Assembly (NCBI GenBank): GCA_034620365.1
Contig: JAQGEQ010000048.1
Location: forward strand, 1,364,001-1,428,000
Length of the DNA: 64,000 nt
Direction of reading: 5' to 3'
Source of the DNA: Pegea sp. RAD2-039
Taxonomy: Eukaryota > Chordata > Thaliacea > Salpida > Salpidae
Position numbers and translations under genes: made by a program. Below the pieces are notes generated by a model. It was not told the DNA's origin and did not search any database. It was given only the letters and a program-made list of their open reading frames with translations. Of the stretch, positions 1-64,000 are shown in pieces (within the stretch, counting starts at the first letter, position 1; the number at the start of each line of letters is the position of its first letter).

Positions 1-415
1 TTTTCCCTACAATTATAAAAATTAATTCCTGGCTCAACTAGTTATGTTATTTAAAAGTAAAAGATTATTGTTTGATTAACATAAAACAAGTGTAAAAAAA
101 ATTCACTTGGCTATTCAGCCATGGTATTCGGAATTGAACCACTTTATAAGGCTCACAAAAATAAGGCAATACATCTAAATACCGAGGATATCTCTTGAAA
201 AAAGGATTTAAGGAAGTGAAAACTTGATTTACTGCCTAAAAAATTTTGATCGCATCAGTTATAGATCTTCTATAACAAGTAATGAAAGTTTTGTTGACAA
301 AATCGTAATATTAGCAACAAAAATAATCAACTTTAATTAAAGTGTTTTTTTTTACTTTTAAATACTCTGCTTCATTTGGGTTTCGCTTTTCTACCTCATT
401 TAAAATGTCTTCCAT
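1..415 (-). CDS. NADP-specific glutamate dehydrogenase, N-terminal exons (partial)
   Basis: This is the start of a hexameric, NADP-type glutamate dehydrogenase (2-oxoglutarate + NH4+ + NADPH to glutamate), cut by the left edge. Three exons read on the minus strand: 356-415, 107-235, and the first six bases of a third at 1-6, all in phase 0 with GT-AG introns. Exon 1 gives MEDILNEVEKRNPNEAEYLK. Exon 2 begins AVNQVFTSLNPFFKRYPRYL and ends VVQFRIPWLNSQ. Exon 3 starts GK. The order 'EVxxRNPNExE(F/Y)L - AVxxV - VxQFRxPWxxxxGK' is the N-terminal signature of bacterial and fungal type GdhA and differs from the animal mitochondrial NAD(P)-GDH. I see no clear targeting peptide, so the product is probably cytosolic. 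The catalytic core lies outside the window, so activity cannot be judged. Confidence 0.8.
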
Positions 416-2009
416 CTTAAAACTAAATTTAATTATATTAAATAATTTACAATACAAATAATAGATTTTTTATAAAATTTTCTAAGCCAACTATTTTAAT
501 TGTTAATAAACAATTAGTATTATTAATGAATATATTATCATTTATTACAAGCTATCAATAAAACTTAATATAAAGTAACTTAACAAATTAGAAACATAGT
601 AGAAAAATATAAAAATGTTTACTTAAATTTTGATTAAATTTTTCAAAAGCTGAGCAGATGCATCATTTTGCATGAGACTTTGGTATCAGAAAAATTGCTT
701 CTACTTTATCAATTTTATTTAGTATTTCTGTAATTGCTACATTCTACCCACAAGTAAATATTTACATCGAAATAGGCTTAGACATATTGGGGAATTATTT
801 ATTGTCTAACGAGATAAATTTCAAATTGTTCACAGATCTATGGTAAAAAGTTGCTTTAAATTCAATTATAATGTTTCTTGTTATTACTTGAGACTACTAA
901 ATGATAAAAACGTCTTTTGATTATGATATAACTTTCATCCCTTTTTTAAAATGATTGAATGAAATACATGATACATTTTATAATACTATTTTTACATAAC
1001 TGGTGCATTTTTATCAATCTTTACTATATAAACTTGTTTCTATTTATTAAGTAAATTTTACGTGACTCAAATTTAGCCTTTGTGGTTGGATTTAAATCAA
1101 ACTCAATGAAGGAAAGTTAGTGTGATGAGTTATTTGTATAAATAAATCAAACTATAGATGTATTTTAATATAAAGTATTCAATGTTTAATATATCAAGTT
1201 ATAAAATAACTAAGAAGTCATCAAACACAATGGAAAAACTGGTAAAGTAATGTAAAAATGTAGGAGGTAATTACACCGGAATTAAAGGAAAAAATCCCAC
1301 GCTTTCTATTTTTTTGGATTGTGAAATTGTCGGGAACATTTAAATAATCAGATTTGACTGCAATTTCAATTAAACGTGAAATCTTATCCTAATGACGTAA
1401 TCACTTTTTATCTAGCTTCTTACTTTCGATGAAGCTATAAAACTTGAAGACAGTTTTCCTTTAAAGAACCTTTTTAGGTAGAAAGCAAAGAATTTTGATT
1501 TAGTGACCTTCATATAAACTGATTAAATAGATCTAATAAAAATTAAAGAGTCTATTAACTTTTAGAAATAAGAAATTTTAGATAAAAAAAGGTTTAATTA
1601 CATTTAAAAAGTGTTTTATGTTTTCAAATTAGTTTCTTAAAATTTTTCAGCTAATACTCACAAAAATAATTTATTAACTAAAAATATCAAATGTAAATTA
1701 ACTGAAACGATATATTCTAATAAATGGAAGAATAATTACAGCAGATAACTTTTCTATTATATTACAGGAAACCTTATGAACGCCTTTTCAATTGATTAAA
1801 ATGTAATTTTATGAAAATTTTGTTTTCACTTAATGCAGGAAGTTTGACTAAAAAGATTTTAAACGGCAAAAGTTCTGATTACAGTTTTTTATAGTAGTTA
1901 AAAGATACTTAATAAAATGATTTTTGATATTATTATTATTATTTAATAAGTTTACTAAGTAATAAATAATATTTTTTAGTTACTGTAAAATTCAAGCAAC
2001 TGAGTAGAA
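416..2009. other. Intergenic region between two divergent genes
   Basis: About 1.6 kb separates the start codons of the leftward GDH gene and the rightward receptor gene, so it must hold the promoters of both. The sequence is AT-rich with no ORF of note and a short ATT run near 1930-1943. I see no TATA box or initiator that can be assigned with confidence. The receptor start codon at 2010 sits in an A-rich context, and a 5' untranslated exon for either gene could be hidden here. Confidence 0.5.
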
Positions 2010-5000
2010 ATGAAAAAAATCAATTATTTTGTATGTGTGTTGCTTACTGTTTACTCTTTGCAATTTCTTTATACTGAATCAGCAAGACCAAAAAATAGGT
2101 GAGTATTTATATGAATAAATTATCTGATCAACATTGCTTCTAGTTTAATTTTTAAGCAAAAATCGTAATTTTTACAATTCTAAAGTAATAAGTTTAGGTA
2201 GATGAATAAACTGCATAAAAATTATTCAATTCAATATTTTCTAACTTTTGTATAGCGGTGAAAAAAAGCTCAAACATATTTTTTATAATATTACTAGTAG
2301 TAAAACAAAGTTTTAGTGTGATCATTTGACAGTGTCATACGAATTTAGATATATTCGATTATTCAATTCCCATATTAAACATATATAATACAAAATGCTT
2401 GTCGCTTTAGCACTATGACTCTTAAAAGCTTCCCAGCCAACAATGTGCTTAGACTACTTTTGCAATTGTCAATCTCAGTACTTTTGTACTTACCAAATTA
2501 ATATTTTTTTATTAGGATAACTATTTAGTGAATTGTTTGAATTAAGAATACTAAAACACATATTTTTTTCAGAAAACCATCAAAGAATGTTTGGTGAGAA
2601 GCTTCTGTAATAGTAGTTTAAACCTTTTAAAGAAATTTTATTAATTTTTCGACTGAAAATATTTGTTTACTTATTTGAAATCTTTTTCTATTTTTCCTTT
2701 AGTTTGATAATTTTGTTTCATTCGTTTATAGACTAAGAATTGATAAACTTTATTTGTTAAATCGTTGGTAAGAATATTCAATTTACAACAGTTATTTTAT
2801 TTAATTAACTATATTTTGTGCAGCAAAAGAAAAATGGGTGATTTAATTGAAGATGTTGCAAGGTAATTAGGCTTTTGAAATGTGTTGAAATTATACTTTA
2901 TTTTGTCTAATAGACACTAAGTATGTAATAATATCACAAGTTTTTGTTCCTTTGTAGATATCTATCAGATTGTGCTTAAAAGTGTTATGCTTCTTAAATA
3001 AAGTAATTAAGACTAGGATAAAGTTGACATAACAATTTTGCATGTTTGCAATTAACTAATCATTTAAGAAAACAAATATTTTACGAAATATTCAATGTCT
3101 CCTTAAAACTTTCATAAAATATAATACTGATCTTATGCTAGATTACATAACACAGCATTAAAATTACCTTATGCTTTATAACTAGGCAACAGTCTAATGC
3201 TGTTATAACAGGGTGTGTTAGAGATTATTCAAGAGGCTGTCACGAATTGTAAGTAGCAAATGTGATTTTAAAGTTTACTTTTAAACGTTGTATTACAATA
3301 AGATAATATGATACTTTATAGATGCATCTACTACAAGCTAAAACATCTTAGTTCAATAAAGTAAGCATTTGCTTTTATTTAAAATACATTGTATAGACAT
3401 GGCTGATATATCTATATAGCTTATGTGATAGTTTAAAATTCTGTTATTTTCCGAATTGAGTTTGAAGTTCGAAATCTATTTACACAAATTAGAAATAGAA
3501 TTTAATTAATATTTTTTCATATACTACGTTTATTTTTATGAAAGCTTTTAGTGTAAATATTAGAATTTATAATGATTTATTGCATAGATCTAGTTTTAAT
3601 ATTATTCACGAGTTACTTCTCAATTATAAATAGGAGCATAAAACTTTTTATTTCAAAATATAACCTTAATAAAGTAATAATTTAATAGATTAGAGAAACC
3701 AAATAATGTTCACGGTGAATCATGGTGAGTTTAAGCTGTTGTATATCAAAGCTGCTTCGAAAATTACTAGTTGTATTTTTAGCAACTTTACAAAGGCCGA
3801 TATCAACTACTTCAAGTCTACATCCAAGTAAGTCTATTAGATTCAAATGTCACATTGTCATTTAACAAACTGTTCAAAACTAAAAAGGTAGACAAGTAAG
3901 GGCTTCTTTTCAGTCTTAATTAGTCAAAAAAAGACCTTTGCAGGATTTTGTGCTGATAAATGAACAACTTACAACATTAATATGAAGTTACTTAGTCATT
4001 TCAACCTAAAATAGATTTATGTGAAAATAAAATAATTCGCCAGATTTTAAAAAGCAAGATGTTGAAAACATAATGATTTGGAAGATTTTTATTGAACATC
4101 ACAAAGATATTCAATATGATTCCCAAAAAGTTTAATCAGCTACATTACATTCAATACAAAAAGATTTTGATTTTTCTAAATTGACTTATAAAGTTAACTA
4201 AACGTTTTTAAATTTGTTGGGATAATTTTATTTTTTCAAAACCGCAATGGAGTAAAACATCAACATAGTATCACTTTTGTATTTTCGAACATAAGCTCAT
4301 TGCATTAGATTTAGCGGTGTTTTGAAATACTGCTTTACATTGATTAAACGATGTTAAACTTTTTAATAATAATGACTCGTTATATAGAGTTTTATTCAAA
4401 TTATTAAAGCGACTAACAACAGCGATAAGTATACTAACGATACGTGCTACCCACAACACAACCTATTACCAAATGACAACTGTTTATACGAAAATGCCGT
4501 TTCACATTTACGTCAGCGGCAAAATACATTACTGTTATTCCACAGGCTCTATTAGAAAAAAGCTTCACAAATCTGAGTTACTAAATAAAAATTGAAAGTA
4601 GAAAAAGATAAAGAAAAAATATAAAGTTGAAAAGATTTCGTATATCCTCTTCTTTGATAAACAAACTTCAATAACTTAGTCTTTAAAAATTTCAAAGTCT
4701 TTGATTATTGAGCCCTATAAATAATATGATACCAGGCGACCAGACTTGACTCAAACTGAAAAACTAGTTAATTCAATTTATCAAGTTAAAATTAATAGCA
4801 TTCAACAAGATATTATAATTCATTGTTCTAAGTCCAAACAAGATATTTTTCAACTGCAACTGAACACGTAATTTCTCTGAACTATATTTCAGAAGTCAAA
4901 CAGGTGAACAGCGAACGTATTGTAAAATTAAACTCAGCAAGCCCGCTTGCCAACAAAAGTAAGTGACCTTCACCCAGTCTTATTTATAGTATAATTCAGC

Positions 5001-8000
5001 TGTTGACGTTTAGGTGTATGGCAGCATTTCGTGGAAACACTCAGCTTCGAATGTACCAGTATGCAATCAGTTTTTAATTTAAAACTGTTAAATACCTTAA
5101 TTTTTATTGCAAAGATTATAAAAGTTCCATTAAATATTTCCATAGCTTTGTAAATTACATATTTGGAGTTAGTAAAACACTTTTAGCAGCTTATTTATAC
5201 TAAAAGCCTCCATTTGTATACTTTAAAACTACAATTATTTTTTACGACTTCTTTATTATTTCTTATAGAAGATTACCTCCTCGACAAGTTAGCTGGTAAG
5301 CCAACTAGGTGAAAAACAGTAAGTTTAATTAAACGATTATCTTACATTTGACAGCACAAATGAAACATTCAAAGATTTAAAAGGATTAAAGTATTTCGTG
5401 TATGTATAATATCTAATAATCTATTTTGCTAGTACCAATTACTTTTAAATTTTTTTTACAAAAATACTTTTTTTTTTTCTTTTCAGTAGTTAGAACTTAT
5501 TATCAATAGTTTAAAACTTGAAGTTAAAAAGTTATTAGAATTTTAGCCTTGTGCTCTTCTATTAATTTGGTAGATTATTATGAATACTTATCTATAAGAT
5601 ATTGCTACCAATAAAGTATAAGCTTTTTATTTGATATTAACTTAAATAACATCTCAATCACATGACAGTTGATTATTTGTTTTTTCTCTAAATAAAGTTT
5701 ATTTACTTTTTAGGCCAGAAATCTTTGAAATGTGTACTACTGCTCTAACAGGGCACTCTCATTGTAGTGCAAGGTAAATATTTAATAAACTGATTGATAG
5801 ATTTCTTTCAGATTTGCAAAACTTTCAGATGTATTTTGACAGAATGGAATTCAATGATTAGTCAAATACTCAGGTGAAAATTCAATTACTAGTTTGTAAT
5901 TTATTGCTATGACATAACTTATGTATTTTGATATTCTTGATTCAAGTATTTAATGTACTCCCGATGTACTTAATTTAAGAAATTTAGTTCTTTCATTTTA
6001 CGTACTAAGTATAAACATAGATACAGCAATCTAACCCAGAAGAATGTTTTCTCATGATTTTTTGACTTAAACTTTCTTTTTTAAGTATAAGTTTTAAAAC
6101 TTTATCAATTACTTCAGCGACGTCGACATGTACTTTATGGAAGCTGCTATGGTTAATAAAACAACATCACAAAAGATTGGGTAAGTAAAACGTTTTTAAA
6201 GAAAAATAAATTTCATTTTAAGTAACTTTTCATCCTAAAATTTTCAATTTACTTAATGTTTGTTAAGACTTTGATATAGAAGCAAACACAAAATTTCTTA
6301 AAGTCCAAAAACGTTGAGATTGGCTTATTTCTATAAGTCTTCTCATCCAAAAATTAATTTATTTTTAAGAGATAACTTAAAAGAACTTCAACATTTTACT
6401 GAATGGTGAGTTTAAATATCCATTTTTTTCAATAAAACGTTTCATAAGTTATTCTCTGAAATTTTTTCTTCTACAGCAATTTCCCACCTCAATATCTTAA
6501 TTTACATGGCCGGTAAGAGTCAACAATCTTCAATAAAATACTTTTAGTTAAGATTTCAAAAGTTATAACTAGGTCGTTATTTAAAAAAAAATAATTAGTT
6601 TTAGCTTTTAAATGACAGATGAACAAAAAATGACTAGATGTAAAATTTCTTAGTTGGAAACATATAACATATCAGTTATTACATGTATAGTTTTAAGTTA
6701 TAACCATTCAAAACATTTTGACAGTCGAGTTGGAGAAAAAGTTAATCTGTATTGTCTTTCAAGATATCAGCCAAGCTGTTTAAAACAGTATGATAATTTC
6801 TAATTGTTGGTCAATGTGATAACTTCAAAGTTAAAAAGTTTTCTGTTAAAAACATGAGAGTTAATCCAGCTTGCTTTTATTTATTAACAGCATTTTGACT
6901 TGTATTTTTTTCACAGATGTTTCCGAGCATATTTATTAAAAATATTTGAGAGGATAAAACAGTGAGTAATGCATTGACAATAAATTCAATGAGAAATTTA
7001 TTAATACAATAAGTTTTTTGAGCTTGATATGTCTGGTTAATATTATTTCCAAGATTATAAATGCATCAACTTTTATTTACACAATCTTTAAATGATAGAA
7101 AAGTATTAAAACAAACTTACTTTCTACATCTCTGTTACTATACATATAATATAAAGCTCTGCACTTAAAAATATGTTTATACGCTGATTTTTTAACAGAA
7201 CATATAATGAATCTACAGAAGAAACCGAATTGAGACTGGTTTTGAAACGCATTACCCATCAACCCACAACTACATATATAACAACTACAACCCGACGTCC
7301 AATTAATTTACCCTCTTTAACTCCTGCAACGACCACCTTTGTATCTTCAACAACTCCTCTTCAAGTTTCAACTTCACTTTCTAGTTCATTATCCACGAAT
7401 TCACCTCCAACTGCTTTTGTTGCAACATCAACTTTATCAACTAACACATTTTCAAATAAAAAATTAAACTCATCTCTTTCGCTTTCTGTGACTCAAGCTT
7501 CTGCTCCCACAACAATAAAATTGTCAACTTCACTTACCCCATTAACAACAACATCATCAACTTCATCTGTGCCTTTAACAACAAAATCTTCATCTTCATC
7601 TGTTCCTTCTAGAACAAAGTCTTCATCTTCATCTGTTCCTTCTACAACAAAATCTTTATCTTCATCTGTTCTTTCTACAACAAAATCTTCATCTTCATCT
7701 GCTCCTTCTACAACAAAATCTTCATCTTCATCTGTTCCTTCTACAACAAAATCTTCATCTTTACCTGTTCCTTCTACAGCAACATCTTCAACTTCATCTG
7801 TTCCTTCTACAACAAAATCTTTATCTTCATCTGTTCCTTCTACAACAACATCTTCAACTTCATCTGTTCCTTCTACAACAAAATCTTTACCTTTATCTGC
7901 TCCTTCTACAACAAAATCTTTATCTTCATCTGTTCCTTCTACAACAAAATCTTTATCTTCATCTGTTCCTTCTACAACAAAATCTTCATCTTCATCTGCT

Positions 8001-11000
8001 CCTTCTACAACAAAATCTTCATCTTCATCTGTTCCTTCTACAACAAAATCTTCATCTTCATCTGTTCCTTCTACAACAAAATCTTCATCTTCATCTGTGC
8101 CTTCTACAACAAAATCTTCATCTTCATCTATTCCTTCTACAACAAAATCTTCATCTTCATCTGTGCCTTCTACAACAAAATCTTTATCTTCATCTGTTCC
8201 TTCTACAACAAAATCTTTATCTTCATCTATTCCTTCTACAACAAAATCTTTATCTTCATCTGTTCCTTCTACAACAAAATCTTTATCTTCATCTGTTCCT
8301 TCTACAACAAAATCTTTATCTTCATCTGTTCCTTCTACAACAAAATCTTTATCTTCATCTGCTCCTTCTACAACAAAATCTTTATCTTCATCTGTTCCTT
8401 CTACAACAAAATCTTTATCTTCATCTGTGCCTTCTACAACAAAATCTTCATCTTCATCTGTTCCTTTTACAACAAAATCTTTATCTTCATCTGCTACTTC
8501 TACAACAAAATCTTTATCTTCATCTGTTCCTTCTACAACAAAATCTTTATCTTCATCTGTTCCTTCTACAACAAAATCTTTATCTTCATCTGTGCCTTCT
8601 ACAACAAAATCTTCATCTTCATCTGTTCCTTCTACAACAAAATCTTTATCTTCATCTGTTCCTTCTACAACAAAATCTTTATCTTCATCTGTTCCTTCTA
8701 CAACAAAATCTTTATCTTCATCTGTGCCTTCTACAACAAAATCTTCATCTTCATCTGTTCCTTTTACAACAAAATCTTTATCTTCATCTGCTACTTCTAC
8801 AACAAAATCTTTATCTTCATCTGTTCCTTCTACAACAAAATCTTTATCTTCATCTTTTCCTTCTACAACAAAATCTTTATCTTCATCTGTGCCTTCTACA
8901 ACAAAATCTTCATCTTCATCTGTGCCTTCTACAACAAAATCTTCATCTTCATCTGTTCCTTTTACAACAAAATCTTTATCTTCATCTGCTACTTCTACAA
9001 CAAAATCTTTATCTTCATCTGTGCCTTCTACAACAAAATCTTCATCTTCATCTGTTCCTTCTACAACAAAATCTTTATCTTCATCTGCTACTTCTACAAC
9101 AAAATCTTTATCTTCATCTGTTCCTTCTACAACAAAATCTTTATCTTCATCTGCTCCTTCTACAGCAACATCTTCATCTTCATCTGTTCCTTTTACAACA
9201 AAATCTTCAACTTTATTTCCACCTTATCTTTCATCTACACCTAATGCTAACTTTACAACATCTTCAAAGTATTCGAATTTCACCTCAACTAAGGGCTCAC
9301 CAATTTCTTCTTCTGTTGCACGCTCTTCTGATTATAGAACCACATTCAAAAATCAAATCGACCACAAAAATCCAAGCAAAACTGTCTTTTCATCGACTGG
9401 ATTTATTAAGTAACTTCTTCTAATATTTTTTGATGTAAAACCTCTGAAGATTATTATGATTGCTTTTTCTTTGAAACTTCGTTTTTGGGCAGTTCTCCAT
9501 TGATAGAGTCTTGTACGTTACAAATATTTTGCACAAGTTCCGTATACATCAACTGCAACCATACAACTTTACTTTCGTGTCAAGAATGCAAGTATGAATC
9601 TGAATTTGATTCTTCACTTTGTCAATGTTCAATTATACAATGCTCACAGATAAGTATATGCCCAATCTAAATTTACAAAAAATTTTTTCATAGTGGGACT
9701 ATTTTTATTATTTGTATCTGTTTTCTTATATGGCTTAGCAGCACTATTATCATTGGATGTATACTGATTTTTCGAAAAGTTTGGAAAAACAAAATAATCC
9801 GAAGGTCTTATATAAATGCTTTTATATATGCTTTGACCACTTCTGATTTACTTTCTGGTTAGTTCTATTCAATACTAATAGCATTCAGAAAACATTTTAC
9901 TTTTAATTTTTAAAGGTATATTCATTTTGGTTGTGAGTGTGCCACGTGCTATTTGGAGTTTGAACAAAACAGTCTTTGAACTAAAAGAAGTAGAAAACCA
10001 AATTAGCCAAACGGTTGCAGCAACTTTAGGAATAACATTTCTTTTTCTATTCTTGTCTAACCTTTATATACTTTCTTGGATTTCGGTTACAAGATTGTTT
10101 GTTATATTTTCTTCGTGGAAAGAAAGAAAATATAAAGAAGCTATTTCATTAACTATTTTGTGTTGGATTCTAGCATTAGTGGTGTCTATTACTCCAAGTA
10201 AATATTTTAACAATATATAAAAATTGTAAAACTCCTATTTAAATTAGCTTGTAATGTTTTAGAATAAACGATAAAGTTGTTTACAAAGAATTTTTTTAAC
10301 GCTTATGAAATTATTTCTGGTAGTTTTTTAAACTTTTGAATAATTTTTTTTCAGTATGGGCCCCTTCTATGATGACTATTGCTTATGAAGACAATTTACT
10401 TCTGTATTCATTCTCAGTAACAAAACCAACAACTGAATTTTACTTATTACTGGTTGCTTTCCTTATCTTTCCATTCATTATAATGGTAAGTGTTTTATCA
10501 AATAACATTTTTGTGAATTCAAATAACTAACGAAATTTTCAGTTATGCTCTACACTTGCATCTCTTATGTACATTTCGCGTTTTAAGTTGTACAAATTAA
10601 ATGGGTCAATACTTCAATCAGAAGTTCTTATATTGAAAGAGCAGAATATTACAAAGTATATCAGCATGACAGTGTTTGGATTTTCTTGTGTAACATGTTA
10701 GTAATAATGTAACGTTTTAAATTATATAGAAGTAAACGCTCCAACCTATTCAATGCTTAGTTTCACTTAATTATTTCACTCCAAGTAAGTTTCTAAATAT
10801 TCATTTTGAGTTATAAACTAAATATTTTTAAAACTTGTTATAAACTTAACTAATAATTTAATTAATTTTTATCTTCAAAACTTTACATAGATGTGATGAA
10901 TAAAAGTAGTTAACTTTGAATCGAAAGTCTAAAATTATAGCCTAAAATTTATTGATTCTTAAATTGATATTCTCTAAAAAACAAAAATTTGGATATTTTA

Positions 11001-11675
11001 GATAAGTTATTTTATATATATCTTAAATGTTGTTCCATTATACCATTACTTATGTAGAGATAAAATAGTAAAAAAAATGTATAAACTATTTGCATTTTAC
11101 CAAAAAGTTAAGAGAAAGTTGTCAATATTACTGGCTATTGATATTATTTAATAGTTATTAATTCTATAGTTTAAAATTATTAAGAATTATATAAACTTAA
11201 TTAAATCAAAACCGTTTATTGTATGATACAGTACCGTTTCTCGTTTACCTGAGTATTGCAAATTCTTTGTCTGTTTCCTGTTTTTCTAATTCTGCAGCTC
11301 GTATAACACTATTCATAATATTTTCGTCTCGAAGGTGAGTTTTAAGTTTTTATTCAAATTAAAACATAAAATGATTGGAAATATTAATGACATTAAGATT
11401 GTAAGGTACTTTTTTGACAAATGTTTTTATTATGAAATCAATTTAGAAGATTGAGTAGTTACTGAGTTACAACTACTTCATTCAATTGTAATGTTGCTTA
11501 TATTGCTGATATTTTGTGCTATCATGGTACACTGTAATCTTATATGATAAATTTATTTTTCAGTTTGATCAATCTACTTATCAACTACAAATATAGAAGA
11601 TTTTTTTATACTTCTCAAGAGTCGATAATATTTGAAAACAACTCTGTGATACCCTACAGTTGCACAAAGGCATAA
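2010..11675 (+). CDS. Microexon-encoded, mucin-stalked rhodopsin-like 7TM receptor
   Basis: I assembled 24 exons: 2010-2098, 2573-2593, 2824-2862, 3186-3248, 3322-3360, 3689-3724, 3783-3827, 4893-4958, 5014-5058, 5269-5295, 5714-5773, 6118-6180, 6370-6405, 6477-6512, 6725-6787, 6917-6961, 7199-9409, 9493-9591, 9694-9857, 9916-10197, 10355-10485, 10543-10696, 11232-11334, 11564-11675. They total 4029 nt (1342 residues) with one open frame. Residues 1 to about 24 are a signal peptide ([20 protein letters not shown]). Residues 30-258 form a cysteine-rich ectodomain, and 258-994 a Ser/Thr-rich mucin-like stalk. A short linker with five cysteines follows, then seven hydrophobic helices. Helix 2 carries [15 protein letters not shown], like the class A N..L..xxDL motif; helix 3 ends SVTRLF where DRY is expected; helix 4 has the conserved Trp; helix 6 has a Pro; helix 7 has NSAARITLF in place of NPxxY. 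The expected role is a heavily O-glycosylated plasma-membrane receptor. Ligand and family are unknown. Exons 1-16 are inferred from splice signals and frame alone. Confidence 0.72.
7560..9210 (+). repeat. Coding minisatellite, 33-bp unit (11-residue mucin repeat)
   Basis: About 50 tandem units of 33 bp encode variants of [11 protein letters not shown] or [11 protein letters not shown] inside the large receptor exon. Units are nearly identical at the DNA level, not only at the protein level. A second-order pattern exists: the variant unit beginning [11 protein letters not shown] followed by [11 protein letters not shown] recurs at about 8460, 8757 and 8955, spaced 297 bp (9 units) and 198 bp (6 units), which indicates recent block duplication. 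The density of Ser, Thr and Pro is typical of O-glycosylated mucin stalks. Lys at every unit gives the stalk a regular positive charge. Confidence 0.95.
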
Positions 11676-12473
11676 CAGTGTGTATTTCAGGACTTTTTTA
11701 TTCGTTCTCAAGCTTATTCACAAAATCTTCTTTTTACAATTATTTAGTTACCTCTGTTGTAAATTCAATGTAAATCACTAAATTGATTTTCAAGTTATTC
11801 AATTTTTCTATTTTTTTTCTGTTTTTTAATTTAAACTTTTGATCAAGTTTTTAACTTGAATGCTGTAATCAACTCGCAAAAATTGTATTCCAAGATGACA
11901 TTAAAACTGTCGCAGAAAGACTAATAGCTAGCCGTTGATGACATTGTGATGACTAGTCATTAAACTTTACTAAATTTTGACTTCTAATTCAATTATTTCT
12001 GTAAATATGTTTACGTTTTACTCGTCAAAGATTTGAACAATTTAAATTTCTTGAAATTCTTTTTTAATGTTTTAATAAAGTAAGATTTGAGAAGTTTATA
12101 TCATAGAGGAAGCAGTCAGTCTACAAGTCTTAAAAATAAAAATAAAACAAGTATTCAAAACTAACAACAAAATATATTTAATTATTAACTAACTAATTAT
12201 AATTCTATATGAATAAGAAGCTACAAAAATCTTAAACATCAGTACGCAGAAAAGTTAATAGAAAAATCAAATAACTCATCAGAATTCAAATTTGAAACAT
12301 TTCATAAAAAAAATTGAACAAAATAAAATGTTCTATAAAACTGAACACTAACGTAAGCTAAATGATATTGCATAACTATTCGATCGTAAATAAATAAATA
12401 AATGTAGAATAAATTATCTGTATTGGTCAGAAAATAGTTGGACGAATAATTGGCAGCATCTTTAAACAGTGTC
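11676..12473. other. Convergent 3' intergenic region
   Basis: This region lies between the end of the receptor gene and the end of the PALB2-like gene, which converge. It contains an AATAAA hexamer at 12074-12079 on the plus strand, about 400 bp after the receptor stop, which is a plausible polyadenylation signal. Small ORFs here look like chance. Confidence 0.45.
12074..12079 (+). promoter_or_regulatory. Candidate poly(A) signal of the mucin receptor gene
   Basis: AATAAA about 400 bp after the stop at 11675 and before the convergent neighbour ends at 12474. It is a candidate only, since AT-rich sequence yields such hexamers by chance. Confidence 0.3.
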
Positions 12474-13862
12474 CTACTTTCTTCTGGATTTATATTTAAT
12501 CTCAGCACACCATGAAGTTAAACTGCGGACAGAATGATCAAAAATATTGAAAGAAATCTCATTAAAAAGCTGTTGAACTGCATGAAAATCGTGAAGTGTT
12601 CCAAAAATATTCTTCTTTAAGTCGTAGATGTTGACAATAAAGGAAGATCTCACTGGATAGTTCACTTCTTCGACCATTTTACAAGTTGCTTTCAACGGAT
12701 TAACTGCCAACAGCTGACATTGTTCGATTCCATCTTCTCGTGAAACTCTATGTACAACAATCAAACCAGATGAAGTACTACAGCAGAGTAATCTTACATT
12801 GAGAGGACTATTAAATGCAATCTTCTGAATCAAGTATCCTGTTTGATAACTCCAAATAAGGATATGATTTACAGAACATCCAACAATCGCTTCTGATTGG
12901 CCGTTGAGTGAGCACAACGAGTTAATTGGTTCAGTAGCTGACACAAGCTCACTAGACTTGCTCAGTTTGTCACGTGACCAAATGTGAAGCGAAACAGTGT
13001 GCTGATAACTGATGCAGAGTTCTCCTTTGCCGATTGGGACTACGTCAGAGACATTTATGGGGATGTTGAAGATGTTCATGAATGGTTTCTGATCAACAGC
13101 CAGTGAAAAAGAACAGATCCTTACACTGATGCTGTTGAAGAGAAGAAGATAAAGACGAGAATCACATCTGGTTCGAGATGAAATCCAAAACAAATGCTGA
13201 TATCCAGTAGCGTAACCGAGCTTAAAGTCGCACCACTCGCCGCGTGTGCAGTCATGTATGACGAGGATCTCGTCTTCGGTGATAGTGGCGATGTGAGGAA
13301 GAGCAACTGCCACCACTAGAGGGACAAGTTGTTTAGACAAAGGTGTTTTTTTTTGTGAGGAAGGCGTTGAAGAGATCATATTGAGTTGGGAGCTATTCCT
13401 TAGATGCGAGTGGGGCTTTTGGGGCGTTTTATTGTCAATATGTTTAAATAACTTAAAGAAATCATCTTCAGATTTCATCTCAGAAATTGATTTAGAGTTG
13501 AAAGTTGGTTGCTGTTTTACAGGAGACAGATCTAAGCTGTGAAGATTATCGGATTTGAAATGGGATGAAGAGTAAAGATCACTACAAGAATGATCTTCAA
13601 AAGTGTCTGATGTTTCGAAAAGATCAATATCTTCTTTGTCTCTTTTGTAAATGGGAGACGGCTTAAGTGAAGATCGAGAGGTTTCAACAAATTCTATTAA
13701 TCCTGGAGGCAAGAGAAAATCCTTGGGACTTTTTTCTGTGCATAATTCTCGTAGTAGTTTTGGGGAAATTGGGGGAAAAAACTTCCATTTTCTTGCTTTC
13801 TTTGGAGTCCGCATACTGATTTCAGCTGCTGAAAATTTTCTCTTTCCGTTTCGAAGTGACAT
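12474..13862 (-). CDS. PALB2: PALB2-like beta-propeller protein (single exon)
   Basis: A 462-residue single-exon protein. I chose the ATG at 13862 (MSLRNGKRKFSAAE), because upstream in-frame sequence to 13988 is Phe/Ser-rich and looks like leader. The N-terminal 170 residues are basic, then acidic and Ser-rich, with a nuclear-type cluster (RTPKKARKWKFF). The C-terminal 290 residues resemble the PALB2 WD40 domain: LVVAVALPHIATITEDE, then AIVGCSVNHILIWSYQTGYL followed by IQKI, close in pattern to the vertebrate 'MNxxVIWNLxTGxLLKK' blade, then QLLAVNPLKATCK matching 'QLIVINPKT'. PALB2 links BRCA1, BRCA2 and RAD51 in homologous recombination. No N-terminal coiled coil is visible. It may be lost, or lie on an upstream exon I did not find. 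The last blade looks divergent. The assignment rests on remembered motif patterns and is moderate. Confidence 0.6.
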   Translation of the reverse strand: MSLRNGKRKFSAAEISMRTPKKARKWKFFPPISPKLLRELCTEKSPKDFLLPPGLIEFVETSRSSLKPSPIYKRDKEDIDLFETSDTFEDHSCSDLYSSSHFKSDNLHSLDLSPVKQQPTFNSKSISEMKSEDDFFKLFKHIDNKTPQKPHSHLRNSSQLNMISSTPSSQKKTPLSKQLVPLVVAVALPHIATITEDEILVIHDCTRGEWCDFKLGYATGYQHLFWISSRTRCDSRLYLLLFNSISVRICSFSLAVDQKPFMNIFNIPINVSDVVPIGKGELCISYQHTVSLHIWSRDKLSKSSELVSATEPINSLCSLNGQSEAIVGCSVNHILIWSYQTGYLIQKIAFNSPLNVRLLCCSTSSGLIVVHRVSREDGIEQCQLLAVNPLKATCKMVEEVNYPVRSSFIVNIYDLKKNIFGTLHDFHAVQQLFNEISFNIFDHSVRSLTSWCAEIKYKSRRK

Positions 13863-14139
13863 TAAAATAAAATTAGCTGAAAAATTTGCTGAAAAGTAAA
13901 TGAAGTTAAAAGAAGAAAAACAAGGTGATGATGATGATTTAAACCAAGCTAATTGGCAAAGGTTCATGATAATAATATTGAAAAACATAGAAATATTTCT
14001 AATTTGGCATTTAAAATTTCGTCTAAAATATGTATAAACACGTTGTGTAGAGTATTGTGCTAAGTTTCACCAAGCATTATTTCAAAAGCTGTTTATAAAT
14101 TGCATTGATTTCTAATTTTCGAAGATCTCGATGAAACCA
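13863..14139. other. Short spacer between two co-directional single-exon genes
   Basis: This 277-bp AT-rich spacer lies between the PPAT stop and the chosen PALB2-like start, both on the minus strand. It must hold the PPAT 3' end and the promoter or leader of the downstream gene. An in-frame extension of the downstream ORF covers 13863-13988. Confidence 0.5.
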
Positions 14140-15699
14140 TCACCAAAGTAATTGAGCAGGGTAGTTTCCCGTCAAGCAAGCTGTGCAATGACCAGTTTCA
14201 GTTTGAAAATGAGCTCCTTCACTTGAAGATTTCTCTTTTGAAACACCCTCTTCATGTGCAGGACCTCCTACAGCATTTAACAATCCTGAAGTTGATAGAT
14301 ATTTGACAGAATCAGCACCTAAAAACTGAGCAGTCGATCCAGAATTGAGATTGTTAGCAAGTAGTTCACTCGATGTAGGAATATTTATTCCCATATAACA
14401 AGGGAACTTAACAGGGGGCGAAGCGATTCTAACATGAACCTCAGCAGCTCCACCTTTACGTAACATTGCAATGATACATTGCATTGTATTGCCGCGAACT
14501 ATTGAATCATCTACAAGTACAATTCGTCTACCAACTACATTATCTGCAAGAACTCCAAACTTTTTCTCAATAGCAAGTTTGCGCAAACGCTGAGTTGGTT
14601 TGATAAATGTGCGACCCACATAGTGATTCTTAGCAAGAACGTCTTCATACGGAATACCTGATTGGCGCGAATAGCCGATAGCTGCAGGAGTTGCACTTTC
14701 AGGAACAGTGCTTACAACATCAGCTTGAACAGGTGATTCGATCGCTAATATGATGCCAGAATTTCGGCGGACTTTATAAACACTATTACCTTGGTATTGA
14801 CTGTCCATTCTTGAGAAGTAGATGTATTCAAATATACAAAATGCTGAAAATTGGCTACAATCAGGTCTTTGTACAATAGCTCCCATGGACTCGCAGCCAT
14901 TTTGAGAAACACAAATCACTTCACCAGGTAGAACTTCACGGACATATTCAGCTCCAATTGATTGAAAGACACAAGATTCCGAAGACACAATCCAAGCTTC
15001 AACTGACCTTTTATTTATATTTTCCCCTAAATTTTGAACGCTGATTGGTTGTAAAACACGACCAACACATAATGGCCGATTACCATAAGGGTCTCGAGCA
15101 GCATAAACTTTACCAGCATGTAGTACTAATAACGAATATGAAGTTGGTGATCTTTGCATCAATTTTTTTATTCGTAAGGCGATATCAATAGATTCATCTT
15201 CACTTTCAAGGGGTATACAAAGAATCTGTGTAAGAAGTTCACTGTCTGATTGCGTTGATAAGCCAACGCCTCTTTCAAAGATTGCTTTTTTTAACTTGTC
15301 TTTATTAACAAGTTCACCATTATGAGCCACAGCCATGGAACCATATCTCATATTAACCACAAATGGTTGACAATTGGTTAATTCAGAGCGACCAGCAGTT
15401 GAATAACGATTATGACCAATACCAGCAACACCTGTCAACTTCTTTATATCCTCATTTTTAAACACTTGGGATACTAATCCCATGCCTTTGTGAACATTTA
15501 AAGGCTTATGAGGGTCTACTTCACCAGTAACAATTCCAGAACTTTCTTGACCTCTATGCTGTAAGCCTACTAGACCTAAAACTATGTTTGAAGCAACATC
15601 AAGGTTAGATGAATCACTAGAGCAAGATACACAAGCCATAACCCCACATTCATCTTTTAATTTATCTTTTTCTGTTTGATTTTCACTTAAAGAAAGCAT
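14140..15699 (-). CDS. PPAT: Amidophosphoribosyltransferase
   Basis: Catalyses the first committed step of purine synthesis (PRPP + glutamine to 5-phosphoribosylamine + glutamate + PPi) in the cytosol. The 519-residue single-exon ORF matches the family over its whole length. A short propeptide precedes Cys18 (DKLKDECGV), the N-terminal nucleophile exposed by autocleavage. The glutaminase domain has LGLVGLQHRGQESSGIVTG and AVAHNGELVNKDKLK. The phosphoribosyltransferase domain has the PRPP loop RIVLVDDSIVRGNT. All four cysteines expected to bind the 4Fe-4S cluster of this type are present (FCIFEYIYFSR, FPCYMGINIP, GHCTACLTG). I chose the start at 15699 by analogy with the short vertebrate propeptide. 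An in-frame ATG at 15741 would add 14 residues. The lack of introns is odd beside its intron-rich neighbours. Confidence 0.96.
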   Translation of the reverse strand: MLSLSENQTEKDKLKDECGVMACVSCSSDSSNLDVASNIVLGLVGLQHRGQESSGIVTGEVDPHKPLNVHKGMGLVSQVFKNEDIKKLTGVAGIGHNRYSTAGRSELTNCQPFVVNMRYGSMAVAHNGELVNKDKLKKAIFERGVGLSTQSDSELLTQILCIPLESEDESIDIALRIKKLMQRSPTSYSLLVLHAGKVYAARDPYGNRPLCVGRVLQPISVQNLGENINKRSVEAWIVSSESCVFQSIGAEYVREVLPGEVICVSQNGCESMGAIVQRPDCSQFSAFCIFEYIYFSRMDSQYQGNSVYKVRRNSGIILAIESPVQADVVSTVPESATPAAIGYSRQSGIPYEDVLAKNHYVGRTFIKPTQRLRKLAIEKKFGVLADNVVGRRIVLVDDSIVRGNTMQCIIAMLRKGGAAEVHVRIASPPVKFPCYMGINIPTSSELLANNLNSGSTAQFLGADSVKYLSTSGLLNAVGGPAHEEGVSKEKSSSEGAHFQTETGHCTACLTGNYPAQLLW

Positions 15700-17506
15700 T
15701 TGTAATCTTTTTATATTAGCTATAAAATTCAAATATAGCAACTTGAATGAAATTCAAATGAAAAGTGTACAGTATAAATATTATATGATCAAATTAATAC
15801 ATTAAAAACAAAAGATAATACTTTTTTATGATTACAATTTTAAAACACTTTCAATTATCAATTTCAAAATATACCTAAAATTTAATTTCTAAACTGATAT
15901 TCTGAATGGTATAAACACCATTAATGTAGGTTTTTTGCTTTGCTAAGCAACTTCAAATCATCTCTTAGTAAAAGTGTTGCTATAAAACAAGCCAAGTGGA
16001 TTCATACTAAAATGAGCCAACATACTACTTAATCAAAATGTCTTGGACAGGGTTTAAGTCAGATCAGTTAGTTTACAAAGTTCTAACTTACACACTACTA
16101 AACAGACACATATTCAAAAATTATTAAATTCTATAAATATAAATTAATTAATATCCTTTAACTTAATAACCTTATTAAAGTATAAATAAAAAAAATTATG
16201 AATTCATATAATAAGATAATTTCATATAAATTTAGATTCATATTTTCAGTAACATTAAACAATTATACAGTATATCAAAAAATATTTTTTTTGGAACTTG
16301 CAATTTTTAATTAAATAATAAATTCCGATTAATTGAAAATAAATTATTTCATTAAAATAAATCTACTAATAATAGAAGGACCAAACTTTCTTTAAAAATT
16401 AAACCATCATTTAACTAATATAAATATGTTTTTTAATAATAATAATGTTTAAATGATTAAAATCATTAAAATTTAATTTTTTATTAGATTTTTTTAGACA
16501 TTTAATTAAAAAATTTATTTAAAATAATAATTCTTGTGAAGAACAATCAAATAAACTAACTTTTCAATTAAAAAAAATATTAAAACAATTTTAGAACTGA
16601 AAGATGTTATTTAACAATCATAAAAATATTTAGACTAAAATACTTTTATAATAAATCATTAATTAATTTAAAGACTATGATTAAAGAAAACTAATTTAGT
16701 CTTTTTGAAATATACTATTAACCTTGGCCATATATAAAAAAAACTGATTAAGACCAATATCAAAAAGCAAAATACAACAGACTTGAATTGTTTATAAAAA
16801 AGCCTCTAAACTAATTTTATTAGAGGAATTTTGTTGGTAAACTTATCAGGAAAACCAGTATTGAAATTTGTAGCAAATTTTTTTGTTATTATCCTCTAAT
16901 ATCAAAAAAATTTCTTCCAAGATAGTCTTTATTTATTTCACTGTTTGTTTTAGTGCCATCAACTATGAAAACAAAAAAAAAGGGAAAGTTTTTCCTTTGA
17001 TTGATCATAAAACAGCAAGAAAAGCAACTAAACAGAGGAAATTTAAAGCTCCATGTGAAAAACACATTTAATTATTATCTTTCGAGAGACCGCTTCTATG
17101 ATAACAGAAAATCATTTCAGGCCATTTATGCGAAAAACCGATTTCACCTTACTAATATTCATACAAATAAAGCCAACTTTATGAAAGTAAAGAAAGTGAA
17201 AATTTGCATCAAAAAGGCAGAATAAAAAAGCTATGTATATAAAAAACATATCAACTACGAGTTTTGAACGTAAGAAAACATTTTGAGAGCTGCTAAGGAT
17301 GAACTTTGCGTCATAATGTAAACAATAATAACCGTTTTAAATTTTTAATGAAAAAGTTTAACAAATGTCATTCACAAAAACTATGTATAATCAAGTTCCT
17401 AATACTTATTAACTTAAAATTAGCTTTCAATATTATTACAACTAATTACAAGCAACTCTATAAAGCAAATTAATTTTACAGTTTTTGATTAATTCTTATT
17501 TATTTA
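15700..17506. other. AT-rich intergenic DNA, no gene seen
   Basis: Upstream region of PPAT followed by low-complexity A+T sequence. ORFs at 16883-17225 have no recognisable motif or coding bias and are taken as chance. Confidence 0.5.
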
Positions 17507-17575
17507 TTTCAATAAATTCGAAGGAGGGTGCCTGAAAAGAGCACTTCCCGCTACCACACATTATCCCAAATATTT
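17507..17575 (-). mobile_element. 5'-truncated LINE tail, second copy of the 32.6-kb element end
   Basis: About 60 bp here match the 3' end of the non-LTR element at 32.6 kb: on the plus strand both share 'tttcaataaat.cgaaggaggg' followed by 'gcacytcccgcta.cacacatt' with few differences. Read on the minus strand the match ends in a TTATTGAAATAAATAAATAA tail. An isolated 3' terminus with an A-rich tail is the usual product of aborted target-primed reverse transcription. I see no further LINE sequence leftwards or rightwards. Confidence 0.65.
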
Positions 17576-19417
17576 TTACTAACTTTATTTAACTCACATA
17601 GCTACCCTATCTTTGTTTATAATAACTATTTTTCACTTAATTTTAACTAGCACTAATTGTTTTTAGCTCTTTAAATTGATAGTAATTTGACCATACAAGG
17701 GTACTACTTATATATTACATTATATTAATTATATATACATTATACATATTACTTATATAATTCCCATTTTATAATACCACTCTAATTTATTAACAACTAC
17801 TTCAGAAAATTAATTTTAGATTTACTAGTATAAAAGACCCGAATAGAAAGTCTAATTAAAAGACTTTGTTTCTTAATACATTTGAGCATAATGAATTAAA
17901 CTATGAAAACTATATTGCTATTGCTATAAACTGAAGAATAATTTATTAATGAAAAAACTGTAGACACAAAAAGCTCATCACGTCAACTATCTGCTTAGAA
18001 TTGGTCTAGTTAAATTTCTTAAAGTTATTAAATTCCTTTAAGCTTTATATTATTTTAGTTTGCTCGAAATTAGAGTTCAACTGCTTCATATATCCTTATT
18101 TAAAAAAAGATATTCTAAAGATAGAATCTGTTCAACAATTGTTTACTCGAAAAGTTTTTCTTACTTGTGGTATACTCTTTTCCCCATACAAAGACTATCT
18201 CTAGTATTGAAACTCTGTAATTTCGAAACTTTGCCTCTGACCGCGTAGTGCAGTTTGAAACTATTAATGGTATTTCTCATCTTAACTTTGATGATTTTGT
18301 TCCATAAAGTTTTGTTTTTCAAAAATTAACCAAAATTTAATAACATATGATACAGATTTTTGTATCACTAAAGAAAATTCTGGCACTTATACTAAAATTA
18401 GCTTAAAATAGTATAATCTTAGTTAGCTTGTTGATAAGTGATAAATATGCTGTCATTTTTTGTCTTCTTTTGTAATTCTTAATTGTATTATACTTCCTTT
18501 GCTTTTGGCTCTTTTAAATTACTTACATTAAACTGCGTTTTGAAGCCTTTTTTGATAAACTTCTCTGAAATCTGTTTTCGCTCTATAACACTGTTTTGTG
18601 TTCTATGAGTCGTATAATTAGTTATCTGCAGCTATGTGTTTATTGAATAAGTAGTTATCATACAATCACATTCCTTCTTAATTTGAATCAAGGAAATCTA
18701 TTTTGTCAAATTTATCGATTTGTTTAGTGAGTGATTTAATCTTTTGTTGAAAGTAACCAATAGTAAAACTTTTCAAATTAATTATTCATCAGTTTGATTC
18801 AAGTAACTCATTCTTTTATTATCTTGTATCATTTGTTTATAACATTTATAAAGACGGAATTTACAATTTTAAAATACATTTATAAGTAAAGAAAACAATA
18901 CAAGAATTAATTTTCAAATATTTTACGGAACTTTAAGAAACAAGTGATAAAAACTTAAATTAATTTTTCTTTCAACTGAATCGATATTTCAAAAGTTAAA
19001 AATTAAAAGAAGTTTAATTTATATGTTTTTATTAGTAGTGCTTCGAAGGTCCGAAGATAAAAAGTTTATAAGTGACCATGCGATAAAAGAAATAAGACCT
19101 AAGAATAATTATAAGATAAACTAGGAAAGAGCTGACAGAAAGACGGTGTAAAGAAGGAATCACAATCTATTTTTCTTTTGGCAGGTACGTCTGTGACTAA
19201 ATAAGCCAATGTACGAAAGTAACATCATGCAGCATTTTTATAGCGATTAAAATTCAGTCTACTCTGGCTTGTCACACGAAAAATGTTGATGTACTGTTGA
19301 TGGTTTTTCTTTAAAGTTCATGGCAAGTTAAGACAACGAAATAGCCCGAACTGTTTCAACGAAGATTTTTTGGGTATTTATAAATTTTTTGGGCAGTATC
19401 TTTGTTTTTGCAGCCAT
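17576..19417. other. AT-rich intergenic DNA, no gene seen
   Basis: No splice-supported or conserved ORF is visible. There is one 62-codon ORF near 18060-18248 without recognisable features. Confidence 0.45.
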
Positions 19418-20000
19418 ATGAGAACTTTTGATTTAATGCCACTTAAGGTAAGTATTTTTTTCTTATTCTAAAAATATTATTTTATTATTTTTTTAGAGAC
19501 ATGACCAACTCAACAAAGTCTGTATTTCGTGACTCTAGTTTTAATGTTGTGAAATTTAGCTTTATTAAGTACAGTGGCACTAGGAATGAAATCTCACCAT
19601 TTTATGCGGTGGATTAGTCCCAAGATTTAGATCCGTATAGTAAAGTGGTCGTGACAGATTTATATAATTCAATCTTTGTCTTGGTTTTGAGCTCTTAAAT
19701 ACTCAAAACTCTTTTCTAGAGTAGACAAAAGACTGTTTGACATTGCCAATCAATTGTCTACTTCCTTGTCAATATTAGAATCAAATACTGCCCAGGTACG
19801 TGAAGTTCTGCGCGGACCTGATTCTCTTGTTGTATGAGGAAGATGGTTTCATCAGGCGAATTGATGAAGAGCTTTTATCTTTCAAAAACTCACTTCAAGT
19901 CTGAAGAGTCTTGCAGCTTCTGCGAAGCAAGATATCATTCATTGCCGGACCAATTCGGCGAATTCAGGACCACTGAGGCAATACCTAACATAGATTGCCT
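19418..20000 (+). pseudogene. Decayed coding stretch of unknown family
   Basis: This stretch is richer in GC and codon-like structure than its surroundings. It begins MRTFDLMPLK, followed by a possible 49-bp intron at 19448-19496 with a GTAAGT donor and a T-rich TTTAG acceptor, then RHDQLNKVCIS and a stop. Further pieces in other frames read FRDSSFNVVKFSFIKYSG, then SRVDKRLFDIANQLSTSLSI, then TAQVREVLRGPDSLVV before a stop, then QKLTSSLKSLAASAKQD. The pieces are separated by stops and frame changes. I do not recognise a family. A dead retroelement gag-like region or an old processed gene are both possible. Confidence 0.35.
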
Positions 20001-23000
20001 TTTCGTCATCAAAACTTAAGGTTGCATGACTTAGCATCATACTGAAGAATATGGAGAATAGAAACTTGTCTAACAACAAATATCAGTAGTTTTCTAAACT
20101 AGCTTTAAAGCCGCAGTGAGTTAAAAAACTGCTTAAGCTATAGAAGATTTATTCAGTAAAATTCTTGCAATAATGTTGTCTGCTGCTTAGAGAAGGGAAA
20201 AACATGGGTTGGTTTATATCAGAAATAAAATATTGACTGAAGAGTTAAAATCATGTATATAGTCAGCTATTAATGCTGATATCTACTATTAGACAGATTA
20301 AATCGTTCAAATAAAGAATTAAATATAATGATACACTATCATGAAATGTTCTTTAAAATTTTTAACAAATATTTTTAAATCTATTAAAGTTTGTTAGAAT
20401 TTTCTCCTTGATTTTATAATTAAAAGAACAAAATATGTAGCAGCTTTTTTTGCTAATTTCTTAAAAAATATAATTTTATCCTAATTTCTTAAAAAATATG
20501 ATTTTATATTAATTGTCAAACTATTGCTAGGTATTAAGTACAAAACAATTACAAAATAAAGTTTTAATCCGACTGCATTAACTTTTTTATCTTTTTAGAA
20601 ATATTGTTTTAATGTAAGATAGAAATATCAAAGATTTTACACTATAATTATCTTCAAGTTGCAATATTATCATATGTTCAAGCTATATATAGATTCAAAA
20701 TATGACAAAATATATGTTAAAATTTATCTCAACATGAATTTTGGCAAACCTGATGTGACTCAACAGTCTTTATACCAATTTTTTATAAATTTTTGGTTTA
20801 TCAATTATTCATTTGTGTGATAAACTTCAAAAATACTATTAGATCAGCTATTTGTTCAAAATAATTTTAAATGAAATTAATCTAAATTATTCTATTGATT
20901 TTTCAATACAATAGAAAATATTTTTATATTCGAATAATGTTTAGTGTAATGTTTTGTTGTAAGTTTATCTAAGTCATAATAATAATAATAATAAACTGTT
21001 TCGACCGAGGATGTGCTACAACAGTAATGTCAAAAACAGAGCAGAACACAGTGAAATACAAAAGAACTAGAACGGTTTTTATGGTAATATCGACTTTAGA
21101 CGAGAAAATTTGCTGTTAATAATAATTATCAAAGTAGTTAGGGTAATATTGGTAATTTGACTATTTCCTAAAAACATTGTGTGACACAAATCTTTAAATT
21201 CTATAATAAAGTTGATTAACTAATAAGGCAAATTTCTAATGATAGATGTAAAAAATAAAACCAATTAATCACAATACTAAAATTTATTTAGGTTTTGATG
21301 TGCTTTGATGCTTAGAAACTCATCAATTTTTTTATCAAAGAAGAATCTCAATGATGCTTTATGTCGATTGATTCACTTTTGTAAATTCTCGATAAAGAAA
21401 ACAAATTAGATTGAAAATAAATGGTGTTTGCATCAGTTATATTGCTTTTAAAAAATAGCTAAAAATATTTGAAAGAAATTATAAAGAATTTTCAAAATTG
21501 TTTAGAAATCATTAGATATACTGTAATGTAAATGTGTATTTTTGTAGGATTTATACTCTCAATATAAATCTATTATTTGAAAACACTAATATTATTTATT
21601 AACTGATAGATTAAATAATAGATTTAGCTTTTGCAACAAAACATCATTTATGTTAAAAATTGCACTAAAAGTAAATGAATAACCTATGGATAAAATTAAG
21701 AACTAACTCACGTCTAATTAAGTTGGTAGTCAACTGTCTACGAGCAGTTAAGTTCCCCAGAGTATAATTGAAAAGTTCATTTAGTTTGTTAAACGTTTTA
21801 AACATTGCGACAATTACAAAAAGTAACATTATTCTTATCTTAATACAAACGACTTGCTTTTAAACTTGAAAGTATTAGCTTTTAAGTTTACTTTTTAATT
21901 GTACATTATAACAAAGAAAAGTTATAAATTAAACTTTTTCAATTGATTATCCTGTTGTTTTATGTCACTACATAAAGCAAAATGTTAATTCGAAAATGAA
22001 TTTAATTTATAATCATTTTTGAAACATCTATTCTGCACTCTTAGCCAGAAATAAAGTTTTGATATTTTGTTTTCAGCTGCTTAATGTAAATCGGTCATTT
22101 TTTAAATCATGGTTGTTTTTCTGGCGATGATTTAATAATTTTATTTTAGTTTTTTGGTCAAGTCATAGATTTATGTATGAATAGTTCAATGAACATCTTT
22201 ACTTTAGAATCGTTTTGATATTTAATGTAAGGTTAAATGGTAGACAGCTGATAACATTTAACAGCTTTGTTTCAATTTATGTAATCTTCCACATTAAAAG
22301 CTTCAATAACACCACTTTTATAGAACTTTTTAGTTATTGTAAAACATGAAAAAAATTTAACTAAAAAAACTAATAACAACAAATTATGACTTAAACAACA
22401 AAGCTTGACTTAAACGATTTAAAAATGTAATGATAGTAATAGTCTATAATAAATCTGTTTATAAGAAATAAAAACTAGCTAAAAAATTAAACTAATATGA
22501 AAAGCTTTGCAATATAATGCAACAAATAATCAATCTATGAATTCTGTAAATACATTTGATTTGATAGTAGGTAATATTTAAATCTGCAAAACAAATTTAA
22601 TTTTCTACTTAAAGTCGACAAAAAATATTAAGAAAAAGGATCCGAGAATTTCTTCATTACAAAAAACTCTCTTTGAAGCTTGATTTAATAAATAAGAAGT
22701 TATTGGAACATTATCAATGATAAGTTGAAAAGTTTTTATTAAACTAAAGTTTATTGACTGTACATTTATCAAATATTTCAAAATCTTTTTTCTCTACAAA
22801 AACTAAATAAATATGTTTAGTTTTAACATGATTTAAAACTTAACTAGTTCTCGAACCTTTCTTGTTTTTCGATTATTTATGAAGCCTTTGAATAATTTAT
22901 TGAACTGTGAAATGCAATTTAACTGAAAATAAACTAGTTTCAAATTAAACCAATTATAAATTCCAAAATATCAAAAGTAAATAGAAAAGCTTATTCAAAT

Positions 23001-24842
23001 TACTGCAGTTATTAAATAGCACAAGTCGCCTGAGACTGATGAAACCACTGCTTTTATGTGCTAAGTTGATTGGCAACATCTACATTTAGAAACCTATCCA
23101 CTTAAAAAGTATTATAAATTAAATTGAAAGAAGTAACATAAGCTTGCTTCATTTTGCTTCAAGTTTACTTTAAATACAATTTTGTTGTCACATGAATGCA
23201 AAAATAAATCTTTAAAAACAATTTTAGATATTCAATAAATATGAAAACTTTAAAATGCTTATATCAGAATGAAATCACTGATGTCAACGAAGTAATTTAC
23301 CACAATATAACTATTTATAATTACACAAGCATAGTGCCCTCTAAGTATAAATTTTGGTGTTTAAATACAACGATCTGTTGAAACTTGTCCAGATAATGTT
23401 TTTTAAATAATAAGATGCATTATTGATGAAAAGGCTCAAATGCTGTAAGAGATGGTTGACCTTTCAGTTACGTAGATTACATAAATATTTTGGTTTTGAA
23501 AATCAAAAGGAACCTATAAGAATAAATTATTCACAATAAAGAACTAATCGAATATTGATTCCAGGAGAACAACAACGTTTTCTAGTCTTTTGTGATATTT
23601 AAATTTGTTTATCAGTTTTGTTTATTAAAAGTTTTATAAAACTTACAAAGCAATCTTTCACAAATACTAAAAGATAAATTACTAATTTGAGACAAATTTG
23701 TTGAAAAAAACGTTTACTGTTGATGGTTTTAATGAGAGGTTTACTTCCTAAGATGATTGTTCTAAAGATGTGAAAGCGTGATATAGGATTGCTCTTAGTC
23801 GCTCAAATTCAGTCATATCATATTTGCTGTTTAAATTATTTAACAGCTTAGAACAGTTCGGTTGCTGGTAGAAAATACGAGTTACATCAGATCCTTGAAA
23901 AGTGAAGATTAGAACACATCAACCCATCAGCAAAATCCCAAAAAACAAAAAGATACATCTGACTTACGTGAGACAAAATATTATGAAAGTGTTCGATAGT
24001 GGAAAACATGTTTACCACTTGGAAATTCAAACCTATCTTCTCTGCATCCGCTTTTTACAATCGTAATAAGTGGAAAAGTTGTCAACTAACTATATAAAAG
24101 GTCTAACATCAATCAAATTAATTTACTTGTGAATGACATTTAGTGGAAAAGGAGCTATCTTTAAACTTCCTTCTAAACATGATAAATAGCAAGCAGATAT
24201 ATATCAACTTTTTACATTTATATGAATGTACACAACAAGTTTTAAAGACAATTCATCAATCTAGTTTTTAATAACAGCCTCCACACCAATTTATTTCTTA
24301 TGCTATCAAAAAAATGTAAATCTTAACAGATGTTTAAAACTAATCAACAACTGCATGAAAATATAAAGATTATGTCAATAATATTTCTTTGTAAAAGGTT
24401 TAACATACATCTAACCAGATTTAGAAGTTGTGGAATAGTATAACACGAAAATAATTATGTAAATGACATGCAGCTGTAGGAAGCAAGTACATACTTTCTA
24501 TTCTTACAGCAAGATGAATACAATAAAAAGTTTATAAAGACACACAGTCATATAGAATGTTAGTAGTCAACATCACTAGGACTTGATCACCTTTGAGTGT
24601 GTATAATAGTGAATCTGTAATTCAAGCTTCATGCAGTCTGTAAACATCTTACAATCTTATTTCATTCACAAAACCAATCAATGTGGGAAGCAACTAATCA
24701 TGTTGTACATCATGAGTAAAAGTAGAAATAAAAAGTTGGATGAGATAGAAGAGAAACTGCGGGTTGGTTCAAGGTGGTGATTACTATTTTAAAACTAATA
24801 AGAAAAGAAATTGGAGTCCCGCATCAAGTCATCTGCTTCTCT
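20001..24842. other. AT-rich intergenic DNA
   Basis: About 4.8 kb without a gene I can support. It includes a short AAT microsatellite near 20978-20994 and an imperfect two-copy tandem repeat of roughly 28 bp near 20455-20512. The right end must hold the 3' untranslated region of the reticulon gene. Confidence 0.45.
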
Positions 24843-27800
24843 TCATTCAGCCTTGGGTTTAGCTCCAGGAATCAAAGATCTGACTTTACTGCAAACACCA
24901 CAGCAGTGTTGTTGAATCACTTGCATATTTCTATCAATTTCTGTCTTGTTCTTCTCATAGATAGCAGGGAAAGTGAAAGCAGTAGCACAAGCTATAACAA
25001 GTAAGTTGATAAAACATTTGTTTACTTATTTATGGAAAAAACCATCACACAAACTAATAAGTTTACAACCAGAGATTACAAAAACAATAAATTACCCAAA
25101 GTGACGATGGTGAGACCGTTGAAAAAGATTCCAATATAACCAACTGACCAGCAGAACAGACCAAGCTGAAATTAAACAGTTGGTTATTAAACTGAAAAAA
25201 TAATAAGATTGCTAATTGATGGGGGGGGGGTGGTTCATCTACAGTACTTGAAACAAATTAAGTAGATGTACTGTAGTTTAAACTTCAATATAAATCGACA
25301 ATTAGGAAATATTCAGCTTGGATCGAATTATTTGTAGGTAGTTTTTAGTTTGAAGCCGGATAGGAAAGCTGATAGAAAAAGTGAAAATTCTTGTCACAAA
25401 CCTTAATAGATGAAGAGACATTTTTAACTAGAATAAGATCACGAGCACAATTGAGAAAGCAATTGAATTTTTCGACGAAAACTTCTTGATATTTTTGGGC
25501 CTTTTCTTTTGAGATGTTGATGTCAGCGTCCAAAAGTTTTCTAAACAAATAAATCATCCTTCATAAATGAGTCACTGACTTCACTACAAGTCAAATTAGT
25601 TAAAAAATAAGTCACATGATTTGAAGATTTAAATATTGAGTATACAGAAATGAATCAAAAAAACTAAGAATAAAAAAAACAACAACATACTGGAAGGGGA
25701 CCTCTTGCTGGGTTCCATGGACAGACTGAATAATAAAATAGTACGTCTTGATAGCAAATGTTGCACATAACATCGTGGAAGAGAGATAAGAGAACACCAG
25801 CACCGCACTCATGTAGTTAAGTGCCAGTAAATTGAGCATCAACAGGCTGAATAAAGCAGCTGAGACCTTGACATCTTTCCAATACAATAAGTCCACCACT
25901 AAATACATTCGAATAATAAGGAAATAAATGAGATTAGAAAATAAAAATGTTTATATGCTAGGAGAATAACACAAAAGGAGTATTAAGAAGATTTGCTGAA
26001 AATGGACAATTTACTTGAATCTATTACTTGTTGGATCAACAAAATAATTACTTTGTAGTTGTAAGTAGAAAAGTGCAAATAATTGAAACGACAAATCAAC
26101 AACTACTAATCTATGCAGCCAGGTGACATGCAATCAAAAAGACAAATCTGTTGAACTAACCATTCGTGTAAAACTAATAAAAGCAAATCTATACATCGAC
26201 AAGAGATTCAAAGGAACTTAATATTGAGTTTGGAATCATCATACTTATGCAAACAAAATATGATGTTACAATAAAACTCGTATGGAAAAAGTTTGTTTTT
26301 TAAACTTGCTGGTTTAATAAAACTTTATCTTTATTATTCAAGATTGGAAAGTCTAAACAAAAGCATGCAAAAACAATTCTTGTTGGTAGGACCATCAAAC
26401 AAGTGACTTGCAACAACAAACAACAGACAGAGTGACAACAACATTACAAAAGTATTATACCTGCATCAGAAGATTCGTCTCCTGATAAAACTCCTAAGAA
26501 GGTTGAAACGAGAAACAGATTATTTATTAGCAAAAATAAATACAAAGACAAGTAGACAGAAATGATGTTAGTAAAGTTGGGTATAGTTAGTGATGAACAC
26601 TGTTTTGATTAGATCGAAGTTTTAGAACAACTTTAAAAGATTTCAGCGAAAAGTTAGATGAAAAAGGAACCAAGTAAATAAAGTTGAGTGAGTTGAAACT
26701 TTCTATTTAAAAGATTGTAGAAAACAGGCAACATGCAAGTTTAGAGGAAATTTAAATGACTTTTTGAATCAACTGCAGATTTCAAAAAGTTGATACATAT
26801 AACAAGTTAACAAATCGATTTTATGACTTTAAGCATTTGAACTAAACAATTGAGCTACACAACAAACTGGCAAATGAAACAATAATTGCAGAGTTTGGTC
26901 TACCTTGTTTTATGGGAATGGGAAAAGCTGTAGAAAGTTTACACGAAGATGAACTTTCCACTTTAGGTTCCTGTTTAGTCAAATCAACCACCTTTTCCAG
27001 ATCTTCAACATTATTTAAACTGGCACTAACGAAGTCGGACTCTTTTTCTTCTGCTAGCACTTTCTCTGTGGTTAGATATAGGGTTCGTGGTTCAATAATT
27101 ATTAATTAACATTTTTATTAAAATGGAATACAATTCTGTAAGTAGCTTAGTAGAAATAAAAACCGTCAAATAGTTATATAGGGTTTTCTAATAACATTAT
27201 TTATTATTGAAGAGCAGTCAACAAGTCACTTGAATAGAGTAAAACTAGAAAAAAACAAACTTTTACAAAAAGAACAAAAAGTTTAAACTGTTTATGACTG
27301 CCAAGCAAGTAACAAAAGCTCGTGGAAGACAGTTACTTATTACCAAAAGCTCAATCTATTATCAGGTACCATATTGGGATTTTGTTAAAAGAACTTTTAT
27401 TACAACAGGAATATCTCATGACAAAAAGACTGCTTTAAGCGTTTATCTTTTACAAAGACTTAACTATTTACAACTGTTATACTAAAAAGATATCTCTATA
27501 CTAAATAAAAAAGCACAAACAATATTAAAACTATCCCAAACTCTTTAACTACAAGATTGCCTACAAAACTTTGCCATTTTTATCACTACTTGTAAATAAG
27601 CTAAATAAGATATACCTTCCAACTCATGCACTTCAGTAACCAAGGATTGTTTGATGATTTCTTCAGCCATTTGCTGGTCTTCTATAAAAATGCTCAATAA
27701 TAGTGACAAAAAACTTAATTTTCTGAAACCAAAATAACTGCAAATAATCTTACTTTAATAAGTACTTTCTAAAATGTTGAATCAAACAAACCAATTTACG

Positions 27801-30800
27801 ATTATCAACACTTATCTGATTACAAATTCAAGAAAAGCTAAAAATTATTCACTAAGTTGGCATCAAAACACGAGCTATCGTGCACAAAAAAGATGCTATA
27901 AAAAGAGAAGCTAAAAGATCCACATACTAATGATGTGGCAACAACAGACTAGGTACTGACAATGCAACGTCATCACCTTTGCAAGCAAACTTGAATATCT
28001 TTACTTAACTATCTTTAAACGACTTAGTAAACATTCTCTCCCACACACTTTAAGACAAATGCTCACATCAATGACAATGAACAACATTTAATCAGCATAA
28101 AAGTAAACAGCAAGCAGCTTCTTGAAACACGAAGTATTGCTGGTACTTTTAAGCAGTGAAAACAGTTCTTTATAAACTTGGTTTAGTGATTAAAATAAGT
28201 TTAGTTATTAGCTTTAATTAGTCACAGCTTATTGTATACGAGTGATGTTATGAAGATTGTGAAGTATTAGAAAGAATTGAAGGTCTTTAAAAGGAAGTGT
28301 TGTAACTGAGTGAAACAATTCGACTCAAAATGTTCTGTGAAGATTTTTGTGAAATTGTTTATTAATACACTTGTAGGTTTTAACAATTAGTAACTATTTG
28401 TACAAAAATGTTTAAATCAAATAATATTGAAAAAATGGTTTTAAATATCGATTTAAAGAAATAAAAATGAAGTTTGCTAGATAGAATTATAATCGAAAAA
28501 CATAAGAAGCTGTATTAACTGCTCGGGGCAAGAGAGAAACAAGATGCAAAATAAGCGAAAGATTGCTAGCTGCTACACGTGGTTAGTTCCAAAATTGCGC
28601 AAAGCTCAAAGTCCACCTGAAGAAAAGCGGTGGAAATGCTCAATTGACAACCGATTCTGTTTTTTGGTATATTTCAAATTGAAATATTTTTGCCAAAAAC
28701 AGGAAATTAGTATTATAAAAGTTGATCATATAAATAAACTGAATCGACCTTTGAAAAGTCAAAAGCTCAAAGTAGTGGTTATCTAAACTTGCATAACCAG
28801 CTTTGATAGATGTTTATTAAAGAATTTTGCAAGCTGGTAAGAAAATAAAATGAGTTAGATAAAAAAATAGATCTGTAAAAGTGAACTACAAGTTTGATAT
28901 TCAATGATTAGAGTTTGAATATACATTAATCGAGATATTTTAGAAAAGCAGCAAATGTAGTCAGTCTCAAACTGAAGCTTGATCTAAAAATAGTTTTAAA
29001 CAATAATTTTGACAGCATGCAAGCTTTACAAACTTAACTTTTCAATTCGCCAACAGATTTTTATATGGAATTCATATAAAAAAAACGGAAAAAACAGATG
29101 ATGAAAAAGCACTGAGCTTTTTAATAGATGTTAAACAAACAACGAAACAAAGCGCGATCAAACGATAAAAGAAAACCTTTCTTAAACTCCGACGGTGATA
29201 AAAAGCCGGAGATTTCATCTTCATCATTAAGATCATGAAGATTTTTATCAGATTCACATTCAGTAGATATCGCAGTGTACCCGCTACTAATTTTGCTGTT
29301 CCAATTTACTTCGATGTTTTCTTTATTGATTAAACATTTTTTGTAATTTCAATGAGAAATAATTGTTTATATAAACGGACATCACAATATAGATATAGCT
29401 ACTTTCAAAGCCTTACAATAATATCAAGCAAAACCTTTTATCAAAAATACTGCTTAAGTCAACAAACTATGATTTTTATGGTTCTAGAAATATGAAGTTA
29501 TATACAAAGACAATAGATGAAGCAGCTTTCCAAAGTTATTTCTTTGGTAATAAAAAAGCAGTTTTAATCGGGTGTTTTGACAAGGTAACAAGACAGATAA
29601 CTTCAACATGCATGAATAAATATTTCTATCTTATATAAACTGACTATTACAAGAGCTTGGTAAAAGTCTGTCAAAAACTAATTTGCAAATATGACTCAGT
29701 ACATATGTTTACTTTAATCTGCAAGCTACAAACAAGTTCAGCAACTTTTACTAATAACTTGCAAATTTCCAAACTTTTATATAACAAATTCAAGTGTTAC
29801 TCATCAAAAAGCTGAGAAAGTTTCTTCCACAGTTTTGTAAGATTATTATAAAATAAAAGTTGATAGAAAACAAATATCACAAAAATGACATTGAAAAATA
29901 TAAATTGATGAAAAGGAAACCCTTTTCTGGACCACAACCAACATCATGGTAACAACACATATCATGCATTGATGATGAATATTTTAGGGTAAGACTTATC
30001 TCACCACTTATAGGCAGCTGATCATAATATTCTTGCAAGTAGTCCACAGTATTTTCGCCTGTATTAGTAGCAAAACCATAACAAGTATAATAAACCTATT
30101 TCACTAATTCACTAAACCAACCCTTGGTTTAAGAAAATGAAATAAGATTTATATATAAATCTACCAAATGGAATTAGTTTGAGCGTTGAAAATACTGCAA
30201 TGGCCCGTTTTTTTAACTCTCAGGTAGTAGAAAAGCTACCATTCAATAAAAGAAGACAAATGCAAAAAAAATTGTTCAATATAAATATTTCAAATAGACA
30301 AAAATAGTTAACTCTAAACAAATTAAATATTAAATCATTTCAGCAGTCCATAATAAGTTTTAAAATACAATAGCATAGCTCTTAGTAATTCAGTTGTAAT
30401 CAAATATAATCATTCAAGCAAATTTATATTTCATAAAATACAACCATTATCATACCTAAAGACTGCTTAGTAGGATCATTTGCAGTAGCAGTAGTTACTT
30501 CAGTGAATTCTTCTGTAGTGTTTGCAGGAGTCTCTGAAACTATATCAGTAACTGCTTCTACAAGAGGTTGAGTACATTCCAATTCTTCCACTTTGAAATA
30601 AAAATAAATATTTACTAAAATGTAAAACTAATAAATTTGATATAATTCTATAATTTATGTTACAAATAAAAGAAGCTTAAAAAGTAGTTACTTGACAGAA
30701 ACTAAGTAATTTATAACAGTTTTTATCAATGTATAAATAGATAGAAATTTTGAGCAGTTAAATAAGAGTTACTAACATTTAACATATCCTTCACTTCCTT

Positions 30801-30915
30801 CACTGCCGCTTGAACCACTCTTATTCTCATTAGAGAGGGCAACAGATTCACTTATGGGTTCTGAGACCTTCATAAGTTCAGAATCAACAACTTCTTTTAT
30901 ATTATCTCCTTCCAT
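24843..30915 (-). CDS. RTN: Reticulon (RHD protein)
   Basis: Reticulons shape tubular endoplasmic reticulum with a hairpin reticulon-homology domain. Ten exons, written high to low: 30777-30915, 30456-30590, 30005-30058, 27616-27681, 26904-27065, 26461-26493, 25691-25898, 25402-25540, 25096-25165, 24843-24991. They total 1155 nt (384 residues). The first ~196 residues are acidic and probably disordered (MEGDNIKEVVDSELMKVSEP...). The RHD (197-384) starts VVDLLYWKDVKVSAALFSLL, continues with a second hydrophobic stretch, then LDADINISKEKAQKYQE, then LGLFCWSVGYIGIFFNGLTI and the classic tail FPAIYEKNKTEIDRNMQ. It ends IPGAKPKAE, close to the usual reticulon terminus. The five exons before the RHD all begin and end in phase 1, so they can be skipped in frame, as expected for a family with many N-terminal isoforms. 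The start at 30915 is the first ATG of the acidic frame. Confidence 0.93.
25221..25230. repeat. Poly-G run inside a reticulon intron, next to a small inverted repeat
   Basis: Ten consecutive G residues stand out in AT-rich DNA. Just downstream, ctacagtac near 25240 and gtactgtag near 25268 form a 9-bp inverted repeat. No function is evident. Confidence 0.8.
29177..29320 (-). CDS. RTN: Candidate cassette exon of the reticulon gene
   Basis: This 144-nt stretch lies inside the 2.3-kb intron between reticulon exons 3 and 4. It is open in one frame, phase 1 at both ends, with an AG before 29320 and a GTTTTC donor after 29177. It would encode an acidic peptide containing SGYTAISTECESDKNLHDLN and DEDEISGFLSPSEFKK. 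Composition and phase match the other N-terminal reticulon exons, so it could be included without changing the frame. The acceptor has a weak pyrimidine tract. Confidence 0.42.
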
Positions 30916-32621
30916 TATGACTGATGTAATAAAACTATTAACTTTACTAAACAACACCAATTCACAACAGCTACAAAAAAACACTGAAGAATTATGTATG
31001 AAAATAATATTAATTCCCAAATTTTTATATTTAAAACCAAATTGCAATAAAACTATTTCAAGTTGTTTAAATTCAATGTATTTATCAGAAACATCATTTT
31101 TCATCTCAAAGTTAAAAAATATCAAATAATAAATACCAGATATAACCATCATTAAAAGCCATCACATTAAAAATCAATGAAAGTACATATTATCATAAGT
31201 TTAAATAAACATTAGGTCAGATCTTATTATAAGCCAATTGGAAGAATAAGATAAACTTCAAATATAATTTAGTCAAATGTAAAACAACTTATTTTATTTC
31301 TACAAGTACACTGATTATTTCAAGACCAGCAAACCAAATAAAAATAACTAAAATACAAATCTCAATCACAAATATCTTTATTTGTACTTTGACCTGTTGA
31401 AATTGGTAGTTTTTAATATTTTAACCTAAATGCTAACTTACTAAAATTATAAACAAGTCATATAAGCATTTCTAAGCTCATAAAACAACAACAATAAGCA
31501 TTAAAAAATGCAGCTATGACATTCTTTATAGATATTACAAAAAAAACTTAAAAACCCAAGAATAAGAACTGATATAAGTTCTTTTTGACTTAAAGATATG
31601 AATGTACAAATAAATGGAGGCTTTAATGATTTATTAGAGAATATACTTTAAATTATTTTATGGATAATAATATTTTAATTCATAAAAAGTAAAAAAAAAA
31701 AAAAATAAGTTTCAATATCAAAATAAGTTTTAATTTTTATCAGATGAACTTTAAGCAACCAAATGAAATATCCAATGATAATAAAAGACTTATTATCAAA
31801 TTCAATCATTTAAGGTAAATAAGAAAAATGAAGATCAAACCAGCAGAAAGGGAAACATAATTGCAAAAAAAATATGATATAATAAATTTTATTTAGCAGT
31901 TTAACAAAAATTAATGCCGTGCCTAACTTTAGAATAAAAAAATAATTCTTATTTAATTACTTGAAAGTCAGTAAAAAAAGAAAGTCTTTGGCACAAATAT
32001 TTTTTATAAGACATCAAATTCAAATAAATCTAAGCTTATATAAAAGTGGATGGTGAAAAACAAATTTCTCAAAAATTACAAAATGAAATAAATATAATCA
32101 GAAACCATTTCTCAAATAAATATTGAGAAAATTTGAAAAATTAGATTTATAATATTTCAACATCAACTTGTAGCCAGTAAAATGCTAGTTCCAGGTATTG
32201 ACTTCAATTTCACCACAAAAAATGTTGTAATTTAATTGATATGAATAAAAAGTCATCGAATTTAAAAAAACAGTTTAAGCATAATAATGTAAGTAAACTC
32301 ATAATGTTGCAAAATTTAGAAAAAAATAGACATCAATAAAATCATATTAAATTATGATGAAATTAGAACAACTTGTTCAATATTACATTGAGTTACAGCA
32401 ATTGTAATGACGTAACCAAATTTGAAATATCATACAGCAGCGCACCCCTGTGTTAAAGAAAAATAATGATTAATAAAAAAGTAATAAATTTAAACTTTTA
32501 AAATAGAATTTTACTTTTAAAATAGAAAACTTACTTTATTATTTTTTTCTTCAACCCTTCAAATTTACATTAATACGATTCAAAAATTGAATCAAAAAAT
32601 GATTTGTCTATTTGTTTTTTT
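30916..32621. other. Upstream region of reticulon; no other gene seen
   Basis: AT-rich sequence that should include the reticulon promoter and any 5' untranslated exon. The ORF that extends the reticulon frame upstream of 30915 is hydrophobic and Cys-rich and is taken as untranslated. A plus-strand ORF across 30854-31129 is its antisense shadow. Confidence 0.45.
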
Positions 32622-34170
32622 TTTTATTTCAATAAATGCGAAGGAGGGTACCTAAAGAGAGCACCTCCCGCTAACACACATTCTCACAAATAATATCTAT
32701 TAAGTTAGAAATATAGAAAGCGAAAGATGTAATATATGGCATTTCAGTAGTCGTCAAAGTATATAACAGTGAACAATTACATAGAATGCTAATAATATAA
32801 AAAAAGGGAAAAAATCACAGCTTAGAAATGGCAGTGTTGGCAATATTATAACCGTTCAACTTCTGCTTGAACAACACGAGTGATTCTGACATGACAATGT
32901 CTGATGGCAGCTGGTTCCAAGTACTAATTGTGCAGTATGAGAAAAATTTGCTCTGATTAACGTACCAGGTGATATGGGCTTATTAAGATGTAATGTGTGT
33001 CGTCTGAGTTGGTATAACTTGAGAGAAGGACTAATGGAAAAGAAATCATCGTATTTAAAGTCAATTAAATTGTGGATTTTGGAAACATAATTGTGCCATT
33101 TAAAGTCAGGTGATAGGGTAATGCAAAAGTCTATGACCGAAGATATTTGTTGAATAATAAATCCATTAATGGAATATTGGTTTACGGAATTTGCAGCTAG
33201 TTGAAGAGAGAAAGTCATAAGTTTAAACTTTGTTGGCTGGATTCTGAGCTGGTAGTTCATAGGCCAGTTTTCTACAGTGTGCAGTGCAGTTTGAAGTTTT
33301 GAAGGATTACATGATAATAGCTTGATATCATCTGCATACACAAACAGACTGACATCATCTACTGCTACAAGTCATCTGATGAGGTCTTCAATGAAGATTA
33401 AAAAGAGAATGGGACCCAGAACAGAACCCTGAGTGACCACTGGTTACTTGACAAGGAGTAGATGAAGATCTTTAAACACGAGTTTGTTGGATTCTACCTG
33501 ATAAGTAATCTTCAATCCACTTTGTAAAAAAGTCCACTTCATTAAGAAAAGTGAGGTGTAGTGTAAGGGAAGATCTCCGTTTCATAAAGCCATGCTGGAC
33601 ATCAGATGATGCTACATCAAATGACTGGTAATATGATTGTGAATGACATGTTCTTCAGTTTTGCACATAACTGAGGTCAGCGAAATTAGTCTGTAGTTAA
33701 ATGCAGTGTTTCTTGGACCCTTTTTATAAATGTGAGTGATAATAGTTTTTTTTCTAAATTTTTGAAACTATTCTTCGCCTCAGAGTAATGTTAAGGAGTA
33801 TCGATAAAGTTAGTAATACGACGAAGTGGTTTTTATTAAAAACAAAGCAGAAATCTGATCAGAGGCGTTGGAAACTGATGACTTTAAAGAAGAAATAGCC
33901 TTAGTTACCATATCGACCGTTATGTCAAGATCTATTTTCTCAGAGACATTTGTAAGAATGTCGGAGTAGGAAAGAGAAGAAGTTTTGCCATCATCGGTTA
34001 TAAAAACACTATTAAATTGATTGTTTAGTAATTCAGCTTTATTCTCTGGTGTAAATTTACTAATAGAAAATGTAAAAGTTTGTTGATTTATAAAAAGACT
34101 ATTTTCTTCAGTTACCGAAGATTTTCACTGCTCAAGTATCTTAAATTTTTAAGGTTTAATTCTGCGTAGT
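32622..34170 (-). mobile_element. Degenerate non-LTR retrotransposon (LINE) with reverse transcriptase remnant
   Basis: Reading the minus strand from about 34170 down, fragments of a jockey/CR1-type reverse transcriptase appear in order across several frames: SEKIDLDITVDMVTKAISSL, then IITHIYKKGPRNTAFNYRLI, then LTSVMCKTEEHVIHNHITSH, then QHGFMKRRSSLTLHLTFLNE, then WIEDYLSGRIQQTRV, then VVTQGSVLGPILFLIFIEDL, then the catalytic VYADDIKLLSC, then a 3' part. The region between LTFLNEVDFF and TKWIEDYLSG is too short and lacks the FSKAFD-like block, so an internal deletion is present, along with stops and frameshifts. The 3' end carries a TATTGAAATAAA-type poly-A tail at about 32622-32635. The element is dead. 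Confidence 0.85.
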
Positions 34171-36234
34171 TTGTAACTTTTTTGCATACCCTATTCTCGT
34201 GGCTTTGAAGGAATACTTTCTTGAAAAACATTGTATACAATATTTGTAGTTCGAATCACTACTAAAGGTGTAAAAAATTATTTTTTTCAGAGATGCTTAA
34301 ATTTTTAAATCTAATTTAAGTTTATTTTTTAACAGAGCTTTTTTGTGATCTTTTGTGATAATCCCAAAATATTCTTATGTACTAAGGTTTTGGAAATTCT
34401 ATTTATGTTTGAGGCTTAAAGTAAGTTTTATTATATAAAAGAACAGTTTTTACCAAAAATCAGTCGTGATTATGCAATACAAAAGACATTTAGACAAAGC
34501 TAAGCTTTCTTATTAAGGAATTCTTTACTAAAATCTATCATTAACTCTGTCAGAAAAGATAATATTGATGCGTTTATTAGAATCATGTTATAAGTCAACA
34601 TCAACTAACTTTTGAAAAAGAATACTAAATAGTTAATAATGATAATAATACTAAATGATGTAACTTGAATCATTCACTACTAATCCGCTTAAATTTAATT
34701 AATCTTTTTCGGCGATTCGTAGCATAATATGTTTAAGGGCATATCAGTTTGTGTTTAACATTTAAATTTAAAACTGATTTAGGTATTAGTCAAAAACTTT
34801 TATTAAACTAGGATTTGATATTGATGGTCACAAACCTTGTCTTGTAAAATAATTTAAAAAAAGACAGTGTTTTTTAAATTTAAATTGTTAAATTCTATTG
34901 CAATCTTATAGCAGTGGCCAAAATACAGCTACAAAACACAAGTATATTTGGTTTTACTTTTAAATTCTAAAATATGTTTTCTTCTACCAATTTAAGTTTC
35001 CATTGAAAGCATTTAACCCGCTTAAAATGATTATATTAGACCTATTTAAAACTATTTCAAATCTGGAAAAGGTGACTTGACATAAGATGATTTTAATAAA
35101 AGCCAGATGGCTTGATTTAGCCATGTACAATTTACAGCTGCTATCAATTGCAAACAAAATTTGATGGAGTTATTTTGGAATACATCGATTGTAAATATTG
35201 TACAATAATCATTGAATATAATATTGCAATACAACATTTAGTATGAGTATCTGTTCAAATAAAGCTGCTAGTTCCCGTAAAATAAAATAATTCTTATTTA
35301 ATGTAGAAGTAAACATTTTCATTTTTTAAAACCATAAATCATCATAAATAAAAATCATAAATTTTTGAAGAGTTTTATAAATTTATATGCAAAAAAAATT
35401 ACTTCCTCGAAAATACTGTGTAAAGAAACATGAAGAATTTATCAGCTACAGGTAATTGGTAACTAAATAGATTGACAGGTATATAATAAGGATATTAGCT
35501 GAAAATTAGACTTTTTCTTATCGTGTTTGACACGTAAGGTATTAATCACAATATTTTATTGATAGTGCTTTGTTTTATGTTACTAAAAGAGGTTAATTTT
35601 GATCACTTTTAATATTTCATCATATTTTGGCTAACATTAGTACATAATTGAACTTCCCTGGGTAGTTAAGTAAACACTACTCTTCAATCTGATAAAATCT
35701 CATGAACAGACAAGAAGAAGTATGAATGTCACCTTCCTTCCATCTACTACTTCAGCCTACCAAAAAATTGCATAAGTTTTGTACAATTGCTGCAAAAATA
35801 AATTTATAAGAATAAATTGGGATCTGTTATTGTTGTAAGAGTTTTATTTTGTTTTCCTTTTTTTCCAATTAGTCAGAGTTCTTTTGTTTTTACAACTAAT
35901 AGTTGGGTTTAAATTGAATTAATTTTAAATATAAATGAAAATAATGAAATTTGGAAAGTATAAAAGTAAAACTAAAAATTGTAATATTCTAACTTTATAT
36001 ACTTTTATTATTTTTGGTTGAAACTACTTTTTGATTCCAAAAGCTCTGGAAATAATGAGTAAAATTGTTTTGAGTAATCTACTTAATTTTAACAGTTATA
36101 CTTTTTTACTAAAAGTTTCTACAAAATTACATTCTTTCATACAATTGTTAACAAAATATATAAATAATTTATATTCAGTCAATTGATAGGAAAATTATAA
36201 ACTAATAATATTATTAAAAGATATAATTTTTAAA
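34171..36234. other. AT-rich intergenic DNA upstream of ACSS3
   Basis: No conserved ORF is visible. The right end contains the ACSS3 promoter. Any 5' part of the LINE would lie at the left end but is not recognisable. Confidence 0.45.
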
Positions 36235-39200
36235 ATGCTTTCATCTATAAGAAGTATTAATATTCATAATTCTAAATTGTTTGGAACTAAATGCAAACTT
36301 GTTGCAAGTTTTAACTTTAAAAGTAATAGTACAGTAAGTAACTATTTATAATTTTATTTATTGTATTGATCTAAATTTTGTAGAAATTATAAGATTATAT
36401 CAAACTTTTAATAAGTCTCTGCATAAAAAATGGTTCACAACATATTATTTCAACTAAACTACTTTAAAACTAAATGTTTGATCTATAAAATCAATTATGG
36501 TTTAGAAAATCAGTTTTAATGCTTTATCCATTAAAGCTTTCTAGGTATTATGAAGAGCATGATAAAAGCATTAAAAATCCATGCGAATATTGGGCTGAAG
36601 CTGCTGAAGACGTCATTTGGTTTAAAAAATGGAATAAAGTCTTAGATACTTCAAACGCCCCTTTAACTAAATGGTAAATGTAAACTGATGACATCATATT
36701 TGTAGTGACAATAAATTGACGGGAATATTCTTGTAGGTTTGTTGGAGGAGAAATAAATCATTGTTACAATTGCATAGACAGACATGTAGATGAAGGCAGG
36801 GGTAGGCAAACTGCTTTGATTCATGAAAGTCCAATCACAAACACTCTTGGAACAGTGACATATGATGAACTGTTGAAACAGGTTAATTTTCAATGAACTT
36901 TACCTGTTTATAATTTCACAGTATACAATGGAAGGTAAAAAGTTTAGTAATTATCAAGTGTATAAGGCTTTTAAGTTTATAATTATATTTTTCTTTGTTA
37001 ATTTTTGTTGTTGAAATTTTTGAACAGGTTTCTAAATTAGCCGGCCATCTTGCTAAACATGGAGTGAAAAAAGGAGACAGAGTTCTTATTTACATGCCTA
37101 TGATACCAGAAGTCAGTTTATTATCATGTTGAATATCGTTCATAACTTTTTTTGTGATTAAATAATAAATATTTTATTTACAGGCTGTAGCAGCTATGCA
37201 AGCTACTGTAAGACTTGGAGCTTTACATGTTGTTGTGTTTGGAGGCTTTTCATCTAAAGAATTATCGGTTCGAATCGAGCATTGCAAACCAACGTACGAA
37301 ACTCACTCATTACATACTTGCAAATCATATTACCCGGATGTAACTTGATCAAATCTCACGTTACAGAGCAATCATTTCAGCAAGCTGTGGGATTGAACCA
37401 AGTCGAACAGTTCCATATAAACCTATTCTTGATGAAGCCTTACAGATGTCAGATCATAAACCGAAACGAGTTGTTATTTTCCAAAGACCTCATCTAGTAA
37501 GTTTTCAAGACAATCTGTAATTTGTCATCAAAACTGAATCTTTACAGGAAACAGCTTCACTCAACAAACAAACTGATGTCAGTTGGGATGAAGTGATGAG
37601 TGGCGATGTCCAGCATGACTGTGTCCCCGTGCAGTCCAACCACCCTTTGTATATTCTGTACACCTCTGGTACAACTGGACAACCTAAAGGTGCCGTACGA
37701 CCAACTGGGCCACATTGTGTACGTTTACGATGGACAATGAAGACGATTTATGATGTAAAACCCGGAGAGGTGATAATCTAAACTCTTTCTCAAACCTCAA
37801 ATGTTTAAGATTTGTAGATAAATTATAAAAGTGAAATCAAAATATGATTTGATCTTCTGATGTCTTTCTTGTACTGTTTTGTTCTAGGTTTATTGGGCAG
37901 CATCAGATCTGGGTTGGACGGTGGGCCACTCTTACATCTGCCACTCCCCACTTCTAAATGGAAACACTTCTATTATTTTTGAGGTTAATATTTATCTGCT
38001 GTACAAAAGTGGTTTTGGAAGCCAGTTTTTGTTTTCGAGTTTTGATATTATTACTGATAAAACAAAGAAGTTGAACGTTTCCTTACTTCTGATTCTTCTA
38101 GAAGTTTTGATAACAAATGTAGTAAACCACCCAAATTTGAACTAACTGATTTTGCAGGGCAAACCGGTCGGCACACCCGATGCTTCAACTTTCTTTCGAA
38201 TCATCAACGATCACAAAGTCGCGTCTTTATTCACAGCTCCAACAGCTTTAAGATCAATCAAGCGTGAAGATCCAAACGCCGAAATCAAGAACAGATTCAA
38301 CATTTCAAGGTCAATTGATTCATATTAAATAACAAGAAGTTAATTTCGATTGTAGTTTGAGGTCACTATTTGTCGCTGGTGAACATTGTGACAGTGACAC
38401 GGTTGAATGGTCGTCCAGGGCATTTGGAGGTGTACCTGTCATTGACCACTGGTGGCAAACTGAAACGGGCAGTCCAATCACTTCCAGCTGCCTTGGACTG
38501 GGCACGACTTATCACCCACCGAAAGGAAGTTCGGGACTTTCTGTTCCTGGATGGGACCGTAAGTGGGAAGGGATCAACAGAGAAATATCTAATCACGTGA
38601 TTCTTCTAGTTCGTGTGGTTGATGACAATGGTAATGAATTAAGGTCTGGAGAGCTTGGAAACCTTGTTGCAAGGCTCCCACTACCTCCAGGAGCATTCAT
38701 TACTCTTTGGAAGAATGAGCGACGATATATCGATACCTACTTCACCAAATTTAAGGTTTTGATGTCATGTCTGTTCTCTCAATTAATTCAACCGACTTTC
38801 TGATTTTTTCAAAAGGGTTTTTATGATACAATGGATGCTGGTATCAAAGATGAACAGGGCTACGTGTCTGTGATGTCGCGAACTGATGACGTCATCAATG
38901 TAGCTGGTCACCGCTTATCTTGCGGTCATATAGAAGAAGTCAGATTTCAAATATCGTCAAAATTCGCTGAAATTTTGATTTATGAAATTTTTTCAAGGCA
39001 ATCAGCTACCATGACGACGTCGTTGAGTGCGCTGTGGTTGCTATGGACGACACTTTAAAAGGATCAATTCCATTTGCATATATCACACTAAGACAAGGTC
39101 AAATATCTTCGTAAAAACTTTAACCACATATCGTCTATTACATCCAATTTCGTCATTTGTGATTTTACGCAGACGTGCACGATACATCCGCGGTATTTGC

Positions 39201-39475
39201 TGACATCGTAAAATTGGTCCGTCAGCAAATCGGTCCAGTGGCTGCTTTTCGGCATATTGTGGCCGTGCCAGGTTTGCCCAAAACAAGGTCTGGTAAAATT
39301 CCCAGAAACTCATTACAAGCAATCATTAACAAGAAAGAATATAAAGTGAGTCGAAACAGTAAAATCGTAACTTCTAAAATGTGTCTTTTAGATATCTCCG
39401 ACAATTGAAGATGCTTCTGTATATTCACATATTGAGAAGATTGTTAAAGATTTTCACAAAAATAATTTGGTGTAG
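36235..39475 (+). CDS. ACSS3: Acyl-CoA synthetase short-chain family member 3 (propionyl-CoA synthetase)
   Basis: ATP-dependent ligase that activates propionate and other short-chain acids in the mitochondrial matrix. Fifteen exons: 36235-36333, 36537-36673, 36737-36881, 37028-37111, 37184-37293, 37367-37496, 37548-37769, 37888-37983, 38158-38309, 38356-38558, 38610-38755, 38816-38938, 38998-39097, 39173-39345, 39392-39475. They total 2004 nt (667 residues, close to the human enzyme). The first exon ([20 protein letters not shown]) is basic and lacks acidic residues, like a targeting peptide. An ACAS-N block, [18 protein letters not shown], follows. The P-loop [13 protein letters not shown] is near residue 272, [13 protein letters not shown] is the A5-type motif, and [11 protein letters not shown] carries the C-terminal catalytic lysine near 625. 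The exon 1 to 2 junction uses an acceptor at 36535-36536. An alternative ATG at 36519 would give a shorter protein without the presequence. Confidence 0.95.
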
Positions 39476-40260
39476 TCCTCTTGTAATTTGTTTTGTAATT
39501 ACTTAACAAATGAACCTCAATAATTTTATATAATAATTATCTAAATATTAGCTTTCATATGTTATGTTGGTGAAGTTGAAAAGTTATGCAATTTACAAAA
39601 TATTTCGCTGATGCAAATAATCTTCTTTTATCATAAATCGATATTGCTTCACAAACTATAAACCATTCTAATGTTTAAAATTTATCTTAGTAATCATATG
39701 AATCTTAAACTTGTTAGTAGAGTTGTTTCTTATCATGACTAATAATTGATATAACTCTTAAAAATCCACAATCAATGAAACTTGTATTACTGATATTTTT
39801 CAGATTAATGCTCTTGTGATAATCGAATTATACTTGTTTTTTAATTGTGTTAAAATTGTATGGCCAAATTGTGGAGTAGTAATTTTCTGAACTTCCTTCT
39901 AACTTGCTTTTTATACTGTTTCAGTACTAATTTTATTGAATCTTTTTGCAATTTCATTTATAAAACTTTCTGCAAACATATTTTGTGAAATAACTTTTAT
40001 TGAATCTTTAGTTTCAAAATCTGAAGTAAGTTTTAGTACTACTGTACTATAGAAAAGCAAATATATTTGTAATATTAAGATAGGAGCAGGGTACAGGTTA
40101 TTTATAAATTCAAAGAGCAAAGTTTCATAATTATAGTTTTCAAAACCAAAAAAGTCAAACTTGTCATCTAAAGAGGTATTTAGCTAAATACCAGATTCGA
40201 TTTGACATTAAAAAAATAAAATCATAATCAATCTAAACCCAGTAAAAGTTTCACAAGTTG

Positions 40261-40410
40261 ATTGTTACTTACCAGAACAGTTTGTAAATAGAAATAATTT
40301 GAAAGAATCTGTGTATAAGATAAGCTTATTTGTTGGTTTTACAATTCTTATGAATTCAAAAGTTCCACACACATTTTTTTATTTACAAACTATTCTGGCA
40401 AGTAACAATA
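40261..40410. repeat. Long inverted repeat (hairpin or MITE-like)
   Basis: Two arms of about 34 bp face each other. The left arm, 40261-40294, begins attgttacttaccagaacag and continues tttgtaaata. The right arm, about 40375-40409, reads atttacaaactattctggca and continues agtaacaat. After reverse complementing they differ at only a few positions over the inner 27 bp. The loop is roughly 80 bp. The pair could fold as an RNA hairpin, or represent the ends of a very small transposon-derived element. Confidence 0.7.
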
Positions 40411-41192
40411 AAACCAACGAGCACAAGACCTTATTAAATGAAGTTCAACTTCAGTTTTGTACATTAACCAATCAAGGTTCAAACAGATTTAGAACTTTGA
40501 ACTGTTTTGCTTCAGTTGCAAGGAATCAGGAATTACTGTCGATAGTTGATGAATTGTGACTTTCATTTCTGCTACTTTTTTCTAAAATTATTTATTTAAT
40601 AGAAATATTTCTTAACTGAAATTCATGTTTGATTATGTCACTGATGATGTTGCTTAATGTTAATTTCAAACAGATTTCTCACTATCAACTCAAGCTTATT
40701 AGAGCAAACTAGAAAAACTCAAACACCAATTAGTAATTAACTTAACTTTGTGGTTTCTAAATGTCAAATTATTAAAAGGTGACTTTATGATAGACCTTAT
40801 TACAAAGAAACTGACGAATATCTGTTAAATAAACAGAGTTATTATACCACACTCAATTTAATTCACATACATTTTGAATAATAGATTCAAAAAGCAAAGT
40901 AAAAACAACAGAAAAATAAAGAAGTCAAAGATATTAGGAATAAAGTTGTAATTATATTTCAGATAGAAAATAAATAAAAAGATATTTGTTGTTAAACCTC
41001 TAATTTACTGGGCTATACAAGAAAAGTACATGATATAAGTTGAGAGAAAGCAAATGAAATCAAAACTCTACTTTAATTAAGACGAGAAGAACTAAATTTT
41101 GAAGTTATTGCACATGAAAGTCCCTGATTTCAAATTGCTCTTCTAGAAGACTACCTGTAAACGATCATATCATTTGCTGATGTCGACATAAA

Positions 41193-41198
41193 TTTATT
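41193..41198 (-). promoter_or_regulatory. Candidate poly(A) signal of ATP6V1A
   Basis: AATAAA on the minus strand, 61 bp downstream of the V-ATPase subunit A stop codon. Placement is right for a short 3' untranslated region. Confidence 0.5.
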
Positions 41199-41258
41199 CC
41201 TCAGCAGAACTTAGATGCAAGAAAGTTTCAACTCAAGATGACTCTTCAACAAACCTCT

Positions 41259-44200
41259 TTACTCCTCTAAATTACGGAAACAAGCTTGCATCTCCTCATG
41301 GAGAGCTTCGAAGTCTCGAGTAATATTCTCTTCTCCATCATCAACTGGATCTTGGAACTTCATGGAGGACAAACGGTACAAGATGTCACCCATTTGATCA
41401 CGAATAATAGCCCAAGTGATTTTGTTGTCACTCTGAGATGTGGACTCGACAGCGTTGATAGCTAGATCATGGAACCCAACCATGTTACGAAGCATACCAA
41501 CAGTTTTGTAAAATGGGCAATATCTAAAGAAAGAATTGTTCAGTTGAACGTTTGTAATGTTGGCAAAGTAAACTGAAAGTGGATTGAGCAAATATTTGTT
41601 GTTCACCTGTCGTAGCTGGAAAATCCGTTTTGTTGAAGAAAATCGTCTTTGATGAGTTTAGCAACTTCAAGAGTAATCTTATCAGCTTCTCCAAGAGACG
41701 TCTGAAACATAAACAGAAATGAAAAACAAAACAAATAAGTGTTTGCTTATAGCATACAAAGTACAGGTTTGATTTCATAACAAATCAAAGACAAATTTAT
41801 TTTGAAGTTTCGTTAAATTTTGTTTCAAAACATTTCTTCGCAACTTTTTCAGCTGAACATTTCAAGAAGCCAAAAATGTGATTTTGAAACTAAAAAATTA
41901 ACTGCTGTTCACCTTTCCAACCAACTGTACAATCTCAGAAAGTTCCTCTTCCTTCTGTAAGATCTCTTTTACTTTTGTTCGAAGTGGAACAAAGTCTGCG
42001 TGATTCTTTTCATAGTAATCATCTAAAGCTCTGAAAAGAACTCAAAAGTTTGAGGTGATTTCATCGAAAAACTGATATAACCTGGTGTAATTCGAGTAAC
42101 TGATGAGCCAATTAACAGAGGGGAAATGTTTTCGTTGAGCAAGCTTCTTATCTAAACCCCAAAACACTTGCACAATACCCAAAGTAGCAGATGTGACAGG
42201 GTCAGAAAAGTCACCACCAGGTGGCGATACACTGCAGATAAGTAACAGATGATTAAAAGAAGAAGTAATTGAAAGACGACTTACGCTCCTACTAGAGAGA
42301 CACTTCCTTCGCGATGAGGACCTCCAAGACATGTGATTCTTCCTGCTCTTTCATAGAAAGAAGCTAAACGAGCACCAAGATAAGCTGGGTAGCCAGAATC
42401 AGCGGGCATCTCAGCAAGACGACCAGAGATTTCTCGAAGAGCTTCAGCCCATCTGAAACATTTCAACAAATCAGTGATTGAATAGAATTTTTGATGACGT
42501 TCATACCTAGAAGTGGAATCAGCCATCATGGACACGTTGTAACCCATATCACGGAAATACTCTGATAAAGTGATACCTGAAAAATGAGAGAAATTTGTTC
42601 AGTTTAAATCAAGTTGTGGAAAAATGTGAAACCTGTGTAGATGGAAGCTTCACGAGCAGCTACAGGCATGTTAGAAGTGTTAGCCACCAATGTTGTACGT
42701 TTCATGATAGATTCAGTTCTACCATTCATCACACAAGTCAACTGTAAAAGAAATATCAGCAGAGTTACAACATCATCATCATCAACAAATTTGCTGATTC
42801 AACAATCTTTAGAAATATATGAAACTGTAAAAGGTAAGATCGAATCTAACCTCAGGGAAATCTCGAAGTACTTCAGACATCTCATTACCACGCTCTCCAC
42901 AACCAACATACACGATCACATCACTATTAGAGAACTTAGAAAGAGATTGTGAGATGACAGTTTTACCACAACCAAAAGCACCGGGAATAGCTGTAGTACC
43001 GCCTTGTACACATCTGCAAGCACATATTTGAAATCAGTCGCTAAAAAGTAAGTTTTAATACTAACGGAAAAAGAGAATCCAACACTCGTTGACCAGTCAG
43101 AAGAGGATAATTAGATGGGAGTTTTTCAGTGTATGGACGAGGATTACGTACTGGCCACACCTGACGCATGTTGTATTTTTTGACCTGGTCCCCAAATTCT
43201 ACTTCTAAAACTTCATCCTAAAATTAAATTATGAAATATGTGAAAGATTTTTAATTTTACTTTAGAAGACCTTTACTCTATAAAGTGCAAATTCAACTTT
43301 GAATCAGCAGTTTTTGAAACTACACAATCTGTTAAAACTGAAAGACTGTTTCAACTTGCTTTAGTGTGAACATTTTATTTCTTTCTTAACTATTTTTACC
43401 TCAATGGTATAGCTTCCTGGCTCAGCTATAAAACTAATTCGTCCATGGGCTTTTGGTGGCAACATAACTTTATGATTAATTAAAGTATTTTCTTCGATAC
43501 AGCCATAAATATCTCCACCAGTAATCAAATCGCCAACCTATAAGTATATTCAAGATTTTAAGGTTTGTATAAAAACAAAACTGTATAAAGATGATGAAGT
43601 TATGAAACTGAAACTTTGTAAACAATTATATAGCGTGTGGGTGTTTTCGAAACAAGTCGATACAACAAAATATTGAGCAGAATTACCTTCATGCAAGGGT
43701 CAAAATCCCAAGTAGAAACAACACTAAGAGAATTGGTATTGATACCACGAGGTATATAGATAGATTTTGTTGAGAGCTGGATCTCTTTCAAAGGTCTTTG
43801 AATTCCATCATAAATACTATCTGTATTCACAAAATCATAATCAAAGTTTTTGTATAATATTTATATTGTTTTAATCATATAAAATATTTGCTTCATTTTT
43901 ATAAACTTATCTTGATGGTCATAATTTATGATGTTGATATCATTTAAGATTAATCAGAATATGTTTATCAAATTATCAGTTTTTAAAGATTATGCAAGAG
44001 TGAGACACCTTTTGATGTCAAATTACTCATAATAGCTTTAAAAACTTGTCAAAGTTGTTTATTAAAGTTCTGCAACCAGTTTCAAACTGTTAGTATTTCT
44101 TGCTAATTAAGGTTATATCAGGTTTTTATCAATGACTATTACAAAATCAACCTTAAAAACTCATATTTTCTTCATAACAATTATCTTACTCAAAATGCCA

Positions 44201-44759
44201 GGACCAAGCTCAACTGAAAGAGGTTTGCCAGTTCTCAGTACAGGGTCTCCTACAGTAACACCAGCTGAAAATCAAACATAAAGCTTTTAATCACATTAAC
44301 TTTTTTTCAAATATCTGTGAACTATTTATTAAATTGTGATTTAACTAAATAAGAAAGTTTTGATAACAATTTTAAGAATTAATTAGATTAAAACTTATGA
44401 ATTCTAGCTTACAAGTTTCTTCATAAACTTGAATAGTTGCTCTGTCTCCTTCAAGACGAATAATTTCACCAACAAGTTCAGAATGACCAACTCTGACCAG
44501 TTCATACATAGCAGAACCAGACATACTGTCAGCAATAACCACTAAAAATTAAAAAGTGCATTTTAATCCAATTAAAACACTAAGTAGATCCAATATGACC
44601 AGAATAGTTTAAGTTTTTACAATTTTAAGTGAAAAATTTGATATAATAAGTATATAATGAAATAAGATAAAACCAACCGGGTCCTGAAACACCTAAAACA
44701 GTTCCCAGCATAGTCTCTTTTTCGACATCTGCAATTTTTGGAAGCGTATCAACTTTCAT
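41259..44759 (-). CDS. ATP6V1A: V-type proton ATPase catalytic subunit A
   Basis: Catalytic subunit of the V1 sector, which hydrolyses ATP to pump protons into endosomes, lysosomes and secretory vesicles. Fourteen exons, high to low: 44678-44759, 44413-44541, 44190-44264, 43687-43820, 43400-43537, 43066-43217, 42851-43013, 42633-42741, 42507-42576, 42285-42452, 42082-42231, 41913-42030, 41607-41701, 41259-41523. They total 1848 nt (615 residues, as expected). The Walker A motif GAFGCGKT has its lysine near residue 254 and is followed by [40 protein letters not shown] spans an exon junction. [20 protein letters not shown] and [12 protein letters not shown] are present. The non-homologous insert typical of A subunits is also present ([20 protein letters not shown]). 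The C-terminus is FRNLEE. It looks fully functional. Confidence 0.98.
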
Positions 44760-47700
44760 TTTTATCTCTAAATCAGTTGAATCAACTATTTAAAAATATA
44801 TCGAATTTAATCTGAAAAAGATATATCTAATGAATTAAATGTTAAGAAGCTTAAAATTTATAACAAAATATCTAACATAAAACAATTTCTTAGAAAACTG
44901 TACATAAGCTGCTATTTTCATGAAAGTAAAAATATAACTATTTATACAATAGTTATTATATACTAAATATTTTTTATAATAACTTTGTAATCAGGATGGA
45001 ATAAAATAAATAAAAGAATTATAAAACATAAATTAATAAAAAATGTTTTAATATCAAAATATTATTCTAACAATTTCATAATAAGCAAACTATTTATAAT
45101 ATTGAGATTATATTGATTTATTTTTTTAAATCATTTATTCTAGATCATAGTATAGATAAATAATTTTCTTTAGAAATAAAAACATAGATAAATTTAATAT
45201 ATAAACCTTCTCAGAAAGTTTTTTTTTCAAAACTAACAATGATCTCTAAAAAAAATTGCAAATTACATTTAAAATAAATTCAAAGAATATCATTCACGCC
45301 AACGAAAACTCTATTTACTTTTAGATTCCTTAGAATTATTCTTGATTTATTTGATAAACTAAATTATATTTCACAACATTAAAGTAATCTTTACAAATGC
45401 TATAATTAATGCTAACATATAAAAATAAGCTTAATAGTTATATAAATTTTTAATATTTTGAATCTGTTTAATAAATATTAAAAACAATTACATATTCATC
45501 TACCGTCGAATATTACAAAAACTTAAAAGTTAATTCACCCATAAAAACATTAACAAAAATAATTAAATTTTTGAAAGCAACAAAATTATGAAAGAAACAA
45601 AAACATTACAACTTTAAAAGATATAGAAGAGTAACAATTTAGCTGATAAATGTTTTCAAAACACCAACTTCAGCGACCGGCAATTCATCAGTAATTAGTC
45701 AAATGTTGTTTTAGCTTATATTTTAATATCATGATCACATGACAATTTTTTTAAGTATTTGTTTACATGATGATAAACCTTTTTCTTAAAATATCATTTT
45801 TAATCTATCATATAAAAAAGAAATTATACGATATATATAATTGTAGTAAAATATATATTAAAGATAAATTTTAATTAGATAATTAGTGATTGACAAAAAG
45901 GGAATACTTTCAAGGTCATATTATAGAGAAAAATAGCTTATTATTACTAATTAGAAGATTGCAGTTTATGACTCAAATATAACTCTCTATTTAGAATTAA
46001 GTTAAAAAGGTTTTTATATACTATGTTTTTGTTTGTTGCTTTAAAGAACCGATTTTAGACGACACATTGATCCAACATTACAGAAATCCATTACAGAAAA
46101 GCTGTAATAAACAGTTATACCTTTAAATAAGATAAACTGTGTACCAAATTCTAAAACCTAAGACTGTTAAACAATCTTTATAATATAATTGAATAATATA
46201 AATTTAGTTAGTAACTAAGTAAAGTTATATTAAAGTCATTAAAAGTTTTATTGTGATATTACTAAACTAAACAAAAGCTTAAAGTACGAACATCCGAACA
46301 AGACTAAGTATGTCTCAATTCAATCTGTGTTGTTTTAAGTATGCAAACACTTAATGTAAAGCCATACTCAATGAATCCGTCGATATTTTTTAATTCTAAC
46401 CTATCTCCCTTCAAATAACAAAGAAATGAATTAGAATGTTTGCACCCCCTAGGAATACAAAATATGTTCGTAAAAGATGAAGACATGTTGAATTCATAAG
46501 TTTTCAATTCAAAGCTGAATATTGGTGATACAAAAAAAAATTAGTTCGGTATGTTCTGTATCTAGGATACAGTTGAAAGGATGCAGTAATTGAAAGAGAT
46601 TTTATCATTTACAAGAAACATTCAGTATTTTAAATGTTCAATATATTTGTCATATTCTAAATCTTCTACGGCGTATAAATTTTGTTTATAGACAAATCTT
46701 TCTAAATGGATGTCTTTCTGTTTTTCGGCTGTTTAGTATCCAAGGTTCATTTGTATTTAACTGAAAAAATAAAGTAAAAGTTTTTAAAGTGTTATCATAA
46801 GCTTCCTTAGTAAACTAGCTACAAATGAGTAAAATTGAGTCTATGTAACGATAGATTTGTCAGCAAGTATTTCTATTACTGATGATAACTAGTTTTTTTA
46901 TTTATTTAAAACCCGTTTTCAGGCAACAAAAAAAAACAAATATTTGATACAAATAAAAAAGATTGACTAGTTTTATATAAAAAGTTGAAGCTAATTGAAA
47001 TTACTTTTATTACAACTAGTTATTAAGTTTATTTCTGTCTGTATGAAACTATTTAATATTGAAGAATTTGGTTAAAGATTTTAATCATGTCTAAGTCCCA
47101 AGTAGCTCTTCAATACAAACATAACCATCTATGTATCAAATACTTCAAACTGTTCGGAGAGATTGTTTTCACTGTTTAAAAGTTGCAGTCATATTTAATC
47201 AGATCGGGATCGGCTTTTATGTCTCGACTACTGAAGAATCATCTATTAGAAAAATGAATTTCAACAGCAGGCAACTCCGTACAATTCACGAGGCAATGGT
47301 CAAGTAGGGTGTTATAACTAGACGTCTCCAATGAAGAGAGTGAGAACGGGTCTGGCAATTCGATACAGACTAGATATTCGTCTTTTCAGTAAGCCATTGC
47401 CATCGTTGTTTATAATATCTGAGAAAAGTGTATGCTTTCTACTTATTTCGCCTAACATCAATTTTAAATCTCCTTAAAATTCAGTAGACAACTGATACTT
47501 TACTTTGTACTTCGATCTTTATTGCTTCTCGTTAGTTTCACTTTTCTGGCACCACGAGCTTCTAGTTATTACGTTATTAACTAATTTTTATTTTCAAGTT
47601 TTTATTAACAGCTTAGAATAAAACTTTTGAAATTTGTTTATTTTAAAAAGTGTACATCAGGTGGTTTTTAGTAGTAAATGTTATGAAGCAAATTGTTTTG

Positions 47701-48267
47701 TACAGTAATTTTAGAAGTAGCTTTAAACAAAATTATTAATTTAATAATTTAAATTACTCGAGTTCAATCTCAAAGCAATTTCTGATGCTGACAAAGCTGG
47801 AGCCTAAATTTACAAATAAGTTACTCAACCGCAGCTCTCATCAATTTCTCGCACCATCAGCTTCTCTAAAATTAAAATATTAAAACTGGATTTGACACCT
47901 AAACTAGATTATATGACCGTTCTTGGCCGAAGGGTCATTAATACTATAAACAGGTGGTAAGGTTAGTTTAAATGAATAATATCTAAATTTAATAGTATAA
48001 GTGATCAGTTTAAAAAGTTATTTAATTTAAAAAGTTATCTGAAACACCAAAATTAAAGCTTAGAAAATAAGCTGTTACTATCATATCTAAATATTAGCAT
48101 ATAAAATCGAAGCATATGATGTTCAATTGTAAAACAAAACTGGACCAATCAATAGTAAGAGATGGCTTCATATTAGAGGCTATTCAAGAAGTAGTAGATG
48201 AATCACTACAAGTTCAAACGTTTTCTGTAAGAGCTGGTCAGAGTTTTGAGTAGATTTATAAGAAACA
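44760..48267. other. Upstream region of ATP6V1A and AT-rich intergenic DNA
   Basis: About 3.5 kb. The left end must contain the V-ATPase promoter. A patch near 47090-47580 is richer in GC and CpG than its surroundings and may be an old repeat, but I could not match it to anything else in the window. A 67-codon minus-strand ORF at 46304-46507 has no recognisable features. Confidence 0.4.
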
Positions 48268-48431
48268 TCAAAACTCAAAAAATTGATTGTAAAAGTCGTC
48301 TATCGTCAGAGGAGCTTTGTCCTTCATCAACTTCATAAAAGTTTGAAGATCTTGCTTTGTAGTAAGGGTTGGATCATCTCTTTCAGAATCGGGAATGTTA
48401 AGAAAGCATATTTTGAGAGATTTGGAGTTCT
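48268..48431 (-). CDS. Candidate terminal exon of an unrecognised gene
   Basis: Open on the minus strand after an acceptor (aacag at about 48432). It encodes NSKSLKICFLNIPDSERDDP, then LTTKQDLQTFMKLMKDKAP, then LTIDDFYNQFFEF and a stop. The codon choice and the charged, amphipathic sequence look like genuine protein, unlike the surrounding AT-rich DNA. I recognise no family. If translated from an AG at 48430 it is phase 0 and could follow the candidate exon at 49126-49201. It could equally be a relic. Confidence 0.35.
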
Positions 48432-49125
48432 CTGTTAGATTTCAGCTTGGGGTTATATAGTTGAGGTGTTGTTTAAGGATACTGCCTTTAATCTGTTTTC
48501 CATTGAGGACATCTTATAAACCTGTTCAGTTTAAATCTTCAAAGTTTTTTTGAAAGTTTGTTTTAAGGTTGGTTGAAAATTAAAGAACATTTTTTAAGGA
48601 AAACATTTGTTTCACGCCTAGTTTTTGTCTAGCAACTTTGATTTGTATTATCATTAAACCTAGTTTACAACCTAAAAGCTATTTTGGTTGATTTTATACT
48701 TTAAATTTAAGGAATACGCGACTACTTTAATCATTATAACTTATTAAGAGAGGTTTTTAAAGCTTTTTACTCAAGCCTGGTAAATATAAATCATTTGCAC
48801 ATAAATGTGGTTAACTACAATGCATATTTCTCTACTTTTCGTTTGCGTTTTATTAGAGTGTCTAAAAACATTAAGTACTGATAAATCCAGATTTTTAGAT
48901 TATTCCAAATGGATCCGACAGTAAATATTTTATCAAGGACAGAAATACTAAGAGTCTATTGTTTAAGCAGACAGTTGTTATTATTATTATTATTTTCTTT
49001 CCACTAGCTTAAAGTTTAAGAAAAGCTTACTATGCTCAAATCATAATGTTGATAATTTGAAAACTTGATTAACAACTATATCACAAAAAAAGTTATAAGA
49101 TTTCCTTGAAAAACTTAGTTATTAC

Positions 49126-49201
49126 CTCTTGTAAACCATCTACTTGTAATATCGCATAGTAGCAAACAATCCAATGATATGAAATGAATACTCCAAATAA
49201 G
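49126..49201 (-). CDS. Candidate internal exon of an unrecognised gene
   Basis: A 76-nt minus-strand stretch flanked by GTGTAG and GTAATA. In one frame it encodes LFGVFISYHWIVCYYAIL followed by QVDGLQE, a plausible membrane helix and short tail. It ends in phase 0, which would fit the candidate terminal exon at 48268-48431. It does not join the last calpain exon in frame. Evidence is splice signals and frame only. Confidence 0.25.
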
Positions 49202-49510
49202 CTACACGAAATTATAGCATAGATAGAAATTATAGTTGTATTCAGTTTAAACACTACTTTCTGTATAAAGTTTATTTTTTTGTTTAAGTTTTCTGTTTAG
49301 GCCATTTATAATACTAAATAAACATAAAGTTTTATTTTTTTTAAAAACTAAAAACAGCTGTTATTTTTGTTATTGTTATCAAACTGTTTAAATGTGAAAC
49401 TAGTATTAAAGGTAAAAACTGTCCATATTCACAAAAGCTAAATCGAAGAAGGAATTTTATATATGTTTTATAAATCAAATCCATTCAATTAGAAGAAGCT
49501 GTTCCAAATA

Positions 49511-52500
49511 TCAGTTGACAAGCTCTGTTAAAAAAATATTTTTCTCGGTATAAATTCGAATAAGGAAATCTCCTTCTTGGCCTTGCATGAAATTTGAAGG
49601 TACAATCAGGTAGTCACCGACCAGCAGCTCTGCAGTAATATTTACTTCACGGAGGCAGCGATGTTTTCCTGTTCCACAAATTGGTTGTTGTTGATAAAAG
49701 AAAGAACTTTCTTGTACCTTTCCTGGGTCTTTTACCTTATCTAGCTTTCAAATAAATTAAATAGTTAATAATCCAATTCCCGAATACTTATCTGAAAATT
49801 ATAATTGTCAATTAAAAGCTCCATTAATGTTTTTACAACACTTGATCAATGTTTACATTTACAAAATATTCTTTAAAAACTTGTTACTTAGTTAATATTT
49901 GAATAGTCTTAAAAACTAATCATTTATAAATTATCACCAAATAAAACGTATTCAAAAGTAATTAAGTACATCAATTATTGAGTTTTCAAGTTTCCACAAA
50001 TTAATTAAAGTACCTTGTACACATTAATAGCAATCGGAAGATTTTTCAATTTAGTTCCTCTTCGATCTTTTTGCATTAAACCAATCACAACACCGCACTT
50101 ACCAGCTGATGATTCGTCATCTTCAATCTCATCAAAGTCATCTTAAAATTTATTTAGAGCTAAAGAAGAACAAATAACTTATACTAAAAATCGAACCTGC
50201 TTCTAATAAGCTTAATCTATACTGAGGGTTTTGAGAATAGGATAATAGATCATCCCAGCAGCCTCCAGTTCTTGTTCCTTTCCAACCACTTTTAACACTG
50301 GTCATCAACCACCTTTGTATTTTTAAATATTCATGTAAAGTTTAAACTGAATTTACTTAAAGCTGTTCATTTAACTTTCTCATTTCTAACGACTTAATTT
50401 CTAAACCAATAATTTATATTATTATTATTAAAATTTATAAAATAAACAAGAAATATTTTCTAAATAGTTAGCCCTGTTAAAATAAATCGACAATTACGAT
50501 GTTGATACTCTTTAACTCAATCTTACTTATCTCCAGTTGCCGTGACTCCCTCCTTATTAAAGTCTGGACCAACTGTACATACAGTAACTTCGGAAAAATG
50601 ATGAATAAAGTCTTCATATTTCATCCACCATTCATTATCATCTTCATCATTATATTCAAGTCGAGTTTTGTCTTCATTAGTAATTAAATCCCACACATTA
50701 GATCTATTATTGAAAACTTTGCAATAAAAACTTTTGAAATTTGACTACCTACTGTAGTAAGTAAGTCTAGTTTAAGTTGACAAATATCTTACTTATCTGA
50801 AAATAACTTTTCCCATTCATTTTGACCCCATGAATTCCTGATTTTAACCAAATTATTTACAACACCATCTATTTGTTTGACCTGGTGAATTATAAGCACA
50901 CCCAGGATTAAATTTCTTCAAGTACTTAAAAGAATTTAAAAAATAACTTTTATTTTGTAAAATAGAGACTTTAGTAATTAGACATTGTTGTGTTTAAAAT
51001 AAGAAGTCAATTTTCAAAACACTAATTGTAAACCTGGACAAACTTTAAAACTGAATATGCATGTGAAGATAATAATCCTGTTAGTTTCTCAGAAACGTTG
51101 TTATTTCCAGTACCAGTACACACAAAAGTGTCATTTTTTAAAGCTCTATAGATTAATTTTGTTAAATAATGATTTAGACTATTTAAAAAAAGCTAATAAT
51201 CTAAAAAGTAAAAAAAGAAAAATTGTTTAACATATTTTTTTAACAGTTGACTTTGAAAGAATTCTTTTTAGATTTAAAGGAGTCTTGCTTCCAAGATTGT
51301 ATCTCACTGACATTCCACCAGTTAAATCTTCTAATGCATCAGCTGTATAACCTCCTTCTATAGCATAGTAGCTACCAAATATTCTAAAATCAAAAACGCT
51401 TATTAGCATAAGTTATTGAAACAAAAACTTCATCAGAAAAAGACACGTATCAACAATTTTTTTGTAAATGACTAAGTGGCTTAATCAGCAATTTTATATT
51501 AACTTTATCTTAAGAAGTAAATTTGGTTTTCAAATTTTGAACTTCTGATTTTAAAGTTGAAGAAATAATATGTATTTTGTTGTCAGGAATATACTTTTTT
51601 AATGAGTAGGTCAAACTTCTAAACAAATTGCTATTTTATGTAAAAACATACTACAAAGTTTCCTGAAATTTTGACACTACTTTATTGTCCTTACTTGGCA
51701 TAAGCTTTTTCAAGTAGAGAAATCCAAAGCTCATTAGAATCAGGAGATGAAGCAAAACATAACCGCCCATCAATGGTTGGAAGATTATCGTCAACTACAA
51801 CATCAACCCATTCACCAAATTGCCAAAATCGGAAATGAAAAGCACCAGTGTAGTTGGGTTGACCATAGCAAGGTTGTGGAGATGGTACAATCTGAAATTT
51901 GGTGACTTATCAAAGCTTAGTTGCTGTAGTATGTATAAACTATATAACAGAATATTATTCAATAAATAAATTTTTATTCTTAAATTCAAAAATGAAAATA
52001 CAGCCTAATTTATCTATAGCTCATTATACATAAAATAAGATTTGTTTGTTCACATCACGGTAAACAATTTACTCTTTAACCATTATCAATTATTATTCGA
52101 TAGTTACTCAAAAATCAAACCTTTGCCATTCGATTAGAAATTCGTGAAATTGAAGCAACTGCCGACAAAAACCAACAATCTCCAAGATAGCCTTGAACAA
52201 TGTCTTCACTATTCAAACCATCTCTAATCAATGTAGGATTTTCATAAAGAATCTACAAAGTTAATGAAAACTTGTTATCTGCAACTATTTTTTTATTTTA
52301 AAAAACTTTAAATGAATAATTATTATGGTAATAAAACAAGGAAATTATATATAGTATTTGAAGAAATCAAAAGTTTGCAAACAAACCTAAGTCAAAAGTT
52401 AAATATTAATCTGATTAAAGTAAAACTAACAGCAATATTTTAAATGGACACAGAAAAATAAGTTTATTAAAGAATTGAAAAGAAATTTTGATTATTTATT

Positions 52501-52986
52501 TCGAACTAACGTTAGGTCTTTTCCATTCAATTTGATGCCAATAATCAGAAATATTGGTTGCATCATTTTCCTTCCGCAAAGAAATTTGTTTTGGAGGAAA
52601 AGACTCATCCAAATACAAACACAGCTGATTTGTTAGTTTGCTTCTAATTGACAAATCTTTGACAATTATATCGTAGCTCTGTTGAAGAATTTTGATAAAA
52701 TTCTCAGGTGCTGTACGAATCCATTAGTTTTCAGATTTTCATTGAGAGTAGATAACTTGACATACACAAAAGGTAAGTTTTAATAAAGAAGTTGACCTTA
52801 TGTCGTGCCATATGCACATGGTAAAATGTGAATTTTTTAACGTTTTGCCTTACATGTACTTACTGTATTGATATGATCTATACTCATAACATCATCTTCA
52901 TCTTGGTTTAGTTCAATTTCAGAAACTATCCAACTTTCTTCATCACTGTCTGTTTCATTATAGTTGTCACTATTTATGTTTCCCAT
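49511..52986 (-). CDS. CAPN: Calpain-type cysteine protease, short form without penta-EF domain
   Basis: Calcium-dependent intracellular protease. Eleven exons, high to low: 52864-52986, 52511-52678, 52121-52252, 51695-51891, 51252-51383, 51034-51145, 50793-50881, 50527-50703, 50197-50312, 50014-50141, 49511-49744. They total 1608 nt (535 residues). The acidic N-terminus starts MGNINSDN, a possible N-myristoylation site. The protease core has [11 protein letters not shown] and HQIEWKRPN, then the triad: Cys123 in [17 protein letters not shown], His279 in SSHAYSV, Asn304 in [14 protein letters not shown] single C2-like (CBSW) domain follows, with [20 protein letters not shown] and [10 protein letters not shown], ending in [20 protein letters not shown] and LTELVN. 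No EF-hand domain or second C2 domain follows, so this is an atypical calpain. The exon 5 donor is the weak AAAGTCAAC, and read-through there would end the protein early. Confidence 0.9.
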
Positions 52987-54825
52987 TTTTACAAAACATT
53001 AAAAGTGTTCTATAGAAGAACTCATTCAATTAAGTAGCTACTATATCATAAAACAATTTTTTTACTTTTAATTGAGTAGTTTATTAAATAACTTAGTAAT
53101 TGATCTAACAATTTTATGTTAAACTGTTTAAAAAACGTATTTTATAGATGGTAAACTTTTTTTATCTACAAAGTATGAAATTTTATTTCAAAACATTTGC
53201 TGAATGCTATTTACTTGAAATTCTGCTCTAAACAGTTCATATAGAACAGAACACTTTCCTTGTTGTTAGAAACGTAATCTCGCAATCATTAGGAAAATAT
53301 TTCCTTTTAGAGATAAAGTAATTCGATTAACTACTTATTTCTAACTTGCTGAAATAAAAGCTGATTTCAAAAATTGAACTTTTTTGAATGCTTAGCATCA
53401 AAATACTTTATTATTTTATATCACAGATTAAAAAGAAGATATATATGTCACGTATACCAGTCAGAAATAAGGAAATAAAAAAAATGATTCATTTATTTTT
53501 CTTTCTAAAGTAATAATTGGTTACAAAGAATTTTTTGTTAACTCAAAGAAAACTTTTATTCCAATCGCAAAGTTTGTTTTTAACTTCAATTTTTAGATTC
53601 TAAACAATATAAATATTAATTTCAAAGTTAGTAATAAATAAAATCTCTAAATAAATCAAATTAACAGTTTTTATAGTTTTCAAAAAAGAAAATTATGAAT
53701 ACATCGTCAGCCAACAAAAACTACTAAAATAAGCAATTGAGTATTTCAACTTGCTTATACTGAAGGTCTACAATTGACTTTAAAGTAGAATGAGTGATTA
53801 TAATAATTAAAAACATATAAACCTGTAACAAGCTCCAAGATAATAATATTTGTTGATTTAAAAATGAAAATTATTCAAAAAGATTTGACTACTATAAGTG
53901 GATTAAGATTTGGTATGATAAAGGTACATGCTGGATTCAATCTCGACAAAAACTCTACAATCCGTTGATTTTGAGGTCACTGTCCCAGGTCACTGGGTTT
54001 TGTCTCCAACCACCGGATGTAAAGAGGGGAGGAGTCCAGTGCAACGAGTTTTCACCAAAAAATATATTTTGTTATTACATCATATATGTTTCAAATTCAT
54101 TGGATAAAAAATGAATTTTATTATTTTTTAATTCTTTCAAAGTATATTTATAAAACAATTATCATGGATTACATGTTTGGAAAGTGCTTCATAGCTTTAC
54201 ACCAAACCTATTAAATACAAACTGCAAATTGTTGAACTTTTGGGAAAATTGATTGACTTTTTGTTATGTCCTTTTATTTACAGCGGTTTTGATGCAAATA
54301 TTTTTAATTTATTATAATATTTCAGTAAATATGATATAAATATGCAAAAGTAGGTTAGAAAAATTATGATTAGTTCAATTTAACAGCTCTATTTGAAAAA
54401 CATCAACCTAAAATGTTTTTATCTTTAAAAATTGTCTTATTTCTGTTCTTCGTTACACAAACTATCTTTTGATTTATTTAAAGATTTATTAATTGCAAAA
54501 TTTTACACAATTTTAAGATAAGCTGATAAAAGCAAGTAAACAACAAATAAATTGTTAGAATAGAAAGCAAGTAATTGATTAAAGAAAGAAATTAGTGTGA
54601 CAATGTACATTAGAAAAACAGAAGTAAACGAATGCGATGTAGAAAACCTAATCATCTAGAAACGATTTTGTAGGTGGTAAGTGCATATGTGAAAATAAGG
54701 ACATACAAAATATATTTGAAAGATTACTGAAGTAAGTTATATTGTACAAATGGTAGGTAGTAATAAAAAGGTTTAATAAAAAATTACAACTTTATATGTG
54801 AACATAAATGGGACTTAAAATAAAA
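52987..54825. other. Upstream region of the calpain gene and intergenic DNA
   Basis: AT-rich, no gene seen. A GC-richer patch at about 53930-54055 contains a repeated ggtcactg and stands out from its flanks. Its nature is unknown. Confidence 0.4.
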
Positions 54826-56487
54826 TTATTTTTTTGAACCAACAAGTCTTGAGACACCATAAGGTACGTGAGCAGCATTGATACCATGCTTCAAACTGTT
54901 GTCAATATTTCTTAGCTGATCATCAAAGAACAAGTGTGGGTTGATCTTCTTTAGAATCGGACCTTTTGGTGCTCCAGCAAGAAAAAGAGCTTCGTCAACG
55001 ATGAGTCCCCAAGATCTTAAGGTCTGCTCAACAAAAATACTGAAGAAAACTAGAGTAGTAGTGACTGGAGTAGATACCTTTAGCGCTCGTATGCCAGAAC
55101 TAGCAGCACTTCTAGCTGTTACTAGATACGTTCTTATTGGACTTTCTTCTGTTCCAGCATCAGAAAATTTTTGTTTTACTTCAGCTAGTAACATAGCAAA
55201 CTTCTTTAATGGACCTCTAGCTAAAGGTTCACAAGCCTGAAATTGCAATCTAAGTATTTATGTCAGTTTCATTAAGCTTTATTAATAAATAGATATTTAT
55301 CAAGTTACTTATAAACATAAACAAATAAAACAAGACGCCAACTTATTTAAATGTCACTGAAAGAATAAGGAAACATAAACAAAACTTTTTGCAGAAAAAT
55401 TCTGTCTCAAACCTTGTTTTCTTCATTCTGAAAAAAGTTTTCCAAGCCAGATGCTTGAGCAATCTGTTCTGCTTCATCAGAAAATAGTACAGCATCACCA
55501 TCAAAAGCAATTCTTAAAACCTCATCAGATGTGTAAATGTTTTCCTTATTATTAGATGACTGTAAAGTTGCTGATGCTATTCCTATAATAAAAAAACAAA
55601 CTATATCATTGGTAAAATAATTATATAATGAAAACTATTAAAATACTTTCCAAATAAACTCCTGAATCATTAATTTGAAGTTTAATAAAGAAAATATTTA
55701 CCTTCATCTAAAGCTTTCACCACAGTATTTTCATTAGTAGATAAATACAAGTCAGTTTTATATGCATCAAGATATTCAACAACATTATTTCCAGCAGTCA
55801 AACAAATTCGTTCAATAGTCAACTCTAATCATTTAATTATACAAAGATTAGTTCTTACACTCAAATAACTGTTCTAATCTTAATGAAAGTTGCTTTAAAC
55901 ATTATTACACTTTTAAACAGAGATGTTAAGTAATAAGCTTACTATGATAGTTTATAGAATTTATCAGTGAAATACCACATTCTGCAGAATGATTACTGAT
56001 CAAAACTACATCAAATAATCTTTTTTCATCTGGATTTAACTCAAGAAGTTTGATATTAATGTTAGCTAAGGCCTAAAAATGTAAAATAATTTAGAGATTT
56101 AATTTAAAAAATGAAATTACTAAAAAGCTTGTTGTAAATGCATTAAGTTAAAACATTTTAAAGAGAAAAATAAAAAAATATTTACATGTATAAAGGGAAA
56201 AGCAACACCAGGTTTTAATGCCTTATTTTCATTTTCTACTATAACCTTATTGTAAGCAAACAATCCTTCTTCAGAGAGAACCTTTTGTTGCTCACTAAGG
56301 TCAAATAAGGCTTTAGAGGAAATGGCAATGATAATAGCATCAGCTGGTTTTGGCTAAAAATAAAATTAACAATTTTTGTTTTTCATTTTTTAAAAAACAT
56401 ATTTTAACTAACGATCTTCCATTTTCTTGCTGCTTTGGCGTTTAAAATACAGTTTTCAGAAGACAAGTCTGAATCATTTGTATTCAT
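54826..56487 (-). CDS. NT5C1A: Cytosolic 5'-nucleotidase I (AMP-preferring)
   Basis: Dephosphorylates AMP and other nucleoside monophosphates in the cytosol, producing adenosine. Seven exons, high to low: 56413-56487, 56186-56353, 55943-56072, 55702-55824, 55413-55582, 55078-55236, 54826-55023. They total 1023 nt (340 residues). The match to the NT5C1A/NT5C1B family runs end to end: [19 protein letters not shown], the block [36 protein letters not shown], the Asp-box [38 protein letters not shown], then [20 protein letters not shown] and [10 protein letters not shown]. The 54-bp intron at 55024-55077 is a multiple of three and has no in-frame stop. The A and B paralogues of vertebrates cannot be told apart here. 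Confidence 0.94.
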
Positions 56488-58768
56488 TCTGAAAATACAA
56501 ATTAGATTTAATGATTTGAAGAATTGTTGATTTTTATGATAACAAATAAATAAAAGAAGATTTTGATTAAAAATATTAATAAAAAATATAACATTTCTGA
56601 TGCTTCATACTGAATAATTTTCTTACAAAATTAGTTAAAAGATTGTAGACATGTTATTTAAATAGAGTTAATCAAAAATATACCAATGTAGCTTTTATAC
56701 AAGTAATAATTTTAAAATAAAATTATACAACTTAATAAAAAATTGGCATTTAAGAAAACTTTCAACTGAAAATTTAGTAAAAGATATTAATATATTAACT
56801 TGAAACATAACAACTAGTTGCTTCCGGGTTGCAATATATGTATATAGCAAAATTTAAAATAAAACCAATAAACTTGTTTTGAAAACTTAATGGTAAATGA
56901 TAATGTGAAGAGTAAAAGTTTGTTTATTAAGACTAAAATACTCCTTTATTGAAAATGGTTTAAGATGCATCATTTATTTTTTTAATTTTACTGAACATTT
57001 ATCATTAGCATTTGTTTCTATTAAAGATAATAATGTAACACCTTTATTCAGTAAATGAAGCATAATAATCATTACTCTTGCTAATACTGAACTTTGAGGT
57101 CTTGTTCAACAAAAAAATACACTAACTTGAAAATTAAAAATTGAAATTATTAATTTCTAGTTTATGAGTTAAATTGGTCCTTTTGAAAAATATCCTGGAA
57201 CTAAAAGTTTAATTATTTATTTGAACTGTTAAAAAAATAACTTTTGAATAAGCACATTTAAATGTTACCATTTAAATTTCTTTTTATAAGAGTCTTTTCT
57301 TACATGAAGTTTCGCGAGTAGTTATGTTGTAAATTATATTTAGTAGAAATCTTATATTAGGGATTTATAAACAAAGGTATAAGTTTCTCAAGTTATTAGA
57401 TGGGATTGAATAAGAGTTTTCTAAAGTAAACGGTAACAAGCTGAAAAATTTTAAGCTGAACAGCTTCAAGCACTAAAAACTTTTTCTTACATACAAATTC
57501 GGCTACAAGCAATAAAAAACTAAAAAATTATGATTTGATGGATTTAGTAGTATTTATTTAAAAAATGAAATGCTTTATCATATTTTTAAGCTTTAAATAA
57601 AAAAATAAGTTTGTTTCGGACCAGATTTAGATTCTTTTTTGACAAGCTTTTACTTAAATTAATATTTTTTTTACTCAGAAGTCTAAGTCTTGTAGAGTCA
57701 CATGTATAGAAGCCTAGAGTTGCAAAAACATATACAAATGTTACTTATACCAAATTTAAGTTACGTTTCCGTATATTTTGAAATAAAGGTTTAGTTTCAG
57801 AAAGTAAAACAAACAACGTGGTACTTGTTGCTACATCACCAGATTACTAATAGCTGTTAAAAAGCAGAAACTAAAAAGATAAATAATTTTTTTAATCCAG
57901 ATAATTTGTTTAGATTTTTTTATATCCTGAATATCCAAAACTGTAAAGTTTATTACATAGTATTTTGAAACAGAATAAACTAGTAGCTAATTAGTAGCTG
58001 CGGTACTAGTAGCTCATTCAAAATTTAGTTTTAGCTCTGGTACTTTTAGTTTACTCTGTAATTGAAGCGTGGTGAAAGGTTAAAAATTCGCCGTTAAAAA
58101 CAGCTTCACAAACTTTTTTCAGAGTTGTAGAATATTAGCAGAAAAAAAGGTTCGAATAAAAGCTTTGTATAATATAAAAGTAATATAAAAAGTTATCATC
58201 TCATTTTTAAGCAGTTGTTCTTAAAATTTGACTGAGATTATAATCTAAGTAGTTTTACAAAGATTAATTGAGTAAATAATGTTTGTAAATATTGTAGTAC
58301 ATTTTTGTAGATTGTTTATTCCATTAAGATATCAATCAAATTACTTAACTCTATAAGTAATTTTGGCTATTTCAAATGGTTGTGTAATCATATATTCTAA
58401 ATATATCTTTTTTTCTTTTCATTTTTTCTTTTAACCTTTACACGTTTTTAAAATTAGCTATCATTGAATTATATTTTTAATTTGTAAAATATATGTTTAA
58501 CAATTTGACCAACACTTGAGACTATAGATTATTTGTCAAAATTTCAGCAAGTAATATTTGACCTACTTTTGTAGTTAGCCATTAATTATTGAAATTAAAT
58601 AATGAAAATTTAATACTTTGGTTCTATTTTTAATAATTAAAATATTGATATAGATAAACTGAATTAGTTTATTAATCTTTATTCACTATGACTGAAAATA
58701 TATATTATTCACAAGCAAGTGGCTCTATCTTTAAACAATTATTATTTTAAGGTATTAGTAAAGCTATA
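56488..58768. other. Divergent intergenic region between NT5C1 and the riboflavin transporter
   Basis: About 2.3 kb of AT-rich DNA that should hold the promoters of both genes. No ORF or repeat is supported. Confidence 0.45.
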
Positions 58769-61700
58769 ATGAGTCTAGCTAGCTTATGCTCAAAAGATTC
58801 CAAGTTGCTCATACATTTATTGGTTCTTCTTTTTGGTGCTGGTGCCTGGATAGCTGTCAATGGTATTTGGGTTGAGCTTCCTATAATTGTAGATCAGTTA
58901 CCTGAAAGTTGGAACTTACCATCTTATCTGACACTGATCACTCAAGCTGGAAATGTTGGTCCTATAGTTGTTACATTGATTCAGGTAAATTAAACTTTAT
59001 AATCTTTGTATGGTTATTATTTAAAAATTAAAGTTTAATAAAACTAAATAAACTAACTATTTCTTTTATCTGTTTATGTAATTATTGAACCAAAGAATGG
59101 ACTTCATAGAAATAAATTGTACTTTGAATTAGCAAATTCTAAAGATTAATTATAAGTTATTATAATTTATTGATGCTAGATTTAATTCATTTATTTCAAC
59201 TTGCTTATGTTTCATGGTTTATATGAAACTAATTTAATTAAAAACTATTCAAATGTAATGAAAAGATAAGATTTTAACTATGTTTTTTGTAGCTTTTTTG
59301 TAGAAAAAAATTAAATGAGAAATATTTAATTTATACAATACTAACAATTGGAACCCTTGCATGCTTTATACTTTGCTTTGTATGGAACAAAACAGTTTTT
59401 ATTGCAGGCAGCAATCATAGCTTGCCACTTTTTATTCTATGGTAAGTTTAAAACTTTAACTTTTTACTGATAAAAGAATATTTGTTAAGCATTTATTGTA
59501 TAAAAGTTGATAGTTTCTAAGTATTTGATAAATTTTGAAATTATATGATAATTTGCTCAGATGAATAAGAGTTGATGTGTTTTCTTTTATCATCAGGTTT
59601 TTCCTTTCATTTGTGGACTGTACTTCATCAGTATCTTTTCTTCCTTTCATGAAATTATTCCCAACAATCTTTTTAACTACTTATTTTATTGGAGAAGGTT
59701 TAAGTGGATTTCTTCCAAGTATTTTTGCTCTTATTCAAGGAGCAAGTGATACAACTTGTGTAAATGTATCTGCAATAAATGAAACAACAAATCTCACTTA
59801 TTACTATATTCAGACTCAAAATGAAAAGCCTAGGTTTGTTTACAAATTTCTTAAAGTTTTCTTCTTTATTTATTTAGTATTTATTACAATTATTTTCAAT
59901 GTTTTAACAATTTTATTTTTTAGGTTTTCTGTGGAAATATTCTTTGGTCTTGTTTGGTTTATGATGTTTCTCTGCAGTATTGCTTTTGTTCTCCTTAACA
60001 AACTTCCTCTTGCTAAGCGTCTCCACCTAAAATTGACTCTAAATAATGATCAAGGAGCTTATGAATCTGTTGAGTTAGAATCAAAGTCTCAAGAGCAAGG
60101 AACTGAGTTATCTAAACAAGAACTGATTATTCAATCAAATATGCTTTCAAAATCATCTTATATTTACTTTTTGATCATTATTTTTTTGATAAATGGTTTA
60201 TCGAATGGAGTCTTACCATCATTATCTACATATTCATCATTACCATATGGAGAGACACCCTATCACTTGTCACAGGCTCTCGGAAACATGGCAAACCCAT
60301 TGGCTTGTATAGTTGCCCTATTTCTACCCCTTTCCTCGGCATCTGGAATTGGAATGTTTTTTTTGGCTAGCTTGGGTAAAACTTAAATATTTTTATTAAC
60401 TTTTTGATTTATAAAGTTTTTATACAAACATATTTTTATCATCTACATTATTTCATCAGCAAAAATCGAAAAAGTATTTTGATAAAATAGCAAATTTTTA
60501 AGCGAGTTGAGATGTTGGTAATGATCACTCAAAATTTGATTTTTTGCTATTCATAGCAATTTACTAAAATTATATCTGCCAGTCATGGACTTGATGTGGT
60601 TGGTTGATATTGATACTGTTGTTGTTAGGAAACAAAAGTGACACTAGATAAGCTAGTCTGATATATGACCTATCTTAAGTCTGTTTGTATTTTTCCACAT
60701 TATGCAACAGTTTGTTTATAGTGAAAACTATTTAAACTTGAACTTAAATACAAATATTTTATATAAGAGGTGCTCTACTAGATAAACTCAAAATGTGTGT
60801 TGTCTTTGTTTCTAAAGTAACAAAAAACAGCAAGTAATCATTCTTATCTCAGCTAATAATGCGAAAATTTATTGATAAGAAATTATTTAAATCGATTTGC
60901 AGAAATCATTAGTTTAATTGATTTCAGATGTCAGATTATTATTCTGATAATTAATTGTTGTTTTATTTTCAAGCCATTAATTTCAATGTTGTTGTTTTAA
61001 ATGATTACCAAAACTAATGTGTTTCAGGATGTGGATTTTATTTACTGATACTCGCAACTCAAAGTCCGTGTCCTTTGTTTGTCAACGAATCTTATGGTGG
61101 TGGTCTTATGGTAAGTTGATTTCAGCGAAATTACACCGGATGTTATTATGTAAACATATTCTTTAGTATTCTATGACAATTTAATCAAGAAATTAATGAA
61201 ATTATTATTTGCAGTTAATGTTTTTTTGCTCATATTCTTCATTTGATGAGTTTAATTATTTCTGTAATGATTTTATGACCCGATGTTGATTTTAAACAAC
61301 TGATTTTAACTGACGTAGCATATTTTCAAGCTTTTTATTTGCTGCTGACAATGTTTGAACTATTTACTTACATCGAGAACTTGATGAAAGCCAATTTCAT
61401 TCTCTAATGAGTCTTTATTTGCTTTTTTATATGTTTATAATCCATTCTGAATAGGCATTTGAACTTATTGTGTTCAGAAAGCTGTAAGTTTGATATTAAA
61501 AAATGGATTTTTAACTTTAAATCTTTCAAACAAGTCTTATTTAAAAATTGAAATTAAATTAGAACTCAGAGATTGCAGAAAATGAATAATAGATAACTGC
61601 AATTATAGGTTTTACTGCAAATCACATTTATTTTATATTTCATATTGTGTGGGTGCAGAATATTATAAAAGTCTTGAATAATTAAATCGATTTTTTTGGT

Positions 61701-61965
61701 TTCAAATTGAAAACAATAAATTTTCCACCAACCTTATTTTCAACTGACTTATTTCTAGGTAACTGCTCAAGTGTTGTGGGTTGGTCTGGCTTCATATGTC
61801 AAAGTTTCAACTGCACAAGTATTTCGTGAACGCGGACACAAACAGAGTCTGTTGTGGTACGGAGCAGTGGTCCAACTTGGCTCAATGATTGGAGCTTTTA
61901 CCCTTTTTCCTATTGTACAAAACGGGGTTTTTAAGATGGGAAGTTCTTGCTCTAACAACTGTTGA
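58769..61965 (+). CDS. SLC52A: Riboflavin transporter (SLC52 family)
   Basis: Plasma-membrane carrier for vitamin B2 uptake. Six exons: 58769-58984, 59293-59441, 59597-59833, 59924-60375, 61028-61110, 61759-61965. They total 1344 nt (447 residues, the normal family length). The N-terminus matches RFVT proteins: [20 protein letters not shown], followed by [20 protein letters not shown] and [14 protein letters not shown]. Other family blocks are [67 protein letters not shown] and [13 protein letters not shown]. About ten to eleven hydrophobic segments are visible, with a charged loop between the two halves ([18 protein letters not shown]). The 90-bp intron at 59834-59923 is a multiple of three, stop-free and hydrophobic if translated. 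The vertebrate A1, A2 and A3 types cannot be told apart from this sequence. Confidence 0.95.
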
Positions 61966-64000
61966 TTGTTGAGTTCATGTACAAAGCACTTATCTGCTCA
62001 ATAATTATTTTTGCTTGTTTAGTTTAGAAGTTGATGAACTAGTGAACTTTGAATAAATTGAAACTTTTTTATCTGCACTTTTTACTTACATCGTTATTTG
62101 TACTTTTTTCATAATCAATGTCGAACTTACAAGATTTATTTCACTCAAAAGAGAAATCATTGAATTTGATTTTATTGTAAATTTGTAGTTCAAGAAAAGT
62201 ATTGTGTTTACTGAAAATAGATGTTCTATATTTTGTGTTTTCAAATTTTCAATTTTGCTTCCTATTTTTGAATCTGCTGCTTCTTACATAAATCTGTAAA
62301 TTAATTCTTTTTATTAATTTTTTTTGATTTTTACAAATAATTTTCATTTTTTTCTTTGTTTTCTGCATGAAATCTCAATAGTTAGATCAATTATTCAAAA
62401 TTATAAAAATAAATCATTTTTAATTATTGCAGTTTGAAGTTTTATGTAGAAAAATTTAAACTAATTTTTTTGAAAATCATTTTGCAAAATATTCAAATCT
62501 TCTAAATGTAGATTAGTGCATGTAGTTAGGTGATTTTTAGGAATATTGGTTATTAATATCTTATTTTTGATTGGAAGTATCTTTGGTGGTTAAAACAGTT
62601 ATTTTAGAATTTCGTTTTTAATAGATATTCGGCCAAATAAATTTGTTGAGTTTGGAAAGCTGTTATCAGTGGTTTGATTTAAAAAACTTTTCTAAGAAAA
62701 TTATTGAGAAAAGTTTGCCCAATACTAAAAATTTGTTTTCTTCAGTGAATAATTAGAAACTCAACTTTTAAACGATTATCAACCAGTTTAATCACATGTA
62801 ATTATCTTTAATAGTAAATAAAAAAATTACGTAAAAGTAAACTTTAATAGAAAGATTTTTGTATCTTATTTGTGTTCATATATTCGAATTATTTTTAAAA
62901 ATCTTATAAATGAAACTTTTTCTAAAATTTGTTGTATATGTAGGTTGTAATGACCAATGATGTACATAAAAATAAAAATCTATACTTAACTAGAGTTAAA
63001 CGTTATATCTATTTCTAAAAATAAATAATAATTCATTTCTACCAGAAACATTCAGTTTTACTTCAAAAATTACATTGGCTTCATAAAATAATTGTTGAGA
63101 CTTCCCTTTTTATCCTTGGTGTCCTTCACAACAGTTTTCTTTGGGTTATCTGCCAAATATCTAAAGTCCTAATGGTCCAGGGTTGAAAATTGCTGGCTTT
63201 GGTGTTGAAAGAAAATATTTCTAAATTTTTTAATGCATAGAGATATGTAGGCAGGTAAAGTTTTCAGTAGCATATTTCCGACGTGTAAGAAAAAATAAAA
63301 GCAAAAACAACATAATATAGAAATTAATTAAATATATTTTAATTATTTATATTTTTTGTTATCTAATGACTAATCTAATTTATGATTCAAATAAAATTGA
63401 AAGATAATTTCATAAAAGCTACAAAAACTCTTAATAATGTTTGCAATCAGTACAATGTCAATATTATGAAAATTTGATATCACCAATGTTCAAGCAATTT
63501 GTAATTTGTTTTTATCTGTTTATGCAGCAAAATTAGGAAAAAAACATCTAAAATTAAAAGATCATCTTAACATTTTAATGATTATTGAAAGTTTTCAATT
63601 TAACAGAATAATAAACTAAAAAAGTTTTCTTTGAAGTTTTGCAAGATGCTAAGCTGAAATTACAGTGACCAAAACTGTAAGAAAAATCTTGTCACATCAT
63701 CAATTCTAAATCCATATAACATTTTTGGTTTTACAGCCGGTGACTGTCCTAATTTTATTTCTAATTACTCAATTAATTTCTTTTTGCAACTTACTTAAAC
63801 CTCATAAATCGAAAGTAGTAATTAGATAATTAACTGATAACAATCATAGAAAATCATAGATTCAAGCTTAGGACTGTAATTAAAATGTAAATCTAATATG
63901 TTTTTTTAAATCTCTTTTCTAAAATTCCAACATCTCTGGTAAAATATTTCATAATAGTTTAAGCATCCGCTTTTAAGTACTTTTAATGCCCTAGTTACCC
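61966..64000. other. 3' region of the riboflavin transporter and AT-rich DNA
   Basis: An AATAAA at 62052-62057, 87 bp after the stop, is a good polyadenylation signal candidate. Beyond that no gene, repeat or RNA feature can be supported up to the window end. Confidence 0.5.
62052..62057 (+). promoter_or_regulatory. Candidate poly(A) signal of the SLC52 gene
   Basis: AATAAA hexamer 87 bp downstream of the stop codon at 61965, the first canonical signal after the gene. Confidence 0.5.

Follow-up and report, generated by a model that had tools for sequence, protein, structure and literature searches.

The window analysed here is a stretch of 64,000 nucleotides from Pegea sp. RAD2-039, and on its forward strand our best splice model joins 26 exons into one open reading frame of 1372 codons, running from an ATG at 2010 to a stop at 11675 without an internal stop. 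The frame successively encodes a signal-peptide-like start, a cysteine-rich ectodomain built of microexons, a mucin-like stalk, a cysteine-rich linker and seven hydrophobic segments. The first-pass annotation had proposed this single-frame layout with the same start, stop and mucin exon (7199–9409), all of which were borne out, but its count of 24 exons and 1342 residues had to be revised to the present figures. Exon 1 (2010–2098, strong donor AG|GTGAGT) would supply the signal peptide claimed earlier, in so far as its signal-like character was judged by hydropathy and by eye; it encodes a stretch of 25 residues followed by RPKNR, with the cleavage position guessed.

The path linking the ATG with the mucin exon was obtained by dynamic programming, with weights set by hand after some of the sites had been seen. 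At an intron penalty of 2 it scored 104.8, against a mean of 17.4 and a maximum of 40.3 in 60 dinucleotide shuffles, and at penalties of 4 and 6 it scored 72.8 and 45.9, against shuffle maxima of 18.5 and 5.9. Since scores of up to 214.0 (mean 47.9) were also reached by 24 stretches elsewhere in the window, some with real genes, the special trait of the locus is the symmetry of its exons rather than the score: all 16 inner exons of the unguided path were multiples of three, compared with 34% in shuffles, and the best six of those 24 stretches yielded 18 of 61. In the final model all 17 microexons (21–66 nt) are multiples of three, introns 1–20 are all in phase 2, the last of them lying directly before TM1, and the ectodomain introns measure 55–1065 nt, several being shorter than 100 nt and 55 nt being the minimum over all 25 model introns. 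Among the hydrophobic starts leading to the mucin exon, position 2010 ranked first; an alternative start at 1106, which is not signal-like, reached the same exon with 104.9 against 104.8, so that the choice of start on score alone is not unique. An in-frame methionine is absent over 923 residues, from 7199 in the mucin exon through TM4 into ECL2, and as spliced here the mucin and 7TM exons therefore cannot start translation alone and need an upstream start.

The ectodomain, of about 262 residues, comprises four tandem modules of four microexons each (a to d). Module 1 combines 2573–2593 (21 nt), 2824–2862 (39 nt, with its Cys codon split as TG|C), 3186–3248 (63 nt) and 3322–3360 (39 nt); module 2 combines 3689–3724 (36 nt), 3783–3827 (45 nt), 4893–4958 (66 nt) and 5014–5058 (45 nt); module 3 combines 5269–5295 (27 nt), 5355–5399 (45 nt), 5714–5773 (60 nt) and 5829–5873 (45 nt); and module 4 combines 6370–6405 (36 nt), 6477–6512 (36 nt), 6725–6787 (63 nt, weak donor −0.5) and 6917–6961 (45 nt, donor ACA|GTGAGT), with a further microexon at 6118–6180 (63 nt) between modules 3 and 4. 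Exons b and d of module 3 were lost from the programmed path at penalties of 4 and above, and exons a, c and d of module 4 at a penalty of 6. The longer form of exon c in module 1 was chosen by hand, the program preferring 3186–3212, and exon d of that module was added by hand (AG acceptor −0.6, GTAAGC donor 3.6, a multiple of three, fitting the module pattern); because both were set with splice sites and the module pattern as guides, module 1 cannot count as independent support for that pattern.

All 16 ectodomain cysteines fit four repeats of C-x21-24-C-x7-9-C-x3-C, with spacing ranges picked after the data had been seen, and random placement of 16 cysteines gave at most two such blocks in 300,000 trials. 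In each of the four modules, the intron from a to b falls within the codon for the first cysteine (TG|C). Two disulfides per module are possible, and a module with four conserved intron positions suggests that a microexon ectodomain can arise via tandem duplication of exon sets. Pfam returned no family for residues 1–436 of the predicted protein at E ≤ 10, and a search of the ectodomain against the PDB gave only two weak matches (E 0.67 and 1.7). The C-x3-C modules might be compared with GDNF-receptor-like domains, a resemblance that Pfam did not support. Searching the genome with the ectodomain produced 10 matches (all 10 candidates scored): nine fell within the locus itself and the tenth at C59:124373–124753 (E 2.9e-4, 28% identity, four internal stops), which is at most a possible relative; the open frame of this tenth match, used as a query, returned only itself (one of one candidate scored). 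Over a short stretch, C-x7-C-x3-C is kept there within one open frame. A DNA search with 2000–7250 yielded at least 77 matches (40 of 350 candidates scored) at the locus itself and at an interspersed repeat within one intron; beyond these there were just two short matches with E ≥ 3.

The mucin exon encodes about 737 residues, 60% of them Ser or Thr, and contains from 7545 to 9207 a 33-nt tandem repeat with a unit of 11 residues; the stalk is likely to be glycosylated and extended. Through a weak donor (TAA|GTAACT at 9410, −0.68) it is joined to the juxtamembrane linker exon (9493–9591; acceptor GGGCAG, 3.57; donor CAA|GTATGA, 1.22), which contains five cysteines; its donor at 9592 was picked for restoring the frame, with TM1 then in frame. 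A hydropathy scan of the C-terminal part revealed seven hydrophobic segments, divided among exons for TM1 and the start of TM2 with TTSDLLSG (9694–9857, modest acceptor −0.04), the end of TM2, TM3 with SVTRL and TM4 with P4.60 (9916–10197, modest acceptor −0.56), ECL2 and TM5 (10355–10485), the end of TM5, ICL3 and the start of TM6 with F6.44 (10543–10696), the end of TM6, ECL3 and the start of TM7 (11232–11334), and the end of TM7, a helix-8-like basic segment and the C-terminus CTKA with the stop (11564–11675). According to alignments, with numbering assigned in this analysis, the class A residues D2.50, R3.50, W4.50, P5.50 and P6.50 are kept, the first two within the TM2 and TM3 motifs just given. 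Absent are D/E3.49 (TRL replaces DRY), C3.25, any cysteine in ECL2, W6.48 (T) and N1.50 (C in the chosen register); NPxxY occurs nowhere in the sequence, and several registers of TM7 fit 7.49–7.53.

Pfam at E ≤ 10 assigned the 7TM unit to no family, 7tm_1 and 7tm_2 included, and the PDB gave no match. GAIN and GPS were not found by Pfam at E ≤ 10 in residues 1–436 and 953–1372, in agreement with the earlier remark that neither is visible before the helices, and a class B or adhesion identity was rejected on the lack of GAIN/GPS and of a 7tm_2 match. A plain sequence search of the same genome with the 7TM unit (E ≤ 10) recovered only its own locus (six matches, 17 of 17 candidates scored). Against a profile of seven class A receptors of this genome the unit scored 56.7, whereas 150 block shuffles reached at most 35.5 and the reversed sequence 12.6. 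The top profile match was to the L023-type receptors (61.2, maximum of at most 25 shuffles 32.5), spanning residues 120–290 of 347 and thus TM3–TM6, and lower scores were obtained with the LDLa-type class A profile (41.5, shuffle maximum 24.4) and the L028-type profile (36.8, shuffle maximum 27.5). Scores that did not exceed those of shuffles resulted from an amine/peptide receptor set (22.1 versus 25.2) and from the single receptors L024 (18.5 versus 20.0) and L040 (18.3 versus 25.2). The class A traits noted previously are thus upheld by the profile match to the genome's own class A receptors, but not by Pfam 7tm_1, and the motifs are degraded; the 7TM unit appears to be divergent and class A-like, an assignment resting on this profile comparison.

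All eight L023- and L028-type 7TM exons tested carry an AG acceptor of matching phase immediately ahead of TM1, and a signal-peptide-like start with a Cys-rich exon upstream was clear at four of the eight tested loci. Large ectodomains thus occur on further class A receptors of this genome, and the layout does not stand alone. The L023-type receptors resemble the present gene in having the nearest 7TM profile and, at the hits tested, a phase-2 intron directly before TM1. They differ in that L049, the one joined model scanned, matches Pfam 7tm_1 (2e-22) and also Srx (7e-8), in that their 7TM is a single exon whereas it is split over several exons here, and in that the upstream paths examined show no mucin stalk. 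A relationship between the four-cysteine modules and the L023-type ectodomain was not supported, with a score of 11.3 against a maximum of 20.1 in 100 Cys-fixed shuffles. The genome also shows TTAGGG arrays, a trait that argues against nematodes and most arthropods, and a COX1 search gave no match.

We propose, with a probability of about 0.7, that the locus forms a single gene, encoding a surface receptor that is derived from class A and carries a mucin stalk; that a single gene is present is, taken by itself, highly likely. A secreted Cys-rich mucin ending at the TAA at 9411–9413, followed by a separate 7TM gene whose own first exon went unrecognised, would agree with the weak 9410 donor, with the stop directly behind it (read-through gives STGFIK-stop) and with the secreted proteins encoded by schistosome microexon genes in the part of PMC10526429 consulted. 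Such a pair of genes is nevertheless improbable, as just 83 bases separate the mucin and linker exons, the frame and phase 2 are continuous across a good acceptor at 9493, and neither the linker exon, the TM1 exon nor the intron between them has an in-frame ATG ahead of TM1. It is very hard to credit a division further upstream, into an ectodomain gene and a mucin-7TM gene whose transcript would start within 6961–7199 or at an unseen exon: the mucin exon is devoid of in-frame Met, and a good donor after 6961 (4.1) is paired with an equally phased, likewise good acceptor at 7199 (3.2), although the ectodomain could end by read-through into the intron behind 6961 and the start at 1106 scores marginally above that at 2010.

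Because the 9410 donor is weak and read-through stops at once, a secreted mucin form is possible, and one locus might yield two products, with alternative donors at 9410 or 9592/9654 giving a shed or membrane-tailed mucin besides the receptor. Use of 9654 would shift the frame, which then ends in one hydrophobic tail (a stretch of 30 residues), and the interval 9592–9653 adds three in-frame cysteines with a mildly coding-like score of +2.5, but 9654 scores poorly as a donor (−4.0) and would leave an intron of 40 nt, below the model minimum of 55 nt, so that we regard two products as a minority possibility. The loss of N1.50, D/E3.49, C3.25, W6.48 and NPxxY, together with the failure of the plain search to find a close 7TM paralogue in the genome, could also be the mark of a decaying gene; this is most improbable for a frame open through 26 exons and 1372 codons with its hydrophobic segments intact, and those L023-type receptors that were read by eye likewise have no Cys at 3.25.

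For the preferred reading, a single receptor gene, the four-cysteine modules would fold into a compact head, and O-glycosylation would make the repeat a stiff rod of sufficient length to lift the head beyond the glycocalyx. The first-pass annotation's suggestion of a sensor or adhesion receptor at an outer epithelial surface may be added as a conjecture. The head might bind a soluble ligand or a surface, and this contact could be relayed via the linker to the helices, which might signal via a G protein through the retained Arg3.50. Judged from sequence, the odds are even that the head is the binding part and slightly short of even that the helices signal through G proteins, and it is rather unlikely that signalling was lost with the receptor being kept as a surface anchor. 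The symmetry and shared phase 2 of the head exons would allow modules or single microexons to be spliced out in frame: among exons 1–19, 151 of 171 forward joins leave the split codon free of a stop, the 20 stop-making joins all begin at type-a exons, and omission of any complete module, one at a time, yields no stop. It is doubtful that splicing diversifies the head in this manner, dropping modules or microexons while stalk and helices stay in frame, to give many heads per receptor gene after the fashion of microexon genes; the regular modules open the idea of a combinatorially spliced head to a direct test.

Schistosome microexon genes, in the portions of PMC10526429 consulted, encode a signal peptide and then continue in numerous short exons (6–81 bp), most of them multiples of three, and their products are secreted. 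The present gene is similar in its signal-peptide-like start, judged by hydropathy, and its unbroken series of three-fold microexons, but its frame runs on through the mucin exon into the seven helices, and its head consists of regularly repeated four-cysteine modules. For microexon genes, introns of 0.1–5 kb between the microexons would be expected; the ectodomain introns here measure 55–1065 nt, several of them below 100 nt. Isoforms that skip central microexons would likewise be expected of such genes, and the exon joins here would permit them. LGRs, relaxin receptors and GRL101 likewise place a large modular ectodomain in front of class A helices, GRL101 being a class A receptor with LDLa motifs in the consulted part of PMC6267866; receptors of this type differ in that no LDLa or LRR match was found by Pfam in the residues scanned here, where a mucin stalk and microexon modules occur instead. 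Within the portions of the literature searched, no mucin-stalked receptor of class A was found, and the combination of a cysteine-rich microexon head, a mucin stalk and a distant rhodopsin-type 7TM appears not to be described there. To our knowledge, mucin stalks on seven-helix receptors are tied to GAIN-bearing adhesion GPCRs, in which GAIN acts by a tethered-agonist mechanism. EGF-TM7 adhesion receptors (the EMR2/ADGRE2 group), named mucin-like and EGF-like in the literature, resemble the present protein in their head of Cys-rich modules, their mucin-like stalk and their seven helices, the stalk, predicted here from 60% Ser/Thr, being the shared adhesion (class B2) trait. The group has GAIN/GPS, the GAIN domain of adhesion receptors being described in the consulted part of PMC8421042, and a class B2 7TM, whereas here neither was found in the residues scanned and the helices are class A-like. 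How a long stalk might signal without a GAIN tethered agonist is the question thereby raised, and a class A-derived receptor bearing a head on a stalk without GAIN would represent a convergent solution.

The spliced ORF at window positions 2010-11675, on the plus strand of C262:1364001-1428000 (64 kb), was confirmed as proposed in the first-pass annotation, with a better exon model that comprises 26 exons and 1372 residues and ends at 11675. The 7TM exons were joined first. The path from ATG 2010 up to the mucin exon was then sought with a splice model whose site weights were set by hand and whose codon log-odds were learned from the 7TM exons and from coding ORFs nearby. At an intron penalty of 2, this model gave 17 exons; by hand, exon 3186-3248 was lengthened and exon 3322-3360 was added, both having usable sites and matching the module pattern described below. 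Acceptor 9694 is in frame only with a linker exon ending at 9591 (donor CAA|GTATGA, 1.22), while splicing from 9654 (donor score -4.03) puts TM1 out of frame and makes the intron 40 nt long. Every one of the final model's 17 microexons is divisible by three and introns 1-20 are all in phase 2, a regularity that is partly a product of frame-keeping choices (the two hand-edited exons and the linker donor).

The real region scored 104.8, whereas 60 dinucleotide shuffles averaged 17.4 and reached 40.3 at most, and its inner exons were divisible by three in 16/16 cases versus 34% in shuffles. Because 24 other window stretches, with real genes among some, reach up to 214.0, with only 18 of 61 inner exons divisible by three in the six best printed of them, the special trait of the chain is its symmetric exons rather than its score. 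The unguided splice model kept 15, 12 and 9 exons at penalties 4, 6 and 8, and the chain as a whole is therefore surer than any single microexon.

The ectodomain consists of four tandem modules with four microexons (a, b, c and d) apiece. In all four modules the first Cys codon is interrupted by the a/b intron (TG|C) and exon d starts with one base followed by a Cys codon, one d exon being hand-added. The 16 cysteines are arranged as four C-x21-24-C-x7-9-C-x3-C blocks, with spacing ranges picked after data inspection; when cysteines were placed at random, none of 300,000 trials yielded more than two such blocks. The intron positions common to the modules point to their origin by duplication of a complete exon set. 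An extra microexon (6118-6180) is located between modules 3 and 4. A PDB search with the ectodomain returned only matches at E 0.67 and 1.7. Contig C59 holds a possible single-exon relative of the module (C59:124274-124753, minus strand; C-x7-C-x3-C); four stops interrupt this stretch, and a genome search with its open frame found no second copy.

The genome (105.7 Mb, 387 contigs) contains TTAGGG arrays, and the region is ordinary gene-bearing DNA, apparently from an animal, since ORFs nearby have matches to PPAT, V-ATPase A, an AMP-binding enzyme, 5'-nucleotidase and a riboflavin transporter. PPAT lies in one uninterrupted frame (14140-15753, minus), adjoined by a frame (12474-14066, minus) whose match to PALB2 WD40 is weak and falls below threshold (19.5 bits; cut-off 27). 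An open piece that matches reverse transcriptase lies at 32856-33371 (minus; PF00078, 9.3e-8). DNA search also located an interspersed repeat of ~184 bp at 4361-4544, within intron 3828-4892 of the gene, with copies on many contigs at 80-95% identity (40 of 350 candidates scored); the end of this repeat recurs on contig C113 in a 42-bp tandem form. At another locus, a glutamate dehydrogenase exon (L055:8777-9073, minus; PF00208, 7.7e-15), with NADP-specific or unspecified enzymes as best PDB matches, looks like the NADP type, which is unusual in animals.

The mucin exon encodes ~737 residues, 60% of them Ser/Thr, and carries a 33-nt repeat at 7545-9207. Methionine is absent from the 923 residues that run from 7199 across the mucin exon, the linker and TM1 as far as TM4, with the first Met in ECL2, and no start in the TM1 frame was found in the 83 nt that separate the mucin exon from the linker exon; translation of mucin and 7TM thus has to begin further upstream. 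Of the starts with a hydrophobic stretch, ATG 2010 ranked best (104.8; next 88.6 and 75.9), and ATG 1106, which lacks a signal-like stretch, reached 104.9 via an 18-exon path. A secreted mucin form is possible, because donor 9410 is weak (-0.68) and an in-frame stop stands directly behind it, which counts against a single gene. One open frame joins ectodomain, mucin, linker and 7TM in the model, and to this extent the earlier interpretation is supported; the class A assignment is less well supported, with no Pfam match for the 7TM and several class A motifs missing.

Pfam gave no match at E<=10 for the 7TM, ectodomain and repeat flanks (the scans covering all but ~516 residues mid-array), a PDB search with the 7TM gave none, and a sequence search of its own genome returned only the self match, in a genome with at least 175 7tm_1 matches (147 of 293 candidates scored). 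By hhalign against a profile of seven genomic 7tm_1 receptors, the 7TM scored 56.7, versus 35.5 for the best of 150 block shuffles and 12.6 reversed. The best group was the L023-type class A receptors (61.2 versus a maximum of 32.5 in up to 25 shuffles; seven sequences, three near-identical, aligned to 7TM residues 120-290 of 347), followed by the LDLa type (41.5 versus 24.4) and the L028 type (36.8 versus 27.5). Shuffles were unbeaten for the amine/peptide set (22.1 versus 25.2) and the single receptors L024 (18.5 versus 20.0) and L040 (18.3 versus 25.2). N1.50, D/E3.49, C3.25, W6.48 and a clear NPxxY were not found in the 7TM; because only some class A groups beat shuffles, the putative class A label rests on L023-type kinship together with D2.50, R3.50, W4.50, P5.50 and P6.50, which are present.

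Seven loci (L023, L025, L026, L029, L031, L033 and L038) form a class A group with a phase-2 intron immediately before TM1 of the 7TM exon, and several of the L023-type group have an upstream signal-peptide-like start and a Cys-rich exon (upstream DNA L048-L051, L054) with the motif ECC..L...F..SW...YLQTLKSW.C..L..EC. A phase-2 AG acceptor just ahead of TM1, matching the gene under study, occurred at all eight L023- and L028-type hits tested. Four of the eight (L049, both in L048, L051) clearly showed the signal-peptide-like start with its Cys-rich exon upstream, one path scoring -3.2; the second L052 hit and L054 had the Cys-rich exon within a longer, doubtful path, L050 had no convincing start or exon, and the first L052 hit, too close to the end, yielded no upstream path. 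No match emerged between the L023-type ectodomain and the 4-Cys modules (11.3, against as much as 20.1 in 100 Cys-fixed shuffles). These class A receptors of the same genome would explain the layout, and in the simplest history such a receptor may have acquired a new head and mucin stalk via phase-2 exon shuffling.

Other ectodomain-bearing receptors occur in this genome. The L024 receptor (L024:1177-2730, minus) is a 518-aa single frame with a hydrophobic start, a ~200-residue Cys-rich ectodomain and a class A 7TM (7tm_1, 3.3e-20). A multi-copy family (C81, C47, C38, C12, C179, C265, loci L042-L047, and others) has long single-frame ORFs with LDLa-like modules ahead of a class A 7TM, with 946-1021 aa in six examined (two incomplete at ends) and at least 11 places with open frames >=900 aa among the matches listed; a Pfam scan of L043 gave five LDLa stretches plus 7tm_1, the other five being judged by eye.

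The anatomy is read directly, and the most likely working is as follows: the head modules may bind a ligand or surface, a presumably glycosylated stalk would hold the head outward, the linker would relay a signal to the helices, and coupling of these to a G protein is plausible because Arg3.50 is kept; any tissue assignment is likewise inferred. Among the papers listed by searches of open-access literature, none described a mucin-stalked class A receptor, a scope that makes this weak evidence of novelty. EMR2-group adhesion receptors have a head and a mucin stalk in common with this gene but differ in carrying GAIN/GPS and class B2 helices, neither found in the parts scanned here. LGR/GRL101 receptors carry class A helices behind modules, as here, but of a different module type (PMC6267866), and the schistosome micro-exon genes have the same exon style, but their products are secreted (PMC10526429).
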